A DNA stretch of 64,000 nt. Origin: Variovorax paradoxus (GTDB lineage Bacteria; Pseudomonadota; Gammaproteobacteria; Burkholderiales; Burkholderiaceae_C). The stretch is taken from assembly GCF_009755665.1 (NCBI RefSeq), contig NZ_CP046622.1, forward strand, positions 1,736,001 through 1,800,000. The letters run 5' to 3'. Of the stretch, positions 1 through 64,000 are shown in pieces. Under the pieces are notes generated by a model. It had not been told where the DNA came from. It was given only the letters and a program-made list of their open reading frames with translations, and searched no databases. Position 1 is the stretch's first letter; every line of letters starts with the position of its first letter. The position numbers and the translations under genes were made by a program.

Positions 1-881
1 TGCTTATCTATGCGCTTGCCGCACTGGGCTGCAACCTGCTGCTGGGCTACACGGGCCTGCTCTCTTTCGGGCAGGGCATCTTCTTCGGGCTGGGCAGCTA
101 CACCATCGCCATCCTGCTCACGCGGCTTCAGCTGCCAATGCCGCTCGCGCTGCTGGCGGCCATCGCCATGGGGGCGCTCGGCGCGGCGCTGGTCGGCTGG
201 GTGGCCATCCGCCAGCGCGGCACCTACTTCGTGATGCTGACGCTGGCCTTTGCGCAGATGTTCTACTTTGTGGCGTACACCGCTTCGGGGCTCACGGGCG
301 GCGACAACGGCCTGCTCGACGTGCCGCGCCCCGCCTTCATGGACACGCCCTGGAAGTACTACGCCTTTGTGGCCGTGGTGTTCCTCATCGCCTTCGGCCT
401 GCTGCTGCGCGTGACCGATTCGGTGTTCGGCCGCACGCTGCTCGCCATTCGCGACAACGAGGACCGCGCCGCCGCGGTGGGCTACGACCTCAAGCGCTTC
501 AAGCTGCTGGCCTTCGTGATTTCAGGCGCCGTCACGGGCTTGGCAGGCGGCCTGCACGCGATGATGACCGGCATTGCGCCGCTGTCCAATGCCGAGTACC
601 ACACGAGCGAAATGATCCTGGTCATTACCGTGATCGGCGGTACCGGAAACCTCTTTGCCTCGGTGCTGGGCTCGGCCTTCTATGTGCTGCTGGCCGACTG
701 GCTTTCCACGCTGTGGCCGCGATGGCTGCTGTTGCTGGGGCTCTTGCTGATCGGCGTGAGCATTGGCATGCAGCGCGGGCTGTGGGGGCTGGGCGAGAGC
801 GTATGGCGCCGCGTGTTCCGCAAGGATCCGGCCGCCAAGAACGCACCGCAGGCGACAGCCGCGCAGGGAGAAAAGGCATGA
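1..881 (+). CDS. livM: Branched-chain amino acid-type ABC transporter permease LivM (5' partial)
   Basis: Inner-membrane permease of a high-affinity branched-chain amino acid-type ABC importer. The reading frame is already open at the left edge (first full codon at base 3), so the N-terminus lies outside the window. About 290 residues are visible, nearly all hydrophobic helices. The conserved permease loop with RDNEDRAAAVGYD lies near the middle, as in LivM/BPD_transp_2 proteins. The stop TGA overlaps the ATG of the following ATPase gene (ATGA), showing translational coupling. The fused neighbourhood with two ATPases and two hydrolases suggests an amide, urea-like or peptide-derived substrate rather than leucine itself. 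That substrate assignment is inference. A UrtC-like urea permease is an alternative. Confidence 0.9.
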   Translation, partial: LIYALAALGCNLLLGYTGLLSFGQGIFFGLGSYTIAILLTRLQLPMPLALLAAIAMGALGAALVGWVAIRQRGTYFVMLTLAFAQMFYFVAYTASGLTGGDNGLLDVPRPAFMDTPWKYYAFVAVVFLIAFGLLLRVTDSVFGRTLLAIRDNEDRAAAVGYDLKRFKLLAFVISGAVTGLAGGLHAMMTGIAPLSNAEYHTSEMILVITVIGGTGNLFASVLGSAFYVLLADWLSTLWPRWLLLLGLLLIGVSIGMQRGLWGLGESVWRRVFRKDPAAKNAPQATAAQGEKA

Positions 882-1651
882 GCGAAGAACCGGTACTCAT
901 CGAAGCCATTGGCGTTACCAAGCACTACGGCAAGTTTGCCGCGCTCGGCGGGGTCGACCTGAAGATCAGGCGCAACACGGTGCACTCGGTCATCGGCCCG
1001 AACGGCGCCGGCAAGACGACGTTGTTCCACATGCTCACGGGCACCGGCACCACCACCGGCGGCCGCATTTTGTTCGACGGGCACGACGTGACGCGCGAGC
1101 CCGATCACAAGCGCGTGCAGCGTGGCATGGCGCGCTCTTTTCAGGTGACCAGCCTGTTCGCGAGCTTGCCGGTTCGCGAGAACCTGCGCGTGGCGGCGCA
1201 GGGCATTGCGCCGCGACAGGCCATGAACTGCTGGCGCGCGCCGGTCGGCGAACGCGCCTGCGCGGAAACCGTGGCCGAGGTGCTGGCACGCGTGGGCCTG
1301 GAGCGGCTGGCCGATGTGCCCGCCAGCGAGTTGTCGCATGGCCAGCAGCGCCGCCTCGAAGTAGGCATGGCGCTGGCTGCCAAACCCAAGGCCATCTTCC
1401 TGGACGAGCCGACTTCGGGCATGGGCATCGACGACCTCGACGACATGAAGCGGCTGATCCGCGGCCTGCGCGATGCGCACACCGTGGTGCTGATCGAGCA
1501 CAACATGAACATCGTGATGGACATTTCCGACACCGTGACCGTGATGCAACTGGGCCGCGTGCTGGCCGAAGGGCTGCCGGGCGACATCCGCGCCGATGCG
1601 CGCGTGCGCACGGCCTACCTGGGGAACATGATCACCGGGGGCAAGGCATGA
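878..1651 (+). CDS. livG: Branched-chain amino acid-type ABC transporter ATP-binding protein LivG
   Basis: Cytoplasmic ATPase subunit, 257 aa, that powers the LivM-type permease. Walker A is GPNGAGKT at residues 40–47, the ABC signature is LSHGQQRR, and Walker B is AIFLDEPTSG, followed by a switch-region histidine in LIEHNM. The longer LivG-type insertion between Walker A and the signature is present, which separates it from LivF. Its ATG overlaps the livM stop and its own stop overlaps the ATG of livF, so the three genes form one translationally coupled unit. An upstream in-frame extension to about base 713 is open but would lie inside livM, so it was not used. Confidence 0.93.
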   Translation: MSEEPVLIEAIGVTKHYGKFAALGGVDLKIRRNTVHSVIGPNGAGKTTLFHMLTGTGTTTGGRILFDGHDVTREPDHKRVQRGMARSFQVTSLFASLPVRENLRVAAQGIAPRQAMNCWRAPVGERACAETVAEVLARVGLERLADVPASELSHGQQRRLEVGMALAAKPKAIFLDEPTSGMGIDDLDDMKRLIRGLRDAHTVVLIEHNMNIVMDISDTVTVMQLGRVLAEGLPGDIRADARVRTAYLGNMITGGKA

Positions 1652-2361
1652 GCGGGAAGAACATTCTCGAAGTCGAGGCGCTGCACGCGCACTACGGCAA
1701 GAGCCACGTGCTGCAGGGCGTGTCGATGACGGTGGGCGAAGCCGAACTCGTCACGCTGCTCGGCCGCAACGGCGCGGGCAAGTCGACCACGCTCAAGAGC
1801 ATTGCCGGTGCGGTCACGCCAACCAGCGGCCGCGTGCGCTTTCAAGGGGCGGACATCGCAGGCATGCCGCCGCACCGCATTGCCACGCGCGGCGTGTGCC
1901 TGGTGCCCGAGCACCGCGGCGTCTTCAAGCTGCTGACGGTCGAAGAAAACCTGCTGCTCGGTCAGCGGCGTGATTCGCCCTGGCAGCTGGACGACATCTA
2001 CCGGATCTTTCCGCGCCTGAAGGAGCGGCGCCGCAACGGTGGAGGACAGCTTTCAGGCGGCGAGCAGCAGATGCTGGCAATTGGCCGTGCGCTCATGAAC
2101 CACCCGCGCCTGCTGATTCTCGACGAGCCCGTGGAAGGCCTTGCGCCGGTCATCGTGGAAGAAATCGTCGCGCAGCTCAAGCTCATCAAGGCAGCCGGCG
2201 TGGCCATTCTGCTCGTGGAGCAGAACCTGGAAGTCTGCGTGCAACTGGCCGATCGGCACTACATCCTGGAGCAGGGCGTGGTGGTGCACGAGGCCGGCAA
2301 CGCCGGCTTCATGGCCGACCATGATGTGAAAGACCGCTACCTGGGCGTGGGCCTTGCTTGA
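1648..2361 (+). CDS. livF: Branched-chain amino acid-type ABC transporter ATP-binding protein LivF
   Basis: Second ATPase of the importer, 237 aa, the usual LivF length. Walker A is GRNGAGKS at residues 39–46, the signature LSGGEQQM is canonical, and Walker B reads LLILDEPVEGLAP, which is typical of LivF/UrtE. LivG and LivF together form the nucleotide-binding heterodimer on the inner face of the membrane. The start overlaps the livG stop. The next gene starts 35 bases after the stop, consistent with one operon serving uptake and then hydrolysis. The substrate cannot be read from the ATPase. Confidence 0.93.
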   Translation: MSGKNILEVEALHAHYGKSHVLQGVSMTVGEAELVTLLGRNGAGKSTTLKSIAGAVTPTSGRVRFQGADIAGMPPHRIATRGVCLVPEHRGVFKLLTVEENLLLGQRRDSPWQLDDIYRIFPRLKERRRNGGGQLSGGEQQMLAIGRALMNHPRLLILDEPVEGLAPVIVEEIVAQLKLIKAAGVAILLVEQNLEVCVQLADRHYILEQGVVVHEAGNAGFMADHDVKDRYLGVGLA

Positions 2362-2395
2362 GGCCTTCGAACCCCGTTTTCTTTTTTGCAAAGCC

Positions 2396-3652
2396 ATGAA
2401 CTCAACAACCCAACTCCGCATCAATGGCGAGCGCCTCTGGAGCTCGCTGATGGACCTGGCGAAGCTCGGCGCGACCGAAAAAGGCGGCGTCTGCCGCATT
2501 GCGTTGACCGACCTCGACAGGCAGGGCCGGGATCTCTTCACCCGCTGGGCGCGCGAGGCCGGCTGCGACGTGCGTGTCGACCAGATCGGCAACATCTTCG
2601 CGCGCCGCCCTGGTCGCGACAACACGCTCCCGCCGGTGGTTACGGGCAGCCACATCGATACCCAGCCCACGGGCGGCAAGTTCGACGGCAACTATGGTGT
2701 GCTGGCCGGGCTGGAGGTGATCCGCAGCCTGAACGACGCCAAGGTGGTGACCGAGGCGCCGCTGGAAATTGCGGTGTGGACCAACGAAGAGGGCTCGCGC
2801 TTCGTGCCCGTGATGATGGGCTCGGGTGTGTTCGTGGATGCCTTCACGCTCGAGCATGCTCTGGCGCAGCGCGACACCGAGGGCATCAGCGTGGCCGAAG
2901 CGCTCGCTTCCATCGGCTATGCAGGCACGGCGAGGGCCTCGGCCGCCGCTTCGCCGGTGGGCGCGTATTTCGAGGCGCACATCGAGCAGGGGCCGGTGCT
3001 CGAGGCGAATGAACGTGTCATCGGCGTGGTCGAGGGCGCACTGGGCCAACGCTGGTACGACGTGGTGGTGCAGGGCATGGAGGCCCACGCCGGCCCCACG
3101 CCCATGGAGTTGCGCAAGGACGCACTGCTCGCGGCTTCCGAGCTCGTGATCGAAGTCAACCGCATCGCGCTGGCCCATTCGCCGCATGCGCGTGGCACGG
3201 TGGGCTGGATCGACAACTATCCGAACTCGCGCAACGTGATTCCGGGTCGCGTGAAGCTCAGCGTCGACCTGCGCGCAGCGGACGACGTGGTGCTTTCGGC
3301 CATGGACGCCGAGCTGAAGGAGGCCGTGCAGCGCATCGCCGCCAAGGCCAAGGTCGAGGCCACGGTGGAGCAGGTCGTCTACTTTCCGCCGCAGCCCTTC
3401 ACGCCCACGCTGGTGTCGGCCATTCGAGAGGCGGCGCAGGCGCAGGGCATGACCTGGATGAACGTGATCAGCGGTGCGGGGCACGACGCGGTGTACCTGG
3501 CGCGCGTGTGTCCCACGGCAATGATCTTCGTGCCGTGCCTCGACGGCATCAGCCACAACGAGATCGAGGATGCGCAGCCCGACCATCTCGAGGCCGGCTG
3601 CAATGTGCTGCTGCAGGCCATGCTGCAAAGCGCCGGAGTGGCGTCGCAATGA
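2396..3652 (+). CDS. Zn-dependent amidohydrolase of the N-carbamoyl-amino-acid hydrolase / allantoate amidohydrolase family
   Basis: A 418-aa M20-like di-metal hydrolase related to AmaB, HyuC, AllC and beta-ureidopropionase. These enzymes cleave a carbamoyl or ureido group to release ammonia, CO2 and an amino acid. Visible metal ligands are His86 in GSHIDTQ, Asp97 in GGKFDGNYG, the Glu pair at 131–132 in WTNEEGSRF, a His in FEAHIEQGP, and a C-terminal His in DGISHNE. GAGHDAVYLA is the family substrate loop. The ATG at 2396 is preferred over an upstream TTG inside the livF 3' end. It follows livMGF and overlaps the MlrC-like gene, so it probably acts on the imported compound. The exact substrate (carbamoyl-amino acid, ureido acid or allantoate) is not resolved. 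Confidence 0.9.
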   Translation: MNSTTQLRINGERLWSSLMDLAKLGATEKGGVCRIALTDLDRQGRDLFTRWAREAGCDVRVDQIGNIFARRPGRDNTLPPVVTGSHIDTQPTGGKFDGNYGVLAGLEVIRSLNDAKVVTEAPLEIAVWTNEEGSRFVPVMMGSGVFVDAFTLEHALAQRDTEGISVAEALASIGYAGTARASAAASPVGAYFEAHIEQGPVLEANERVIGVVEGALGQRWYDVVVQGMEAHAGPTPMELRKDALLAASELVIEVNRIALAHSPHARGTVGWIDNYPNSRNVIPGRVKLSVDLRAADDVVLSAMDAELKEAVQRIAAKAKVEATVEQVVYFPPQPFTPTLVSAIREAAQAQGMTWMNVISGAGHDAVYLARVCPTAMIFVPCLDGISHNEIEDAQPDHLEAGCNVLLQAMLQSAGVASQ

Positions 3653-5121
3653 AGGTGCTGATTGCAAGGCTCAACCACGAGACCAATACCTTCTCGCCGG
3701 TGCCCACGCCACTGGCTGCCTTCGGGCCCGACGGCCCCACGTTCGGCGAGCAGGCCTACAGGGACAACAAGGGCATGCGCACTGCCATGTCGGCCTTCAT
3801 CGACCTGGCCGAGCAGGCGGGTGCGACGCTGGTCACGCCGGTGTCGGCCTCGGCCAACCCCAGCGGTCCGGTCGACGCAGAGGCCTACACCACGCTCACG
3901 CAATGCATCGTCGATGCGGCACCGGGCTGCGATGCGATCCTGCTCGACCTGCATGGCGCCATGGTGGCGCAGAACAGCGCGGACGGCGAGGGCGACCTGC
4001 TGGTGCGTCTGCGCGCTGCGGCACCCGGCGTGCCCATTGGCGTGGCGCTCGACCTGCATGCCAACGTCACGCCCGCGATGGTCGGCAATGCGGACGTGAT
4101 CGTCGGCTTCAAGACCTACCCGCACATCGACATGTACGAGACGGGCGAGCATGCCGGCCGGCTGCTGCTCGATCTGCTCGCGGGTCGCAGCAAGCCCGCG
4201 ATGCGGTGGCACCCGCTGCCGTTGATGGCGCACACACTGCGCAGCGCATCGTTCACCGGCGCAATGCAGCGGGCCATCGAGGCGGCACGCGAGTCCGAAA
4301 AATCGGAATCGCTCGCGGTCTCGATCTTTGCCGGCTTCTCGCTGTCGGACATCGAGGCGCCCTGCATGAGCGTGGTGGCGGTCGATGCGCAATCTCCCGA
4401 GCGTGCGCAGGCCACCGCCGACCGCATTGCGGCGCAGATGTGGGAAGAGCGCGAAGCATTCATCTACCGCAGCGAGCCGCTGGCTGAATCGGTCGCGCGC
4501 GCGAAGACGATCGCCGAGGGCGCGACGCGTCCGGTGCTGCTGCTCGACCATGGCGACAACTGCATGTCGGGCGGCAGCTGCGACACCATGGACGTGCTGC
4601 AGGAAGCGCTGGCGCAGGGGCTCGACGGCATCGGCGTGGGTCCGCTGTGCGACCCCGAGGCCGTGGCCGAGCTCATTGCGGCGGGCGAGGGCGCGACAGT
4701 CACAGTCGAGCTCGGCAACAAGGTGTCCTTGGAAGGCATCGGCTTGTCGAAGAAGCCTGTGGCGCTGACTGGCACGGTGCGCACCATCTCCAACGGCGAA
4801 TACGTGATCACTGGCCCCACCTACACAGGCCAGCGCAGCAGCATGGGGCGCACGGTGCTGTTCGATATCGGCGCAGCACGCATCGTGGTGACGGAGCGCA
4901 CGCAGGAGCCCTGGGATATCGGCGTTTTCGAATGCGCGGGGCTCGACCCTCGCAAGGAGCGGTTTCTGCTCCTCAAGTCGCGCATGTATTGCCGGCCGGT
5001 GTTCGAGCCGATCTCGGCCGCCCTCGTCGAGTGCGACAGCCCGGGCGTGACCAGTTCGGACTACAGCCTGTTCCCGTTTTCGAAGGTGCGCAGGCCCGTG
5101 TTTCCGCTCGACGCGATCTGA
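3649..5121 (+). CDS. M81 family metallopeptidase (MlrC-like)
   Basis: A 490-aa protein of the M81/MlrC family. The founding member degrades linearised microcystin, and most relatives have no known substrate. It has the N-terminal signature ARLNHETNTFSPVPT, a central DLHGAMVA and DLHANVTP stretch with metal-ligand-like Asp and His, FKTYPHIDMYETG, then the MlrC C-terminal domain beginning at LLLDHGDNCMSGG. The ATG overlaps the stop of the amidohydrolase (ATGA). In context the pair looks like a two-step hydrolase module fed by the Liv-type importer. Microcystin degradation itself is not implied. Confidence 0.9.
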   Translation: MKVLIARLNHETNTFSPVPTPLAAFGPDGPTFGEQAYRDNKGMRTAMSAFIDLAEQAGATLVTPVSASANPSGPVDAEAYTTLTQCIVDAAPGCDAILLDLHGAMVAQNSADGEGDLLVRLRAAAPGVPIGVALDLHANVTPAMVGNADVIVGFKTYPHIDMYETGEHAGRLLLDLLAGRSKPAMRWHPLPLMAHTLRSASFTGAMQRAIEAARESEKSESLAVSIFAGFSLSDIEAPCMSVVAVDAQSPERAQATADRIAAQMWEEREAFIYRSEPLAESVARAKTIAEGATRPVLLLDHGDNCMSGGSCDTMDVLQEALAQGLDGIGVGPLCDPEAVAELIAAGEGATVTVELGNKVSLEGIGLSKKPVALTGTVRTISNGEYVITGPTYTGQRSSMGRTVLFDIGAARIVVTERTQEPWDIGVFECAGLDPRKERFLLLKSRMYCRPVFEPISAALVECDSPGVTSSDYSLFPFSKVRRPVFPLDAI

Positions 5122-5140
5122 TGGGACGGAGTACCAACCT

Positions 5141-5164
5141 ACCTATGCAAAAGATTGCATAGGT
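5141..5164. promoter_or_regulatory. Perfect 10-bp inverted repeat, candidate operator for tupBCA
   Basis: The arms ACCTATGCAA (5141–5150) and TTGCATAGGT (5155–5164) are exact reverse complements around an AAGA spacer. They sit in the 95-bp gap between the MlrC-like stop and the GTG of tupB. There is no T-tract, so a terminator is unlikely. The position fits a dimeric repressor controlling the tungstate importer, by analogy to ModE/TunR-type metalloregulation, although the sequence does not match the ModE box I know. The bound factor is unknown. Confidence 0.6.
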
Positions 5165-5216
5165 AATTGGGGGTACACCCCGATACTGCGGCGCTTCCAC
5201 CCATGAAGCCCACCCC

Positions 5217-5975
5217 GTGAACACCTTTGCACAGAGCGCCGTCGCGGCCTGGCAGCTGCTCGTGTCGGGCGATCCGGTGCTGCTGGCCATTGTCGGGCGG
5301 TCGCTCGCGGTCAGTGCCAGCGCGTGCGCGCTGGCCTGCGGGCTGGGCCTGCTGCTCGGGGCCTGGCTTGGCGTGGCGCGTTTTCGCGGCCGCGCCGCGC
5401 TGCTCACGGTGCTGAACACGCTGCTGGCGCTGCCGTCGGTGGTGGTCGGGCTGGTCATCTACCTGCTGCTGTCGCGCTCCGGGCCGCTCGGGTTCCTGGG
5501 CTGGCTTTTCTCGTTCAAGGCCATGGTGCTCGCGCAGACCGTGCTGGTGCTGCCGGTGGTGACGGCACTCACGCGTCAGACCATCGAAGACGCCGAGCGC
5601 GCACACGGCGAGCAACTGCGCTCGCTGGGCGCCGGCCCGCTGGTGCGCGCGCTGCTGCTGGTGTGGGACGAGCGCTACGCGCTGCTCACCGTGCTTATCG
5701 CGGCCTTCGGCCGCGCCGTTTCGGAAGTGGGCGCGGTGATGGTGGTGGGCGGCAACATCGACGGCTTCACGCGCGTGATGACCACCGCCATCGCGCTCGA
5801 AACCAGCAAGGGCGACCTGCCGTTGGCGCTGGCGCTGGGCATCGTGCTGCTGGGCGTGGTGCTGGTGCTCAACCTGGCCATTGCCGCCGTTCGCGGCTGG
5901 CGTGAACGGGTCGACGGCGGCGGGGGCGAAGGCAGCGGCCTTGCGGCCTGGCGCCGGCCGGAGGTGCGCCCGTGA
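5217..5975 (+). CDS. tupB: Tungstate-type ABC transporter permease TupB
   Basis: Inner-membrane permease, 252 aa, with about five or six hydrophobic helices and the cytoplasmic EAA-type loop (EQLRSLGAGPLVRAL, residues about 130–145) that contacts the ATPase. The downstream stretch GRAVSEVGAVMVVGGN is characteristic of TupB/WtpB oxyanion permeases. The start is GTG at 5217, in line with the common GTG usage here. The stop overlaps the GTG of tupC. TupB with TupC and TupA imports tungstate, often with picomolar affinity in family members, though molybdate cannot be excluded. A perfect dyad upstream may regulate the operon. Confidence 0.88.
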   Translation: MNTFAQSAVAAWQLLVSGDPVLLAIVGRSLAVSASACALACGLGLLLGAWLGVARFRGRAALLTVLNTLLALPSVVVGLVIYLLLSRSGPLGFLGWLFSFKAMVLAQTVLVLPVVTALTRQTIEDAERAHGEQLRSLGAGPLVRALLLVWDERYALLTVLIAAFGRAVSEVGAVMVVGGNIDGFTRVMTTAIALETSKGDLPLALALGIVLLGVVLVLNLAIAAVRGWRERVDGGGGEGSGLAAWRRPEVRP

Positions 5976-6691
5976 ACGAACAAGCGCAAATGGCGAGCGC
6001 CGACAGCACCGTGTTCGCGCTGTACGGCGTCGATGTTCGCCTGGGGCGCGTCGCGGCGCTGCAGGGCGCCACGCTCACCATTGCGGCCGGCGAGCGCGTG
6101 GCGCTCATCGGCGCCAACGGCAGCGGCAAGACCACGTTGCTGCGGCTGCTGCATGGGCTGGTGCCGCATGCGGCCGGGAGCTTCACCAGCGCGGCGCCGC
6201 GGCGCCACCAGGCCATGCTTTTCCAGCGCCCCCACATGCTGCGCGCCTCGGTAGTCGTCAACGTGGCGATGGCATTGTGGCTGCGCGGCACGCGCTGGCG
6301 CGATGCGCGCCGCGCCGCCATTCCGGCGCTGGCGCGCGTGGGGCTCGAAGACCTGGCCGGCCGGAATGCCCGTGCCTTGTCGGGCGGCCAGCAGCAGCGG
6401 GTGGCGCTGGCACGTGCCTGGGCGCTGCATCCGGCGGTGCTGCTGCTCGACGAGCCCACCGCCAGCCTCGACCCCACTGCCAAGCGCGAGGTCGAAATGC
6501 TCATTGCCGAAGCCGCGGTCGGCCGCACGCTGGTGTTTGCGAGCCACAACCTGGGACAGGTGAAGCGGTTGGCCAGCCGCGTGGTCTACCTCGAGCACGG
6601 CCGCGTGCTGGCCGATTTGCCTGTGCATGATTTTTTCCATGGGCCCCTGCCTGAAGAGGCCCGCCTGTTCGTCAAAGGAGAGTTGGCATGA
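5972..6691 (+). CDS. tupC: Tungstate-type ABC transporter ATP-binding protein TupC
   Basis: Cytoplasmic ATPase of the TupABC importer, 239 aa. Walker A is GANGSGKT near residue 49, the signature LSGGQQQRVALARA is canonical, and Walker B is VLLLDEPTASLD, with the switch His in FASHN. It lacks the C-terminal MOP/TOBE domain seen in ModC, so oxyanion feedback through a MOP domain is not expected. That absence fits the short TupC/WtpC class. The GTG start overlaps the tupB stop and the gene overlaps the tupA ATG by four bases. Confidence 0.88.
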   Translation: MNEQAQMASADSTVFALYGVDVRLGRVAALQGATLTIAAGERVALIGANGSGKTTLLRLLHGLVPHAAGSFTSAAPRRHQAMLFQRPHMLRASVVVNVAMALWLRGTRWRDARRAAIPALARVGLEDLAGRNARALSGGQQQRVALARAWALHPAVLLLDEPTASLDPTAKREVEMLIAEAAVGRTLVFASHNLGQVKRLASRVVYLEHGRVLADLPVHDFFHGPLPEEARLFVKGELA

Positions 6692-7545
6692 ATCCGTTTT
6701 TCAAGCGCCGCGGCAATGCGCGCATCCGGGCCTCGCTGGCGGTGGCTGTTTTCTTCGTTGGCGCGGGTGCCGTGCAAGCCGAGACCATCACCATGGCTTC
6801 GACCACGTCCACCGAGCAGTCGGGCCTGTTCGCCCATCTGTTGCCGGCCTTCAAGAAGGCCAGCGACATCGACGTCAAGGTGGTGGCGGTGGGTACCGGC
6901 CAGGCCATCGACATGGCCAAGCGCGGCGATGCCGATGTGCTGTTCGTGCACGACACGGCGGCCGAGGAGAAGTTCGTGGCCGAGGGCTTCAGCGCCAAGC
7001 GCTATCCGGTGATGTACAACGACTTCGTGCTCGTGGGCCCAAAGGCCGACCCGGCGGGCGCCAGCGGCAAGGACATTGCCGCCGCGCTGAAGAAGATTGC
7101 CGCGGCCAACGCGCCTTTTGTTTCGCGCGGCGACAAGAGCGGCACCGACGCCGCCGAGCGCCGCCTCTGGACGCAGGCCGGCGTGGCCGAAGCGGGCCAG
7201 CCCGTACCCAACGACCGCAAGGGCTCGGGCTACAAGGAATGCGGCTGCGGCATGGGGCCGGCGCTCAACATCGCGGCATCGTCGGGCGGCTACGTGCTGG
7301 CCGACCGCGGCACCTGGCTCAGCTTCAAGAACCGCGCCGATCTTGCGGTGCTGGTCGAGGGCGACAAGCGGCTCTTCAACCAGTACGGCGTGATGGTCGT
7401 GAGCCCGGCCAAATTCCCTTCGCTCAACAGCAAGGGCGCGCAGAAGTTCGTCGACTGGGTGATCTCGCCCGCGGGGCAGCAGAGCATTGCCGCCTACAAG
7501 ATCGGCGGCGAGCAGCTGTTCTTTCCGAACGCGCTGGCGAACTGA
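6688..7545 (+). CDS. tupA: Periplasmic tungstate-binding protein TupA
   Basis: Secreted 285-aa solute-binding protein. A Sec signal peptide occupies about residues 1–31 (basic start, hydrophobic core, cut after AVQA). The mature protein begins ETITMASTTSTEQSGLF, matching the TupA family TTST-x-x-SGL oxyanion-binding motif. GTGQAIDMAKRGDADVLFVHD is a second conserved block. These residues distinguish TupA from ModA. The ATG at 6688 overlaps the tupC stop. The downstream neighbour is a molybdenum-hydroxylase locus, so the system may feed Mo/W-cofactor enzymes. That link is inference. Confidence 0.88.
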   Translation: MNPFFKRRGNARIRASLAVAVFFVGAGAVQAETITMASTTSTEQSGLFAHLLPAFKKASDIDVKVVAVGTGQAIDMAKRGDADVLFVHDTAAEEKFVAEGFSAKRYPVMYNDFVLVGPKADPAGASGKDIAAALKKIAAANAPFVSRGDKSGTDAAERRLWTQAGVAEAGQPVPNDRKGSGYKECGCGMGPALNIAASSGGYVLADRGTWLSFKNRADLAVLVEGDKRLFNQYGVMVVSPAKFPSLNSKGAQKFVDWVISPAGQQSIAAYKIGGEQLFFPNALAN

Positions 7546-7584
7546 ACCGCGCCGCTGCGGCGGTCGGTGCGTGCGGTGCCCACC

Positions 7585-7601
7585 ATGACCTCCCAGGTCA
7601 T
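7585..7601. promoter_or_regulatory. Perfect 7-bp dyad between tupA and the SnoaL-like gene
   Basis: ATGACCT (7585–7591) and AGGTCAT (7595–7601) flank CCC. A second smaller dyad, CCCGC with GCGGG, lies at 7638–7653. Both are in the 135-bp gap before the SnoaL-like start. There is no T-tract. A dimeric-regulator operator or a transcript hairpin are both possible. Confidence 0.35.
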
Positions 7602-7680
7602 CGACGCCGGAAGCGCCCGGCGCGACCATTCCTTCACCCCGCGATGTTGCGGGTCGAGATCTTCGAAAGGAATCGTCATC

Positions 7681-8058
7681 ATGAACACCGCCGCACACGA
7701 CGCCACCGCCATTGCCCAGCGCTACATCGCCGTCTGGAACGAGACCGATGCCGCACGCAGGGCCGAGTTGATCGAAGCCGCCTGGACGGCCGATGCGCGC
7801 TACGTGGACCCGATGGCGCAGGCCAGCGGCCGCGAGCAGATCAGCGCGTTGGTCGGCGCGGTGCACCAGCGCTATCCGGGCTTTCGCTTCAGCCTGTTCG
7901 GCAATCCCGAGGCGCACGGCGACAACCTGCGCTTTTCTTGGACGCTGGGCCCCAGCGGAGCCGAAGACCTGATCCAAGGCACCGACTTTGCACACCTAGA
8001 CGCCGGCAAGCTGCGCTCGGTGACCGGCTTCCTCGACAAGGTGCCGGTCGGCGCCTGA
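7681..8058 (+). CDS. SnoaL-like / NTF2-fold small protein
   Basis: A 125-aa protein with the NTF2-like cone fold pattern. An N-terminal helix (IAQRYIAVWNETDAARR) is followed by AAWTADARYVDPMAQASGREQIS, the classic SnoaL/DUF4440 stretch. Such proteins are polyketide cyclases, isomerases or ligand binders, and the exact role is not predictable. The start at 7681 is supported by AAAGGAA about nine bases upstream. The frame is open further 5' but has no comparable ribosome site. It ends 11 bases before the convergent end of the regulator gene, so both terminate here. No link to tungstate transport is evident beyond position. Confidence 0.8.
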   Translation: MNTAAHDATAIAQRYIAVWNETDAARRAELIEAAWTADARYVDPMAQASGREQISALVGAVHQRYPGFRFSLFGNPEAHGDNLRFSWTLGPSGAEDLIQGTDFAHLDAGKLRSVTGFLDKVPVGA

Positions 8059-8068
8059 AGGCCGCGGT

Positions 8069-9205
8069 TCAGTCGGCAGACCCGGCGGGCCGCCCGCGCC
8101 ACAGTTTGCGGTAGACCGTGGCGCGGCTGATGCCGAGGGTGCGCGCGGCTTCGGCCACGTTGCCGCGCGCATCGGCCACGGCCTTGCGGATCAGGGCGGT
8201 TTCCACGTCGCGCAGCCTTGGCTGGGCTTCGGGTGCCGAAGCCGCTGAGCGACGCCCACCGCGCCGGGCCTCGACCTGAACGCGCAGGCCCGACCAGAGC
8301 GGCACTTCGAGCACGGCGTCGCCACGCCGGGCGGCGTCGAAGAGCATGTTCAGGGGAAGTGCGAACAGGTCGTTGCAATGCAGCGCATGCTGACCGCGCG
8401 CCAGGGGCTGGTGCAGCATCTGCCGCGCCGCCGCATTGGCGCCCGTGACGTTGCCGCTTCCGTCGATGCACAGGAGGCCTTCGGTGGCCTCGTTGCCGGG
8501 GCAGCCCGGCCAGGAGAGATGCAGGCGCAGCTCGCAAGGCTCGTTCAGCACCAGCGTATTCTCGATGCTGCGCGCCGACAGAACGGCCAGGTGCCGCAGT
8601 TCCGGCCGCTCCACCACCTGAACGCCGGTCAGGTCGAGCATGCCGATGCAGTCTCCCTGTGGACCGAAGAGCGGCGCCCCGGCGCAGCTGTAGATGCTGG
8701 TGTCCTCGAAGAAATGTTCGCCGCGGTGCAGCCACACCGATTCCTGCTCGGTCAGCGCGGTGCTGATGGCGCTGGTGCCGACCGCGCGCTCCGAAAGGTC
8801 GACCCCCACGCGCGCGATGTGGCGGGCGTAACGGGTGGAGGTGTCGGTGCCGTCGGGCAGCGGGCCCACGTCGACCACGATGCCCTTGGCGTCGGTCAGC
8901 ACCGCGAAATAGCGCGTGTCGGCAATGGCGCGGGACACCCGTTCGATCACCGGGCGGGCCGCAGCCAGAAGAGCCCGGTTGCGCTCGGCCACCTCTCGAA
9001 TGGCGGACGGCGCCACTGGGTCGAAGTTCACGCGCTCCTGAGGCTGTCGCCCCGCCTCGATGCAGCGCTGCCACGAGCGGACGATCCACGGCTCGATGCG
9101 CAGGGTGCCCCGCGAGCGGCCGGCCGCGCCGTGGATCAGCTCCCGTCGGGCTTGCGCAATGGCGAGGGAGCGCTCGGGGAGGGACGGAACGGTGGAGGCG
9201 GACAT
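8069..9205 (-). CDS. AcoR-like transcriptional regulator with GAF region and Fis-type HTH, no AAA+ domain
   Basis: A 378-aa regulator. The N-terminus (RSWQRCIEAGRQPQERVNFDPV) matches the AcoR/activator-of-acetoin sensor. Residues about 70–220 form a GAF-like sensor with the AcoR phrases RVGVDLSERAVGTSAIS and FFEDTSIYSCAGAPLFGPQG. A short PAS-like segment follows, then a C-terminal Fis-type helix-turn-helix (ALIRKAVADARGNVAEAARTLGISRATVYRKL). No Walker A or GAFTGA motif is present, so it cannot activate sigma-54 polymerase in the usual way. It is transcribed divergently from the coxSLM operon, about 180 bp apart, and is the obvious candidate to control it in response to a small molecule. Confidence 0.88.
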   Translation of the reverse strand: MSASTVPSLPERSLAIAQARRELIHGAAGRSRGTLRIEPWIVRSWQRCIEAGRQPQERVNFDPVAPSAIREVAERNRALLAAARPVIERVSRAIADTRYFAVLTDAKGIVVDVGPLPDGTDTSTRYARHIARVGVDLSERAVGTSAISTALTEQESVWLHRGEHFFEDTSIYSCAGAPLFGPQGDCIGMLDLTGVQVVERPELRHLAVLSARSIENTLVLNEPCELRLHLSWPGCPGNEATEGLLCIDGSGNVTGANAAARQMLHQPLARGQHALHCNDLFALPLNMLFDAARRGDAVLEVPLWSGLRVQVEARRGGRRSAASAPEAQPRLRDVETALIRKAVADARGNVAEAARTLGISRATVYRKLWRGRPAGSAD

Positions 9206-9285
9206 CGGGTCGATTCGCTCGGATGGGGCGTTTTTTTATGGAGCTTGCCTGGCCGCAAGTTGTTTCATTTTGAGAATTTCGCGCG

Positions 9286-9301
9286 CACTGCGCAAGCGGT
9301 G
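9286..9301. promoter_or_regulatory. Imperfect dyad in the divergent regulator/coxS intergenic region
   Basis: CACTGC and GCGGTG flank GCAA, with one mismatch between arms. It lies between the divergent AcoR-like gene and coxS, where an operator is expected. A TAGGAT sequence at about 9313–9318 could be a −10 element for coxS. I found no GG-N10-GC sigma-54 promoter here. The call rests on position and partial symmetry only. Confidence 0.25.
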
Positions 9302-9386
9302 AGGGTTTTGCCTAGGATAGTGCAGGGGGGCGGCGTCCAAGATGCCATTCGCTGAACCAGCCATCACCTTCAACGGAGACAGCCAA

Positions 9387-9890
<504 letters not shown>

Positions 9891-9903
9891 ACGGAGCGGC
9901 ATC

Positions 9904-12354
9904 ATGGGTGCTTCCGACTTCTCGAACCTGCCCCACATCGGCGAGGCGCTGCGGCGCAAGGAAGACTATCGCTTCCTGACCGGCGCGGGCAACTACACCG
10001 ACGACATCACGCTGGCCAACCAGAGCCATGCGGTCTTCGTGCGCTCGCCGCACGCCCACGCCGTCGTCAAGTCTGTGGACACGGCCGAGGCGCTCAAGAT
10101 GCCCGGCGTGGTTGGCATCTTCACCGGCAAGGACATCGAAGGAAAGATGGGAGGGCTGCCCTGCGGCTGGCTCATCAACAATCCCGACGGCACGCCCATG
10201 AAGGAGCCGATGCACCCGATCCTGGCGATCAACAAGGTGCGCTACGTGGGCGACCATGTGGCCATGGTGGTGGCCGAAACGGTCGAGCAGGCTAAGAACG
10301 CGGCCGAGGCCGTGGTGGTCGACTACGACGTGCTGCCCGCGCTGGTGAGCGTGGCCGACGCGGCCAAGACGGCGAGCGGCGTCACGCTGCACGACGAGGC
10401 GCCCGACAACCGGTGCTACAAGTGGGCGCTGGGCGACAAGGCCGCGGTGGACGCGGTGTTTGCCAATGCCGCGCACGTGACCAAGCTCGACCTGGTCAAC
10501 AACCGGCTGGTGCCCAATCCGATTGAGCCGCGCGTGGCCATCGGCAGCTACAGCCGCGGCACCGACGACTACACGCTGTATGTGTCCAACCAGAACCCGC
10601 ACGTCGAGCGCCTGTTGATGACCGCCTTTGTGCTCGGCCTGCCCGAGCACAAAGTGCGCGTGATTGCGCCCGACGTGGGTGGCGGCTTCGGCTCCAAGAT
10701 CTTTCTGTACGCCGAAGACGTGTGCCTGACCTGGGCCGCCAAGCAGCTCAATCGCAACATCAAGTGGACGGCCGAGCGCTCCGAGTGCTTCTTGTCCGAT
10801 GCGCATGGCCGCGACCATGTGAGCCACGCCGAAATGGCGATGGACAAGGACGGCAAGTTCCTGGCGATGCGCGTGCACACCGATGCCAACCTGGGCGCCT
10901 ACCTGTCGACCTTCTCGACCGCAGTGCCGACCATCCTCTACGCCACGCTCCTCGCGGGCCAGTACACCACGCCGCAGATCTATGTCGAGGTCGATGCGTG
11001 GTTCACCAACACCGCGCCAGTCGATGCCTACCGCGGGGCGGGGCGGCCCGAAGCCACCTACCTGCTGGAGCGCCTCGTGTCGCGCTGCGCCTGGGAAATG
11101 AACCTGGGCCAGGACGAGATCCGCAAGCGCAACTTCATCACCACGTTCCCGTACCAGACGCCGGTGGCGCTGCAATACGACACGGGCGACTTCCACGCCT
11201 GCATGGACAAGGCCAAGGCGCTGGCCGAAGTCGAAGGCTATGCGCAGCGCAAATCGGCGAGCGAAGCCCAGGGCAAGCTGCGCGGCATCGGCTATTCGAG
11301 CTACATCGAGGCCTGCGGCATCGCGCCTTCGAACATCGCGGGTGCGCTGGGCGCGCGGGCCGGTTTGTTCGAATGCGGTGAAATCCGCGTGCACCCGACC
11401 GGCAGCGTGACGGTGTTCACCGGCTCGCACAGCCATGGGCAGGGGCACGAAACCACCTTTGCGCAGGTGGTCGCGGCGCGGCTGGGCATTCCGGTCGACA
11501 ACGTCGACGTGGTGCACGGCGACACCGGCCGCGTGCCTTTCGGCATGGGCACTTATGGCTCGCGCTCGATCTCCGTGGGCGGTGCGGCCATCATGAAGGC
11601 GCTCGACAAGATCGAGACCAAGGCCAAGAAGATTGCTGCGCACCTGATGGAAGCGAGCGATGCCGACATCGAGTTTGCGAACGGCGAGTTCACGGTCAAG
11701 GGCACCGACAAGAAGATTCCGTTCGGCCAGGTGGCGCTCACGGCCTACGTGCCGCACAACTACCCGCTCGACAAGCTCGAGCCCGGGCTGAACGAAACCG
11801 CCTTCTACGACCCGACCAACTTCACCTTCCCGGGCGGCACCTACATCTGCGAGGTCGAGGTGGACAAGCAGACCGGCGAGGTGCGCGTCGACCGCTTCAC
11901 CGCCGTGGACGACTTCGGCACCATCATCAACCCGATGATCGTCGAGGGCCAGGTGCACGGCGGGCTGGTGCAGGGCATCGGCCAGGCGCTGCTCGAAAAC
12001 TGCGTGTACGACAACGAGACCGGCCAGCTGCTCACCGGCAGCTTCATGGACTACGCCATGCCGAGAGCCGGCGACTTTCCGCAGTTCAAGCTCGACACCG
12101 TGTGCACGCCATGCACGCACAACCCGCTCGGCACCAAGGGCTGCGGAGAGGCAGGCGCCATCGGCTCGCCGCCAGCGGTGATCAACGCCGTGCTCGACGC
12201 GCTGGCGCCGCTCGGCGTCAAGGACTTCGACATGCCCGCCTCGGCCAGCCGAGTGTGGGAGGCGATGCAAAAGGGCAGCGGAAGCGCGGCGGCGGATGCG
12301 CAGCCGCAGGAGCCCGCGCTCTCCGCAAGCACCCAAGGCCGCCCGGCTCCCTGA
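9904..12354 (+). CDS. coxL: Molybdopterin-binding large subunit of a form II CoxL-like molybdenum hydroxylase
   Basis: An 816-aa catalytic subunit that binds the Mo-molybdopterin cytosine dinucleotide cofactor. The active-site loop at residues 375–381 is AYRGAGR, which defines form II (CoxL-like) proteins. True CO dehydrogenase (form I) has AYXCSFR with the Cu-binding Cys. The catalytic base is Glu749 in [18 protein letters not shown] and [10 protein letters not shown] are Mo-cofactor contacts. The start at 9904 follows coxS by 13 bases. Many relatives hydroxylate aromatic N-heterocycles or aldehydes. The actual substrate is unknown, and CO oxidation is not supported by the sequence. Confidence 0.93.
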
Positions 12355-12376
12355 ACATAAAAGAAGGAATCACACC

Positions 12377-13168
12377 ATGTACGCCTTCACACTCGAACGG
12401 CCCTCCACCGTCGCCGATGCGGCCAAGCTGGTGACCGCCGGCGCCAAGCCGCTGGCCGGCGGGCAAACGCTGCTTGCTTCCATGAAGCTCAGGCTCTCCG
12501 CGCCCGAGCGGCTGGTAGACCTTGGCGGCGTCAAGGAACTCACCGGCATCAAGAAAGACGGCAGCGCGATCACCATCGGTGCCATGTCGCGCCACCTGGA
12601 CGTGGCCAACAACCCCGACGTGAAAGCCGCGTTCCCCGCGCTCGCCGACCTGGCCTCGCGCATCGGCGACCGGCAGGTGCGCGCGATGGGCACCATCGGC
12701 GGGTCGGTGGCCAACAACGATCCGGCGGCGTGCTATCCCAGTGCGGTGCTCGGCTCGGGCGCAACGGTCATCACCACGAAGCGCGAGATCGCGGCGGACG
12801 ACTTCTTCCTGGGGCTTTTCACCACGGCGCTGGAAGAGGACGAGCTGATCACTTCCATCCGCTTTCCGGTTCCCAAGCGCGCCGTGTACGAAAAGCTGCG
12901 CCAGAAGGCGTCGCACTTTCCGCTGGTCGGCGTGTTCCTGGCGCAATACGACAGCGGCGTGCGGGTGGCCATTACCGGCGCGGGCAACGGCGTGTTCCGC
13001 CACGCGGGGCTCGAAGATGCGCTCAACAAGAGCTTTACCGCCGCGGCCGCCGCAGCCGTGAAGATCGATGCGAGCGAGCTCAACGGCGACCTGCATGCTT
13101 CTGCGGCCTACCGCGCCAACCTGATCAGCGTGCTCACGCAGCGCGCCGTGACCAAGGCGCTGGGCTGA
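12377..13168 (+). CDS. coxM: FAD-binding medium subunit of the molybdenum hydroxylase (CoxM-like)
   Basis: A 263-aa flavoprotein subunit that passes electrons from the Fe-S clusters to the acceptor. The FAD pyrophosphate-binding motifs are seen as LAGGQTLLASM near residue 34 and TIGGSVANNDPAACYP near residue 110. The C-terminal CO_deh_flav_C domain follows. The order S-L-M differs from the classical coxM-S-L order. It begins 22 bases after coxL and is followed by a stable hairpin before the MoxR gene. Length is slightly under the typical 270–290 aa of CoxM. Confidence 0.92.
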   Translation: MYAFTLERPSTVADAAKLVTAGAKPLAGGQTLLASMKLRLSAPERLVDLGGVKELTGIKKDGSAITIGAMSRHLDVANNPDVKAAFPALADLASRIGDRQVRAMGTIGGSVANNDPAACYPSAVLGSGATVITTKREIAADDFFLGLFTTALEEDELITSIRFPVPKRAVYEKLRQKASHFPLVGVFLAQYDSGVRVAITGAGNGVFRHAGLEDALNKSFTAAAAAAVKIDASELNGDLHASAAYRANLISVLTQRAVTKALG

Positions 13169-13186
13169 AGCAGCGGGGCGAGAACC

Positions 13187-13215
13187 GGAAGGCGCGACGA
13201 CATCTCGCGTCTTCC
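13187..13215 (+). other. Stem-loop between coxM and the MoxR ATPase gene
   Basis: GGAAGGCGCGA (13187–13197) pairs with TCGCGTCTTCC (13205–13215) through 11 pairs, one of them G·U, around a 7-base loop. No T-run follows, so it is a poor intrinsic terminator. It may act as an mRNA stabiliser or processing site that sets more enzyme subunits than maturation factors. Confidence 0.45.
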
Positions 13216-13228
13216 GCTACGCTTTGCC

Positions 13229-14131
13229 ATGATCTTCCCGACCATCGATTCTCTTTCGGACGGCTTGATGAAGGCCGGCTACTTTGCCGACCGCCGCCTG
13301 GCGACGGCCGTGTTCCTTGCGCTCAAGCTGCAGCGCCCGCTGCTGCTCGAAGGCGAGCCCGGAGTGGGCAAGACCGAGCTTGCGAAGGCACTGTCGACCG
13401 CGCTTGGCCGCGAGCTGCTGCGCCTTCAGTGCTACGACGGGCTGGAGCAGCGCGAGGCACTTTATGAATGGAACTATGCCGCGCAACTGCTGCACATGCG
13501 CGCGGCCGAAGCCACGGGCGCGGCGCGCGACGTGGAAGCCGAGGTGTACCAGCCGCACTACCTGATCCGGCGCCCGCTGCTGCAGGCGCTGCAAACTCCG
13601 GCCCCCGGCGCGGTGCTGCTGATCGACGAGGTCGACCGCGCCGACGAACCGTTCGAGGCCTTCCTGCTCGAATACCTTGGCGAATACCAGGTCAGCATTC
13701 CCGAGCTGGGCACGGTGCGCGCGGTGGTGCCGCCGGTCACTATCCTTACCAGCAACCGCACGCGCGAACTCAACGATGCGGTCAAGCGGCGGTGCCTCTA
13801 TCACTGGCTCGACTACCCCGAGCGCGAACGCGAACTGGCCATTGTGCGGGCCCAGGTGCCGCAGGCCGGCGAGAGGCTTTCGGCCCAGGTGGCGGCCTTT
13901 GTCGCGCGGTTGCGCGATGCACCGTTCGTCAACGCGTTCCAACGCGCGCCCGGCATCGCCGAAAGCGTCGAGTGGGCCCGGGCGCTGATTGCGCTCGATA
14001 CGGTCGAGCTCGATCCTGAAGTGGTGGTCGACACCGCGGGCATCCTGTTCAAGCAGCGCGACGACGTGGCCGCGCTCACGCGCGAACTGGCGTCCGACCT
14101 GCTGAAACCCGAAGAGCCGGTTGCGCCCTGA
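13229..14131 (+). CDS. coxD: MoxR-family AAA+ ATPase (CoxD-like)
   Basis: A 300-aa cytoplasmic AAA+ chaperone-type ATPase. Walker A is GEPGVGKT at residues 42–49, and Walker B is VLLIDEVDRAD near residue 130. Sensor 1 is ILTSNRTREL, and an Arg finger region lies near VKRRCLYHWLDYP. In the CO dehydrogenase system CoxD helps insert sulfur and copper into the active site. In form II systems it is thought to mature the Mo-cofactor site with its VWA partner. The neighbouring VWA gene starts 25 bases after its stop, as is usual for MoxR–VWA pairs. Confidence 0.9.
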   Translation: MIFPTIDSLSDGLMKAGYFADRRLATAVFLALKLQRPLLLEGEPGVGKTELAKALSTALGRELLRLQCYDGLEQREALYEWNYAAQLLHMRAAEATGAARDVEAEVYQPHYLIRRPLLQALQTPAPGAVLLIDEVDRADEPFEAFLLEYLGEYQVSIPELGTVRAVVPPVTILTSNRTRELNDAVKRRCLYHWLDYPERERELAIVRAQVPQAGERLSAQVAAFVARLRDAPFVNAFQRAPGIAESVEWARALIALDTVELDPEVVVDTAGILFKQRDDVAALTRELASDLLKPEEPVAP

Positions 14132-14156
14132 GCGCGGCTTGCCAAGGCTGCCCGCA

Positions 14157-15371
14157 ATGACAGGTATCCAGCAACTCGGCGATGTACGCAGCGGCAAGCT
14201 CGCCGGCAACATCACCGCCTTTGGCCGCGCGCTGCGCCGTGCCGGTGTGCGCACCGATGCCATGCGAATCTCACTTGCTGCCGAAGCGGCCACGCTGGTC
14301 GGCGTCGAAAGCCGGCTCGACCTGAGCGCGGCCATGGAAGCCGTGATGGTGAGCCGCGAGCAGGACCGCATGGTGTTTCGCGAACTGTTCGATGCGTGGT
14401 TTCGCGACCCCGAACTCGCCAACAAGCTGCTCGCGCAAATGCTGCCGAGCGCCGAAGGCAAAGCCGAGCCCTCGAAGCGCCGCCCGCGCGTTCGCGAAGC
14501 GCTCACTGCGCCGCGCGACCCAGCCAAGCCCGCCGTGGCTGCCAAGCCCGACAAGGAGGTCGAGTTCGATGCTGCCATGACGTCTAGCGACCGCCGGCGG
14601 CTCCAGCATGCGGACTTCAATGCGCTCGGCGCTTCGGAATACCGGCTGGTCGAACGCCTTGCGCGCGATATCTCGTTGCCCATTCCTTCGCTGCCTTCCC
14701 GCCGGCTGCGCGCTGCCAACGATGCGGGCTCGCAGCATGCGCGCATGCATTGGCCTGGCGTGCTGCACGAGGCGGCGCGCACGGGCGGTGAAATTCTTCG
14801 CCTGCCGAAGCTGAGCCGGCGCGAGCAGCCGCTGCCGCTCCTGGTGCTGGTCGATGTGTCCGGCTCGATGGAGCGCTATGCGCGCCTGCTGCTCGCGTTT
14901 CTGCATGCAGCCACCCGCCGCGCCGGGCGGCGCGATGTATTCGCATTCGGCACCCGCCTGACCGACCTGACCCCTGCTTTCCGGCTGGCCGATACCGACG
15001 CCATGTTGGGCGCGGCCAGCCTCGCGATCGACGATTTCGCGGGCGGCACCCGGCTGGGGAGCTCGCTGGCCGAGCTGCGCCGTGCGCATGCGCGCCGGCT
15101 CACGGGGCGCCGTACGCTGGTGCTGGTGATCAGTGACGGGCTCGATACCGGCGAGCCCGCGCTGCTGGAAAGCGAGTTGCTCTGGCTCAAGCGCCATTCG
15201 CGCCGGCTGCTGTGGCTCAACCCGCTGCTGCGCTTCGAGGGCTACGCCCCTTTGGCGCGTGGGGCCGGCGTGCTGCACCGGCATGCAGACGCGATGCTGG
15301 CAGTCCACAATCTCGGTGCCCTCGAACAGTTGGCCGCGAGCATTGCCGCACTGATGCGATCCGGCCGCTAG
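14157..15371 (+). CDS. coxE: VWA domain protein of the CoxE family
   Basis: A 404-aa protein with a C-terminal von Willebrand factor A domain. The MIDAS motif Asp233-Val-Ser235-Gly-Ser237 is intact (LVDVSGSMERY), with further metal-site residues in GGTRLGSS and ISDGLDTGEP. The N-terminal half is helical and contains an Ala/Pro/Lys-rich linker at about residues 100–140. The ATG at 14157 is 25 bases after coxD. An upstream in-frame start would overlap coxD and was not used. It probably docks the MoxR ATPase to the apo-hydroxylase during maturation, as known for CoxE/CoxD. Confidence 0.9.
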   Translation: MTGIQQLGDVRSGKLAGNITAFGRALRRAGVRTDAMRISLAAEAATLVGVESRLDLSAAMEAVMVSREQDRMVFRELFDAWFRDPELANKLLAQMLPSAEGKAEPSKRRPRVREALTAPRDPAKPAVAAKPDKEVEFDAAMTSSDRRRLQHADFNALGASEYRLVERLARDISLPIPSLPSRRLRAANDAGSQHARMHWPGVLHEAARTGGEILRLPKLSRREQPLPLLVLVDVSGSMERYARLLLAFLHAATRRAGRRDVFAFGTRLTDLTPAFRLADTDAMLGAASLAIDDFAGGTRLGSSLAELRRAHARRLTGRRTLVLVISDGLDTGEPALLESELLWLKRHSRRLLWLNPLLRFEGYAPLARGAGVLHRHADAMLAVHNLGALEQLAASIAALMRSGR

Positions 15372-15402
15372 GCCCCTACAGGAAACAAGAAGGAAATCCA
15401 CC

Positions 15403-16011
15403 ATGGAAATGCTCGGCAACCGCCGCCTCGGAATCACGCAGCAACAGGCGTGGGAAGCGCTGAACGACCCCGAGACGCTCAAGAAGTGCATTCCCGGCTG
15501 CGACAAGTTCGAGCTCACGGGCGACAACCAGTACAGCGTGGCGCTGGCCGTCAAGATCGGCCCGGTGTCCGCCAAGTTCAACGGCAAGGTGATGCTGTCC
15601 GACATCGTGGCGCCCGACGGCTACAAGCTCACCTTCGAAGGGCAGGGCGGTGTTGCGGGCTTCGCCAAGGGATCGTCCAGCGTGACGCTCAGGCCGCTGG
15701 ACGGCGCCGCGGCCGAGTCGGCGCCGGCCGGCTGCGAACTCGATTACACCGTGCAGGCGCAGGTCGGCGGCAAGATCGCCCAGCTTGGACAGCGCCTGAT
15801 CGACGGCGCGGCCAAGTCGACTGCGGACGACTTTTTCAAGCGCTTCGAGGCCGAGATGCAGAGCCGCTACGGACCGCCGCCAACGGCCGCCGAAGAAACA
15901 GCGGAGGCACCCGCGGAGAAAGCAGGCGTCATGTCGGGTCTCATGAAAAAAATTGGTCTCGGCAAGAAGGACGACAAGGACGCGTCCGCCGCACCGGGGA
16001 ACGAAAGCTGA
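15403..16011 (+). CDS. coxG: CoxG-like SRPBCC-fold protein
   Basis: A 202-aa START/SRPBCC-fold protein. The N-terminus MEMLGNRRLGITQQQAWEALNDPETLKKCIPGCDKFE is diagnostic of the CoxG family, and the fold's last helix ends near IDGAAKSTADDFFKRFE. The remaining 45 residues are a charged, Ala/Glu/Lys-rich tail with a short amphipathic GLMKKIGLGKK. CoxG proteins couple the hydroxylase to the membrane or to quinone, and the tail may serve as the membrane contact. It sits between the VWA and XdhC genes in the same operon. Confidence 0.9.
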   Translation: MEMLGNRRLGITQQQAWEALNDPETLKKCIPGCDKFELTGDNQYSVALAVKIGPVSAKFNGKVMLSDIVAPDGYKLTFEGQGGVAGFAKGSSSVTLRPLDGAAAESAPAGCELDYTVQAQVGGKIAQLGQRLIDGAAKSTADDFFKRFEAEMQSRYGPPPTAAEETAEAPAEKAGVMSGLMKKIGLGKKDDKDASAAPGNES

Positions 16012-16025
16012 GGACTGGCGACGCC

Positions 16026-17057
16026 ATGGAAAATCTCGATGTGATGGTGCTGCGCACGCTGCGCGACTGGCGTCAGGCCGGCAAGCGCGCGCTGCTGACC
16101 ACGGTGGTGCGCACCTGGGGCTCGTCGCCGCGGCCGGTGGGCTCGATCATGGCGCTGGCGGACGACGGCGCGGTGGTGGGCTCGGTCTCGGGCGGCTGTA
16201 TCGAGGATGACCTGATCGCCCGCTACAGCCACGCCCACGCGAAGAACGATCAGGGCGAAGAAGTGCCGCCAGGCGCACCGCCCAGGCTCGTGAAGTACGG
16301 CATCACGGCCGACGAGGCGCATCGTTTTGGCCTGCCCTGCGGCGGCACGCTGGAACTGCTGCTCGAGTACGACCCCGATGCCGCCTTGCTCGCCGACTTG
16401 GTGGCCGAGCTCGAGCAGGGCAAGCTGATGCAGCGCACCGTCACGCTCGCCAACGGTGCCGTGCGGCTGAACGAAGCCAAGGCGCCGGACGAACTCAAGG
16501 TGAACGACACCGAGCTCACCACCACCTTTGGCCCCGAATACCGCATGCTGCTCATCGGCGCGGGGCAGTTGGCTGAATACCTTGCCACGATGGCCAAGTT
16601 CAGCGGCTTTGCCGTGACGCTGTGCGACCCGCGCGCGGAATACCGCACTGCGTGGTCGCTGCCCGGCGTGGAGATCACCACCGAGATGCCCGACGATGCG
16701 GTGCTGGCCTTCAGGCCCGACCGGCGCAGCTGCGTGGTCGCGCTCACGCACGACCCGAAGCTCGACGACCTGGCGCTGCTCGAAGCTCTGCAGAGCGAGG
16801 CGTTCTATGTGGGCGCCATCGGCTCGCGCCGCAATGCCGATGCGCGGCGCGACCGCATGATCGAGCACTTCGACCAGACGGCCGAATCGCTCGCGCGGCT
16901 GCGCGGCCCCATCGGCATCTACATTGGCAGCAAGACGCCGCCGGAAATCGCCGTCAGCGTGATGGCGGAAATTCTTGCGGTGAAGAACGGCGTGACGCTG
17001 CCGCGCGAAATGGAAGTGGCGCGCGCCAAGGGCCTGCAGCAGCTCGCGATGAGCTGA
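16026..17057 (+). CDS. XdhC family Mo-cofactor sulfuration/insertion factor (CoxI-like)
   Basis: A 343-aa protein with the XdhC/CoxI N-terminal domain (MVLRTLRDWRQAGKRALLTTVVRTWGSSPRPVGS; SGGCIEDD with a conserved Cys). The C-terminal Rossmann-like XdhC_C domain contains LLIGAGQLAEYLA and YVGAIGSRRNADARR. XdhC proteins bind molybdenum cofactor, protect its sulfurated form and hand it to xanthine-dehydrogenase-family apoenzymes. It is the last gene of the hydroxylase operon and converges on the antiporter operon 27 bases later. No MobA-type cytidylyltransferase gene is present in this cluster, so that function must be encoded elsewhere. Confidence 0.9.
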   Translation: MENLDVMVLRTLRDWRQAGKRALLTTVVRTWGSSPRPVGSIMALADDGAVVGSVSGGCIEDDLIARYSHAHAKNDQGEEVPPGAPPRLVKYGITADEAHRFGLPCGGTLELLLEYDPDAALLADLVAELEQGKLMQRTVTLANGAVRLNEAKAPDELKVNDTELTTTFGPEYRMLLIGAGQLAEYLATMAKFSGFAVTLCDPRAEYRTAWSLPGVEITTEMPDDAVLAFRPDRRSCVVALTHDPKLDDLALLEALQSEAFYVGAIGSRRNADARRDRMIEHFDQTAESLARLRGPIGIYIGSKTPPEIAVSVMAEILAVKNGVTLPREMEVARAKGLQQLAMS

Positions 17058-17084
17058 GGCTCTGGCGAGCTTTCTCTCTTCAGT

Positions 17085-17450
17085 TCAGTTCAGCGGGCCC
17101 GTCTTTGCCGCGGGCGGCACGTCGCCGCCCTTTTGCCGCTCGCGAAAGAGCGCGGCGCGCATCAGGAAGATGGTGGTGATGGGAGCCGTGAGCGCAATGA
17201 AGAGAACGATCAGCACGGCATGCAGGAACAGGCTGTAGCCCTGCACCGAGAAATACACGATGGTGGCGATGGTCATGCACCACACGCCCACCGTGGCGCC
17301 GAGCGTCGGCGCATGAATGCGGCGGAAGAAGGTGGGCAGGCGCACGAGGCCGAAGGAGCCGATGGCGGCGAAGGCTGCGCCGAGCACCGCGAACACGGCG
17401 GTGACGATTTCCGCCCACAGCGGCAGCGGCCCCACGATGAAATCAGTCAT
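17085..17450 (-). CDS. mrpG: Mrp-type cation/proton antiporter subunit G
   Basis: A 121-aa membrane subunit with three predicted helices (AEIVTAVFAVLGAAFAAIGSFGLVRLP; GATVGVWCMTIATIVYF; LHAVLIVLFIALTAPITTIFLMRAAL). RLPTFFRRIHAPTLGATVG is the MnhG/PhaG signature. It is the last gene of the operon, and its ATG overlaps the subunit F stop. The C-terminus is a short hydrophilic tail. Mrp complexes exchange Na+ or K+ for protons and need all subunits. The preferred cation cannot be told from this subunit. Confidence 0.9.
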   Translation of the reverse strand: MTDFIVGPLPLWAEIVTAVFAVLGAAFAAIGSFGLVRLPTFFRRIHAPTLGATVGVWCMTIATIVYFSVQGYSLFLHAVLIVLFIALTAPITTIFLMRAALFRERQKGGDVPPAAKTGPLN

Positions 17451-17725
17451 TCGATGACCTCCCCGCGCAATAGAAACTTGGCCATGGCCGTCGACCCCAC
17501 AAAGCCGAACAGCGCCGTGAGCATGGCCGCTTCGAAATACACGTTGCTCGCATAGACGATGCCGAGCACCAGCATCATCAGCATGCCGTTGATGTAGAGG
17601 CAGTCCAGCGCCATCACGCGGTCTTGCGCGGTCGGCCCGGCCAGAAGGCGGGTAAGCGCGCAGAGCATGGCCACGGCCAACAGCAGGAGCGCGAGCTTCA
17701 GGGCCCAGAAGAGTACAGGCGTCAT
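17447..17725 (-). CDS. mrpF: Mrp-type cation/proton antiporter subunit F
   Basis: A 92-aa, three-helix membrane protein of the MnhF/PhaF family. It has the conserved block GPTAQDRVMALDCLYINGMLMMLVLGI and ends near FLLRGEVIE. The start codon overlaps the end of subunit E and its stop overlaps the start of subunit G, showing tight coupling. In solved Mrp complexes, subunit F lies at the interface with A and G. A much longer open frame extends upstream but reads out of frame through subunits E and D, so it is not used. Confidence 0.9.
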   Translation of the reverse strand: MTPVLFWALKLALLLLAVAMLCALTRLLAGPTAQDRVMALDCLYINGMLMMLVLGIVYASNVYFEAAMLTALFGFVGSTAMAKFLLRGEVIE

Positions 17726-18213
17726 GATTCGAAGATCTCCATCAGGGGGCGTTCGTAGCGCTGCTTGATCATGGCGACGAAGGCGGCTTCGTCCTCGACG
17801 TCGAACACGTGGATCAGCAGCACGCAGCTGTCGAACGAGATTTCGCCCCAGGCGGTGCCCGGCGTGAGGCACATGATCATGGCCAGCACCGCAAGCCCGT
17901 TCGGGTCGCGCAGATCGAGCGGCACGTTCACGAACTTCGATTCGATGCGCGATGTGCGCCGCGTGAGCAGCCGGCGCGCCACGAAGAGAGCCGATTGCAG
18001 CATGTCCGCCGTCGCCCGGCCCGTGAGCCGCAATGCGACCCATGGCTTGCGCATGCGCACGGCAGCCGGCCGGAGGCCCTTGGTGAGCAGCGGCACCGCA
18101 ATGGCCAGCACCGCGGCCGATGCCAGCGTGGCGGCCTCCAGCGACTGGTTGAGCAGGAGCCATACCGCGAAGAGCGCAATCGACAGCGGCGGCGAAGGAA
18201 TCCAGCGCTTCAT
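17722..18213 (-). CDS. mrpE: Mrp-type cation/proton antiporter subunit E
   Basis: A 163-aa subunit. Two N-terminal helices (LSIALFAVWLLLNQSLEAATLASAAVLAIAVPLL) are followed by a cytoplasmic MnhE domain with KFVNVPLDLRDPNGLAVLAMIMCLTPGTAWGE. The LTPGT motif is diagnostic. The gene overlaps both neighbours by four bases. It probably supports complex assembly and transport, as in Bacillus Mrp. Confidence 0.9.
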   Translation of the reverse strand: MKRWIPSPPLSIALFAVWLLLNQSLEAATLASAAVLAIAVPLLTKGLRPAAVRMRKPWVALRLTGRATADMLQSALFVARRLLTRRTSRIESKFVNVPLDLRDPNGLAVLAMIMCLTPGTAWGEISFDSCVLLIHVFDVEDEAAFVAMIKQRYERPLMEIFES

Positions 18214-19910
18214 GGTGCCGTGCCCTTCTGCGCAGGCACGGGGTTGGGCACCTGCCGTGCATCGAGCACCGCGTTGCGATACGCCGTGGGCGTGCGCAGC
18301 CCTTCGGCGGTGATGAGCGCGTGGCGCATGACGGGGCCAGCCCACACCGTCAGCGCGACGCAGGCGGCGAGCAGGCCGGCCACGGGCAGCACCTCGAGCG
18401 CGGGCAGCGCCGGCATGGTGGGATGCGGCTGGGTCCAGAAATGGCGGATGCCGGTGCGGCTCAGCGCAATCAGCGCCAGGAAGCCCGAGGCGATCAGCAG
18501 CGCCAGAAAAATCCACGCCGGCGTCGAGGTGCCGCTGGTCGCGAAGGCGCCGGAGAGTATCGCAAACTTGCCCACGAAGCCGGAGAACGGCGGCAGGCCC
18601 GCAAGCAGCAAGGTGCAGCCGATGAAGCTCAGGCCGAGAAACGCCACGCCGGCCGGAATTGCGCGGCCATAGAGCGCCTGCGCTTCGTCGTCGAGGTTCA
18701 CGTCGTCGAGCACGCGCAGGTCTTCGGCCAGGAAGGGCGCATTGCCCGCCGCTTCGTGCGGCGCAACGCTCATGCCGGCATTGCGCCAGCGCTCGATCAT
18801 GTCGATCAAGAGGAAGAAGGCGCTGACCGCGAGCGTGGAGCTCAGAAGGTAGTAGAGCGCGCCGGCCCAAACGGCGGGTTCGCCGAGCCCCAAGGCGGCC
18901 AGCAGCGTGCCCGCCGACACCAGCACGCTGAAGCCCGCAAGATTGGAGAGCCGCTGCGTGCCGACGATGCCCATGGCGCCCGCGAACAGTGTGGCAAGGC
19001 CGATGGCAATGAGCGCCGACTGGCCGAACGCGGCCGACGCGCCGGCATCCGGCGCAAAGAGCAGGGTCCACAGCCGCAGCAGCGTGTAGATGCCGAGCTT
19101 GGTCAGCAGCGCGAAGACCGCGCCCACCGGCGACACCGCCGCGCTGTAGGCCGGCACCAGCCAAAAGTTGAGCGGCCATGCGCCGGCCTTTGCGAAGAAC
19201 GCGGTCGCGAGGATGGCGGCCGCCGCATGCACCAGGCCGCGGTCGGCCGGCGCGAGCTCGGCGATGCGCACGCTCAGGTCGGCCATGTTGAGCGTGCCCG
19301 TCACGCCGTAGAGCAGCGCCGCGCCGATCAGGAAGAGGGAAGAGGCGGCCAGGTTGATGGCGATGTAGTGCAGCCCGGCCTGCACGCGCAGCCGGCCCGA
19401 ACCATGCAGCAGCAGGCCGTAGGAGGCAGCGAGCATCACCTCGAAGAAGACGAACAGGTTGAACAGGTCGCCGGTTAGAAAGGCGCCGTTCAGGCCCATG
19501 AGCTGCAGCTGCAGCAGCGGATGGAAATGCACGCCGGCCCGGTCCCAGCGCGAGGTGGAATAGATCGAAGCCGCAAACGCGACGACGCCCGTCAACGCCA
19601 CCATCATGGTCGAGAGGCGGTCCGCCACCAGCACGATGCCGAAGGGCGCTTGCCAGTTGCCGGGCAGGTAGACGCCGATCGACCCCGGACCGTCGCCCGT
19701 ATCGGGCGCATTCACCCAGCGCAGCAGCGCCAGCGCCGCCAGCAGGCCCACCAGCCCCGAGACCACGCTCAGGGCCGACTTGGCGCGGCGCCGGCTTTCG
19801 CCGAGCAGCAGCATCAATGCCGCGGTGAGCAAGGGCACGAGGATCGGTACCGCCACCAGATGCGGCATGCTGAAGTCGAGCAGGCGGTCGAGCAGTTGTA
19901 CCGGTTCCAT
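18210..19910 (-). CDS. mrpD: Mrp-type cation/proton antiporter subunit D
   Basis: A 566-aa polytopic subunit related to NuoM/NuoN of respiratory complex I. It contains the proton-pumping core with a conserved Glu in LFVFFEVMLAASYGLLLHG and Lys in FFAKAGAWPLNFWLVPAYSAAVSPVGAVFALLTKLGIYTLLR. Length is somewhat above the usual 490–550 aa, because a loop near residues 410–450 carries an insertion (NAGMSVAPHEAAGNAPFLAEDL). The ATG overlaps the subunit C stop. Subunits A and D provide the ion path of the antiporter. Confidence 0.92.
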   Translation of the reverse strand: MEPVQLLDRLLDFSMPHLVAVPILVPLLTAALMLLLGESRRRAKSALSVVSGLVGLLAALALLRWVNAPDTGDGPGSIGVYLPGNWQAPFGIVLVADRLSTMMVALTGVVAFAASIYSTSRWDRAGVHFHPLLQLQLMGLNGAFLTGDLFNLFVFFEVMLAASYGLLLHGSGRLRVQAGLHYIAINLAASSLFLIGAALLYGVTGTLNMADLSVRIAELAPADRGLVHAAAAILATAFFAKAGAWPLNFWLVPAYSAAVSPVGAVFALLTKLGIYTLLRLWTLLFAPDAGASAAFGQSALIAIGLATLFAGAMGIVGTQRLSNLAGFSVLVSAGTLLAALGLGEPAVWAGALYYLLSSTLAVSAFFLLIDMIERWRNAGMSVAPHEAAGNAPFLAEDLRVLDDVNLDDEAQALYGRAIPAGVAFLGLSFIGCTLLLAGLPPFSGFVGKFAILSGAFATSGTSTPAWIFLALLIASGFLALIALSRTGIRHFWTQPHPTMPALPALEVLPVAGLLAACVALTVWAGPVMRHALITAEGLRTPTAYRNAVLDARQVPNPVPAQKGTAP

Positions 19911-20263
19911 CACTCGGCCGCCTCCTGCCGCTCTTCGCCGTCCACGTGGTCGGTGCCGGCCAGCCCGCGCGAGGCCAGCAGCACCACGAGGAACAGCGCG
20001 GTCATCGCAAAGCCGATCACGATGGCCGTGAGTACCAGGGCTTGCGGCATCGGGTCTGCGGTGTTGGCCAGTGTGGAAGTGAAGCCCTTGACCAGCACCG
20101 GCTCGCTGTCGAGCTTGAGCCGCCCCATGCTGAAGATGAAGAGGTTGACCGCGTACGAGATGAGCGTGAGGCCCATGATCACCTGGAAGGTGCGGGGACG
20201 CAGCAGCAGGTACACGCCCGAGCCGGTGAGCACGCCAATGGCGAGTGCGAGCACGATTTCCAT
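19910..20263 (-). CDS. mrpC: Mrp-type cation/proton antiporter subunit C
   Basis: A 117-aa, three-helix subunit homologous to NuoK. Motifs include GSGVYLLLRPRTFQVIMGLTLISYAVNLFIFS, with the conserved NLFIF, and PMPQALVLTAIVIGFAMTAL with the invariant DP-x-PQALVLTAIVI block. The start overlaps the subunit A stop and the stop overlaps the subunit D start. No independent promoter is apparent. Confidence 0.92.
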   Translation of the reverse strand: MEIVLALAIGVLTGSGVYLLLRPRTFQVIMGLTLISYAVNLFIFSMGRLKLDSEPVLVKGFTSTLANTADPMPQALVLTAIVIGFAMTALFLVVLLASRGLAGTDHVDGEERQEAAE

Positions 20264-23205
20264 CAGTGCACCCCCTCCACGGCTTCGGACTGGGCCTGTG
20301 CTTCCTTTTCGGCCTGCTCGTCGGCCCAGCGGTGGCTGCGTATCGACTGGTGGGCCAGCGCGGTAAGAATGAGCATGGTGGCGCCGAGCACCAGCGCGAA
20401 CACGCCGATGTCGAAGAAGAGCGCACTCGGCACATGCAGCTCGCCGAGCACCGGAAGGTGCAAGTGAGCAGTGTGCGTGGTCATGAACGGATAGCCGAAC
20501 ACCACCGCGCCGCTGCCTGTCGTCAGCGCCAGCAGCAGGCCGACGGCGATCCAGCGGCGCGGATAGATGCGCAGGTGCTCTTCCACCCATTCGGTGCCCG
20601 AGACGATGAACTGCAGCAGCAGTGCAACCGACATCACCAGCCCCGCGACGAAGCCGCCGCCGGGCGAGTTGTGGCCGCGCATGAAGAAGTAGACCGCGAC
20701 CAGCACCGCAAGCGGCAGCAGCAGCCGCACCAGCACGGCCGGCACCATCAGGTAGCCCACGGCAGTGTCCTTGGCGAGGCGGGGGTTCAACAGATCGCTG
20801 CTGCCGTCGTCGGCCTGCAGGCGCTGCTGCACCGGCAGGGCCATCGATTCGCGCGCCGGACGGAAGCGGCGCAGCAGCGCATACACGGTGAGGGCCACCA
20901 CACCGAGCACCGTGATTTCGCCGAAGGTGTCGAAAGCGCGAAAGTCGACCAGCATCACGTTGACCACATTGGTGCCGCCGCCTTCGGTGAGCGCGCGCTC
21001 CAGGAAGAAGGGCGAGATGCTCTGCGGAAACGGCCGCGTCATCATCACCCAGGCCAGTGCCGACATGCCGCCGCCTGCGGCGGCCGCCACCAGCAGGTCG
21101 CGCCCGCGCCGGCCCCAGGGGCGCAGCCTGGCGCGCGCGGGCTGGATCGCGTCCTTGCTGCGCATCGGCAGCCAGCGAAGGCCCAGGAGGATCAGCACCG
21201 TGGTGACGGCTTCGACCACGAGCTGCGTCAGCGCAAGGTCGGGTGCCGAGAACCAGATGTAGGTGACCGAGCACACCAGGCCCGCGCCCGAGGCCAGCAT
21301 CAGCGCGGCGAGCCTGTGGAACTTTGCCTGCCATGCCGCGGCCAGCGCACAGACGCCGCCGATAAGCCAGGTCATCGCAAACATCGTCGAGAAGGGCAGC
21401 AGCTCGCGGGTGCCGCGTGCAACGGGCGCGGTCCACAGCGAAACCGCGGCGCCCACAGCGGCCACTGCAATCAGCAGCAGCAACTGCGTTTGCAGGCGCC
21501 GGGTGCCCAGCACGCGTCGGCTCCGGCGGCCAGCTTCACTGAGCTGCGCGAGCAGGTGCTCGAAGATGGCTTGGCCGTCGAAGCGGTGCAGCAGCGGCGT
21601 GTGCGCCAGGTCGCCGCGCGCGCGCCGGCGGCGCTGCGACAGGTAGAGCGCCATGCCGCCGGCCAGTGCCACGAAGCTCATGGCCAACGGCAGGTTGAAG
21701 CCGTGCCACACGGCCAGGCTGTATTCAGGCAGCACGCCGCCGACCACCGGCGTGGCGGCAGCGGCCAGGAGCGCGCCGATGGACCACGCGGGCGCCACGC
21801 CGACCACGAGGCACACCAGCACCAGCAGCTCGACCGGCACGCGCATCCAGTGCGGAGGCTCGTGCGGCTCCTTCGGCACCTCGGGGCCGCAGGGTGGGCC
21901 GAAGAACACGTCGAACACGAAGCGTGCCGAATAGGCCACGCTGAAGATGCCCGCCACGGTTGCGATGATCGGCAGGCTCACGTTGATCCAAGGCGTTGCC
22001 TGGATGAACACCGTCTCGGCGAAGAACATCTCCTTCGAGAGAAAGCCGTTGAGCAGCGGCACGCCGGCCATCGAAGCGCTTGCAATCACCGCCAGCGTGC
22101 CGGTGATCGGCATCAGCCGCATCAGGCCGCTGAGCTTGCGGATGTCGCGCGTGCCGCTCTCGTGGTCAATGATGCCGGCCGCCATGAAAAGCGATGCCTT
22201 GAAGGTCGCATGGTTCATGACGTGGAACACCGCCGCCACCGCCGCGAGTGGGCTGTTGAGCCCGAGCAGCAGCGTGATGAGCCCCAGGTGCGAGATGGTC
22301 GAGTAGGCCAGCAGCGCCTTCAGATCGCGCTGGAACATGGCAACGAAGCCGCCGAGCAGCAGCGTGATGGCGCCCGCGCCGCCCACCAGCCAGAACCACA
22401 GCTCGGTACCCGAGAGCACAGGCCACAGCCGCGCCATCAGGAACACGCCGAGCTTCACCATCGTGGCCGAATGCAGGTAGGCCGAAACCGGGGTGGGCGC
22501 CGCCATGGCGCGCGGCAGCCAGAAGTGGAACGGGAACTGCGCGCTCTTGGTGAAGGCGCCAAGCAGTATCAGCACCAGCGCGGTGGGGTAGAGCGCGTGC
22601 GCGCGGATTGCGTTGCCTGAAGCCAGAACCACGTCGAGCTCGTAGCTGCCTGCAATGCGGCCCAGCACCAGCACGCCGGCCAGCAGGCAGAGCCCGCCGG
22701 CACCGGTGACGGTAAGCGCCATGCGCGCGCCGCGCCGTGCGTCGCGCCGGTGATGCCAATAGCCGATCAGCAGAAACGAGAACAGGCTGGTGAGTTCCCA
22801 GAACAGCACCAGCTGGATGAGGTTGCCCGAGAGCACCACGCCCATCATCGCGCCCATGAACGCGAGAAAGAACGAGAAGAAGCGCGGCACCGGATCGGAG
22901 GCCGACATGTAGTAGCGCGCATAGAGCACCACCAATGCCCCGATGCCGAGCACCAGCATGCAGAACAGCCAGGCAAAGCCGTCCATGCGAAACACGAGGT
23001 TGAGGCCGAGTTCCGGCAGCCACGCGATTTCCTGGCGCAGCACGTTGCCGTGTGCAATTTGCGGAAAGAACCACGCCGCCTGCACCGCACAGCCCAGCGC
23101 AACGAGCCCCGCCAGCGTCGACTCCCGGTTGCGCGCGTTCGACGGCATCAACGCGGCCAGCACGCTGGCAATGAAGGGGAGTGCGACGAGAAAGACCAGG
23201 GGCAT
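20263..23205 (-). CDS. mrpA: Fused Mrp-type antiporter subunits A and B (PhaAB form)
   Basis: A 980-aa NuoL-like subunit joined to subunit B. Residues 1–~500 form the antiporter core (FWELTSLFSFLLIGYWHHR with the key Glu; FTKSAQFPFHFWLPRAMAAPTPVSAYLHSATMVKLGVFL with the key Lys and His). Residues about 600–760 hold the subunit A C-terminal domain (APDLALTQLVVEAVTTVLILLGLRWLP). Residues about 815–955 are an MnhB domain (RGHNSPGGGFVAGLVMSVALLLQFIV). No separate mrpB exists in the operon, which explains the length. This fused arrangement is known for group 2 (Pha-type) systems in proteobacteria. It is the first gene of the antiporter operon. Confidence 0.93.
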   Translation of the reverse strand: MPLVFLVALPFIASVLAALMPSNARNRESTLAGLVALGCAVQAAWFFPQIAHGNVLRQEIAWLPELGLNLVFRMDGFAWLFCMLVLGIGALVVLYARYYMSASDPVPRFFSFFLAFMGAMMGVVLSGNLIQLVLFWELTSLFSFLLIGYWHHRRDARRGARMALTVTGAGGLCLLAGVLVLGRIAGSYELDVVLASGNAIRAHALYPTALVLILLGAFTKSAQFPFHFWLPRAMAAPTPVSAYLHSATMVKLGVFLMARLWPVLSGTELWFWLVGGAGAITLLLGGFVAMFQRDLKALLAYSTISHLGLITLLLGLNSPLAAVAAVFHVMNHATFKASLFMAAGIIDHESGTRDIRKLSGLMRLMPITGTLAVIASASMAGVPLLNGFLSKEMFFAETVFIQATPWINVSLPIIATVAGIFSVAYSARFVFDVFFGPPCGPEVPKEPHEPPHWMRVPVELLVLVCLVVGVAPAWSIGALLAAAATPVVGGVLPEYSLAVWHGFNLPLAMSFVALAGGMALYLSQRRRRARGDLAHTPLLHRFDGQAIFEHLLAQLSEAGRRSRRVLGTRRLQTQLLLLIAVAAVGAAVSLWTAPVARGTRELLPFSTMFAMTWLIGGVCALAAAWQAKFHRLAALMLASGAGLVCSVTYIWFSAPDLALTQLVVEAVTTVLILLGLRWLPMRSKDAIQPARARLRPWGRRGRDLLVAAAAGGGMSALAWVMMTRPFPQSISPFFLERALTEGGGTNVVNVMLVDFRAFDTFGEITVLGVVALTVYALLRRFRPARESMALPVQQRLQADDGSSDLLNPRLAKDTAVGYLMVPAVLVRLLLPLAVLVAVYFFMRGHNSPGGGFVAGLVMSVALLLQFIVSGTEWVEEHLRIYPRRWIAVGLLLALTTGSGAVVFGYPFMTTHTAHLHLPVLGELHVPSALFFDIGVFALVLGATMLILTALAHQSIRSHRWADEQAEKEAQAQSEAVEGVH

Positions 23206-23261
23206 TGCGGTCGATTCTATCGAGCGGCCCTCTGGAAGAGCCCTTCAGAAACCCCGAAGCT

Positions 23262-23280
23262 CCGCGCGATTTAAGCGCGG
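23262..23280 (-). other. Stem-loop between crcB and the antiporter operon
   Basis: CCGCGC (23262–23267) and GCGCGG (23275–23280) pair around a 7-base AT-rich loop, just 3' of crcB on the minus strand and about 60 bases before mrpA. No strong T-run follows. It may attenuate read-through from the TRAP–crcB transcript into the antiporter operon. Confidence 0.3.
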
Positions 23281-23287
23281 CGCGGCG

Positions 23288-23665
23288 TCAGGCGGCCAGG
23301 GCCTGAACGCTGCGTATGCCCAGCCAGGTGACGAACAGCGAGCCCCCGAGATGTGCTGTGGCCGTGAGCAGCGCCACGCCCAACCGTCCTTCGAGGAGCA
23401 TGGTCACCACTTCGGCCGAAAAGCTCGAGAACGTGGTGAGCCCGCCGAGGAAGCCGGTCACCAACGCGAGCCGCCAGATGGGATCGAGATCGGGCAGCAA
23501 CTGGAACGAGGCAATGGCCACGCCGATGAGGTAGCCCCCGATCAGGTTGGCGGCCAGGGTGCCCCATGGCATGAGCCCCCCGGCCCCGAACCAGAGCGCG
23601 AGCCCCCAGCGCGCCAGCGCGCCGACAGAGGCGCCGACGCAGATGGCGAGAATCGGAAGCAGCAT
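23288..23665 (-). CDS. crcB: Fluoride ion channel CrcB (Fluc)
   Basis: A 125-aa, four-helix membrane protein that exports fluoride as an antiparallel dimer. Typical motifs are GASVGALARWGL at the start, GTLAANLIGGYLIGV with the essential Asn, and GFLGGLTTFSSFSAEVV with the TTFSSF phenylalanine-box and Na+ site. Only one copy is present, so a homodimer is expected. It follows the TRAP permease gene by about 30 bases and is probably co-transcribed with it. There is no room for a fluoride riboswitch immediately upstream. Confidence 0.95.
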   Translation of the reverse strand: MLLPILAICVGASVGALARWGLALWFGAGGLMPWGTLAANLIGGYLIGVAIASFQLLPDLDPIWRLALVTGFLGGLTTFSSFSAEVVTMLLEGRLGVALLTATAHLGGSLFVTWLGIRSVQALAA

Positions 23666-23695
23666 CGGTCTATTGTCGGGGACGTTCGTCCCTGT

Positions 23696-24997
23696 TCATG
23701 GCGCCATTTGCTGAGGCAGCCAGGTGACCAGTTGCGGCACGAAGTAGATGATGAGCACGGCGGCCACCATCAGCATGAACATCGGCAGCGTGACTCGCGC
23801 GATGTAGAGCAGGTCTTTTCCCGTCATGCCTTGCAGCACGAAGAGGTTGAAGCCGACCGGCGGCGTGATCTGCGCCATCTCGACCACCAGCACGACGAAG
23901 ATGCCGAACCAGATCGGGTCGATGCCGGCGGAGGTCACCGTGGGCATGATGACACCCATGGTGAGCACCACCATCGAGATGCCGTCGAGGAAACAGCCCA
24001 GCACGACGTAGAAAACCGCGAGCATCACGATCAGCTGGAACTTCGAGAGCCCGAGCGAACCGATCCACTCGGCCAGGTGCCGCGGCAGGCCGATGTAGCC
24101 CATGGCGAGCGTGAGAAAGGCCGCGCCCGCGAGAATCAGCGCCATCATGCAGTAGAGCCGCGTGGCACCGAGCAGCGCTTCCTTGAAGCTGTGCCAACTG
24201 AGCGAGCCCTGCGCGGCCGAGATGATCATGGCGCCCACGACACCCACCGCCGCCGCTTCGGTGGCCGTGGCAATGCCTGCGTAGATGGAGCCGAGCACCG
24301 ACAGGATCAGCAGCGCGACCGGGATCAGCGAGAGCGATGCCCGCAGCTTCTCGACAAAGGGCAGCCTGGCATCGGCCGGCGGAATGCGGTCGGGATGGCG
24401 CAGCGACCAGAAAACGATGTACCCCGAGAACAGCAGCGCGAGCAGGATGCCGGGGATCACGCCCGCGATGAACAGGCGTGCGATGGACACATCGGCGCTC
24501 ACGCCGTAGACGATCATGATGATCGATGGCGGAATCAAGAGGCCCAGCGTGCCGGCCCCGGCCAGCGTGCCGATGACCATGTCGTCGGGGTAGCCGCGGC
24601 GCTTGAGCTCGGGCAGGCTCATCTTGCCGATGGTGGCGCAGGTGGCTGCGCTCGAGCCCGACACCGCCGCGAACACCGCACAGCCCACCACGTTGGTGTG
24701 CAGCAGCCGTCCCGGCAGGCTTTGCATCCAGGGCGCGAGCCCCTTGAACATGTCCTGCGAGAGCCGCGTGCGGAACAAGATCTCGCCCATCCATATGAAC
24801 AGCGGCAACGCGGTGAGCGTCCAGCTCGAGGCCGAGCCCCAGATGGTCACCGCCATGGCGTCGCCCGCGGGGCGCGACGAGAAAACCTGCATGGCGATCC
24901 ACGCCACGCCGGAGAGCGTGAGACCGATCCACACGCCGCTGCCCAGAATCAGGAAGAGCGCGGCAATCAGCAGGCCTGCAACGGCAATGTCACTCAT
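23696..24997 (-). CDS. dctM: TRAP transporter large permease (DctM type)
   Basis: A 433-aa polytopic inner-membrane protein, the ion-coupled transport subunit of a tripartite ATP-independent periplasmic importer. It has about 12 hydrophobic segments. DctM signatures are seen in SGSSAATCATIGKMSLPELKRRGYPDDMVIGTLAGAGTLGLLIPPSI, repeated in degenerate form later, and EMAQITPPVGFNLFVLQG near the C-terminus. It overlaps the small permease gene by eight bases. The substrate is determined by the upstream binding protein and is unknown, probably an organic acid. Confidence 0.93.
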   Translation of the reverse strand: MSDIAVAGLLIAALFLILGSGVWIGLTLSGVAWIAMQVFSSRPAGDAMAVTIWGSASSWTLTALPLFIWMGEILFRTRLSQDMFKGLAPWMQSLPGRLLHTNVVGCAVFAAVSGSSAATCATIGKMSLPELKRRGYPDDMVIGTLAGAGTLGLLIPPSIIMIVYGVSADVSIARLFIAGVIPGILLALLFSGYIVFWSLRHPDRIPPADARLPFVEKLRASLSLIPVALLILSVLGSIYAGIATATEAAAVGVVGAMIISAAQGSLSWHSFKEALLGATRLYCMMALILAGAAFLTLAMGYIGLPRHLAEWIGSLGLSKFQLIVMLAVFYVVLGCFLDGISMVVLTMGVIMPTVTSAGIDPIWFGIFVVLVVEMAQITPPVGFNLFVLQGMTGKDLLYIARVTLPMFMLMVAAVLIIYFVPQLVTWLPQQMAP

Positions 24998-25499
24998 GGC
25001 GCAGGGCCTCCGTTCCGACCGGCTTGGCCGGTCTTCCGCGCCACTCGATCACGAACTCGTCGAAAGCCGCGATGGCAAACACCAGCGCGCCGACGGCCAT
25101 CGAGAGTTGCGGCAGCCACAGCGGGGTGGCGTCGTTGCCCGTGGAAATATCGTGAAAGTCGTAGGACTGGTAGACCAGCCGCGCGCTGTACCAGGCGAAC
25201 AGCAGCGCGAGCAGGGCGCCCGCGCCCATGGCCCAGCGTTCGAGCCAGCGTTGCGCGGCGGGCGGCAGGTTCTGCAGCACCAGGGTCACGCGGATATGCT
25301 CGCCGCGCTTGAGCGTGTGCGCGAGCGCAAGAAAACCGGCGCCGGCCATCAGGTAGCCCGCATAGGCATCGATGCCCGGAATGTTGAAATGAAGCTGCCG
25401 GCCGATGATGGAGAGCAGCACCATCACGAGGAGGCCGATCATGAAAAGCGCCGCCAGGGCGGCGGCGCTGTCGTACAGAAAATCGAGTGTCTTTCGCAT
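24990..25499 (-). CDS. dctQ: TRAP transporter small permease (DctQ type)
   Basis: A 169-aa, four-helix membrane protein. The motif NIPGIDAYAGYLMAGAGFLALAHTLKRGEHIRVTLVLQNLP is the DctQ core, and the last helix ends in DEFVIEWRGRP. DctQ forms the membrane anchor that receives the binding protein and supports DctM. The gene follows dctP by 21 bases and overlaps dctM, so P-Q-M form one operon. Confidence 0.92.
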   Translation of the reverse strand: MRKTLDFLYDSAAALAALFMIGLLVMVLLSIIGRQLHFNIPGIDAYAGYLMAGAGFLALAHTLKRGEHIRVTLVLQNLPPAAQRWLERWAMGAGALLALLFAWYSARLVYQSYDFHDISTGNDATPLWLPQLSMAVGALVFAIAAFDEFVIEWRGRPAKPVGTEALRHE

Positions 25500-25520
25500 C
25501 GCAAGTTGTTCGGCGATGCG

Positions 25521-26489
25521 TCACATCTTCTTGTAGGCGTCGACCACCGCCTGCCCGTCGGGGCCCGCCTTTTCGAGCCACTCCTTGAGCATGGTGTCGC
25601 CGACTTTCTTCATGTCGGACTTGAGCGCGGCGGAAGGCACATGAACCGTCATGCCGTTCTTCTTGAGCAGGTCGAGGTACTCGATGTTCTTCTTCTTCGA
25701 AATGTCCCAGCCGCGCTTCTCGGCATCGGCGGCCGCCTTCAATACGGCGTCCTGCGTGGGCTTGTCGAGCGCGTCGAAGGCCTTCTTGTTCATGAGCAGC
25801 GCGTTCTTGGGCAGCCAAGCCTGTGTGTCGTAGAAGTTCTTGATGTACTCGTAGGTCTTGGTGTCATAGCCGGTGGAACCGGACGACATGTACGACTCGA
25901 TCACGCCGGTGGCCATGGCTTGCGACAGTTCGGCCTGCTGCACGGTGACCGGCTGTGCGCCGACGAGTTCGCCGATGCGCGCGGTGGCGGGGCTGTAGGC
26001 GCGCCACTTTACGCCCTTGAGGTCGGCGGCGGAGGCGATTTCCTTCTTCACGAAGATGCCTTGCGGCGGCCAGGCCACTGCATAGAGCAGCACGATGCCC
26101 TGTTCGGCCAGCTTCTTCTCGAGCACGGGCTTCTGCGCCTGGTACAGCTTCCAGGCGGCGTCGTAGCTGTCCGCAAGGAACGGGATGCCGTCGGCACCGA
26201 ACATCTGCCATTCGTTCTGGTAGTTGACCAGCAGGATCTCGCCGAGTTGCGCCTGGCCTCCTTGCACCGCGCGCTTGATTTCGGGCGCCTTGAACAGCGA
26301 GGCGTTGGCGTGCACCGTGATCTTGAGCTTGCCGCCGCTGGCCTTGTCGACGTCGCTGGCGAACTGCACGTTGTTCTCGGTGTGGAAGTTGCTCGCCGGG
26401 TAGGCGGTGGGCAGATCCCACTTGGTTTGCGCGAAGGCTGCGGCGCCGAGAGTGAGACCAGCGAGGGCAATACCGAACTTGTGATTCAT
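25521..26489 (-). CDS. dctP: TRAP transporter solute-binding protein (DctP type)
   Basis: A periplasmic binding protein of 322 aa with a Sec signal peptide of about 20 residues (MNHKFGIALAGLTLGAAAFA, cut before QTKWDLP). DctP family features are the N-terminal WDLPTAYPASNFHTEN, the mid-region KGVKWRAYSPATARIGELVGAQPVTVQQAELSQAMATGVIES with the substrate-carboxylate Arg, and the C-terminal helical region. The ATG at 26489 directly starts the signal peptide. The open frame upstream has no such start context. It is the first gene of the P-Q-M-crcB transcript. The substrate is probably a carboxylate, identity unknown. Confidence 0.92.
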   Translation of the reverse strand: MNHKFGIALAGLTLGAAAFAQTKWDLPTAYPASNFHTENNVQFASDVDKASGGKLKITVHANASLFKAPEIKRAVQGGQAQLGEILLVNYQNEWQMFGADGIPFLADSYDAAWKLYQAQKPVLEKKLAEQGIVLLYAVAWPPQGIFVKKEIASAADLKGVKWRAYSPATARIGELVGAQPVTVQQAELSQAMATGVIESYMSSGSTGYDTKTYEYIKNFYDTQAWLPKNALLMNKKAFDALDKPTQDAVLKAAADAEKRGWDISKKKNIEYLDLLKKNGMTVHVPSAALKSDMKKVGDTMLKEWLEKAGPDGQAVVDAYKKM

Positions 26490-26613
26490 GAGTGCTCCGG
26501 AACGTATGAAAGTGAAAACGAAAGCGAGCATACGTGCAAATTCCGGGCCATACGCTGAGGCATTTCCCTGCCACGCGGCTTGGTGCCGCGGCCGCTTTCC
26601 TGTTGCGGCGCGC

Positions 26614-26641
26614 ACAAAAAAGCCGCCTTGCGGCGGCTTCG
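26614..26641 (-). terminator. Intrinsic terminator of the helix-hairpin-helix gene
   Basis: Read on the minus strand, GAAGCCGCC, a short CAA loop and GGCGGC are followed by a run of six T. It ends the transcript of the HhH gene and insulates dctP just downstream. Confidence 0.85.
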
Positions 26642-26698
26642 GTCATTGCGTTGCCAAGTGCCGCGAGCGCGGCACCGCCGGCGGACCGTCGGACGCGA

Positions 26699-27046
26699 TC
26701 AGGGCTTGGCCGGCTTCGCGTCGGCAGCGGTTGCCTTCACGGGCTTGGCTGCCTTGGCTGCGGCCGGCGCGCTGGCTTGGCCACCGAAGACCTGGCCGTT
26801 CACCGTCAGGCCTTCGGCCGACAACTTTTCTGCCTTCTTTTCCTTCACGCCCTTGATGCGCTGCATGAAGTCGGGCCAGTCCTTGAACTCGCCTTCCTTG
26901 CGGGCGTCGAGGATGCGCTTGGACATTGCGGGCCCCACGCCCTTGATGCCGTCGAGATCGGCCGCCGTGCCCTTGTTGACATCGACTGCGGCGAACGAGG
27001 CAACCGCAAACAGCATGGCCATGGTGGCCAGGATTTTCTTGAACAT
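26699..27046 (-). CDS. Secreted helix-hairpin-helix (ComEA-like) protein
   Basis: A 115-aa protein. A signal peptide (MFKKILATMAMLFAVASFA) is followed by a single ComEA-type helix-hairpin-helix DNA-binding unit, VDVNKGTAADLDGIKGVGPAMSKRILDARKEGEFKDWPDFMQRIKGV. The C-terminal 35 residues are an Ala/Lys/Pro-rich tail. ComEA proteins bind DNA in the periplasm during natural transformation, and the short Burkholderiales relatives are usually annotated this way without proof. It is monocistronic, with its own terminator and a 150-bp upstream gap. No other competence genes occur in the window. Confidence 0.85.
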   Translation of the reverse strand: MFKKILATMAMLFAVASFAAVDVNKGTAADLDGIKGVGPAMSKRILDARKEGEFKDWPDFMQRIKGVKEKKAEKLSAEGLTVNGQVFGGQASAPAAAKAAKPVKATAADAKPAKP

Positions 27047-27167
27047 GTTCGAACTCCCTGATTTGTTGATTTGACTGTTTGCCGACGGAGGTGCCGGCTC
27101 GCGTTCAACGAGTGCAGGGAAAGGGGCGTTGACGGCCTCGCGTGCCGCAAGGCCCCTGGTGACCATT

Positions 27168-27188
27168 GTTCCGAACCATGTTCGGAAC
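27168..27188. other. Perfect 8-bp dyad just 3' of lapB
   Basis: GTTCCGAA (27168–27175) and TTCGGAAC (27181–27188) surround CCATG, five bases after the lapB stop on the minus strand. It lacks a T-tract, so it could be a weak terminator, an mRNA end-stabiliser, or an operator for the HhH gene whose start is 120 bases away. Confidence 0.4.
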
Positions 27189-27193
27189 GTTGC

Positions 27194-28372
27194 TCAGAGT
27201 TCCTCGACGCGGCGCGGTGGATAGCTGTCCCAGGCCTGGCAGCCGGGGCAGTGCCAGAAGTACTGGTGCGCCTCGAAGCCGCATGCGGCGCAGCGGTAGC
27301 GCATGAGCGGACGGGTGGCCTGGTCGAGCGCGCGTTGCACTTGCGGGTGGAACTGCTCATGCTCGAAGCGCTCGCCGGCCAGCCAGCGCGATGCAGCGAC
27401 CAGTGAAGGCTGTTGGGCGAGATGCGCGATGTAGCCGTCGCGCGGCGCGAGCGGCTGGCCATCGGCCGCCGGAACAGCCGCGGTCGGCGAACCGCCGAGC
27501 GCCATCAGCGCCTCGAGAACGTCGATCGACGGCGAATCGGCATAGCGCCGTTGCAGCAGTGCGAGCGCCTCGCCTTCGCGGTGCGCGGCAACGGCGGCTT
27601 GCTGCAGCGCCGGCGCATACAGCGGCAGCGCGAGCGGGGCGGTATCGCTCAATGCAACGAGGGTGTCGAAGGCTGCGGTTGCCTCGCCGTTGCGCAACTG
27701 CAGCGTGGCCGAATCGATCGCCGGGCGCGGTGCTTGGGGCGCCAGTGCCACGGCTTCGGAGAGCAGCCGGCCGGCCGCTGCCATGTCGCCGGCTGCGACC
27801 TGTTCGGCGGCCTGCTCGCAGAGATGGTGCGCCCGGCGCGTGCTGTAGCTCGCCTGGTCCGACTCATCGAGTTTCTTCGCCACGTCGGCGGCCTGGGTCC
27901 ATTCGCGAGAACGTTCGTAGATGGCCAGAAGCGCGAGACGTGCTTCGTTCTCGTAGCGCGTGCCTTCGAGTTTTTGCAGCGCCGCCTCGGCACGGTCGAG
28001 CAGGCCGGCGCGCAGGAAGTCTTGCGCGAGTGCGTGCTGCGCGCGCTCCCGGTCGGCACGGCTCAGGTCACCGCGGCCTAGCAGGTGCTCATGCACGCGC
28101 ACGGCGCGCTGGTATTCGCCGCGCCGGCGGAACAGGTTGCCGAGCGCGAAGTGCAGCTCTTGCGTGTCGGGGTCGTTCTGCACGGCCTCGATGAAGGCGT
28201 CGATGGCCTGGTCCTGCTGCTCGTTCAGCAGGAAGTTGAGGCCGCGGAAATAGGCCTTGGGGGCTTGCCTGTTCTCCAGCTTGAGTTGCCGGATGTCGAA
28301 GCGCGATGCGAGCCAGCCCAGCACAAAGGCGACGGGCAGGCTGATCAGCAGCCAGCTGGGATCAAAGTCCAT
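27194..28372 (-). CDS. lapB: Lipopolysaccharide assembly protein LapB (YciM), TPR and rubredoxin-like domain
   Basis: A 392-aa protein anchored by an N-terminal membrane helix (WLLISLPVAFVLGWLASRFD). About nine tetratricopeptide repeats follow (first clear unit AYFRGLNFLLNEQQDQAIDAFIEAVQNDP). A C-terminal rubredoxin-like zinc site has CAACG and CPGC. LapB regulates LPS synthesis by controlling FtsH-dependent turnover of LpxC, facing the cytoplasm. The ATG at 28372 begins MDFDPSWLL, and the open frame upstream overlaps lapA out of frame and is not coding. It overlaps the lapA end by about 11 bases, as in E. coli where lapA-lapB are coupled. Confidence 0.93.
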   Translation of the reverse strand: MDFDPSWLLISLPVAFVLGWLASRFDIRQLKLENRQAPKAYFRGLNFLLNEQQDQAIDAFIEAVQNDPDTQELHFALGNLFRRRGEYQRAVRVHEHLLGRGDLSRADRERAQHALAQDFLRAGLLDRAEAALQKLEGTRYENEARLALLAIYERSREWTQAADVAKKLDESDQASYSTRRAHHLCEQAAEQVAAGDMAAAGRLLSEAVALAPQAPRPAIDSATLQLRNGEATAAFDTLVALSDTAPLALPLYAPALQQAAVAAHREGEALALLQRRYADSPSIDVLEALMALGGSPTAAVPAADGQPLAPRDGYIAHLAQQPSLVAASRWLAGERFEHEQFHPQVQRALDQATRPLMRYRCAACGFEAHQYFWHCPGCQAWDSYPPRRVEEL

Positions 28373-28703
28373 GTTGACGTACGGCGGGAAGGTCGGTGGC
28401 GGAGATGGAGGGGGCCGGCGCAGGCGCGGTGGCGACCGCCGACCCGGTCGTTGCCGGGGTTTGTTGCGGCGCGGAAGGCTGCTGGGCCGCCGCGGCGGCG
28501 CGGTGCTTCCACCATCCGGGCAGCATGCCGAGCGCACCCACCACGAGTCCGCCGGCGAAGGCTGCGAGCACGACAAGCACCAGCGGCGCGCGCCAATGGG
28601 TGCCGAAGAAGAAATAGACGGTCGCGTCGTGCTGATTGTTCAGCGCGAAGGCGAAAAGCGTAAAAAAAATGGCTGCCTTGAGCAGCCACAGGAGGTATTT
28701 CAT
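28362..28703 (-). CDS. lapA: Lipopolysaccharide assembly protein LapA-like (DUF1049)
   Basis: A 113-aa inner-membrane protein. Two helices (LLWLLKAAIFFTLFAFALNNQ and LVLVVLAAFAGGLVVGALGML) flank the DUF1049 motif HDATVYFFFGTHWRAPL. The C-terminal half is a low-complexity Ala/Pro/Gln tail. The ATG at 28703 has GGGA six bases upstream, and another ATG six bases earlier abuts that site, so it is less likely. It sits between ihfB and lapB in the conserved rpsA–ihfB–lapA–lapB order. Confidence 0.88.
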   Translation of the reverse strand: MKYLLWLLKAAIFFTLFAFALNNQHDATVYFFFGTHWRAPLVLVVLAAFAGGLVVGALGMLPGWWKHRAAAAAQQPSAPQQTPATTGSAVATAPAPAPSISATDLPAVRQHGL

Positions 28704-28753
28704 AGCCATTCCCGTTGCCGGGAGCATTCTACGTTTGCATCATGCATGCGGGA

Positions 28754-29080
28754 TCAGGCCTTGGTGCTCCTGGCTTCCTTGCTGCCGCCGAGTTCGGCGG
28801 TCTTTGCGTCGACCGCTTCGCGCAGCGCCTTGCCCGGCTTGAAATGCGGCACCCGCTTTTCGGGAATCTGAACGCTCTCGCCCGAACGCGGGTTGCGGCC
28901 GATGCGCGGCGGACGCCGGCTGACCGAAAAGCTGCCGAAACCGCGGATCTCGATGCGGTGCCCGCGCACCAGCGCGTCGCTCATCGCGTCGAGGATGGTC
29001 TTGACGGCGTATTCGGCATCGCGGTGCGTCAGCTGCGCAAAGCGCGCTGCGAGTTCTTCGACGAGGTCAGAGCGGGTCAT
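28754..29080 (-). CDS. ihfB: Integration host factor subunit beta
   Basis: A 108-aa HU/IHF-fold DNA-bending protein. It begins [17 protein letters not shown], has the [23 protein letters not shown] beta-arm with the minor-groove intercalating Pro, and ends in an Ala/Lys/Ser tail slightly longer than in E. coli. As heterodimer with IhfA it bends DNA at promoters such as sigma-54 ones, and at recombination sites. It lies 71 bases after rpsA with a strong terminator in between, which suggests separate or attenuated expression. Confidence 0.95.
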
Positions 29081-29101
29081 AGGCCAAACAAAAACGTGGA
29101 C

Positions 29102-29140
29102 GAAAAAAAAGACAGAGCGGCCCCAGGGCCTGCTCTGTCT
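29102..29140 (-). terminator. Intrinsic terminator after rpsA
   Basis: On the minus strand GACAGAGC (29139–29132) and GCTCTGTC (29118–29111) form an 8-bp stem with an additional GGCCC/GGGGCC inner stem, followed by a run of eight T. It lies directly after the rpsA stop and before ihfB. Confidence 0.9.
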
Positions 29141-29151
29141 TCTGGCTCAGC

Positions 29152-30840
29152 TTACTTGCTGTCGTTGTTGTCGAGCTTGGCGCGCAGCAGGGCGCCCAGG
29201 CTCGTCGTGCCCGCGTTTTCGCGTGCCGACTGCTGGCTCAGGTTGGCCATGGCGCCTTGTTCGTCGACCATGTCCTTCTGCTTGATCGACAGCTGGATGT
29301 TGCGGGTCTTGCGATCCACGTTCAGCACGATGGCAGTGACTTCGTCGCCTTCCTTCAGCACGTTGCGGGCATCTTCGACGCGGTCGCGCGAGATTTCCGA
29401 AGCACGCAGGTAGCCGAGGATGTCTTCGCCGAGGTCGATTTCAGCGCCGCGGGCGTCAACGGTCTTGACCTTGCCGGTCACGATCTGGCCCTTGTCGTTC
29501 ACCGTGGTGAACGTGGTGAACGGATCGCTGTCGAGCTGCTTGATGCCCAGGCTGATGCGCTCGCGGTCGACGTCGACTGCCAGCACGATGGCTTCGACTT
29601 CCTGGCCCTTCTTGTAGTTGCGAACGGCGGTTTCGCCGGCTTCGTTCCACGAGAGGTCCGAGAGGTGAACCAGGCCGTCGATGCCGGCAGCCAGACCCAC
29701 GAACACGCCGAAGTCGGTGATCGACTTGATCGGGCCCTTGACGCGGTCGCCACGCTTGGTGTTTTGCGCGAACTCTTGCCACGGGTTGGCCTTGCACTGC
29801 TTCATGCCCAGGCTGATGCGGCGCTTGTCTTCGTCGATTTCGAGGACCATGACTTCGACTTCGTCGCCCAGCGAGACGATCTTGTTCGGAGCGATGTTCT
29901 TGTTGGTCCAGTCCATTTCGGAAACGTGCACCAGGCCTTCGATGCCGGGTTCGAGTTCGACGAACGCGCCGTAGTCGGCAATGTTCGTGACCTTGCCGAA
30001 CAGGCGGGTCGATTGCGGGTAGCGGCGCGAAACGCCCATCCACGGATCGTCGCCCATTTGCTTGAGACCCAGCGAGACACGGTTCTTCTCGGTGTCGAAC
30101 TTGAGGATCTTGGCGGTGATTTCCTGGCCGGCCTGAACGACTTCGCTCGGGTGGCGGACACGGCGCCATGCCATGTCGGTGATGTGCAGCAGGCCGTCGA
30201 TGCCGCCGAGGTCGACGAACGCACCGTATTCGGTGATGTTCTTGACGACACCGCGCACGACTGCGCCTTCCTTCAGGGTTTCCATCAGCTTGGCGCGTTC
30301 TTCGCCCATGCTGGCTTCGACCACGGCACGGCGCGACAGCACGACGTTGTTGCGCTTGCGGTCGAGCTTGATGACCTTGAATTCCATGGTCTTGTTTTCG
30401 TACGGCGTCAGATCCTTGATCGGACGCGTATCGATCAGCGAGCCCGGCAGGAATGCGCGGATGCCGTTGACGAGCACCGTGAGGCCGCCCTTGACCTTGC
30501 CGCTGGTGGTGCCGGTGACGAAGTCGCCGGATTCCAGGGCCTTCTCGAGCGCGAGCCACGAGGCCAGACGCTTGGCGGTGTCGCGCGAGAGGATGGTGTC
30601 GCCGTAGCCGTTTTCAACGCTGCCGATGGCAACGGAAACGAAATCGCCGGCCTGGACTTCGAGTTCGCCCTTGTCGTTCTTGAACTCCTCGATCGGCACG
30701 TACGCTTCGGACTTGAGGCCAGCGTTGACGACGACGTGGTTGTGTTCGACACGCACGACTTCGGCCGTGATGACCTCGCCGGTGCGCATTTCGGAACGCT
30801 TCAGGGATTCTTCGAATAGGTCGGCAAAAGATTCAGACAT
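29152..30840 (-). CDS. rpsA: 30S ribosomal protein S1
   Basis: A 562-aa protein with six S1 RNA-binding domains, the full gammaproteobacterial/betaproteobacterial form. Repeat landmarks include [99 protein letters not shown] and [21 protein letters not shown]1 brings mRNA to the 30S subunit. The start ATG at 30840 is preceded by GGAAGGAA. The upstream 200-bp leader may host autoregulation, as known for E. coli rpsA. Confidence 0.97.
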
Positions 30841-30928
30841 TTATGGTTCCTTCCGTCAGGCAGGGTTGGCAGGCGCTCATGCGAAATTGCGTGCGGCTGC
30901 TGTGGGTCTGGAGACGGCGGTTTTGTGG

Positions 30929-30966
30929 GCTTTTTGGATATAAACCCGGGTTGGTTGAACAACCAG
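30929..30966 (-). promoter_or_regulatory. Candidate rpsA promoter and dyad in the rpsA leader
   Basis: On the minus strand TGGTTG (30965–30960), a 17-base spacer and TATATC (near 30942–30937) resemble a sigma-70 promoter about 100 bases before rpsA. The −35 overlaps a perfect TGGTTG/CAACCA dyad at 30952–30965. The −35 match is weak. Confidence 0.3.
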
Positions 30967-31044
30967 CCGGCCGGTGCGCTGTCGCGCGAGAAGAGCCTGC
31001 TGGAGCGGTATGCGCCACCCGGAACACCCGGCTGGCGCGAGCCT

Positions 31045-33057
31045 TCAAGCGGACTTGAAAGGCTGTACTTGCTGCCACCAGTTCAACACCGTATCGATCG
31101 ACTGCTCGATGGACAGCTGGGAGTTGTCGAGGTGGCGCGCGTCCTGCGCCGGCTTGAGAGGTGCAACGCTGCGGGACGAGTCCCGGGCGTCGCGCGCTTC
31201 CAAGTCGGAGCGAAGACTGTCAAGTGTAGTCGAAATACCCTTTGAAATCAACTGCTTATGTCGACGCTCGGCCCGCTGGGCGGCACTGGCCGTCAGGAAC
31301 ACCTTGAGCCTTGCGTCGGGGAAGATCACGGTGCCCATGTCGCGCCCGTCGGCCACCAGGCCAGGAAGCTGCCGAAACTGCTGCTGCAGGGCCAAAAGTG
31401 CCTCGCGCACCGCGGGAAGCGTGGAAACGCGCGAGGCGTCCATGCCCGCGGCTTCGGTGCGGATTTCATCGCTCACGTCTTCGCCGGCCAGCAAGACCTT
31501 GCCTTCGGCAAAGTGCAGGGGCAGGGTGCGCGCCATGGCGGCAATCTGCGCTTCGTGCTGCGAATCGGCGCTGAGCCCGGCGCGCCGCATGGCCAAGCCG
31601 GTGACGCGGTAGAGCGAACCGGAATCCAGGTAGTGGTAGCCCAGCAGGCGCGCCACCTCGGCGGCGAGCGTGCCCTTGCCCGAGGCGGTGGGGCCGTCGA
31701 TGCAGATCACGGGGATGTCCGTGGCCTCGGCAACCGAGAACAGGGTTTCGAAATAGTCCGGAAAGGTCTTGGCGACACAATGCGGCTCCAGAATGCGCAC
31801 CGGCACCTGGGCCGGGTTGAACGCCGCGAGCGAGAAGCACATCGCCACGCGATGGTCGTCGTAGGTGTGGATGGCGGGAGCCTGCCAATCGGCCGGCGCG
31901 AGCGGATGCACCCGGATGAAATCGGGGCCGGATTCAACGGTGGCGCCGAGCTTTCTCAGCTCGTTGGCCATGGCGTCGATGCGATCGGTTTCCTTGACCC
32001 GCCAGCTCGCAATGTTGCGCAAGGTGCTGGGGCCGTCGGCATAGAGCGCCATCACGGCCAGCGTCATCGCGGCATCGGGAATGTGGTTGGCGTCCAGGTC
32101 GATGGCCTTGAGCGGCCAGGCGCCGCGGCGCACTTCGAGCCAGTTGGGCCCGCTGTCGACCCGCGCGCCCATTTGCCGGGCTGCGTCGATGAAGCGGATG
32201 TCGCCCTGGATCGAATCGGCGCCGACGCCTTCGATCCGGATGCCGTTGTGGCTGGAATTGCCGGCGGCAATGGCCCCGAGCGCTATGAAATAGCTGGCGG
32301 AGGACGCGTCGGCCTCGACGTGGATGTCGCCCGGCGAGCTATAGCTGCTGCCGGTCGGAATGGTGAAGCGCTCCCAGCCGTCGCGCCGCACCATGATGCC
32401 GAAGCGTGCGAGCAGGTTCAGCGTGATCTCGATGTACGGCTTGGAGATGAGCTCGCCGACCACCTCGATGACGATGTCTTTTCGGGCGGCGAGCGGCAGC
32501 GCCAACAGCAGCGCCGTCAAGAACTGGCTCGACACATCGCCGCGTACGCGGATGGGCGCATCGAGCACCAGCGCGCCGTGATCGACCGGGCTGATCCGCA
32601 GCGGCGGATAGCCGGGATTTCCGAGGTAGTCGATGCGGCAGCCGAGCTGGGTCAGCGCATCGACCAGATCGCCGATCGGCCGCTCATGCATTCGCGGTAC
32701 GCCGCTCAACTCGAAATCACCGCCGAGCAGCGACAGGGCCGCAGTCAGCGGGCGCATCGCAGTGCCGGCGTTGCCAAGGAAAAGCGGAAGCAGCTGGCCT
32801 TTGGACTTCAGTTGCCCGCCGATGCCGGTCACGCGCAGCGTGCTGCCCGCGGCGTCGATGCCGCAGCCAAGCGCGCGCAGCGCATCGAGCATCACGCGGG
32901 TGTCGTCGGAATCGAGCAGGTCGTGAATGGTCGTGGTGCCGCTCGCGAGCGCGGCCAGCAGCAGCACGCGGTTCGAAATGCTCTTGGAGCCCGGCAACTG
33001 CACGGTGCCCGCGGCCGACGCCAGCGGGGGAATGTCGAGGAATGCCGTCGAGAACAT
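31045..33057 (-). CDS. aroA-cmk: Fused 3-phosphoshikimate 1-carboxyvinyltransferase / cytidylate kinase
   Basis: A 670-aa two-enzyme protein. Residues 1–~440 are EPSP synthase (shikimate pathway), with [36 protein letters not shown], and the C-terminal [17 protein letters not shown] and [14 protein letters not shown]. Residues about 446–670 are cytidylate kinase, with Walker [10 protein letters not shown] near 454, [14 protein letters not shown], and [13 protein letters not shown]. The frame runs through without a stop. In many proteobacteria aroA and cmk are separate neighbours before rpsA, so the fusion keeps operon order. The ATG at 33057 starts directly at [12 protein letters not shown]. 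It begins two bases from the end of tyrA. Confidence 0.93.
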
Positions 33058-33058
33058 G

Positions 33059-33940
33059 TCAGGAGTCCTGGGACGCGTCGGTGTTGGGCTGCCAGGCGGC
33101 GCGCGCCTTTCTGGCGGCGGCAATCGACTGTTCCAGCGCCTGGGTGTCGGCCGCGCCCATCAGCGCCTCCAGGTCCAGCAGTGCCTTGCGAAAGGCCTGC
33201 GATTGCAGCAGCACCTGCTCGCGATTGGCGAGCAGCACGTCGCGCCACATCACCGGATCGCTGGCGGCAATGCGCGAAAAATCGCGAAAACCGGGTCCGG
33301 CAAGGCTCAGGAAGCGATCGCCCTGCGGCTGCGCGATGAGCGCGTTGACATAGGCAAAGGCCAGCAGGTGCGGCAGATGGCTCACGGCCGCGAAGGCGCT
33401 GTCGTGCTCCTCATGGGTCATGGTGACCACATTGGCGCCGATGCCGCTCCAGAGCTGCGAAGCCCGCTGCACGTTGGAACGCAGCGTCGCCTTGACGGGC
33501 GTCAGCACGACCTTGCGGCCGGCGTAAAGCGAAGCCTCGGCGTGTTCGATGCCCGACACCTCCTTGCCGGCGATCGGGTGGGCCGGAACGAAGTTGGCGA
33601 ATTGGCTCTGCAGGCCGTTGCGCGCGGCTTCGATCACATCGCCCTTGGTCGAGCCGACGTCCATGACCAGCGTATCGCTCGACATGCCGTGGCGGATGGC
33701 CCTGAAGGTGGCTTCCGATGCCGCCACCGGCACCGCGAGCAGCACCAGGTCTGCGCCCGAGACCGCGAGCAGCGCCGAGGGCGCCACCACGTCGATCACG
33801 CCGAGCTGGCGGGCCCGCTCGGTAGTGGAGGGCGACTTGCTGTAGCCGACGACCCGTTTCACAAGCTTTGCGCGCTTGAGCGCAAGCGCAAAGGAGCCGC
33901 CCATGAGGCCGCAGCCGATCAATCCCAATTGCTCGAACAT
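33059..33940 (-). CDS. tyrA: Prephenate dehydrogenase
   Basis: A 293-aa NAD(P)-dependent enzyme that converts prephenate to 4-hydroxyphenylpyruvate in tyrosine synthesis. The Rossmann motif is [18 protein letters not shown] at residues 5–22. [30 protein letters not shown] (with the catalytic His) and [14 protein letters not shown] are family hallmarks. No fused chorismate mutase is present. It starts 14 bases after pheA and ends two bases before aroA-cmk. In several Burkholderiales hisC lies between pheA and tyrA, but it is absent here. Confidence 0.94.
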
Positions 33941-33954
33941 GGTGCGCGTCCGGC

Positions 33955-35076
33955 TCAGGCTTTGACGGGGTAGGCGCCAAGCACCTTGTAGAAGGCGCAG
34001 AGGCCGCGCAGTTCGGCCAGTGCCGCGGCCACGTTGGGCTGCGAAGGGTGCCCGTCGAGGTCGATGTAGAAGTAGTACTCCCACTGGCCGGTGCGCGCGG
34101 GACGCGACTCGAAACGGGTCATCGACACGTTGTTGAGCTTCAGCGGCACCAGCAGGTCGTGCACGGCGCCGGGGCGATTGGGTACGGAGACGATCAGGCT
34201 CGTGCAATCGCGCCCCGATGCCGGCGGCATGGCCAGCGTCTGCGGCAGGCAGATCACGGAGAAGCGGGTGCGGTTGTACGAGTCGTCCTGGATGGCGTGC
34301 GCAACGATGTGCAGGCCGAAGCGGGTGGCGGCGCGTTCGCCGGCCAACGCAGCCCAGGCCGGGTTGGTGGCCGCGAGCCGCGCGCCTTCGGCGTTGCTCG
34401 AGACGGCGCGCCGCTCGGCGTTGGGCAGGTGCTTGGAAAGCCAGGTCTGGCACTGCGCGAGCGCTTGCGGATGGGCGAGCACCGCTTCCACGCCGTCGAG
34501 CGTGTTGCTGCTGCGCAGGAGATGGTGCCGCACCAGCAGGCTGACCTCGCCGACCACATGGGTGGGCGAATGCAGGAACAGGTCGAGCGAACGCGTGACG
34601 ACGCCTTCGGTCGAGTTTTCGACGCCCACCACGCCGTATTGGGCGCTGCCGGCCGCCGTGGCGTGAAACACCTCGTCGAAGCTGGCGCAGTAGATGAGGT
34701 CGGCGGCGCCGCCGAAGTACTCGATGGCGGCCTGCTCGCAGAAAGTGCCCTCGGGGCCGAGCACGGCAACGCGCTGGGGCGACTCGAGCGCCAGGCAGGC
34801 CGACATGATCTCGCGCCAGATGGCCGCCACATGCAGGTCCTTGAGCGGGCCTGCATTGCTCTTCTGCATCTTCTCGATGACTTGCGCCACGCGATCGGGA
34901 CGGAAAAACGGCGTGCCTTCGCGCTTCTTGACCTCGCCGACCAGCTCTGCCACGTGGGCCCGCTCATTGAGCAGGCTGAGCAGTTGCTGGTCGAGCGAAT
35001 CGATCTGCACGCGCAGACCGGCAAGGCTTTCGGAGTTGTCGGGAGAAGAGGGCGGTGTTGGAGCGGAGGCGGTCAT
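33955..35076 (-). CDS. pheA: Bifunctional chorismate mutase / prephenate dehydratase (P-protein)
   Basis: A 373-aa phenylalanine-pathway enzyme. Residues about 19–105 form an AroQ chorismate mutase (LRVQIDSLDQQLLSLLNERAHVAELVGEVK). Residues about 108–285 form prephenate dehydratase (VAVLGPEGTFCEQAAIEYFG; VGVENSTEGVVTRSLDLF). The C-terminus is an ACT regulatory domain with SLIVSVPNRPGAVHDLL and RFESRPARTGQWEYYFYIDLDGH, where the ESRP motif signals phenylalanine feedback. It lies between serC and tyrA, in line with a serine/aromatic amino acid operon. Confidence 0.95.
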   Translation of the reverse strand: MTASAPTPPSSPDNSESLAGLRVQIDSLDQQLLSLLNERAHVAELVGEVKKREGTPFFRPDRVAQVIEKMQKSNAGPLKDLHVAAIWREIMSACLALESPQRVAVLGPEGTFCEQAAIEYFGGAADLIYCASFDEVFHATAAGSAQYGVVGVENSTEGVVTRSLDLFLHSPTHVVGEVSLLVRHHLLRSSNTLDGVEAVLAHPQALAQCQTWLSKHLPNAERRAVSSNAEGARLAATNPAWAALAGERAATRFGLHIVAHAIQDDSYNRTRFSVICLPQTLAMPPASGRDCTSLIVSVPNRPGAVHDLLVPLKLNNVSMTRFESRPARTGQWEYYFYIDLDGHPSQPNVAAALAELRGLCAFYKVLGAYPVKA

Positions 35077-35100
35077 CGGTGCGAGCAGCTGGGCATGCGC

Positions 35101-36237
35101 CTAGGCATGCGATCGCTCGAATTCTCGCATGTAGCTCACAAGTGCCTGTACGCCTTCCAGCGGCATGGCGTTGTAGATGCTCGCACGCATGCCACCGACC
35201 GACTTGTGGCCCTTGAGCTGCAGCAGGCCGGCTTCCCGGGCGCCGGCCAGGAAGGCGTCGTTGCGGCTTTCGTCGGCCAGGAAGAAAGGCACGTTCATGC
35301 GCGAGCGGCAGCCCGGGTCGATCTTGTTCACATAGAACGAAGAGGCGTCGATGAACCCGTACAGCAGGTTCGCCTTGGCGATGTTGCGCTGTTCGATGGC
35401 GGCCACGCCGGTGAGCGCGCCTTCGGTCTGCTGCAGCAACCACTGGAAAGTGAGCCCGGCCATGTAGATGCCCCACGTCGGCGGGGTGTTGTACATGGAC
35501 TTGTTGTCGGCCACGATCTTGTAGTTGAACGCACTCGGGCAGATTTCGAGCGCATGGCCCAGCAGGTCGTCGCGCACGATCACGAGCGTGAGGCCGGCCG
35601 GCCCGAGGTTCTTTTGCGCGCCGCCGAATGCAAGGCCGACACGGCTCCAGTCGACGCTGCGCGAGGCCACGTGCGACGAAAAGTCGATGACCAGCGGCGC
35701 GTTGCTGCCAAGGGCCGCAAGATCGGGCAGCTGCTGGAACTCGATGCCGTTGATCGTCTCGTTGGTGCACAGGTGCACGTACGAGGCGTCTTGGCTCAGC
35801 TGCCAGGTCGAGGGATCTGGCAGCCTGGTGTGATGGTCGCCTGCGTTGCTTGCGGCGACGTGCGCAGTGCAATAGCGCTGCGCTTCTTTCTGGGACTTGA
35901 TGCTCCAGCTGCCGGTGATCACGAAGTCGGCGGTTTTGCCGCGCGACAGGTTCATCGGCACGATGGCGTTTTCGCCCAGCCCGCCACCCTGCATGAACAG
36001 GATGTGGAAGTTCTCGGGCACAGCCAGCAGCGTGCGGATGTCGGCTTCGGCCTGGGTGCAGATCGCGCCGAACTCCTTGCCGCGATGGCTCATCTCCATC
36101 ACGCTCATACCGCTGCCCTGCCAATTGAGCATTTCGGAGGCGGCGCGTTGCAGCACCGCCTCCGGCATGGCGGCCGGACCTGCGGAAAAATTGAACGGAC
36201 GCGTGCCGACTGGCTTGGGCTGCTGCTGCTCTGTCAC
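35101..36237 (-). CDS. serC: Phosphoserine aminotransferase
   Basis: A 378-aa PLP enzyme that makes 3-phosphoserine (and 4-phosphohydroxythreonine for PLP synthesis). The N-terminus [18 protein letters not shown] is diagnostic. [14 protein letters not shown] is the phosphate-binding region, and the PLP-Lys is in [17 protein letters not shown]. The start is taken as GTG at 36237, one base after the preceding gene's stop. It gives a family-sized protein with a short variable head, while the longer open frame would run into the DUF2059 gene. Confidence 0.94.
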
Positions 36238-36238
36238 G

Positions 36239-36826
36239 TCACTTCTTGGCGGGAGCCTTGGCCGGGGCCTTGGCGGGAGCTGCGCCTTGTTGGCCGCCGG
36301 TGGGCGCACCCAGTGCCTTGGCCACGTTTTCGTCCAGCGCGCGCATCTTCGGTTCGATGGTGGCGCGCGTTTCGGTCACGAGCTTTTCGGTCAACGCGGT
36401 CTGCATCTTGGGATTGAGGTCCTGATACTTCTTGCTGAGCGGCGAGTTGATCCAGGCCAGCAGCTGCTTGAGTTCGTCTTCGGTGAAGTTCTGCTCGAGC
36501 AGAGGGGTCAGCGCAACGGGCGCCAGTTGCACGGCCTTGTCGCGCACGATCGGGTAGGCGTCGTCGAAGTACTTCTTGAGTTCGGCGTCGGCTGCCTTGG
36601 CAGCCGACTCGCGCTTGGCTTCGGGCACCTGCGTTTGCAGGTACTGCGAGCCGGCCTGGGCAATCGGGGAGCTCGATTGCTCGACCAGGCCGCGTGCCAG
36701 CGACTCGATGCCGGGGCGCTGCACGTCGATGAACTGCTTGATAAGCGCGGCTTTGTCCTGGGCCATGGCGGCCATCGAGCTGCCGGCCAGGGCGACGGTC
36801 AGAAGTGCGAGCTTGAATTTTTTCAC
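36239..36826 (-). CDS. Secreted DUF2059 protein
   Basis: A 195-aa exported protein. The signal peptide [22 protein letters not shown] is followed by a helical DUF2059 domain ([50 protein letters not shown]). The final 25 residues are an Ala/Pro/Lys repeat ([13 protein letters not shown]). Function is unknown in the family, and the location is probably the periplasm. The gene overlaps the gyrA stop and abuts serC, a conserved position in Burkholderiales. Confidence 0.85.
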
Positions 36827-39468
36827 TGAGGGTTCTCCGTTGAAGATGTGGAAGTATCGTCTGCGCCAGGCTCGATCTCGCCATTGGCGTCGTTTTCGAC
36901 GATACGCTGTAGCCCGCTTAGTTTGGCGCCTTCGTCGAGCCCGATCAGCGTGACGCCTTGCGTTGCGCGACCTAGTTCACGAATCTCGGCAACCCGGGTG
37001 CGCACAAGCACGCCCTTGTCGGTGATGAGCATGATCTCATCGTCCGCATGCACGAGTGTGGCGGCAACGACCTTGCCGTTGCGCTCACTCTGTTGAATCG
37101 CAATCATGCCTTTGGTTCCACGGCCATGACGCGTGTACTCGGTAATGCTTGTGCGCTTTCCGTAACCATTTTCGGTGGCGGTGAGCACGCTTTGTTGTTC
37201 GTCCTCGGCCACCAGCATGGCGATCACGCCTTGCCCCGGGTCGAGCGACATGCCGCGCACGCCGCGCGCGTTGCGGCCCAGCGGACGCACGTCTTCTTCG
37301 TCGAAGCGCACAGCCTTGCCGCCGTCGCTGAACAGCATCACGTCGTGCTTGCCGTCCGTAAGCGCCGCGCCGATGAGGTAGTCGCCTTCATCGAGGTTCA
37401 CGGCAATGATGCCGCCCTTGCGGGGGTTGTTGAATTCGTCGAGGGTGGTCTTCTTGACTGTGCCCATCGAGGTGGCCATGAACACGTACTGGTCGGCCGG
37501 GAAGTTGCGCTTTTCGCCGGTGAGCGCGAGCGCCACGTTGATCTTTTCGCCTTCCTGCAGCGGGAACATGTTGACGATGGGCCGGCCGCGCGAGCCGCGC
37601 GAACCCGCCGGCACTTCCCACACCTTAAGCCAGTACAGCCGGCCGCGGTTGGAGAAGCACAGGATGTAGTCGTGCGTGTTGGCAATGAAGAGCTGGTCGA
37701 TCCAGTCGTCTTCCTTCGTCACGGTGGCCTGCTTGCCGCGGCCGCCGCGCTTTTGCGCGCGGTACTCGTTCAGCGGCTGGCTCTTGATGTAGCCGCTGTG
37801 CGAAAGCGTGACCACCATGTCGGTGGGCGTGATCAGGTCTTCGGTCGAGAGATCGTAGGCGCTGTGCTCGACCAGGCTGCGGCGCGCGCCGAGCTTGGAC
37901 TGGCCGAACTCCTGCTTAATGGTGCCGAGCTCTTCGCCAATGATGACCGAGACGCGTTCGGGCTTGGCCAGGATGTCGAGCAGGTCGTCGATCTCGGCCA
38001 TGACCTCCTTGTATTCGGCAACGATCTTGTCCTGTTCGAGGCCGGTGAGGCGTTGCAGGCGCATCTGCAGAATTTCTTGCGCCTGGGTTTCGGACAGGCG
38101 ATAGAGGCCGTCGGAGCCCATGCCGAATTCGCGTTCCAGGCCCTCGGGGCGGTAGTCGTCGGCATTGACCACGCCGCCGTCGGCGCGCGAACGCGTGAGC
38201 ATCTCGCGCACCAGCTTGCTGTCCCAGCTGCGGGTCATCAGCTCGGTCTTGGCCACCGGCGGAGTGGGTGACTCCCGGATGATGCGGATGAATTCGTCGA
38301 TGTTGGCCAACGCCACCGCCAAGCCTTCGAGCACGTGGCCGCGCTCGCGGGCCTTGCGCAGCGTGAACACGGTGCGGCGTGTAACTACTTCGCGGCGGTG
38401 CTGCAGGAAGACCTCGATCAGGTCCTTCAGGTTGCACAGCTTGGGCTGGCCGTCGACCAGCGCCACCATGTTGATGCCGAAGGTGTCCTGCAGCTGCGTC
38501 TGCTTGTACAGGTTGTTGAGCACCACCTCGGGCACTTCGCCGCGCTTGAGTTCGATCACCAGGCGCATGCCCGACTTGTCGGACTCGTCCTGGATATGGC
38601 TGATGCCTTCGATCTTCTTCTCGTGCACCAGCTCGGCCATGCGCTCCTGCAGCGTCTTCTTGTTGACCTGGTAGGGGAGCTCGTCGACGATGATCGCCTG
38701 GCGCTGGCCGCGGTCGATGTCCTCGAAGTGGCACTTGGCGCGCATGACCACCTTGCCGCGGCCGGTGCGGTAGCCGTCTCTCACGCCGTTGATGCCGTAG
38801 ATGATGCCGGCCGTCGGGAAGTCGGGTGCCGGCACGATTTCCATCAGCTCGTCGATGGTGGCCTGCGGATTGCGCAGCATGTGCAGGCAGGCGTCCACCA
38901 CCTCATTGAGATTGTGAGGCGGAATATTGGTGGCCATGCCCACCGCAATACCGCCAGAGCCATTCACCAGCAAATTAGGCAGTTTGCTCGGCAGGACCTT
39001 GGGTTCTTTTTCGGAGCCGTCGTAATTGTCTTGAAAATCGACCGTTTCCTTGTCGATATCGGCCAGCATTTCGTGCGCAATTTTTGCGAGCCGGATTTCC
39101 GTATACCGCATTGCGGCCGCGTTGTCTCCGTCGACCGAGCCGAAGTTACCTTGTCCATCCACCAGCATATGGCGCATGGAAAAGTCCTGCGCCAGCCGCA
39201 CGATGGTGTCGTAGACCGACTGGTCGCCGTGCGGGTGGTACTTACCGATCACGTCGCCCACGATGCGGGCGGACTTCTTATATGCACGGTTCCAGTCGTT
39301 GTTGAGTTCGTGCATGGCGTAAAGCACGCGCCGGTGCACGGGCTTGAGGCCGTCGCGGGCATCGGGAAGCGCTCGGCCCACGATCACGCTCATGGCGTAA
39401 TCGAGATAGCTGCTGCGCATTTCCTCTTCAAGACTGATGGGCAGGGTTTCTTTGGCGAAGGAGGTCAT
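36823..39468 (-). CDS. gyrA: DNA gyrase subunit A
   Basis: An 881-aa type II topoisomerase subunit. It has [31 protein letters not shown], the catalytic Tyr in AAMRYTE (about residue 122), the coiled-coil and exit-gate region, and a C-terminal beta-pinwheel with the GyrA-box QKRGGRGK. The quinolone-determining stretch reads GDQSVYD at residues 81–87, giving Gln at the position of E. coli Ser83 while Asp87 is retained. The gene ends in an acidic Ser/Thr tail. It is the first gene of the gyrA–DUF2059–serC–pheA–tyrA–aroA-cmk block and is divergent from ompA. Confidence 0.97.
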
Positions 39469-39691
39469 GAGCGAGAGGCTGGCGGCAGAAGGCGGAATTT
39501 TACGCTGTGAGGGGTGTCGTACCGCCGCAACACAAGGCCGCTATTCCGCCTCCGTCCTACGCTTCAGGGGGGCGCTGCGGGCTGTTTGCCAAAGACCCTA
39601 TGGCACAATCGCCTCAACGTTTTGGGTGGTGGTCACTTAAAGCGTCCTTGATTCGCAGCGCGGCTGCGGCTTTTTCCCCAAGAGGAGAACC

Positions 39692-40345
39692 ATGAAGAAA
39701 CTGAATAAAGTGGCGATGATGTTTGCAGTCGCTGCGCTCGCCACTGCCGCCGGCGCGCAGACCCGTGTCACCGCTGCGAATGGCGGTCCTACGATCGACA
39801 ACTGGCAAAACGGCACCGGCGAACTGGTTTGGAAGAACGGCACGAACGAACTGTGCTGGCGTGATGCCAACTGGACGCCGGCTACCGCCGCCGCCGGTTG
39901 CGACGGTGCTCTGGTTCCGGCAGCTCCCGCTGCAGTGGCTCCCACCCCGGGCGCACCGGCTCCTACGCCTGCTCCTCAAGTCGCTGCTTCGAAGGTTACC
40001 TTCGCTGCTGACGCATTCTTCGACTTCGACAAGTCGGTTCTCAAGCCTGAAGGTCGCGCAAAGCTGACCGACCTGGTCTCGAAGATCCGTGACGTCAACC
40101 TGGAAGTGATCATTGCCGTGGGTCACACCGACTCGATCGGTTCTGACTCGTACAACCAGCGTCTGTCGGTGCGCCGTGCCGAAGCTGTCAAGGCCTTCCT
40201 GGTCTCGCGCGGCATCGAACGCAACCGCGTCTACACCGAAGGCAAGGGCGAGAAGCAGCCTGTTGCGGACAACCGCACCAAGGAAGGCCGCGCCAAGAAC
40301 CGCCGCGTGGAAATCGAAGTGGTCGGCACCCGCGCCACCCGCTGA
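39692..40345 (+). CDS. ompA: OmpA family outer-membrane/peptidoglycan-associated protein
   Basis: A 217-aa protein. The signal peptide MKKLNKVAMMFAVAALATAAGA precedes a short N-terminal region with paired Cys and Trp residues (ELCWRDANWTPATAAAGC). A Pro/Ala linker follows, then the OmpA_C peptidoglycan-binding domain (DFDKSVLKPEGRAKL; VGHTDSIGSDSYNQRLSVRRAEAV; NRRVEIEV). It lacks the eight-stranded barrel of E. coli OmpA and fits the small Burkholderiales type. A ribosome site AGAGGAG precedes the ATG, and a strong terminator follows, so it is monocistronic and probably highly expressed. Confidence 0.93.
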   Translation: MKKLNKVAMMFAVAALATAAGAQTRVTAANGGPTIDNWQNGTGELVWKNGTNELCWRDANWTPATAAAGCDGALVPAAPAAVAPTPGAPAPTPAPQVAASKVTFAADAFFDFDKSVLKPEGRAKLTDLVSKIRDVNLEVIIAVGHTDSIGSDSYNQRLSVRRAEAVKAFLVSRGIERNRVYTEGKGEKQPVADNRTKEGRAKNRRVEIEVVGTRATR

Positions 40346-40365
40346 TTCGATTGAATCGCTAAAAG

Positions 40366-40392
40366 AAAACCCCGCCTCGGCGGGGTTTTTTT
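40366..40392 (+). terminator. Intrinsic terminator after ompA
   Basis: AAAACCCCGCC, a TC turn and GGCGGGG are followed by seven T, immediately after the ompA stop. Confidence 0.93.
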
Positions 40393-40472
40393 ATGCCTGT
40401 CGAATTCCGCTGGGCGGCTCTCGAGCATCTTTCCGGTACTCGCCGGTGCAATCTCCGTTTCATAATCAGGGC

Positions 40473-41204
40473 ATGACAGATAACGTGAATGCCGATCCGG
40501 CGGAACTCGCCAAGTTTTCGGAACTTGCTCATCGCTGGTGGGATTTGGACAGCGAATTCCGCCCGCTCCACGAAATCAATCCGCTTCGCCTTGAATGGAT
40601 TGACGGCATTGCGCCGATTTCGCAGCGCAAGGTGCTCGATATTGGCTGCGGCGGAGGAATCCTTGCCGATTCGATGGCCCGAAAGGGCGCGGACGTGCTG
40701 GGCATCGACTTGGCAAGCAAGGCGCTCAAGGTTGCCAAGCTGCATGCGATCGAGGCCGGAACCAAGGGCGTCAAATACCGCGAAGTCAGTGCCGAGGCCT
40801 TGGCCGCGGAGCAACCGGGCAGTTTCGACGTCGTGACCTGCATGGAAATGCTTGAGCACGTGCCGGAGCCGGCTTCGATCGTTCAGGCTTGCGCCACCTT
40901 GGTCAAGCCTGGCGGTTGGGTGTTCTTTTCCACCATCAATCGCAATCTGAAGTCCTTCATGCTGGCGATCGTTGGCGCTGAATACGTCCTGGGCATGTTG
41001 CCGCGCGGCACGCACGAGTATGCAAAGCTGATCCGGCCCAGCGAACTCGCCGCCCATTGCCGCGCTGCCGGTCTCGACTTGCGGCATACGCGGGGCATGG
41101 AGCACAACCCGTTGACGCGGCGCTACTGGCTCAGTGGCGACACCAGCGTCAACTATATGTTCGCAACGCAAAAACCGGCTTCCGCAACAGGATATCCAGC
41201 GTGA
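40473..41204 (+). CDS. ubiG: Ubiquinone biosynthesis O-methyltransferase
   Basis: A 243-aa class I SAM-dependent enzyme performing both O-methylations in ubiquinone synthesis. It has HRWWDLDSEFRPLHEINPLRLEWI near the N-terminus (UbiG signature), motif I VLDIGCGGGILADSMARKGADVLGID at about residues 52–77, and FFSTINRNLKSFMLAIVGAEYVLG with THEYAKLIRPSEL at the C-terminal half. Its stop overlaps the GTG of gph, the usual ubiG–gph pairing. Confidence 0.96.
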   Translation: MTDNVNADPAELAKFSELAHRWWDLDSEFRPLHEINPLRLEWIDGIAPISQRKVLDIGCGGGILADSMARKGADVLGIDLASKALKVAKLHAIEAGTKGVKYREVSAEALAAEQPGSFDVVTCMEMLEHVPEPASIVQACATLVKPGGWVFFSTINRNLKSFMLAIVGAEYVLGMLPRGTHEYAKLIRPSELAAHCRAAGLDLRHTRGMEHNPLTRRYWLSGDTSVNYMFATQKPASATGYPA

Positions 41205-41869
41205 CGGGCGCAGCGGTGCAAGCCGTGCTGTTCGACCTGGACGGCACGCTGATCGACAGCGCGCCCGACCTCGGCGCCGCGGCCGACAAGATGCGTACAG
41301 ACCGCGGTCTCGAGTCGTACCCGCTGGAGCGCTACCGCTACATGGCGGGCGCCGGCGCGCGGGGCATGCTCGGCGTCGCCTTCGGCATCACACCCGACGC
41401 ACCGGAATTTCCCGAGCTGAGGGAAGAATTCTTCGTCGCCTATGAAAACCGCATGCTGCTCAACACGCACGTGTTCGACGGCGTCCAGGCGCTCATCGAC
41501 GCCATTCGCGCTCGCGGACTGGCCTGGGGCGTGGTCACCAACAAGTCGGCACGGTTTACCGATCCGCTGACCCGCGCCCTTCCTCTTTTTGGCAGCGCCG
41601 GCGCCATCGTGAGCGGCGACACGACGCCGTTCTCCAAGCCGCACCCCGAGCCCTTGCATGAAGCGGCACGCCGGCTTGGAATTCCGTCGAGTACCTGCAT
41701 CTATGTGGGGGACGACGAGCGCGACATCATCGCGGGCCGCGCCGCAGGCATGAAAACAGTGGCGGCAACCTACGGTTACATGGGGCCGCAGGCCGACGCC
41801 ACCCTCTGGGAGGCGGACGCCGCAATTTCTTCGCCCCTTGAGCTCTTGCAGTTTCTCAACCCGGCCTAA
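41201..41869 (+). CDS. gph: Phosphoglycolate phosphatase (HAD family)
   Basis: A 222-aa HAD hydrolase that removes phosphate from 2-phosphoglycolate, a product of oxidative DNA repair. HAD motif I is DLDGTLIDSAPD with nucleophile Asp in VLFDLDGT, motif II Thr is in VVTNKS, motif III Lys is in FSKPHPEPL, and motif IV is GDDERD. The GTG at 41201 overlaps the ubiG stop. The final TAA doubles as part of the likely −10 element of the tmRNA gene. Confidence 0.93.
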   Translation: MTGAAVQAVLFDLDGTLIDSAPDLGAAADKMRTDRGLESYPLERYRYMAGAGARGMLGVAFGITPDAPEFPELREEFFVAYENRMLLNTHVFDGVQALIDAIRARGLAWGVVTNKSARFTDPLTRALPLFGSAGAIVSGDTTPFSKPHPEPLHEAARRLGIPSSTCIYVGDDERDIIAGRAAGMKTVAATYGYMGPQADATLWEADAAISSPLELLQFLNPA

Positions 41870-41872
41870 AAT
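41846..41872 (+). promoter_or_regulatory. Candidate tmRNA promoter
   Basis: TTGCAG (41846–41851), a 15-base spacer and TAAAAT (41867–41872, overlapping the gph stop) lie 10 bases before the mature tmRNA 5' end. The spacer is short of the ideal 17. Confidence 0.45.
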
Positions 41873-41881
41873 ACCATTCTT

Positions 41882-42266
41882 GGGGCTGCACTGGTTTCGA
41901 CGTGGGTTCGGAGTCGCAGCGGGGCATGTCGAGCTGAATGCGCTCGTAAAACAGATTCAAACAAACTAACTGCAAACGACGAACGTTTCGCACTCGCTGC
42001 TTAATTGCCAGTGAGCCTTGCAACAGTTGGCCGATGGGCTGGGCAAGGGGGTCTGGAGCAATCCTGACCTCCCGGCTGCAAGGATAATTACATGGGCTGG
42101 CTCCGATCCGGGTACCTTGGGTCGGGGCGAGAAAATAGGGTACTGGCGTCCGGTTTAGCGTGTGACTGCGCGACTCCGGAAGCGAGACTTAAATCAGATC
42201 ACTAAACATGTAGAACTGCGCGATGAAGGCTTGCGGACGGGGGTTCAAATCCCCCCAGCTCCACCA
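41882..42266 (+). ncRNA. ssrA: Transfer-messenger RNA (tmRNA)
   Basis: The 5' end GGGGCUG pairs with CAGCUCC near the 3' end to form a tRNA-like acceptor, with encoded ACCA at the terminus. The T-arm is GGGGGTTCAAATCCCCCC. The tag frame starts at 41972 with a GCA resume codon, encodes ANDERFALAA and stops TAA at 42002–42004. Pseudoknot-rich sequence fills the rest. tmRNA rescues stalled ribosomes and tags the unfinished protein for ClpXP. No split (two-piece) arrangement is seen. Confidence 0.97.
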
Positions 42267-42274
42267 TTCATCAC

Positions 42275-42308
42275 AAAAAGCCAACCTTCGACAGGTTGGC
42301 TTTTTTTT
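42275..42308 (+). terminator. Intrinsic terminator after tmRNA
   Basis: AAAAAGCCAACC and GGTTGGC pair around TTCGACA, followed by eight T. Confidence 0.92.
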
Positions 42309-42409
42309 GTCCGGACGCAAGGCTATAGTCAGCGGGCGCTGTCGCGCCGCCATCGCTGCCCGCTCCTCGCAAAGGCATCGCTGCCCGTCTCGACCCACAA
42401 AAGGACGCC

Positions 42410-44005
42410 GTGCCCGATTCACTGACTTCGACTCTCACCAGCTACTACGACGAGGTGCCCTACGAGTCGCATCCGTTCCCGCAAACCGCTGTCGAGCACC
42501 TGGAGGCCCTTGCCTTCCTGTTCGGTCTCGAGACGCCGCCGCCGGCCACGGCGCGAGTGCTCGAACTCGGTTGTGCGGCCGGCGGCAACCTGATTCCGTT
42601 CGCGGCACGGCATCCTGAGGCAAGCGCCCTGGGCCTCGATTTGTCGAAGGTGCAGGTGGAGCAGGGCGTCGCGGCCATTTCGCGCGCCGGATTGCCGAAC
42701 GTGGAGTTGCGTGCGTTCAATCTTGCGGAGGTCGATGCCTCGTTCGGCCAGTTCGACTACATCATCTGCCACGGTGTCTACAGCTGGGTACCGGGGCCAG
42801 TGCAGGAGGCGATCCTGCGCGTGTGCTCCGAGAACCTTGCGCCCGATGGCGTGGCTTATGTCAGCTACAACGTGTACCCGGGCTGGAAGGCGAGGGAGAT
42901 CGTGCGCGACGCGATGATCCTGCGCGGTGCTCCGCGCGACACGCCCGATGAAAAGCTGTCCTATGCGCGCGGCATGCTCGAATTTCTCGAGCAGTCGGCC
43001 CGCCCGGACAGCGTTCTGAAGAAAACGCTCGAGGAGACCATGCCCATCGTGCGCGGCTCCAGCGGCTATTACCTGCTGCATGAGTTTCTCGAGCCCTGCA
43101 ACGCGCCGTGCTACTTCAAGGAGTTTGTGGCGCGCGCCGAGGCGAATGGCCTTAGCTACCTGGCAGACGCGGAACCCTCCACGATGTTCGTCCAGAACTA
43201 TGGCGAGAAGGTCCGCGAGCCGCTGCTGCGCGAATGCGGCGGCAGCCAGATTCTCATGGAGCAGTATCTCGACTTCCTGGTCAACCGCACCTTTCGCCAG
43301 ACCTTGCTGGTGAAGCAGGGCCGCGCCGCCGATATCCGCTACCGGCTCGACCCGGCCCGGATTCGAAGCCTTGAGTTCGCCGGCGTGTTCGGCGCCGAGG
43401 ACGGCACCGCATTGACGCTCGACGCGCGCGAGCAATCTTGCAATGCGCTGCGCAACCTGAAAGTCACGCTGCGCCTGCCGGTGCACAAAGCGGCGGCGCA
43501 AGTGCTCAACGCGAGCTATCCGGCCAGCCTGCCCCTCGAGGCGCTGGTCGCTTCGGTTCTCGCCGCCACGGGCGAGCCGCGCGCTTCGGTCGAGCCTATC
43601 GTGATGTCGATGCTCGAGGAATTGCTGATCCTCGGCGCCGTTCGAATCCGGCGCACGCCGGTACGGGCTGCAACCCAGGTGTCCGCGCTGCCTCTGGCGT
43701 TGGCTTCCGTGCGCAGCGCGCCGGGCCTGGCGCTGTCCGCCGGAAACTCGGCCACGGTGTGCAACCAATGGCATGAGTCCATGGGCCTCTCCGCGCTGGA
43801 GCGCTGCCTTTTGCCGCTGCTCGATGGCGCGCATTCGCAAGACATGCTGGCGGACTATCTCGCGGCCGAGGTGCGCGCCGATCGCCTGCGCTTCGTCCAG
43901 AACGACAAGCCGCTGACCGATAGCTCCGCGCTGAAGGAATTCGCGCTCAAACAAGTGGAGCTCGGCCTGAGCGACCTGCGGCGCAAGGCGCTGCTCGTTG
44001 CCTGA
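42410..44005 (+). CDS. SAM-dependent methyltransferase with methyltransferase-regulatory domain (PKMT-like)
   Basis: A 531-aa protein. Residues about 1–190 form a class I methyltransferase: YDEVPYESHPFPQT leads in, motif I is VLELGCAAGGNLIPFA, and FDYIICHGVYSWVP and SYNVYPGWKAREIVRDAM are conserved downstream. The middle (about 215–300) matches the methyltransferase regulatory domain (LLHEFLEPCNAPCYFKEFV; YLADAEPSTMF). The C-terminal 220 residues are winged-helix-like and helical. This layout resembles Rickettsia protein-lysine methyltransferases that modify outer-membrane protein OmpB. The target here is unknown. The start is GTG at 42410 with AAAGGA upstream. Confidence 0.82.
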   Translation: MPDSLTSTLTSYYDEVPYESHPFPQTAVEHLEALAFLFGLETPPPATARVLELGCAAGGNLIPFAARHPEASALGLDLSKVQVEQGVAAISRAGLPNVELRAFNLAEVDASFGQFDYIICHGVYSWVPGPVQEAILRVCSENLAPDGVAYVSYNVYPGWKAREIVRDAMILRGAPRDTPDEKLSYARGMLEFLEQSARPDSVLKKTLEETMPIVRGSSGYYLLHEFLEPCNAPCYFKEFVARAEANGLSYLADAEPSTMFVQNYGEKVREPLLRECGGSQILMEQYLDFLVNRTFRQTLLVKQGRAADIRYRLDPARIRSLEFAGVFGAEDGTALTLDAREQSCNALRNLKVTLRLPVHKAAAQVLNASYPASLPLEALVASVLAATGEPRASVEPIVMSMLEELLILGAVRIRRTPVRAATQVSALPLALASVRSAPGLALSAGNSATVCNQWHESMGLSALERCLLPLLDGAHSQDMLADYLAAEVRADRLRFVQNDKPLTDSSALKEFALKQVELGLSDLRRKALLVA

Positions 44006-44058
44006 TGGCCTTGGCGCTTGCCGTTTTTCACCACTGAATTCAAGAAGGGATGTTCTCC

Positions 44059-45795
44059 ATGCAGCAATTCCACTGGACCCCGACATTGCGCGCCGCCGTC
44101 GCGGCCGCGCTCGTGCTCACGGGCGCAGGCGCTTCGCACGCCGCGTCGCAGGCGCCCGTTGCGGCCGAGCACGGCATGGTCGTGAGCGCGCAGCATCTGG
44201 CCACCAAGGTTGGCGTTGACGTTCTCAAGCGCGGCGGCAACGCCGTCGATGCGGCGGTGGCCGTGGGCTATGCGCTGGCCGTGGTGTATCCGGCCGCCGG
44301 CAACCTGGGCGGCGGCGGCTTCATGACGGTGCAGCTGGCCGACGGACGCAAGACTTTTCTCGACTTCCGCGAGAAAGCGCCCCTGGCCGCGACGCCCAAC
44401 ATGTACCTCGACAAGGACGGCAACGTCATCAAGGGCCTGAGCACCAACGGCCACCTCGCCGTGAGCGTGCCCGGCACCGTCTCGGGCATGGAATACGCGC
44501 GCGAGAAGTACGGCACCATGAAGCGCGCCGACCTGATTGCGCCCTCGATCCAGTTGGCCGAGAAGGGCTTTGCGCTGGAGCAGGGCGACATCGACATGCT
44601 GCGCACCTCCACCAACGACTTCCAGAAAGACCCGGTCTCCGGCGCCATCTTCCTGAACAAGGGCCAGCCGTTCCAGGTCGGCCAGAAGCTGGTGCAGAAA
44701 GACCTCGCCAAGACGCTGAAGGAAATCAGCGCCAAGGGCACGGACGGCTTCTACAAGGGCTGGGTCGGCGAGGCGATCGTGGCATCGAGCCAGGCCGGCA
44801 AGGGCATCATCACGCAGGCCGACCTCGACCAGTACAAGACGCGCGAACTCGCGCCGGTCGAATGCGACTACCGCGGCTATCGCGTGGTGTCGGCGCCGCC
44901 GCCGAGTTCGGGCGGCGTGATCATCTGCGAAATGCTCAACATCCTCGAGGGCTATCCGCTCAAGGACCTGGGCTTCCGCTCGGCCGAGGCCGTGCACTAC
45001 CAGATCGAGGCCATGCGCCACGCGTATGTCGATCGCAACAGCTACCTGGGCGACCCGGACTTCGTGAAAAACCCGCTCGACCGCCTGCTCGACAAGGGCT
45101 ACGCCGAGAAGATCCGCGCAGCCATCGATCCCAAGAAGGCTGGCGTCTCCAAGGACATCAAGCCCGGCGTTGCGCCGCACGAAGGCAGCAATACCACGCA
45201 CTATTCCATCACCGACCAGCAGGGCAATGCGGTGTCGGTCACCTACACGCTGAACGACTGGTTCGGCGCCAAGGTCACCGCAGACAAGACCGGCGTGCTG
45301 CTGAACAACGAGATGGACGACTTCACCGCCAAGATCGGCGTGCCCAACATGTACGGCCTGGTGCAAGGCGAGGCCAACGCCATCGCCCCGGGCAAGCGTC
45401 CGCTGAGTTCGATGAGCCCGACCATCGTCTCGAAGGACGGCAAGCCGGTATTCGTGGTCGGCACGCCCGGCGGCAGCCGCATCATCACGGCGGTGCTGCA
45501 CACCATCCTCAATGTGGTCGACTACGGCATGAACGTGCAGGAAGCCGTCGATGCGCCGCGCTTCCACCAGCAATGGCTGCCTGACGTGACCAACGTCGAG
45601 ACCTTTGCCATCAGCCCCGACACCCGCAAGATCCTGACCGACATGGGCCACAACCTGGGCGTGCCGCAGCCGGCCAACCACATGGCGGCGATCATCGTGG
45701 GCGCGCCGTCGCTGGGCGGCAAGCCGGTGGGCGCCAACCGTTTCTACGGCGCCAACGACCCCCGCCGCAACACCGGCCTCGCCGCCGGCTACTGA
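44059..45795 (+). CDS. ggt: Gamma-glutamyltransferase
   Basis: A 578-aa periplasmic Ntn hydrolase that transfers or hydrolyses the gamma-glutamyl group of glutathione. The signal peptide is MQQFHWTPTLRAAVAAALVLTGAGASHA. The large-subunit N-terminus HGMVVSAQHLATKVGVDVLKRGGNAVDAAVAVGYAL is typical. Autocleavage and catalysis use the first Thr of NTTHYSI (about residue 380), and the GTPGGSRII motif forms the oxyanion region. The ATG at 44059 has AAGAAGG at good distance, while the earlier ATG at 44050 abuts it. It is followed by a terminator. Confidence 0.95.
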   Translation: MQQFHWTPTLRAAVAAALVLTGAGASHAASQAPVAAEHGMVVSAQHLATKVGVDVLKRGGNAVDAAVAVGYALAVVYPAAGNLGGGGFMTVQLADGRKTFLDFREKAPLAATPNMYLDKDGNVIKGLSTNGHLAVSVPGTVSGMEYAREKYGTMKRADLIAPSIQLAEKGFALEQGDIDMLRTSTNDFQKDPVSGAIFLNKGQPFQVGQKLVQKDLAKTLKEISAKGTDGFYKGWVGEAIVASSQAGKGIITQADLDQYKTRELAPVECDYRGYRVVSAPPPSSGGVIICEMLNILEGYPLKDLGFRSAEAVHYQIEAMRHAYVDRNSYLGDPDFVKNPLDRLLDKGYAEKIRAAIDPKKAGVSKDIKPGVAPHEGSNTTHYSITDQQGNAVSVTYTLNDWFGAKVTADKTGVLLNNEMDDFTAKIGVPNMYGLVQGEANAIAPGKRPLSSMSPTIVSKDGKPVFVVGTPGGSRIITAVLHTILNVVDYGMNVQEAVDAPRFHQQWLPDVTNVETFAISPDTRKILTDMGHNLGVPQPANHMAAIIVGAPSLGGKPVGANRFYGANDPRRNTGLAAGY

Positions 45796-45806
45796 TCCTC
45801 CAAACT

Positions 45807-45843
45807 AAAAGCGGTCGTGCCATGCCGGCGCGGCCGCTTTTTC
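45807..45843 (+). terminator. Intrinsic terminator after ggt
   Basis: AAAAGCGGTCG and the later CGCGGCCGCTTT can form a stem closed by AAAGCGG/CCGCTTT, followed by TTTTT. It ends seven bases before the rsuA start, so rsuA probably needs its own promoter or read-through. Confidence 0.75.
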
Positions 45844-45849
45844 ATTTCC

Positions 45850-46584
45850 ATGCACCTGCAAGACATTCTTTATTCCCAAGGCTTCGGCACGCGGCGCGTG
45901 TGCGCAGGGCTGATCCAGCAAGGCCACGTGACCATCGGCGGCAAAACCGCCGACGACCCCTTTGACGATCTCGATCCCGAAGGCCTGCTTTTCACCGTGC
46001 AGGGCACCGAGTGGGCGTACCACGAGAAGGCCTACCTGATGCTGCACAAGCCGGCCGGGACCGAGTGCTCGCAAAAGCCTTCCACCTACCCGAGCATCTA
46101 CACGCTGCTGCCGTCGCCGCTGCGTCTTCGGCCGAACAAGGGCGCGGTGCAGGGCGTGCAGGCCATCGGCCGGCTCGACCAGGACACGACCGGGCTGCTG
46201 TTGCTGACGGACGACGGCCAGTTCATCCACAAGATGGGCTCGCCCAAGCACCATGTTCCCAAGGTCTATGAAGTGACGGCCAAGCACCCGATAGACGCGG
46301 CGCAGATCGAAAAACTGCTGGCCGGCGTGGTGCTCGACGACGACCCGAAGCCGGTGCGCGCCGCCGCCTGCGAATCGGACAGCCCGCTGCACCTGCGGCT
46401 GACGCTCACCGAAGGCAAATACCACCAGGTCAAGCGCATGCTGGCGGCCGTGGGCAACCGGGTCGAAGGGCTGCACCGCTCGCGCATCGGGCAACTGGCG
46501 CTGCCCGACGACCTGGCACCGGGCCAATGGCGATGGCTCACGGCCGAACAGGTCGCGGCATTGCGTGCAAAAACAACGGTATAG
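45850..46584 (+). CDS. rsuA: 16S rRNA pseudouridine synthase (RsuA type)
   Basis: A 244-aa enzyme expected to make pseudouridine 516 in 16S rRNA. An N-terminal S4-like domain (LQDILYSQGFGTRRVCAGLIQQGHVTIGGK) is followed by the RsuA catalytic domain with Asp in GRLDQDTTGLLLLTDDGQFIHKMGSPKHHVPKVYEV. KYHQVKRMLAAVGNRVEGLHRSRIG and LAPGQWRWLT match RsuA closely and separate it from RluB. The start ATG at 45850 fits the S4 domain. Confidence 0.85.
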   Translation: MHLQDILYSQGFGTRRVCAGLIQQGHVTIGGKTADDPFDDLDPEGLLFTVQGTEWAYHEKAYLMLHKPAGTECSQKPSTYPSIYTLLPSPLRLRPNKGAVQGVQAIGRLDQDTTGLLLLTDDGQFIHKMGSPKHHVPKVYEVTAKHPIDAAQIEKLLAGVVLDDDPKPVRAAACESDSPLHLRLTLTEGKYHQVKRMLAAVGNRVEGLHRSRIGQLALPDDLAPGQWRWLTAEQVAALRAKTTV

Positions 46585-46661
46585 GCCTTGCAAGCACTGC
46601 CGGTCAGCCGCCGGTCGGGTCGGGCCGTTGATAATCGAAAGCACTCTTTCGGAACTTCCCC

Positions 46662-47669
46662 TTGCGATTCCTTGCCCGACCGAATGGCCGCCTCGCGGCT
46701 TGCCTGTTTTCTTGCCTGACGGTCTGGGTGGCACAAGCCGCCGCCGCTGCGCCCGCGGAGCCTCCGCCCATCTTCGTGCTCAATTCGCTCGACGCCAGCG
46801 TCAGCGTGATCAATCCGGTCGACTGGACTGAAAAGCAGCGCATCGCCACCGGCAAGGAGCCGCACCACATCTACATGACGCCGGACGAAAAGTCGGTCAT
46901 TGTGGCCAATTCGGCGGGCGATTCGCTGACTTTTCTCAACCCGAGAACGGCCGAAGTGCAACGCGTGGTCTACGGCATCATCGATCCGTACCAGCTGCAG
47001 TTCTCGCGCGACATGAAGTGGTTTGTCACGGCGGCCAACCGGCTCAATCACGTCGACGTCTACCGCTGGGACGGCAAGGACCTGAAGCTCGTCAAGCGCA
47101 TTGCCACCGGCAAGACGCCCAGCCATATCTGGATCGACAACACCAGCACCGTCGCCTACGTGACCATGCAGGACAGCGACGAGCTCATCGCCGTCGATCT
47201 GCCGACGCAAAACATCCGCTGGCGCATGGCAACCGGCGCCATGCCGGCCGACATCTACGGCGTGCACAACGACAAGACCCTGCTCGTCGGCCTCACCGGT
47301 AGCGACGGCGTGCAGGTGTTCGACGTGGCGGGCCCCGAGCCCAAGCTGGTCGGCAAGATCCTGACCGGCAAGGGGGCTCACGCCTTTCGTTCGGCCGGAG
47401 ACGGCAAGAGCGTCTTCGTGAGCAACCGCGTGGCCAACACCATCAGCCGCATCGACCTGGCAACGCTGAAGGTCAGCGCCACCTACGCTGTTCCGGGCGG
47501 CCCCGACTGCATGGATGTGTCCGCCGACGGCAAGACGCTGTACGTAACCTCGCGCTGGGCCAAGAAGCTCAGCGTGATCGACCTGGACAGCCAGAAGGTC
47601 GTGCGCCAGGTCAATGTCGGCCGTTCGCCGCATGGCGTCTGGACCCTGGCCCATGCGAAAAGAATCTGA
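46662..47669 (+). CDS. Secreted YncE-like beta-propeller protein
   Basis: A 335-aa exported protein. The signal peptide (MRFLARPNGRLAACLFSCLTVWVAQAAAAA) is followed by seven propeller-blade repeats of the YncE/40-residue type: FVLNSLDASVSVIN, PHHIYMTPDEKSVIVAN, VFVSNRVANTISRIDLATLKV, and DVSADGKTLYVTSRWAKKLSVIDL. The start is a TTG at 46662, chosen because it yields the complete signal peptide, and no upstream ATG does so. It overlaps the deacetylase gene by 17 bases. The function of such propellers is generally unknown, with DNA or redox partners suggested for YncE. Confidence 0.83.
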   Translation: MRFLARPNGRLAACLFSCLTVWVAQAAAAAPAEPPPIFVLNSLDASVSVINPVDWTEKQRIATGKEPHHIYMTPDEKSVIVANSAGDSLTFLNPRTAEVQRVVYGIIDPYQLQFSRDMKWFVTAANRLNHVDVYRWDGKDLKLVKRIATGKTPSHIWIDNTSTVAYVTMQDSDELIAVDLPTQNIRWRMATGAMPADIYGVHNDKTLLVGLTGSDGVQVFDVAGPEPKLVGKILTGKGAHAFRSAGDGKSVFVSNRVANTISRIDLATLKVSATYAVPGGPDCMDVSADGKTLYVTSRWAKKLSVIDLDSQKVVRQVNVGRSPHGVWTLAHAKRI

Positions 47670-48492
47670 AGGGGTGCCGTCGGCAAGCCGGCAACGCCGG
47701 TTCCGCGGTATTCCTGGCGTTGTCTTCGCAGTTGCTTGCGCCGCCATGCCCGCGGCCTGGGCGCAGGGCGCCTCGTGCGAAAAGCCGGTCTACCTGACCT
47801 TCGACACCGGCCATATGGGCGTTGCGCCGCTGGTGGCCGACGTGCTCAAGCGCCAGAACGTGCGCGTCACCTTCTTTGCCGCCGCCGAGCGCACGCAGAC
47901 CGACGGCGACAGCCTCGACAGCCACTGGGCGCCATGGTGGAAGGCGAGGGCGGCCGAAGGCCATGAATTCGCCTCGCACACCTACGATCATGCGTACTGG
48001 CGCGGCGACCTCAAGGGCGTGGCGCCGAGCTTCCGCATCAAGCCCTCCGCGGGCGCGCTCGCGGGCCGTGAGTTCACCTGGAGCGCGGCCGAGTACTGCG
48101 CCAACATCGGCAAGGCGTCCGATCGGCTGGCCGCCATCACCGGCAAGAAACCGCTGCCGCTGTACCGTGCCCCGGGCGGCAAGACCTCGCCCCGGCTGCT
48201 CGCGGCAGCCAAGGCCTGCGGCTACGAACATGTGGGATGGTCGCCGGCCGGTTTCCTGGGCGACGAGTTGCCGAGCGAGAAGTTCAGCAACGAAAAGCTC
48301 CTGGCGCAGGCGCTGGAAACCATCCGCCCCGGAGACATCCTGCTGGCCCATCTGGGCATCTGGTCGCGCAAGGACCCGTGGGCGCCGGCCAATCTCGAGC
48401 CCCTGATCGTCGGCCTCAAGGCCAAGGGCTTCTGCTTCGAAACGCTGCGGCAGCATCCGCAGTACCGCGCCTGGATCGCGTCCCACCCCTGA
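47653..48492 (+). CDS. Secreted polysaccharide deacetylase (NodB family)
   Basis: A 279-aa carbohydrate esterase family 4-type enzyme. A signal peptide ends near AAWA. Motif 1 is LTFDTGH with the catalytic/metal Asp, motif 2 is EFASHTYDH with both zinc His residues, and motif 3 is LYRAPGGKTSP. Late motifs are seen in GDILLAHLG. Only one Asp is clear in motif 1 (TFDTG instead of TFDDG), as in a large CE4 subset. It likely deacetylates a cell-wall or exopolysaccharide glycan. Its ATG lies inside the propeller gene's end, so the two are coupled. Confidence 0.87.
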   Translation: MRKESEGVPSASRQRRFRGIPGVVFAVACAAMPAAWAQGASCEKPVYLTFDTGHMGVAPLVADVLKRQNVRVTFFAAAERTQTDGDSLDSHWAPWWKARAAEGHEFASHTYDHAYWRGDLKGVAPSFRIKPSAGALAGREFTWSAAEYCANIGKASDRLAAITGKKPLPLYRAPGGKTSPRLLAAAKACGYEHVGWSPAGFLGDELPSEKFSNEKLLAQALETIRPGDILLAHLGIWSRKDPWAPANLEPLIVGLKAKGFCFETLRQHPQYRAWIASHP

Positions 48493-48501
48493 GGCCTTGT
48501 C

Positions 48502-49476
48502 GTGATCGATTGGTTGACGGATACCTTTTCCGCGCTGCAAGGCTGGTTCTTCGAAACGCTGATCCAGCCGCTGGTGTTCGCGGTCGGCCTCGGCGGCTGG
48601 ACCGAAGACGCCTTCGACGCCACCGGCTGGCTGCTGGTCGGGTTCATCCAGGTCGCGGTGCTGCTCATGCTCATCGGGCCGCTGCAGCGCTGGCGCGCCG
48701 TCGAGCCGGTGACCGACCGCCGCGCCATCCGCATCGACGTGCTCTACACGCTGATTCATCGCCTGGGCCTTTTCCGGCTGGCCATGTTCTTCACGCTCGA
48801 GCCGTTCTTCGACGAAGCCATCGGGAGCCTGCGCATCGCGGGCTGGGGCACCTTTCACCTCGACGAAGCCTGGCCCGGCGTCACCGACGTGCCGTGGGTC
48901 GCCTTTGCAATCTACCTGGTGGTGCTCGACTTCGTGGGCTACTGGATTCATCGCGGCCAGCACCAGCTCAACTGGTGGTGGGGCCTGCATTCGCTGCACC
49001 ATTCGCAGCGCCAGATGACCATGTGGAGCGACGACCGCAACCATCTGCTCGACGACATCGTGCATGACACCCTCATCGTCATCGTGGCGCAGCTCATCGG
49101 CGTGGCACCCGGCCAGTTCATTGCGTTCGTCGCCTTCACACAGCTCAGCGAAAGCCTGCAGCACGCCAACCTGAAGCTCGGGTTCGGCGCCATCGGCGAG
49201 CGGCTGTGGATCAGCCCCCGCTTTCACCGGCTGCACCACAGCATCGGGCTGGGCCACGAGTCGCGCGGGGCCCACACCCTCGGCGGCCACAACTTCGGCG
49301 TGCTGCTGCCCTGGTGGGACATGCTTTTTCGCACCGCCAACTTCGAGCAGCGCTACGACCCGACCGGCATTCGCGACCAGGTGGAGCCCGGCGCCGACGG
49401 CCAACTGCGCGACTACGGCAGCGGCTTCTGGGCCCAGCAGTGGCTCGGGCTGAAGCGGATGGTCGGCCGCGGCTGA
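48502..49476 (+). CDS. Sterol desaturase / fatty acid hydroxylase family membrane protein
   Basis: A 324-aa integral di-iron oxygenase. About four or five membrane segments precede the His clusters HRGQH, HSLHHSQ and HRLHHS, which are the eight-His iron-binding set of the family. The start is GTG at 48502, nine bases after the deacetylase stop. Bacterial members hydroxylate or desaturate lipids such as sterol-like compounds, fatty acyl chains or carotenoids. The substrate is unknown. The pairing with a deacetylase hints at envelope modification, which is inference. Confidence 0.87.
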   Translation: MIDWLTDTFSALQGWFFETLIQPLVFAVGLGGWTEDAFDATGWLLVGFIQVAVLLMLIGPLQRWRAVEPVTDRRAIRIDVLYTLIHRLGLFRLAMFFTLEPFFDEAIGSLRIAGWGTFHLDEAWPGVTDVPWVAFAIYLVVLDFVGYWIHRGQHQLNWWWGLHSLHHSQRQMTMWSDDRNHLLDDIVHDTLIVIVAQLIGVAPGQFIAFVAFTQLSESLQHANLKLGFGAIGERLWISPRFHRLHHSIGLGHESRGAHTLGGHNFGVLLPWWDMLFRTANFEQRYDPTGIRDQVEPGADGQLRDYGSGFWAQQWLGLKRMVGRG

Positions 49477-49514
49477 CCGCTCGGCCCACGCCCAGGCGTT
49501 ATCCTTCGCACCCA

Positions 49515-50390
49515 ATGCGTCTGCTTCTCGACTCTTTCTGGCGTGCGGTTGCCTATTGCATGCTGCCGCGCGTGATCGTGCTCTCTTTGCTGCCGCTCGC
49601 CCTGATGGTGCTGCTGGCCGCGGGCTTCGGCTACTTCTACTGGGACGCGACGGTCGCATGGACGCGCGAGGCACTCGAGGCCTGGCCCCTGCTCGCGAGC
49701 TTCTGGGGCTGGATCGGGCGGCTCTTTTCGGGCGACGTCACGGCCGTGCTGGCGCCCCTTGTGGTGGTGTTTGCCGCCACGCCGCTGATCGTCGTGGTCT
49801 CGCTGGTCATCGTGGCCGGTTTCATGGCGCCGCCGCTGACCGCGCTGGTGGCGCACCGCCGCTTTCCCATGCTCGAGCGCAAGAAGGGCGCATCATTTTT
49901 CGGCAGCGTCGCGCGGTCGCTCGGCCTCACCGTGCTGGCGCTGATGGCGCTCGTGGTCTCGATGCCGCTCTGGCTCATTCCGCCGCTGGTGCTCATCTTG
50001 CCGCCGCTGATCTGGGGCTGGCTCACCTACCGCGTGATGAGCTTCGACGCGTTGGCCGAGCATGCCAGCGCCGAGGAGCGGGCCACGCTCCTGCGCGCGC
50101 ACCGCCTGCCACTGCTGTGCATCGGTGTGCTGTGCGGTTACCTGGGTGCCGCGCCCAGCATCGTCTGGGCATCGGGCCTGCTGTTTGCCGCCGCCTTCTT
50201 CGTGCTGGTGCCGCTGGCGATCTGGATCTACACGCTGGTGTTCGCCTTCTCTTCGCTCTGGTTCGGCCATTACTGCCTCGATGCCCTGGCGCAATTGCGG
50301 GCGCAACGCGCGGCAGCCGCGGCTTCGTCTGGTGGCGCCCCGGCCATCGAAGCCGACCAGGCCGTTCTTTCTCAATGGAAATCCCCATGA
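49515..50390 (+). CDS. EI24 domain / CysZ-like membrane protein
   Basis: A 291-aa protein with six or more hydrophobic segments and the EI24/CysZ fold pattern (LPLALMVLLAAGFGYFYWD; VVVSLVIVAGFMAPPLTALVAHRRFP; WLTYRVMSFDALAEHAS). CysZ proteins are sulfate channels, while EI24 relatives often have no assigned role. The final 30 residues are an Ala-rich cytoplasmic tail. The stop overlaps the ATG of the next gene by four bases. Confidence 0.8.
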   Translation: MRLLLDSFWRAVAYCMLPRVIVLSLLPLALMVLLAAGFGYFYWDATVAWTREALEAWPLLASFWGWIGRLFSGDVTAVLAPLVVVFAATPLIVVVSLVIVAGFMAPPLTALVAHRRFPMLERKKGASFFGSVARSLGLTVLALMALVVSMPLWLIPPLVLILPPLIWGWLTYRVMSFDALAEHASAEERATLLRAHRLPLLCIGVLCGYLGAAPSIVWASGLLFAAAFFVLVPLAIWIYTLVFAFSSLWFGHYCLDALAQLRAQRAAAAASSGGAPAIEADQAVLSQWKSP

Positions 50391-51187
50391 CCCGCGCATT
50401 CGGCCTGATCGTCGTCGGAGACGAAATTCTTTCGGGCAAGCGTGCCGACAAGCACATGCCCAAGGTCATCGAGCTGCTCGCCGCGCGCGGGCTGCAGCTT
50501 GGCTGGGCCGAATACGTCGGCGACGAGCCCACCCGCATCACGGCCGCGCTCGGCCGGGCCTTTGCCTCGGGCGACATCGTTTTTTCGACCGGCGGCATCG
50601 GCGCCACACCGGACGACCACACCCGCCAATGCGCCGCGCAGGCGCTGCGGGTGCCGCTCGAACTGCATCCCGAGGCCGAACTGCTGATTCGCGAACGCAT
50701 GCAGGACACCGCACGCGAGCAGGGCATTGCCTACGAGCCCGACCGGCCCGACAACATTCACCGCCTCAACATGGGCGTGTTCCCCAAGGGCGCGACGATC
50801 ATCCGCAACCCGTACAACAAGATCCCGGGCTTCAGCGTCGATCACGTCCATTTCGTGCCGGGCTTTCCCGTCATGGCTTGGCCGATGATCGAATCGGTGC
50901 TCGACACCCGCTATGCCGGCATGTTCACCAGCGGCCAGTCGGCAGAAAAGTCGGTCATCGTTTTTGGTGCGATGGAAGCCACCCTCACGCCGCTGATGCA
51001 AGCCATCGAGGCCACGCATGCCGGCGTCAAGGTGTTCAGCCTGCCGAGCGTCGACCACCCCGAATATGGCCGGCACATCGAACTCGGCGTCAAAGGCAAC
51101 CCGGTGCTGCTCGATGCCGCCTATTCCCAGCTGATCGAAGGGTTGCACGCCTTTGATGCCAAGCTTGGCCCAGAATTGGTGCGTTGA
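50387..51187 (+). CDS. MoaB/CinA-N-fold molybdopterin-binding domain protein
   Basis: A 266-aa protein with the MoCF-binding fold of CinA N-termini: LIVVGDEILSGKRADKHMPKVIELLAARG and FSTGGIGATPDDHTRQCAAQAL are the hallmark motifs. It lacks the C-terminal CinA amidase domain, so it is not full-length CinA. Similar stand-alone proteins act as nucleotide (ADP-ribose, FAD) pyrophosphatases or have unknown roles. Its ATG overlaps the EI24 gene. The start of its 3' end also carries half of a dyad before glnA. Confidence 0.83.
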   Translation: MTRAFGLIVVGDEILSGKRADKHMPKVIELLAARGLQLGWAEYVGDEPTRITAALGRAFASGDIVFSTGGIGATPDDHTRQCAAQALRVPLELHPEAELLIRERMQDTAREQGIAYEPDRPDNIHRLNMGVFPKGATIIRNPYNKIPGFSVDHVHFVPGFPVMAWPMIESVLDTRYAGMFTSGQSAEKSVIVFGAMEATLTPLMQAIEATHAGVKVFSLPSVDHPEYGRHIELGVKGNPVLLDAAYSQLIEGLHAFDAKLGPELVR

Positions 51188-51210
51188 AATTGAACGCACC
51201 AAATTGGTGA
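51176..51210. promoter_or_regulatory. NtrC-like half-sites upstream of glnA
   Basis: TTGGTGCGTT (51176–51185) and AACGCACCAA (51193–51202) are exact reverse complements. GCACC (51196–51200), AAATT and GGTGA (51206–51210) form a second dyad close to the NtrC consensus TGCACC-N5-GGTGCA. Spacing to the sigma-54 promoter is about 65–100 bases, suited to an enhancer. Confidence 0.65.
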
Positions 51211-51270
51211 TTATTCGCCTTCTTTTGGGGTTTGTACCCGTCGCCGGAGCCTCTTCGCAAGGGGCGACAA

Positions 51271-51286
51271 TGGCACAGAAACTGCA
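51271..51286 (+). promoter_or_regulatory. Sigma-54 promoter of glnA
   Basis: TGGCAC at −24 and TGCAT at −12 give the invariant GG-N10-GC (GG 51272–51273, GC 51284–51285), about 50 bases before the glnA ATG. Confidence 0.85.
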
Positions 51287-51333
51287 TCCCCCGTCCCTGT
51301 ATTCCTAACCACCATCCAACTCAGGAGAAACTG

Positions 51334-52749
51334 ATGGCAAAGACCGTCGCCGATGTACTCAAGCTCGTCAAGGAAAACGAGGTCAAGTTCATCGACTTCC
51401 GCTTCACCGACACCCGTGGCAAAGAGCAGCACGTGACCGTGCCGGTCTCGGCATTCGATGAAGACAAATTCACCTCGGGCCACGCGTTCGACGGCTCGTC
51501 CATTGCTGGCTGGAAGGGAATCGAAGCTTCGGACATGCAGCTCATGCCCGACCCCAACACCGCCAACATCGACCCCTTCTTCGAAGAAACGACGCTGATC
51601 CTGACCTGCGACGTGATCGATCCCGCCGACGGCAAGGCCTACGAGCGCGACCCGCGTTCGCTCGCCAAGCGCGCCGAGGCCTACATGAAGGCTTCGGGCC
51701 TGGGCGACACCGCCTACTTCGGTCCGGAACCCGAATTCTTCGTGTTCGACGGCGTTCGCTGGAAGAACGACATGTCGGGCTGCTTCGTCAAGATCGAATC
51801 CGAAGAAGCCTCGTGGAACACCGACAAGGAATACGAGCACGGCAACACCGGCCATCGCCCGGCAGTCAAGGGCGGCTACTTCCCGGTTCCCCCGGTCGAC
51901 AGCTTCCAGGACATGCGCTCGGAAATGTGCCTGGTGCTCGAATCGCTCGGCATTCCGGTCGAAGTGCATCACCATGAAGTGGCCAACGCCGGCCAGATGG
52001 AACTCGGCACCAAGTTCAGCACGCTGGTTCAGCGCGCCGACTGGGTCCAACTGCAGAAGTACGTGATCCACAACGTGGCCCATGCCTACGGCAAGACCGC
52101 CACCTTCATGCCCAAGCCCATCGTCGGCGACAACGGCTCCGGCATGCACGTGCACCAGTCGGTCTGGAAGGACGGCAAGAACCTGTTCGCCGGCGACGGC
52201 TATGCAGGCCTCTCGGACTTCGCGCTGCACTACATCGGCGGCATCATCAAGCACGCACGTGCCCTGAACGCCATCACGAACCCCGGCACCAACAGCTACA
52301 AGCGCCTGGTGCCCGGCTTCGAAGCCCCGGTGAAGCTGGCCTACTCGGCCAAGAATCGCTCGGCCTCGATCCGCATTCCGTTCGTGGCCAACCCGAAGGG
52401 CCGCCGCGTCGAAGCGCGCTTCCCCGATCCGCTGATGAACCCGTACCTCGGCTTTGCTGCACTGCTGATGGCCGGCCTCGACGGCGTGGAAAACAAGATC
52501 CATCCGGGCGAAGCCGCCAGCAAGGACCTGTACCACCTGCCGCCGGAAGAAGACGCGCTGATCCCGACCGTGTGCCACAGCCTCGACCAGGCGCTGGAAT
52601 ACCTCGACAAGGACCGTGCGTTCCTGACCAAGGGCGGCGTGTTCACCGATGCCTACATCGACGCGTACATCGAACTGAAGATGCAGGAAGTCACGCGCTT
52701 CCGCATGGCGACCCATCCGGTCGAGTTCGACATGTACTACTCGCTCTAA
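51334..52749 (+). CDS. glnA: Glutamine synthetase, type I
   Basis: A 471-aa dodecameric enzyme that assimilates ammonium into glutamine. It has the type I beta pattern: [21 protein letters not shown], metal and ATP residues in [11 protein letters not shown] and [18 protein letters not shown], and the adenylylation Tyr400 in [10 protein letters not shown]. GlnE control is therefore expected. Transcription is nitrogen-regulated through the sigma-54 promoter and NtrC-like sites. A ribosome site TCAGGAGA precedes the ATG, and a terminator follows. Confidence 0.97.
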
Positions 52750-52789
52750 ATCGGCGGGCGCAAGCCCCTCTGACGGGTAAGTAAGACAG

Positions 52790-52816
52790 AAAGGACGGCT
52801 ACGGCCGTCCTTTTTG
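52790..52816 (+). terminator. Intrinsic terminator after glnA
   Basis: AAGGACGGC, a TAC turn and GCCGTCCTT end in five T. It separates glnA from the downstream genes. Confidence 0.9.
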
Positions 52817-52894
52817 CTTGGCACGGAACATCTTGTCACCGATGGAGTCGAATTGCAGGAAAATGCGCCTTTGTCGCGCCATCCACCGATTCAC

Positions 52895-53413
52895 ATGAAG
52901 ACTGCTTCTCTCATTTTTCTGGCTGGTTCATTGTTGGCCGTCGCCGTGCCTGCCTCGTCGCAGGAGCGCGTGTGGCGCTGCGGCAATGAATACACCAACA
53001 ACTCGACCATTGCGCAGCAAAAAGGCTGCAAGGTCATGGAAGGCGGCAACGTCACCGTCGTGCAGGGATCCGGCATGCCGGCTCCGGCCGCCAGGTCCTC
53101 GGGCGGCGGCGGTGGCTCGTCCGCCGCGCGTGCGCCGGCCGGCAGCCCGCGCGTGGAAGGCGTCGACCAGCGCGCCCGCGACGGCGAAGCCCGTTCGGTG
53201 CTCGAGTCCGAGCTCAAGAAAGCCGAAGCTCGCCAGGCCGAGCTTCAAAAGGAATACAACAACGGCGAGCCCGAGAAGCAGGGCAGTGAAGGCCGCAACT
53301 ACCAGAAGTACCTCGATCGCGTGGCTGAAATGAAGGCCGAACTCGCGCGCAACGAGAGCGACATCGCAGGCATTCGCCGCGAACTCGGCCGCCTGCCAGC
53401 CAAGCAGCAGTAA
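52895..53413 (+). CDS. Secreted coiled-coil hypothetical protein (DUF4124-like) between glnA and glnL
   Basis: A 172-aa protein. The signal peptide is MKTASLIFLAGSLLAVAVPASS. A short DUF4124-like segment (VWRCGNEYTNNSTIAQQKGCKVMEGG) has a Cys pair. A Gly/Ser/Ala linker leads to a predicted coiled coil (ARSVLESELKKAEARQAELQKEYNN; KYLDRVAEMKAELARNESDIAGIRREL). The final stretch is highly charged. It lies after the glnA terminator and 15 bases before glnL. A role in nitrogen control is not evident, and it may simply share the position. Confidence 0.8.
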   Translation: MKTASLIFLAGSLLAVAVPASSQERVWRCGNEYTNNSTIAQQKGCKVMEGGNVTVVQGSGMPAPAARSSGGGGGSSAARAPAGSPRVEGVDQRARDGEARSVLESELKKAEARQAELQKEYNNGEPEKQGSEGRNYQKYLDRVAEMKAELARNESDIAGIRRELGRLPAKQQ

Positions 53414-53428
53414 ACAGCAGGACATTCA

Positions 53429-54508
53429 ATGGCATTTGGGAAGAAGGCGGCCGGCGCCAATCCGCGCTTTCAGTCCTTCGACCTGCTCTCCACGCTCATC
53501 GCAGTGGTCAGCACCAACGGTTCGGTGCTGTTTGCCAATGCGGCCCTCGAAGACGCGCTGGGCACGTCGCGCCGCACGCTCGAAGGCTCTCAGTTCGGGG
53601 CCTGCTTTCATGAGCCGCATGTGCTGCGCACCGCCATCGACGGCGCCCGCAGCAACGACTTTGCCACGCTGCGCTACGAAGCCTTCTTGCGCCGCGTCAA
53701 TCATGAGTTGATGCCGGTGCAGGTCACGCTCGCGCAGGGCGACAAGTCGGGCGAACTCGTCATCGAGATGTCGCCGCTCGAGCAGCAGGTGCGCCAGGAC
53801 CGCGAAGAGCGCCTGCTCGACCAGGCGCAGGCCAACAAGGAACTCATCCGCAACCTCGCGCATGAAATCAAGAACCCGCTGGGCGGCATTCGCGGCGCGG
53901 CGCAGCTGCTGCAGATGGAGGTCGAGTCGCGCGACCTCATCGAATACACGCAAGTCATCATCCATGAAGCCGACCGGCTGCAAACGCTCGTCGACCGCCT
54001 GCTGGCGCCGCACCGTCGCCCGCACGTGGTGGGCGACGTCAACATCCACGAGGTGTGCGAGCGCGTGCGCTCGGTCATTCTTGCGGAGTTTCCGCGCGAC
54101 CTGCACATCGAGCGCGACTTCGACGTCTCGATTCCCGAGTTTCGCGGCGACCGCGAACAACTCATCCAGGCCACGCTCAACATCGTGCACAACGCGGCGC
54201 AGGCCCTTGCCGAGCGCCGCGCAGCGGGAGACGCGCAGATCACTTTCAAGACGCGCATCGCCCGACAGGTCATATTCAACAAGCAGTGGTATCGATTGGC
54301 ACTGGAATTGCATGTCATCGACAACGGACCGGGTGTGCCGGACACGATCAAGGACCGCATCTTCTATCCGCTCGTATCGGGAAGAGAAGGCGGGACAGGG
54401 CTTGGATTGACGCTCGCACAAACTTTTGTGCAACAGCATCACGGCGTGATCGAGTGCGACAGCGTCCCGGGCCGAACCGATTTCAAGATACTGATTCCGC
54501 TGCCCTAG
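53429..54508 (+). CDS. glnL: Nitrogen regulation sensor kinase NtrB
   Basis: A 359-aa cytoplasmic histidine kinase. An N-terminal PAS domain (LLSTLIAVVSTNGSVLFANAALEDALG) is followed by the H-box NLAHEIKNPLGGIRGAAQLL with phospho-acceptor His145. The N-box is NIVHNAAQALAE, and a G-box with GGTGLGLTLAQTFVQQHHG completes the ATPase domain. There is no membrane segment, as in soluble NtrB. GlnB/PII controls it in relatives. It precedes glnG by 23 bases. Confidence 0.95.
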   Translation: MAFGKKAAGANPRFQSFDLLSTLIAVVSTNGSVLFANAALEDALGTSRRTLEGSQFGACFHEPHVLRTAIDGARSNDFATLRYEAFLRRVNHELMPVQVTLAQGDKSGELVIEMSPLEQQVRQDREERLLDQAQANKELIRNLAHEIKNPLGGIRGAAQLLQMEVESRDLIEYTQVIIHEADRLQTLVDRLLAPHRRPHVVGDVNIHEVCERVRSVILAEFPRDLHIERDFDVSIPEFRGDREQLIQATLNIVHNAAQALAERRAAGDAQITFKTRIARQVIFNKQWYRLALELHVIDNGPGVPDTIKDRIFYPLVSGREGGTGLGLTLAQTFVQQHHGVIECDSVPGRTDFKILIPLP

Positions 54509-54531
54509 CAGCCACGGCAACAAGGAGATGC

Positions 54532-56064
54532 ATGAAGCCGATCTGGATAGTTGATGACGACCAATCGATCCGCTTCGTGCTGGAGAAGGCCTTGTTGCGC
54601 GAAGACCTGCCCACGCGCAGCTTCACCAACACGCGCGAGGTGCTGGCCGCCCTCGAACTCGCCGCCGACGACGAACAGCAGGGCCCCCAGGTCCTAGTGA
54701 GCGACATCCGCATGCCCGGCGGCTCCGGGCTCGACCTGCTCGACAAGATCAAGGCCAAGCACCCCGGCCTGCCCGTCATCATCATGACGGCATTCTCCGA
54801 CCTCGACAGCGCCGTTTCGGCCTTCCAGGGCGGCGCCTTCGAATACCTGCCCAAGCCCTTCGACCTGCCGCGCGCCGTCGAGCTGATCCGCCGTGCCGTC
54901 GACGAAAGCCAGCGCGAGGAAGTGGCCGAAGAGCGCATGGTCGCCGCGCCCGAAATGCTGGGCCAGGCGCCCGCCATGCAGGACGTGTTCCGCGCCATTG
55001 GCCGGCTTTCGCAGAGCAACGTCACGGTGCTCATCACCGGCGAATCGGGTTCGGGCAAGGAACTGGTGGCGCGTGCGCTGCACAAGCATTCGCCGCGCGC
55101 CAACGGCCCCTTCGTGGCGATCAACACCGCGGCCATTCCCAAGGACCTGCTCGAGAGCGAACTCTTCGGCCACGAGCGCGGCGCTTTCACCGGCGCGCAA
55201 ACCATGCGGCGCGGCCGCTTCGAACAGGCCGAGGGCGGCACGCTCTTTCTCGACGAAATCGGCGACATGCCCTTCGACCTGCAGACGCGCCTGCTGCGCG
55301 TTCTGAGCGACGGCCATTTCTACCGCGTGGGCGGCCACAACTCCGTGAAGGCCAATGTGCGCGTGATTGCGGCCACGCACCAGGACCTGGAGCAGCGCGT
55401 CAAGCTGGGGGGCTTCCGCGAAGACTTGTTCCACCGCCTCAATGTGATTCGCCTGCGCCTGCCCGCGCTGCGCGAGCGCGGCGAAGACGTGCCCGCACTC
55501 ACGCGGCACTTCCTGCAGGTGAGCGCACGCCAGCTCGGCGTCGAGCCCAAGCGCATCTCCGACGCCGCATTGGCCAAGCTCGCTGCCTTCAGCTTTCCCG
55601 GCAACGTGCGCCAGCTCGAGAACATCTGCCACTGGCTCACCGTGATGGCGCCGGCCCAGCTCATCGAAGCCAAGGACCTGCCGCCCGAAGTCATGGCCGC
55701 TGGAACCGGCGCGGAAGCGCACGCCGGCGAAGCTGCCGTTGCCGCAACGCAGCCCCCCGTGCAGCCCGCACCGCTGCTGTCCCCCAGCCCCGAGCGCGAA
55801 TTCGCTCCGGCGAGTGCCGCGCCCGAAGGCAACGACGGCCTGGTGGGCGCCAGCAGCTGGGAGAGCGGCCTCGAAATCGAGGCGCAGGCGCTGCTGGCCG
55901 CCGGCCGCACCGACGTGTGGGACGTGCTTTCGCGCCGCTTCGAGTCGCGGCTCATCCTCACCGCGCTGGCCAATACCCGCGGCCGCCGCATCGAAGCCGC
56001 TCAGAAGCTGGGCATCGGCCGCAACACCATCACCCGGAAGATCCAGGAACTCGGGATCGAGTAG
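54532..56064 (+). CDS. glnG: Nitrogen regulation response regulator NtrC
   Basis: A 510-aa sigma-54 activator. The receiver domain carries phospho-acceptor Asp58 in VLVSDIRMPG. The AAA+ domain has Walker A GESGSGKE, the sigma-54 contact motif GAFTGA and Walker B GTLFLDEIGD. The C-terminal Fis HTH is RRIEAAQKLGIGRNTITRKIQEL. An Ala/Pro-rich linker of about 80 residues (near 390–470) makes it some 40 residues longer than E. coli NtrC. It should act on the glnA enhancer 3.3 kb upstream and elsewhere. Confidence 0.96.
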   Translation: MKPIWIVDDDQSIRFVLEKALLREDLPTRSFTNTREVLAALELAADDEQQGPQVLVSDIRMPGGSGLDLLDKIKAKHPGLPVIIMTAFSDLDSAVSAFQGGAFEYLPKPFDLPRAVELIRRAVDESQREEVAEERMVAAPEMLGQAPAMQDVFRAIGRLSQSNVTVLITGESGSGKELVARALHKHSPRANGPFVAINTAAIPKDLLESELFGHERGAFTGAQTMRRGRFEQAEGGTLFLDEIGDMPFDLQTRLLRVLSDGHFYRVGGHNSVKANVRVIAATHQDLEQRVKLGGFREDLFHRLNVIRLRLPALRERGEDVPALTRHFLQVSARQLGVEPKRISDAALAKLAAFSFPGNVRQLENICHWLTVMAPAQLIEAKDLPPEVMAAGTGAEAHAGEAAVAATQPPVQPAPLLSPSPEREFAPASAAPEGNDGLVGASSWESGLEIEAQALLAAGRTDVWDVLSRRFESRLILTALANTRGRRIEAAQKLGIGRNTITRKIQELGIE

Positions 56065-56084
56065 GGCGGCCCTGCCGAGCTTGG

Positions 56085-56597
56085 CTAGCGGCTTCGCTGG
56101 CCTAGCGTGAGTGAATCCAGCTGGAAGTTTCCGCTCTTGTCCCAGAGCCAGGTGTCCACATAGGTGTGGCCGCCCAGGCGCCCGGGGCTTGGCAGGGGCG
56201 ATGCTGCCTTGATCAGTTCCGCGATCTTGCCCGGCACTTCGGGCGCATGGCTAGGAACGCGGCTGAACGTCACATTCGTCACGTTGCCGCTGGCATCGAG
56301 CTCCGTTTCGACCACCACCACCGCATACACCAGCGGGGGAATCTTTCCCTTGTAAATGCGCTGCGCGTAGGTCTTGTAGATCTGCCGCGCACCTGTCTTG
56401 CGATAGGCCCGCACGGCCGGCGTTTGCGCCGTGATCAGGCGCACGGTCGGCACGTCGGTTCTTGCGCCAGCCACTTCATCGGGGGCGGAGGTGGCCGACT
56501 TGTCCTCGCCGGCCTTGTCCGCCGGCTTCAAGGCCGAGCAGGCGACAAGAGTCAGTGCGGCTGCAACGGTTGCCAGGGTGCGAAAAGTCATTTTCAT
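56085..56597 (-). CDS. Lipoprotein with TonB C-terminal-like domain
   Basis: A 170-aa predicted lipoprotein with lipobox LVAC (signal MKMTFRTLATVAAALTLVAC, acylated Cys20). After an acidic Ser/Ala spacer comes a TonB-C-like fold (YAQRIYKGKIPPLVYAVVVVETELDASGNVTNVTFSRVPSHAPEVPGKIAELIKAASPLPSPG), typical of energy-transducer family proteins. It has no N-terminal membrane helix, so it cannot work as a classical TonB. Its start overlaps the xthA stop. Function is unknown. Confidence 0.78.
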   Translation of the reverse strand: MKMTFRTLATVAAALTLVACSALKPADKAGEDKSATSAPDEVAGARTDVPTVRLITAQTPAVRAYRKTGARQIYKTYAQRIYKGKIPPLVYAVVVVETELDASGNVTNVTFSRVPSHAPEVPGKIAELIKAASPLPSPGRLGGHTYVDTWLWDKSGNFQLDSLTLGQRSR

Positions 56598-57382
56598 CAG
56601 ATACCTTGGTCGAGATCGAGCACCACCGGTGCATGGTCGCTTGGCTTTTCCCACTTGCGCGGCACGCGGTCGATGATGCAACCCTTAACGCGCGGCACCA
56701 GCGGTTCGCTCACAAGAATGTGGTCGATGCGCAGCCCGCGGTTCTTCTGATAGCCGAGCATCCGGTAGTCCCACCACGAATAGCTTTTCTCCGGTTGCTC
56801 GAACAAGCGGAAGCTGTCGACCAGGCCAAGCTGCAGCAGCGCCTTGAACTGCTCGCGCTCCTCGGTCGTGTGATGGATCGTTTCCGCGAGCCCCACCGGG
56901 TCGTAGCTGTCGCGGTCTTCCGGCGTGATGTTGAAGTCGCCCAGCAGAACCAGGTTCGGGTGCGCCGCCATCTCGGCCCGCAGCCATTCGCGCAGGGCGC
57001 GCAGCCAGCCCATCTTGTATTCGAACTTGTCGGTGCCCGGCGCCTGGCCGTTGACGAAGTAGCCGTTCACCACGCGCAGCGGGCCCGCCGCTGTTTCGAT
57101 GGTGGCGGCGATCACCCGCGACTGGTCATCGGTAAAGCCGCCGATGTTCTTTGCCACGTCCCGCATCGGCGCCAGGCTCAGGATGGCCACGCCGTTGTAG
57201 GTTTTCTGCCCGAACACCGCGCATTCATAGCCGGCCGACTTGAGCACATCGAGAGGAAACTTGTCGTCGCTCATCTTGAGCTCCTGCAGGCACAGCACAT
57301 CGACGGGGTTGGCGATCAGCCAGTCGAGCACATGCTGCAGGCGGGCGGTGAGGGAGTTGACGTTCCAGGTGGCTATTTTCAT
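56597..57382 (-). CDS. xthA: Exodeoxyribonuclease III
   Basis: A 261-aa AP endonuclease/3' exonuclease for base-excision repair. Catalytic residues are seen in ATWNVNSL (Asn), CLQELK (Glu), GDFNITPEDRD (Asp and Asn), and SDHAPVVLDLD (Asp-His pair). The start is ATG at 57382. A 635-bp non-coding region lies upstream, and the lipoprotein gene is coupled downstream. Confidence 0.95.
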   Translation of the reverse strand: MKIATWNVNSLTARLQHVLDWLIANPVDVLCLQELKMSDDKFPLDVLKSAGYECAVFGQKTYNGVAILSLAPMRDVAKNIGGFTDDQSRVIAATIETAAGPLRVVNGYFVNGQAPGTDKFEYKMGWLRALREWLRAEMAAHPNLVLLGDFNITPEDRDSYDPVGLAETIHHTTEEREQFKALLQLGLVDSFRLFEQPEKSYSWWDYRMLGYQKNRGLRIDHILVSEPLVPRVKGCIIDRVPRKWEKPSDHAPVVLDLDQGI

Positions 57383-58017
57383 CAAGCGCTACGTTGTTGA
57401 TTCATGGGAGGCAGTCCCGAAGGGAGTGCGTGGGGTTGCTTTGTACCCCACTGCACATACCCCGCGGGGAGCCGCTGCGCCGTCGAATGCTTGGCGAATC
57501 GAACTTTACCCACAACGGGTGCGAAGGCCGAACTGCGACGCATCGGGATAACACGCAGACAGGCGTGCATCCTTTAGGTGCGTCCTGCCTCGCCATGTTG
57601 TCTGACAACAGTTGCGAAACTGCACATCTATCCTCCAAGAATGCCAAAAAGTTCTCAAAACTTGGCCCAGAGAGCGTTGTTACAGTTGTTAAGATTTAAC
57701 GATGTTTTAATTTTGGATTAACACCATTTTGGTGCAAACATCAAGTCGCAGACCGCTCTGACGCGGTAACTCTGCATTTCCTGGCGAAAAGGCGCTTGGA
57801 ATCTCACTGAATATAAAAATTGCAAGCTTATGGAGCAGCGGCATTGGATAGCTGTGCCTGAATAATTCATAAATTCCGAAGAAGAATTGAATTGCTATGC
57901 CAAGCGCGAATTGGTCCGGTCGGGGGAGGCAAATAAACAAAAAGATTTGTAGGGCCGAAAGAGGCGTGGCTGAAGCTGCTGCACCTCGGAGCGGCTGCTT
58001 GTTATTTGGGGGGAATC
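57383..58017. other. AT-richer intergenic region between xthA and the LysR gene
   Basis: A 635-base stretch without a convincing gene. Several short open frames on both strands lack ribosome sites and domain likeness. GC drops clearly from about 57600 to 57900. It holds a perfect dyad GTTAA-GAT-TTAAC (57688–57700) and an NtrC-box-like ACACC-ATTTT-GGTGCA (57721–57736). It probably contains the promoters for xthA and the LysR gene. Confidence 0.6.
57721..57736. promoter_or_regulatory. NtrC-box-like dyad
   Basis: ACACC, ATTTT and GGTGCA closely resemble the NtrC half-site pair (TGCACC-N5-GGTGCA) with one changed position in the left arm. No GG-N10-GC promoter was found within 200 bases on either strand. 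Confidence 0.35.
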
Positions 58018-58908
58018 ATGGATCTATTGATGTCGGACGTGCGGCTTTTCGTGAAGGCCGTGGAGGTAGGGGGGCTGACGCAAGCGGCCGATGCGCTGAG
58101 CGTGCCCAAGGCGTCCGCGTCCCGGCAGCTCAAGCGGCTCGAGGCCCTGGTCGGCCACACGCTCCTGCATCGGGGAGGGGGCCACTTCGGCCTCACGGGG
58201 GAAGGGCGCGAGTTCTTTTCCACGGCCAAGGACGTCCTGGAGGCGGTGGACCAGGCGCTGTCGCAGCTCTCCAACACCAATGAAGCCCTCACGGGCCAGT
58301 TGCGAGTCTCGGTTCCCGGCTACGTCGGCCGCGAGCTGCTCTCGGCCCACCTGTCGGGCTTCATGGCAGCGCATCCGCAGCTCAAGCTCACCGTCGACGT
58401 GGGCTCCGAGCGGGTGGATCTGTTCCGCGAAGACGCCGACGTGGTCATCCGCGTGGGGCTCGAAGGCTGCGAGGACCTTGTGGCAAGGCGCATCAAGAAG
58501 CAGCCCCTTGTGCTGTGCGCCGCACCTTCGTACCTCGAGCGTCATCCGGAAATCAAGGGGATCGACGACCTTTCCGGGCACTACTTCCTGACCAGCGGTC
58601 CGGAGCGGCACGCGATGGAAATGGCCATTCCGGGCGTCGATCGGGAACACGTTGTCAGGGCCGCGGGGGTGTTTCGCGCGAACGATCCGGAACTGCTGCT
58701 GAGGCTTGCCTGCTCGGCCGGTGGAATCGCCCTGGTTCCCCTTCTCTGTGCCAGATCAGCCATCCAGAGCGGCTCCTTGGTGACGGTCCTCCCATCGTTC
58801 GAATTGACGCCGGAAGAGCTGAATCTGATGTATTTGCCCGCCCGGCGCAATACCCGAAAGATCAGAACCTTCGTCGATTTCATCTTCAAGGCTCTAGAGC
58901 AAGCCTGA
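58018..58908 (+). CDS. LysR family transcriptional regulator
   Basis: A 296-aa regulator. The N-terminal winged HTH is MSDVRLFVKAVEVGGLTQAADALSVPKASASRQLKRLEALVGHTLLHR, followed by a LysR substrate-binding domain (LRVSVPGYVGRELLSAHLSGFMAAHPQLKLTVDVGSERVDLFREDADVVIRVG) of the CrgA/AaeR-like subgroup. The ATG at 58018 has GGGGGGAA upstream. The flanks are the two AT-rich gaps. The nearest genes downstream are the DUF11-type proteins on the same strand, but control of them is only possible, not shown. Confidence 0.9.
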   Translation: MDLLMSDVRLFVKAVEVGGLTQAADALSVPKASASRQLKRLEALVGHTLLHRGGGHFGLTGEGREFFSTAKDVLEAVDQALSQLSNTNEALTGQLRVSVPGYVGRELLSAHLSGFMAAHPQLKLTVDVGSERVDLFREDADVVIRVGLEGCEDLVARRIKKQPLVLCAAPSYLERHPEIKGIDDLSGHYFLTSGPERHAMEMAIPGVDREHVVRAAGVFRANDPELLLRLACSAGGIALVPLLCARSAIQSGSLVTVLPSFELTPEELNLMYLPARRNTRKIRTFVDFIFKALEQA

Positions 58909-59309
58909 TTCGACTTTTTCGCGACGGCTGAAGCCCTTTGTGGGCTTCGGCGGCTTTCTCACGTCCCTTCTTTTTGCGGCACCGCAGCCGGGTTTATGCA
59001 CGTCGATTGCAGGGGCAGGCTTGCGCGTTCAACGAGCCCGCGCCAACAAGGGCTCGCTAAATCGAATGCGAGTTGTCGAAAGTGGAACCTCCAATTTCAT
59101 TTTTGGAACCCGGATTTGGTGCCTGCTGCGGGCAGAATACTTGTTGGTTACAAGTGCAAGCAAGAGTACATATCTGTGAATTGATAAATGCTCGTGTTTC
59201 TAATTGTCGAATACAAAAGTATTTAATTGTTAGAAATATTTCTGCTTAATTCTTGTTATTTCCGGCAATTGCTGCCGGTTTGCCGTGTGTTCGTTGAACT
59301 GGAGCAACC
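58909..59309. other. AT-rich intergenic region before the DUF11 locus
   Basis: A 401-base gap with no supported gene. From about 59060 it is rich in A/T and contains a dyad AGAAATATTTCT (59232–59243). A stem CCGGCA-ATTGC-TGCCGG (59262–59278) lies about 30 bases before the first DUF11 gene's ATG. It probably holds the promoter and leader of that locus. Confidence 0.5.
58926..58957 (+). terminator. Likely terminator after the LysR gene
   Basis: GAAGCCC (58930–58936) pairs with GGGCTTC (58942–58948) around TTTGT, followed by GGCGGCTTTCT. The T-run is short. Confidence 0.55.
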
Positions 59310-59951
59310 ATGCTTATACAAAAACTGACTCAAACTCTTCTGCGCAAGGCAGCCAGGCTGCCTGCGCTAGCTGCAACCTTCGGCGCCGGTGTGCTTGCCG
59401 TGGCGACTCTCGCCGCGCCAGCCTCGGCGCAGCCCGCCGCCGTCCGGGCCGCCCCCGCGGTCGACAAGACCGTTTCCGTCGCCCTGACGCAATTCAAGGT
59501 AGTGAAGGGCGCCGACGGCAAGGAGCAACTGCTGGACGCTTCTTCGGTCAAGCCCGGCGACATTCTCGAATACCGCGCGACCTATACCAACAACACCGGC
59601 AAGACGGTGTCCGGCCTGGTCGCCGATCTGCCCATTCCTGAGGGGCTCGAGTACCTGCCGCGCAGCGCCAAGCCCGGCGCCGCGCTGGTCAAGGCCGCCA
59701 CCAAGGACGGCGCCTACGCCGCCGAGCCGCTGGTGCGCAAGGCCGCGAACAACAAGACCGAGCCCGTGCCTTACAGCGACTACCGCGCCCTGCGCTGGAC
59801 GCTCGGCCAGCTGCCCGCCGGAGGCGAAGCCGCCGTGACCGCGCGCGCCAAGGTCGAAGTCGTGGTTCCGCCCGAGCCCAAGACCTCCGCCCTCGCTCCG
59901 CAGGCGCCACCCGTGGCCGTGCAGTCCGCCTCTGGCGCGGCCTCGCGCTGA
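59310..59951 (+). CDS. Secreted single-domain DUF11-type protein
   Basis: A 213-aa exported protein. The signal peptide ends about residue 40 (TLAAPASAQ). The body (PGDILEYRATYTNNTGKTVSGLVADLPIPEGLEYLPRSAKPGAALVKA) is one DUF11/Ig-like 'conserved repeat' domain. A Pro/Ala/Val-rich tail follows. It lacks the calcium-loop motif found in its downstream neighbours. It begins a group of three similar secreted proteins and ends 150 bases before the next, separated by a hairpin terminator. Function is unknown; secreted adhesin or surface matrix roles are known for distant DUF11 proteins. Confidence 0.82.
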   Translation: MLIQKLTQTLLRKAARLPALAATFGAGVLAVATLAAPASAQPAAVRAAPAVDKTVSVALTQFKVVKGADGKEQLLDASSVKPGDILEYRATYTNNTGKTVSGLVADLPIPEGLEYLPRSAKPGAALVKAATKDGAYAAEPLVRKAANNKTEPVPYSDYRALRWTLGQLPAGGEAAVTARAKVEVVVPPEPKTSALAPQAPPVAVQSASGAASR

Positions 59952-60020
59952 CCGGTCGGCGGTGGTTTTGCCTCCTGGCTTTTCGTTTTTCTGTTTCCTT
60001 GATCCCTTTGCTATTGCGCG

Positions 60021-60072
60021 CAACCCGGCCGCTGTCTTCCGTTCGCGGAATGCCTGAGCCGGGTTTTTTTTT
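60021..60072 (+). terminator. Nested hairpin terminator with UUCG loop
   Basis: AACCCGGC (60022–60029) pairs with GCCGGGTT (60058–60065). Inside it TTCCG, TTCG and CGGAA (60037–60050) form a second perfect stem with a UUCG tetraloop. A run of nine T follows the outer stem. It separates the two DUF11 genes. Confidence 0.85.
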
Positions 60073-60103
60073 GTTCCTTTTTTGACAACCGAGGAGAAAC
60101 CAC

Positions 60104-63019
60104 GTGAGTCCCACCTTGCCAACCCGGCGCATCGGCTTCAGGCCGAGAGCCACATGGGCTGGTGCCGCAGTTTTGTCGCTGGGCTTCCTGTTTGGAAGCT
60201 CGAGCGCACTTGCAGCGCCGCCGCCCGCCAATACCGTCATCGGTAACCAGGCTTCGGCCACCTATTCGGATTCGTCCGGCACCACGCAGCTGGCCACCTC
60301 CAACCTGGTGCAAACCACGGTGCAGCAGGTCGGATCGTTCACGCTGGACACGTTCAACCAGGTCACGACCACGATCGTCAACACCAAGCTCGGCGCCGCA
60401 GGCTCGGTGGTGTACGCACCGCACGTCTTGACCAACACAGGCAACGGCTCGGACACCTTCACCATCACGGTGGATGCCGACAACGATGCCTTCTCGAAGG
60501 TCGAGGTGTATCCCGACGCGAACGGCGACGGCATGCCCGACAGCACCACGCCGCTGTGTACCGCCGCGCCCGCCGCAGTCTGCAGCGTGCCCGCCCAGAC
60601 CGTGCCCGGCAACAACGGCACGTTCCAGTTTGTCGTGGCCTACACGATCCCCGGCACGGCCACTACGCCGACCACCCCGTTCGATACCGCCACCATCACG
60701 GCCACCCCGGGCACGCCGGCGCTGTACACGGCGCCGAACACCTCGGCAGCGGACAAGGACCAGGTCAACCTGACAACCCAGGCCGCTTTCGGTGCCACCA
60801 AGTCGATCGGTGTTCCAGCAGTGGCGGCCCCTCCCGGTGCGGCCTGGCCGCTCGCGAGCACCGGTGGTCCGCGCTCGTCGTCGGCTTCGTGCTCGACGAC
60901 CTGGGGCGCAGGTATCGTTTCCAGCGACACCTGCAAGTACACGGTCTATACGCTCACCTTCAACAACACCGGCGGAGCGCCCGGCAAGTTCGCCCTGTCG
61001 GACACGTTGCCATCGGGCTTCACCTATGTTGCGGGTTCCGCCGTCTGGAGCAGCGCTCCGGGCGTGGCGCTGGGTGACGGTGCTGCCGGCGATCCGGCCG
61101 GCATGGCCTTCCAGGTGGCGGGCAACACGCTGAACGTGGTCATCGACTCGCTCGGGCAGAACGTCACCCAGACGATCAGCTTCGTGGTGCTGGTGAACAA
61201 CACGGCTGTGGTCGGTACGTCGACCACGACCAACGTGGCCCAGTACAACCCGACGGATTCGCCGACTGCCGACGTCACGGCGATTGGTACGCTGGGTTCG
61301 AGCACCAACCCGGCGGCCTACACCGTCGTCGCCAGCTACGGCCTCGTCGTGGGTACCAACCCCTCGACCGCGGCAACGGCAGTCGACACGGTGGCTGGCA
61401 CGCCCAACGGCACGGCGGCTGACACGACCACGCAGCCCTCGGTGGTTGCAGGCGGCAGCGTCAAGTTCCCGCAGACGGTGTTCAACACCGGCAGCGGCGT
61501 CGACAGCATCAACCTGAGCATTGCCAACGGGACGTTCCCGGCGGGCACGACCTTCCTGCTGTTCGCGGCGGACGGCGTGACGCCGCTGCTCGACACCACA
61601 GGCGACGGCGTGCCCGACACCGGTCCGATTCCGGTCGGCGGCAGCGCCAACATCGTGGTGCAAGCCAACGTTCCGGCCAGCGCCACGGTGGGCTCGGGTC
61701 CGTTCAACGCGGTCCTGACCGGCCGTTCGGCGAACGACCCGACCAAGCTCGACGCCACGCTCGACCAGGTCACCATCGTCGTCGGTTCGCTCGTCGACCT
61801 GACCAACACCGCAGCCGGTACCGGCTCGGGTTCGGTGGCAGGCGGTGACTTGGGCCCAGGCCCCAGCCCACAGCCGACCACGACCAACAGCACGCCTGCG
61901 GGCACCGGCACGATCTTCACGCTGTTCGTCAAGAACAACGATGCGGGCGGCCCGGCAACGCAGACCTACACGCTGGCGGCCAGCCAGTCCACCGGCTTCC
62001 CGGGCACGCTGCCGGCGGGCTGGACGGTGAAGTTCGTGGCAGCGGGCGGTACCTGTGCCGCCGCGGCCATCACCGACGTGACCGTGGCTCGCGGTGCGCA
62101 GCTGCAGGTCGACGCCTGCGTGACGCCTCCCGCCACGCAAACGCCTGTGACGTCCCAGCCGATCTACTTCCGCGTGCTGTCGACCGCGGTGGCATCGACC
62201 GGCGTGCTCGTGTCCGACGCCAAGCAGGACGCGGTGACCGTGACCACGGCGGCAACGCTGGGCGCCACGCTCACGCCCAACAACGTCGGCCAGGTCGCTC
62301 CGGGCGGCACCGTCGTCTATGCGCACACGCTGACCAACATCGGCAACCAGAGCTGCGGCGCGTACACGCTCACGGCCACCGTGCCGGCTGCCGACGCGGC
62401 ACTGGGCTGGACCACCGCGATCTACCTCGACGTGAACGGCGACGGCCAGATCGACGCGCTTGATACCCTGGTTACCGGCCCGATCGCCGGACCGCTCGCG
62501 GCAGGCGCAACGCAGAAGCTGCTGGTGCGCGTGTTCGCACCGGGCGGCGCCAGCGCCGGCGCAACCGACACGACCACCGTGACCGCCACGTTCACCGATC
62601 CGGCGCCGAACTGCGGCACGCCATCGGCCACCGACATCAGCACCGTGATCACCGGCCAGATCCGCGTCCTCAAGACGCAGGCTGCCGACATCGCCTGCGA
62701 CGGCACGGCCGACGGCCTCTTCGCCGCCACGCCGCTGTCGCTGAAGCCTGGCCAGTGCATCGTGTACCGGGTCGTTGCAACCAACGAAGGCACCGCGCCG
62801 ATCACCAACATCGCGATCAACGACGCAGCACCTGCGTTCACGAGCCTGACGGGTGCCACGCAGCCGCCGGTGCTCACGCAATGCGTCTCGACCGGCGTGA
62901 CCGGCACCGCGCTGGCCTATGCCCAGACCCCCACGGCGGTGAGCTGCGGCAGCGCGGCCAACACCGTGGCCCCGGGTGGCACGGCCACGCTGACCTTCGC
63001 AGTGCGAATCGACCAGTAA
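60104..63019 (+). CDS. Large secreted DUF11 multi-domain protein with calcium-loop-like repeats
   Basis: A 971-aa exported protein. The start is GTG at 60104, with GAGGAGA eight to ten bases upstream. The signal peptide ends near SSALAA (about residue 38). The mature start PPPANTVIGNQASATYSDSSG is a recurring first motif in DUF11 proteins. Several Ig-like DUF11 domains follow, each ending in GNQ/GSG-type turns. Three D-x-N/T-G-D-G-x-x-D loops occur (residues 138–146 DANGDGMPD, 497–505 DTTGDGVPD, 776–784 DVNGDGQID), each followed by a P-G-x-T/G and a V-x-A/P tail. The protein has very few charged residues, is rich in Thr/Ala/Gly/Val, and has no membrane anchor or LPXTG. It is likely secreted or outer-surface. 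Function is unknown. Confidence 0.85.
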   Translation: MSPTLPTRRIGFRPRATWAGAAVLSLGFLFGSSSALAAPPPANTVIGNQASATYSDSSGTTQLATSNLVQTTVQQVGSFTLDTFNQVTTTIVNTKLGAAGSVVYAPHVLTNTGNGSDTFTITVDADNDAFSKVEVYPDANGDGMPDSTTPLCTAAPAAVCSVPAQTVPGNNGTFQFVVAYTIPGTATTPTTPFDTATITATPGTPALYTAPNTSAADKDQVNLTTQAAFGATKSIGVPAVAAPPGAAWPLASTGGPRSSSASCSTTWGAGIVSSDTCKYTVYTLTFNNTGGAPGKFALSDTLPSGFTYVAGSAVWSSAPGVALGDGAAGDPAGMAFQVAGNTLNVVIDSLGQNVTQTISFVVLVNNTAVVGTSTTTNVAQYNPTDSPTADVTAIGTLGSSTNPAAYTVVASYGLVVGTNPSTAATAVDTVAGTPNGTAADTTTQPSVVAGGSVKFPQTVFNTGSGVDSINLSIANGTFPAGTTFLLFAADGVTPLLDTTGDGVPDTGPIPVGGSANIVVQANVPASATVGSGPFNAVLTGRSANDPTKLDATLDQVTIVVGSLVDLTNTAAGTGSGSVAGGDLGPGPSPQPTTTNSTPAGTGTIFTLFVKNNDAGGPATQTYTLAASQSTGFPGTLPAGWTVKFVAAGGTCAAAAITDVTVARGAQLQVDACVTPPATQTPVTSQPIYFRVLSTAVASTGVLVSDAKQDAVTVTTAATLGATLTPNNVGQVAPGGTVVYAHTLTNIGNQSCGAYTLTATVPAADAALGWTTAIYLDVNGDGQIDALDTLVTGPIAGPLAAGATQKLLVRVFAPGGASAGATDTTTVTATFTDPAPNCGTPSATDISTVITGQIRVLKTQAADIACDGTADGLFAATPLSLKPGQCIVYRVVATNEGTAPITNIAINDAAPAFTSLTGATQPPVLTQCVSTGVTGTALAYAQTPTAVSCGSAANTVAPGGTATLTFAVRIDQ

Positions 63020-63034
63020 CGCGCGATTGAGTCA

Positions 63035-63064
63035 CCGGCAGGCCTCTCCAGGCCTGCCGGCTTT
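63035..63064 (+). terminator. Perfect 11-bp stem-loop after the large DUF11 gene
   Basis: CCGGCAGGCCT (63035–63045) and AGGCCTGCCGG (63050–63060) pair perfectly around CTCC, followed by CTTT. The short T-run makes termination partial or factor-assisted. Confidence 0.65.
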
Positions 63065-63209
63065 ACGCGAGGCGCCGCCTTCACGGCTGCGCTTCGCCTT
63101 TTTCCCCTGCTGCTTTCCGGCGCGAGTGCTCGCGTGCGCATGGCAGCGGCAGAGGAAAGAGACCCAGGTATTCACGGCCCCAGCAGGCGCCGACGGAAGG
63201 TTAAGCGGA

Positions 63210-64000
63210 GTGCAATTCTTGTCTGACTCATTGATGGGCTGCTGCTTGCAGCGATGGCGCCGAGCCGGCGCCACGCTCGCGATCGGCCTGGCGCTGCTCC
63301 TGGCGCTTTTCCTGACGCTGTTCCTCGCGTCGGCCGCGGTGCATGCGGCACCCGCGCCCGGTGGCAGCGTGATCCGCAATGTGGCAAAGGCCAGCTATGT
63401 GCCGGCCGGCTTTGCGCAGACCGAAACCTCCAGCTCCAACAGCGTGGTGGCGAACGTCCTCGCGGTCGAGGCGCTGGTGCTGACGCAAGACCAGGCCGTC
63501 AACCGTCCGCCCGCCACCGTGGTCACGCTGAACCACCTGCTCACCAACACCGGCAACGTGCCTTCGAGCTATGCGCTGGGCTTTGCCAACAACGTGGGCG
63601 GCTGCGCGGCCGACACGCTCGACCTTTCGACCCTGCGCGTGGTGCGCGACATCAACAACAACGGCGTGGCGGACCCGGGCGATCCGGTGCTGCCGCTCGG
63701 CGCGCCCGGCGCGCTGGCGCTGCGGCCCGGCGAAACGGCCTCGCTGCTCGTGCAGGGCACGGTTCCGGCCACCGGTGCCGGCGTTGCCTGCGCCGCGCTC
63801 ACGGCGACCACCGCGTTGCAGAACCTGAGCGCCACCAACCGCGACACCGTGACGGTGGGCGACATGGCGGTGATCTCCATCAGCAAAAGCGCGAGCTACC
63901 CGGGTGTCATCGTGCCGGGGCAGACCCGCATCGACTTTGCGGTCTCGGGCACCAACATCGGCGCGCGCGATGCGCAGCCCGCCAGCGTGGCCGCGCCGAC
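63210..64000 (+). CDS. Third DUF11-type secreted protein (3' truncated by window edge)
   Basis: The open frame continues past the right edge, so at least 263 residues are seen. A Leu-rich signal peptide or anchor (ATLAIGLALLLALFLTLFLASAAVHA) leads to APGGSVIRNVAKASYVPAGFAQ, the same opening pattern as its neighbour. A DxN-type loop RDINNNGVADPGDP begins near residue 147, again followed by PGETASLLVQGTVPATGAG. The start may be GTG 63210 or TTG 63219, since both have purine-rich sites upstream. It is probably the large main component of the locus. C-terminal features cannot be seen. Confidence 0.75.
   Translation, partial: MQFLSDSLMGCCLQRWRRAGATLAIGLALLLALFLTLFLASAAVHAAPAPGGSVIRNVAKASYVPAGFAQTETSSSNSVVANVLAVEALVLTQDQAVNRPPATVVTLNHLLTNTGNVPSSYALGFANNVGGCAADTLDLSTLRVVRDINNNGVADPGDPVLPLGAPGALALRPGETASLLVQGTVPATGAGVACAALTATTALQNLSATNRDTVTVGDMAVISISKSASYPGVIVPGQTRIDFAVSGTNIGARDAQPASVAAP

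What the first reader, a model, noticed from the sequence alone, without database searches (positions are those of the whole stretch)
59310..64000. Three tandem secreted DUF11-type proteins with a shared repeat module
Three consecutive + strand genes encode exported DUF11-like proteins of 213, 971 and more than 263 residues. The second and third share a module containing D-x-N-G/N-D/N-G-x-x-D, then L/I-P or L-x-P-G-x-T/S, then V-P/V-F-A-x-A/G. It occurs three times in the second protein (starting near residues 138, 497, 776) and once so far in the third (near 147). The Asp/Asn spacing is like calcium-binding dockerin or thrombospondin-3 loops. Nothing anchors the 971-aa protein to the membrane. 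A LysR gene and AT-rich leaders precede it. DUF11 proteins have almost no assigned roles in betaproteobacteria, so this could be a surface layer, adhesin or matrix system.
Basis: partly seen in the sequence, partly recalled or inferred. Interest (0 to 1): 0.72.

Follow-up and report, generated by a model that had tools for sequence, protein, structure and literature searches.

The report
Self-locking surface fibre built by strand-swapping
These genes look like the base, shaft and tip of a bacterial surface fibre whose parts plug into one another by lending the missing strand of a split domain, probably sealing each joint with a covalent bond; if true it is a kind of pilus not yet described in bacteria.

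Summary
The third gene (g3, 2485 codons) ends in a probable outer-membrane beta-barrel; a fourth gene (g4, 2414 aa, eight SpaA_4 domains) overlaps its stop. The order g1-g2-g3 recurs from Variovorax to Acinetobacter and Thiothrix. That hairpin, usually with its Asn, is the mature N-terminus of g2 and g3, and of none of the g1 or g4 examined. So base (g3) offers a donor, shaft (g2) a donor and an acceptor, tip (g4) an acceptor: the logic of a donor-strand pilus. A chain holding a g2 acceptor and a g3 donor folds with confidence (pTM 0.80) and overlays the CLIPPER crystal over 120 of 123 residues. Acceptor Lys and Asp are conserved and mostly lost together, as expected of a covalent joint. Assembly, covalency and secretion are inferred, not shown. 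The calcium-type loops are real and conserved at key positions. The paper searches found no such system.

The parts
59310..59951 (+). g1: 213-aa exported protein, one DUF11 domain that lacks its last hairpin and has no conserved isopeptide Asp; proposed periplasmic strand-holder or cap
   Evidence: donor motif over 5 bits in 0 of 80 g1 examined
60104..63019 (+). g2: 971-aa shaft subunit: N-terminal donor hairpin, one complete CLIPPER domain, calcium-type loop modules, C-terminal incomplete CLIPPER acceptor
60215..60343 (+). g2 donor hairpin, mature residues 38-80 (APPPANTVIGNQASATYSD...); donor Asn48 at 60245-60247
   Evidence: Asn48 in 120 of 120 listed; hhalign 96% to the terminal hairpin of complete domain 2; coordinates
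60782..61327 (+). g2 domain 2: complete CLIPPER domain with Lys233 (60800), Asp300 (61001), Asn377 (61232)
   Evidence: Lys233 and Asn377 kept together in 92, lost together in 28, discordant in 0 of 120; structure match to sortase pilins
60515..60550 (+). calcium-type loop 1 DANGDGMPDSTT
61592..61627 (+). calcium-type loop 2 DTTGDGVPDTGP
62429..62464 (+). calcium-type loop 3 DVNGDGQIDALD (EF-hand-like spacing)
62651..63016 (+). g2 acceptor: C-terminal CLIPPER domain without its last hairpin; Lys857 (62672), Asp907 (62822); chain ends in VRIDQ
   Evidence: aligns to the complete DUF11 of g3 only to column 92 of 135; Lys in 97 and Asp in 100 of 120
63234..64000 (+). g3 (its start): base subunit; continues to genome base 1806484 (2485 codons counted from TTG 63027), C-terminal probable outer-membrane beta-barrel; g4, the proposed tip, follows outside the window at genome 1806481-1813725
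63348..63476 (+). g3 donor hairpin (APAPGGSVIRNVAKASYVP...), donor Asn at 63378-63380, 11th residue after the presumed cleavage site, as in g2
   Evidence: donor motif over 5 bits in 60 of 69 g3; Asn in 50 of those 60; coordinates
63648..63683 (+). calcium-type loop in g3 DINNNGVADPGD

Best explanation
The four genes encode an outer-membrane-anchored surface fibre (pilus-like) assembled by donor-strand complementation of a naturally split isopeptide domain. g3 is the base: its C-terminal beta-barrel sits in the outer membrane and its mature N-terminus is a donor hairpin. g2 is the shaft: its N-terminal donor hairpin plugs into the incomplete C-terminal CLIPPER domain of the next subunit, and its own C-terminal acceptor takes the donor of g3 or of another g2. 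g4 is the tip: a variable adhesive or stalk-like N-terminal part and only an acceptor. Once the hairpin is in place, acceptor Lys and donor Asn, helped by the acceptor Asp, form a spontaneous isopeptide bond across the joint. g1, an acceptor-like domain without a conserved catalytic Asp, holds or caps donor strands reversibly. Shown here by sequence: the split domain, its distribution over the genes, the conserved residues, the operon. Shown by prediction: the donor of g3 fits and completes the acceptor of g2. Inferred: that this happens between chains in the cell, that it is covalent, that g2 polymerises, how subunits cross the outer membrane, and what g1 does.
Confidence: 0.68

Rival explanations
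1. Fixed-length adhesin of one g3, one g2 and one g4 joined by the same strand swap, with no polymerisation of g2.
For: The same acceptor and donor data fit one copy of each; g4 alone can exceed 2400 aa with its own run of SpaA_4 domains.
Against: g2 carries both a donor and a matching acceptor of one family; some loci carry two or three g2 genes (L107, L110, L117), as in pili with several shaft subunits.
Confidence: 0.2
2. Donor-strand fibre without a covalent joint: Lys and Asp are kept for other reasons or only in some lineages.
For: 23 of 120 g2 lack Lys857 and keep Asn48; 10 of 60 g3 donors lack the Asn.
Against: Lys and Asp of g4 acceptors are invariant (29 of 29 each) and in g2 are mostly lost together, the mark of isopeptide chemistry in a domain that has no Asn strand of its own.
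Confidence: 0.2
3. The hairpin folds back inside the same g2 chain, closing it into a ring or capping it, and the proteins are independent adhesins.
For: The model of mature g2 gives the hairpin pLDDT 79-87 followed by a weak linker (60, 54), so it is probably docked somewhere in that single chain.
Against: g3 has a donor but ends in the barrel, and g4 has an acceptor but no donor, which makes sense only between chains.
Confidence: 0.08
4. Calcium-binding surface layer or matrix.
For: Calcium-type loops conserved at their key positions.
Against: Operon with a probable outer-membrane barrel and the strand logic of a linear fibre; a layer was not tested for directly.
Confidence: 0.04

Closest known systems
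Chaperone-usher pili (type 1, P pili)
   Same: N-terminal donor strand completes an incomplete Ig-like domain of the neighbour; shaft, tip and outer-membrane component (described in passages of PMC9715654)
   Different: Acceptor is a CLIPPER isopeptide domain at the C-terminus of a large multidomain subunit; no chaperone or usher family among the Pfam matches of g1-g4; the barrel is fused to the base subunit
Archaeal threads (Saci_0406; PMC9715654 and PMC11607397, passages seen)
   Same: Donor-strand complementation plus intermolecular isopeptide bonds without a known sortase
   Different: There the bond joins the N-terminal amino group of Asp24 to Asn57 two subunits away; here Lys-Asn inside the completed domain; one small subunit, reported from crenarchaea; sequence relation not tested
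CLIPPER / DUF11 fibrillar adhesins (PMC12617251: abstract, passages, section 8)
   Same: Same domain family, Lys-Asp-Asn triad, Gram-negative surface proteins
   Different: Described as bonds within one long chain; the passages with 'intermolecular' that I was shown do not concern DUF11
Sortase-assembled pili (SpaA, BcpA, EbpB, RrgB)
   Same: Best structural matches of the models; base, shaft, tip; isopeptide domains
   Different: No sortase signal: the listed g2 end in VRINP-like tails; the joint is a completed domain
SpyTag/SpyCatcher (PMC6539128, start of abstract seen)
   Same: Isopeptide domain split into a strand and a remainder that react on contact
   Different: That pair was made by people from one domain; here the split would be natural and used for assembly
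DUF11 filament GhlA (PMC13319060, passages seen)
   Same: Filament of DUF11 domains
   Different: A giant chain with 49 DUF11 domains; 'donor strand' and 'isopeptide' occur 0 times in its main text

Membership tests
CLIPPER (PF01345, DUF11) | Profile score over the curated cut-off | tested here: met
   g3 44.0 and g4 32.4 bits; g2 C-term alone 24.9, but whole g2 20.0 and g1 23.4 against 24.6: g1 falls just short
CLIPPER (PF01345, DUF11) | Lys-Asp-Asn triad inside one domain | tested here: met
   g3 internal domain Lys 67, Asp 66, Asn 66 of 69; g2 domain 2 92 of 120; g2/g4 terminal domains have Lys and Asp but no Asn strand; g1 has no conserved Asp near that place (columns Ala 68, Thr 45 with Asp 15, Leu 60 of 80; Lys 47 and Arg 19 near the Lys place, placed by eye)
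CLIPPER (PF01345, DUF11) | CnaA-like fold | tested here: met
Chaperone-usher pili | N-terminal donor strand and incomplete Ig-like acceptor in the subunits | tested here: met
   by sequence and prediction:
Chaperone-usher pili | PapD-like chaperone and FimD-like usher among the genes | tested here: not met
   no such Pfam family at E<=1 in g1-g4; not filed as a member
Sortase pili | C-terminal sorting signal on the subunits | tested here: not met
   the 20 commonest C-terminal tetrapeptides of the 120 listed g2 are RINP-like
Archaeal threads | Homology to Saci_0406 | not tested
   no sequence or fold comparison was made
Archaeal threads | Intermolecular isopeptide bond | not testable with these tools
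   residues conserved, bond not observed
Autotransporters (for g3) | Pfam autotransporter barrel | tested here: not met
   not among the 12 families listed at E<=1; the profile matches a porin instead
Calcium-binding EF-hand-like or dockerin loops | Asp/Asn at loop positions 1, 3, 5, 9, 12 | tested here: met
   loop 3: D776 120, N778 115, N or D780 111, D784 117, D787 120 of 120; loops 1 and 2 are shorter matches; binding itself not testable

The most novel reading that the evidence does not exclude
This is a bacterial pilus class not described before: a polymer in which every joint is a naturally split isopeptide domain, closed first by strand donation and then by a spontaneous Lys-Asn bond between neighbouring subunits, needing no sortase and no known chaperone-usher pair, and growing from or through a giant outer-membrane barrel fused to the base subunit. 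1265 proteins match the shaft profile, which suggests it is widespread.
Probability: 0.5. Interest if true: 0.92.

Novelty: new variant of a known kind. Interest (0 to 1): 0.82.

Why it matters
It gives DUF11 proteins of Gram-negative bacteria a concrete assembly rule (base donor, shaft donor plus acceptor, tip acceptor) that can be tested with three purified domains. If the joint is covalent it would be a natural counterpart of SpyTag/SpyCatcher in bacteria and a bacterial parallel to the archaeal thread. It also explains how chains with no membrane anchor could stay on the cell, and why proteins of about 880 aa (1265 match the profile at E<=1e-5; the 120 listed are 846-971 aa) travel with the same partners in loci labelled as several phyla.

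Tried and rejected
SpaA_3 (PF20674) in the own genome gave nothing and its control rang nowhere; the g4 repeats turned out to be SpaA_4. The donor against the tail of the g3 domain alone was weak, so the stronger comparison is to g2 domain 2. Pfam's DUF11 profile moved its end from position 84 to 100 when the g2 donor was joined to a g2 C-terminus, but the score hardly rose and once fell. A sequence search of the PDB with the joined chain gave two irrelevant weak rows and with its profile none; only the fold comparison found CLIPPER. Foldseek's own PDB list was led by integrins at high rmsd (it also holds SpaD) and was not used. A g2 profile over 200 genomes of the phylum matched 24, mostly parts of other DUF11 proteins; E below 1e-100 only in G000, G179, G263, G297. 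The barrel occurs in 21 of 100 family genomes. Of six such regions fetched one gave no ORF by my filter; in 4 of the other 5 the barrel is a separate protein next to a giant DUF11 protein, with no donor-motif hit; I set this aside as another architecture. Barrel strand count and usher activity could not be assessed: both fold jobs went to g2 and the joint. Papers: DUF11 domain (21 of 21 listed), with donor strand or isopeptide or pilus or Comamonadaceae or fiber (25 of 34 listed), TIGR01451, intermolecular isopeptide with pilin: nothing that describes this system (open-licence papers only, no preprint server).

Rows dropped and overlaps: the 120 listed include the own protein; one search left out six of them (P0006, P0008, P0009, P0010, P0020 which is the own one, P0024). 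One search used 84 of 97 g2 ORFs, those with both motifs found, so it is not blind. The models that sort genes into g1, g3 and g4 were built from four sequences each. One search used complete 3' ends only (29 of 34 g4, 97 of 99 g2). In G078 the g3 ORF begins without a recognisable donor. Of 13 g2 ORFs without a donor hit at E<=1e-3, five start at a locus edge, four are ORFs that begin upstream or in another frame than the gene, and four (in L102, L107, L110, L117) show, by eye, a diverged hairpin that keeps the Asn. DUF11 passed E 1e-3 in 5 of the 7 g4 scanned.

Full report
What is there. The window is bases 1736001-1800000 of a 5.57-Mb single-contig genome; its g2 is 98% identical to a protein of Variovorax sp. 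CCNWLW235. Reading past the edge shows four genes in a row on the + strand: g1 (213 aa), g2 (971 aa), g3 (2485 codons from TTG 63027, or from ATG 63234 with a better signal peptide) and g4 (2414 aa, start overlapping the stop of g3 by 4 bases). All four begin with a secretion signal as read by eye. g3 holds a complete DUF11 domain (44.0 bits), a DUF7507 match (35.2), a weak SdrD_B-like stretch and a long C-terminal region that no Pfam model names over its cut-off; a profile of that region from 59 loci matches the porin OmpT at E about 1e-4 over 137 of 1025 positions, so I read it as an outer-membrane barrel. g4 holds eight SpaA_4 stretches (611.5 bits in all), three DUF11 stretches and a sub-threshold Big_1 stretch; by eye seven of the eight SpaA_4 repeats keep a Lys-Glu-Asn set.

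The genes belong together. In 100 genomes of the family, g1 and g2 were found in the same 4, counting the own genome, and the g3 barrel in 21, including those 4; in all 4 the order is g1-g2-g3-g4. A scan of one genome per species gave 317 stretches encoding a relative of g2, of which the best 80 were fetched: Variovorax above all, Curvibacter, Polaromonas, Thiobacillus, Thiothrix, Acinetobacter, and metagenome bins labelled Desulfuromonadales, Acidobacteriaceae and others. In these, all recognised genes lie on one strand in 80 of 80, g1 is next to g2 in 75, g2 next to g3 in 64, and g4 was seen in 31, the fetched flank often ending first. In the 8 loci with over 4 kb beyond g3 and no recognised gene there, a further long ORF runs off the locus in all 8, in 4 after an ORF whose end reads like an OmpA-type protein (read by eye, not tested). 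Some loci have two or three g2 genes.

The split domain. A DUF11 domain was crystallised in 2025 and renamed CLIPPER; it is closed by a Lys-Asn bond, presumably assisted by Asp, the Asn lying near the end of the domain (PMC12617251: abstract, passages, section 8). In g3 the complete DUF11 shows Lys in 67, Asp in 66 and Asn in 66 of 69. In g2, domain 2 is complete: Lys233 and Asn377 are both present in 92 of 120 listed proteins, both absent in 28, never one without the other. But the C-terminal DUF11 of g2 and g4, and the DUF11 of g1, align only to column 92 of 135 of the complete g3 domain: the last hairpin, which carries the Asn, is missing, and in g2 and g4 the chain simply ends (VRINP or similar). 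The missing hairpin is found at the other end: the first 43 residues of mature g2 (APPPANTVIGNQASATYSD...) align to the terminal hairpin of domain 2 with hhalign probability 96%, E 3.6e-9, score 40.4, the best of 94 non-overlapping windows elsewhere in g2 scoring 15.6. When the C-terminus of g2 is followed by its N-terminus, the alignment to domain 2 runs through the junction with a single one-residue gap near it and the E-value improves from 1.5e-9 to 2.2e-14. An independent model made from g3 domains gains 6.5 bits on average, against 0.9 for random segments and 1.5 for shuffled hairpins. Pfam's general DUF11 profile gains little or nothing, and in one of the two genomes no more than with a wrong donor, which I count against, though its end moves from 84 to 100.

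The logic of the genes. A model of the g2 hairpin finds it in the first 200 residues of 90 of 99 g2 and 60 of 69 g3 over 5 bits, in 0 of 80 g1 and 0 of 34 g4; at the stricter E<=1e-3 only 10 g3 are hit, and nothing outside g2, g3 and pieces of them among 8175 ORFs. In the own genome the donor Asn is the 11th residue after the presumed cleavage site in both g2 and g3. So g3 offers a donor only, g2 a donor and an acceptor, g4 and g1 an acceptor only. With the barrel in g3 and the variable N-terminal part in g4 (SpaA_4 in 3, beta-helix with carboxypeptidase-regulatory-like domains in 2, GEVED in 1, none of these in 1 of the 7 scanned), this is the layout of base, shaft and tip. The acceptor keeps Lys and Asp: 29 and 29 of 29 in g4, 94 and 95 of 97 in g2; g1 has no conserved Asp near that place (Ala 68, Thr 45 with Asp 15, or Leu 60 of 80, by the alignment chosen) and Lys in 47 with Arg in 19 near the Lys place. 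In the 120 listed g2, 97 have both, 20 neither, 3 Asp alone, with 6 Lys and 5 Asp changes on a tree made without these columns. A domain with no Asn strand of its own has little use for these residues unless the Asn comes from elsewhere.

Calcium. Calcium may stiffen the modules; this was not tested.

What speaks against covalency. Asn48 stays in all 120 g2 even where the acceptor Lys is gone, unlike the Asn of domain 2. One reading is that the same donor must still lock into g4, whose Lys did not vary in 29; another is that Asn48 is structural. In g3 the Asn is missing in 10 of 60. I therefore hold strand donation likelier than the bond.

Known relatives. Donor-strand pili are known (chaperone-usher; archaeal threads with intermolecular isopeptide bonds, PMC9715654 and PMC11607397, passages). 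CLIPPER stalks are known as single chains (PMC12617251) and as filaments of a giant chain (PMC13319060, passages). I found no report that joins the two in bacteria in the searches made, which cover open-licence papers only. Hence 'new variant of a known kind'.

Noticed in passing
L107, L110, L115, L116, L117 (Acinetobacter, Alkanindiges) and L094, L108, L111 (Thiothrix): Expanded operons with two or three g2-like genes and a g4 placed before g1 (Acinetobacter group) or after the last g2 (Thiothrix), suggesting several shaft subunits.
   Followed up: partly
L118-L122 (G047, G058, G005, G039, G035): The same barrel as a separate protein of about 1100-1270 aa, in four of the five next to a giant DUF11 protein and in three (L120, L121, L122) beside an ORF whose end reads like OmpA: a second architecture without a donor-motif hit.
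   Followed up: partly
g2 homologues P0039, P0053, P0067 and 20 others: A group of g2 that lost the acceptor Lys (and in 20 of 23 the Asp) but keeps the donor Asn; a natural test of strand donation without the bond.
   Followed up: partly
G099:C1:1891474-1891761 (L012, L032): A stray partial copy of g1 about 7.6 kb beyond the end of g4 in that genome.
   Followed up: no
L040, L045, L057, L067: g1, g2 or g3 appear split over two ORFs in these records, by decay or sequencing error.
   Followed up: no
L067, L068, L072, L080, L090: Metagenome bins labelled Armatimonadetes, Thermodesulfovibrionales, Verrucomicrobiaceae and Acidobacteria carry the operon; either lateral transfer or mis-binning.
   Followed up: no
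window 58006-58908: LysR-type regulator upstream of g1, separated by about 400 bases of partly AT-rich DNA; its link to the operon was not tested.
   Followed up: no
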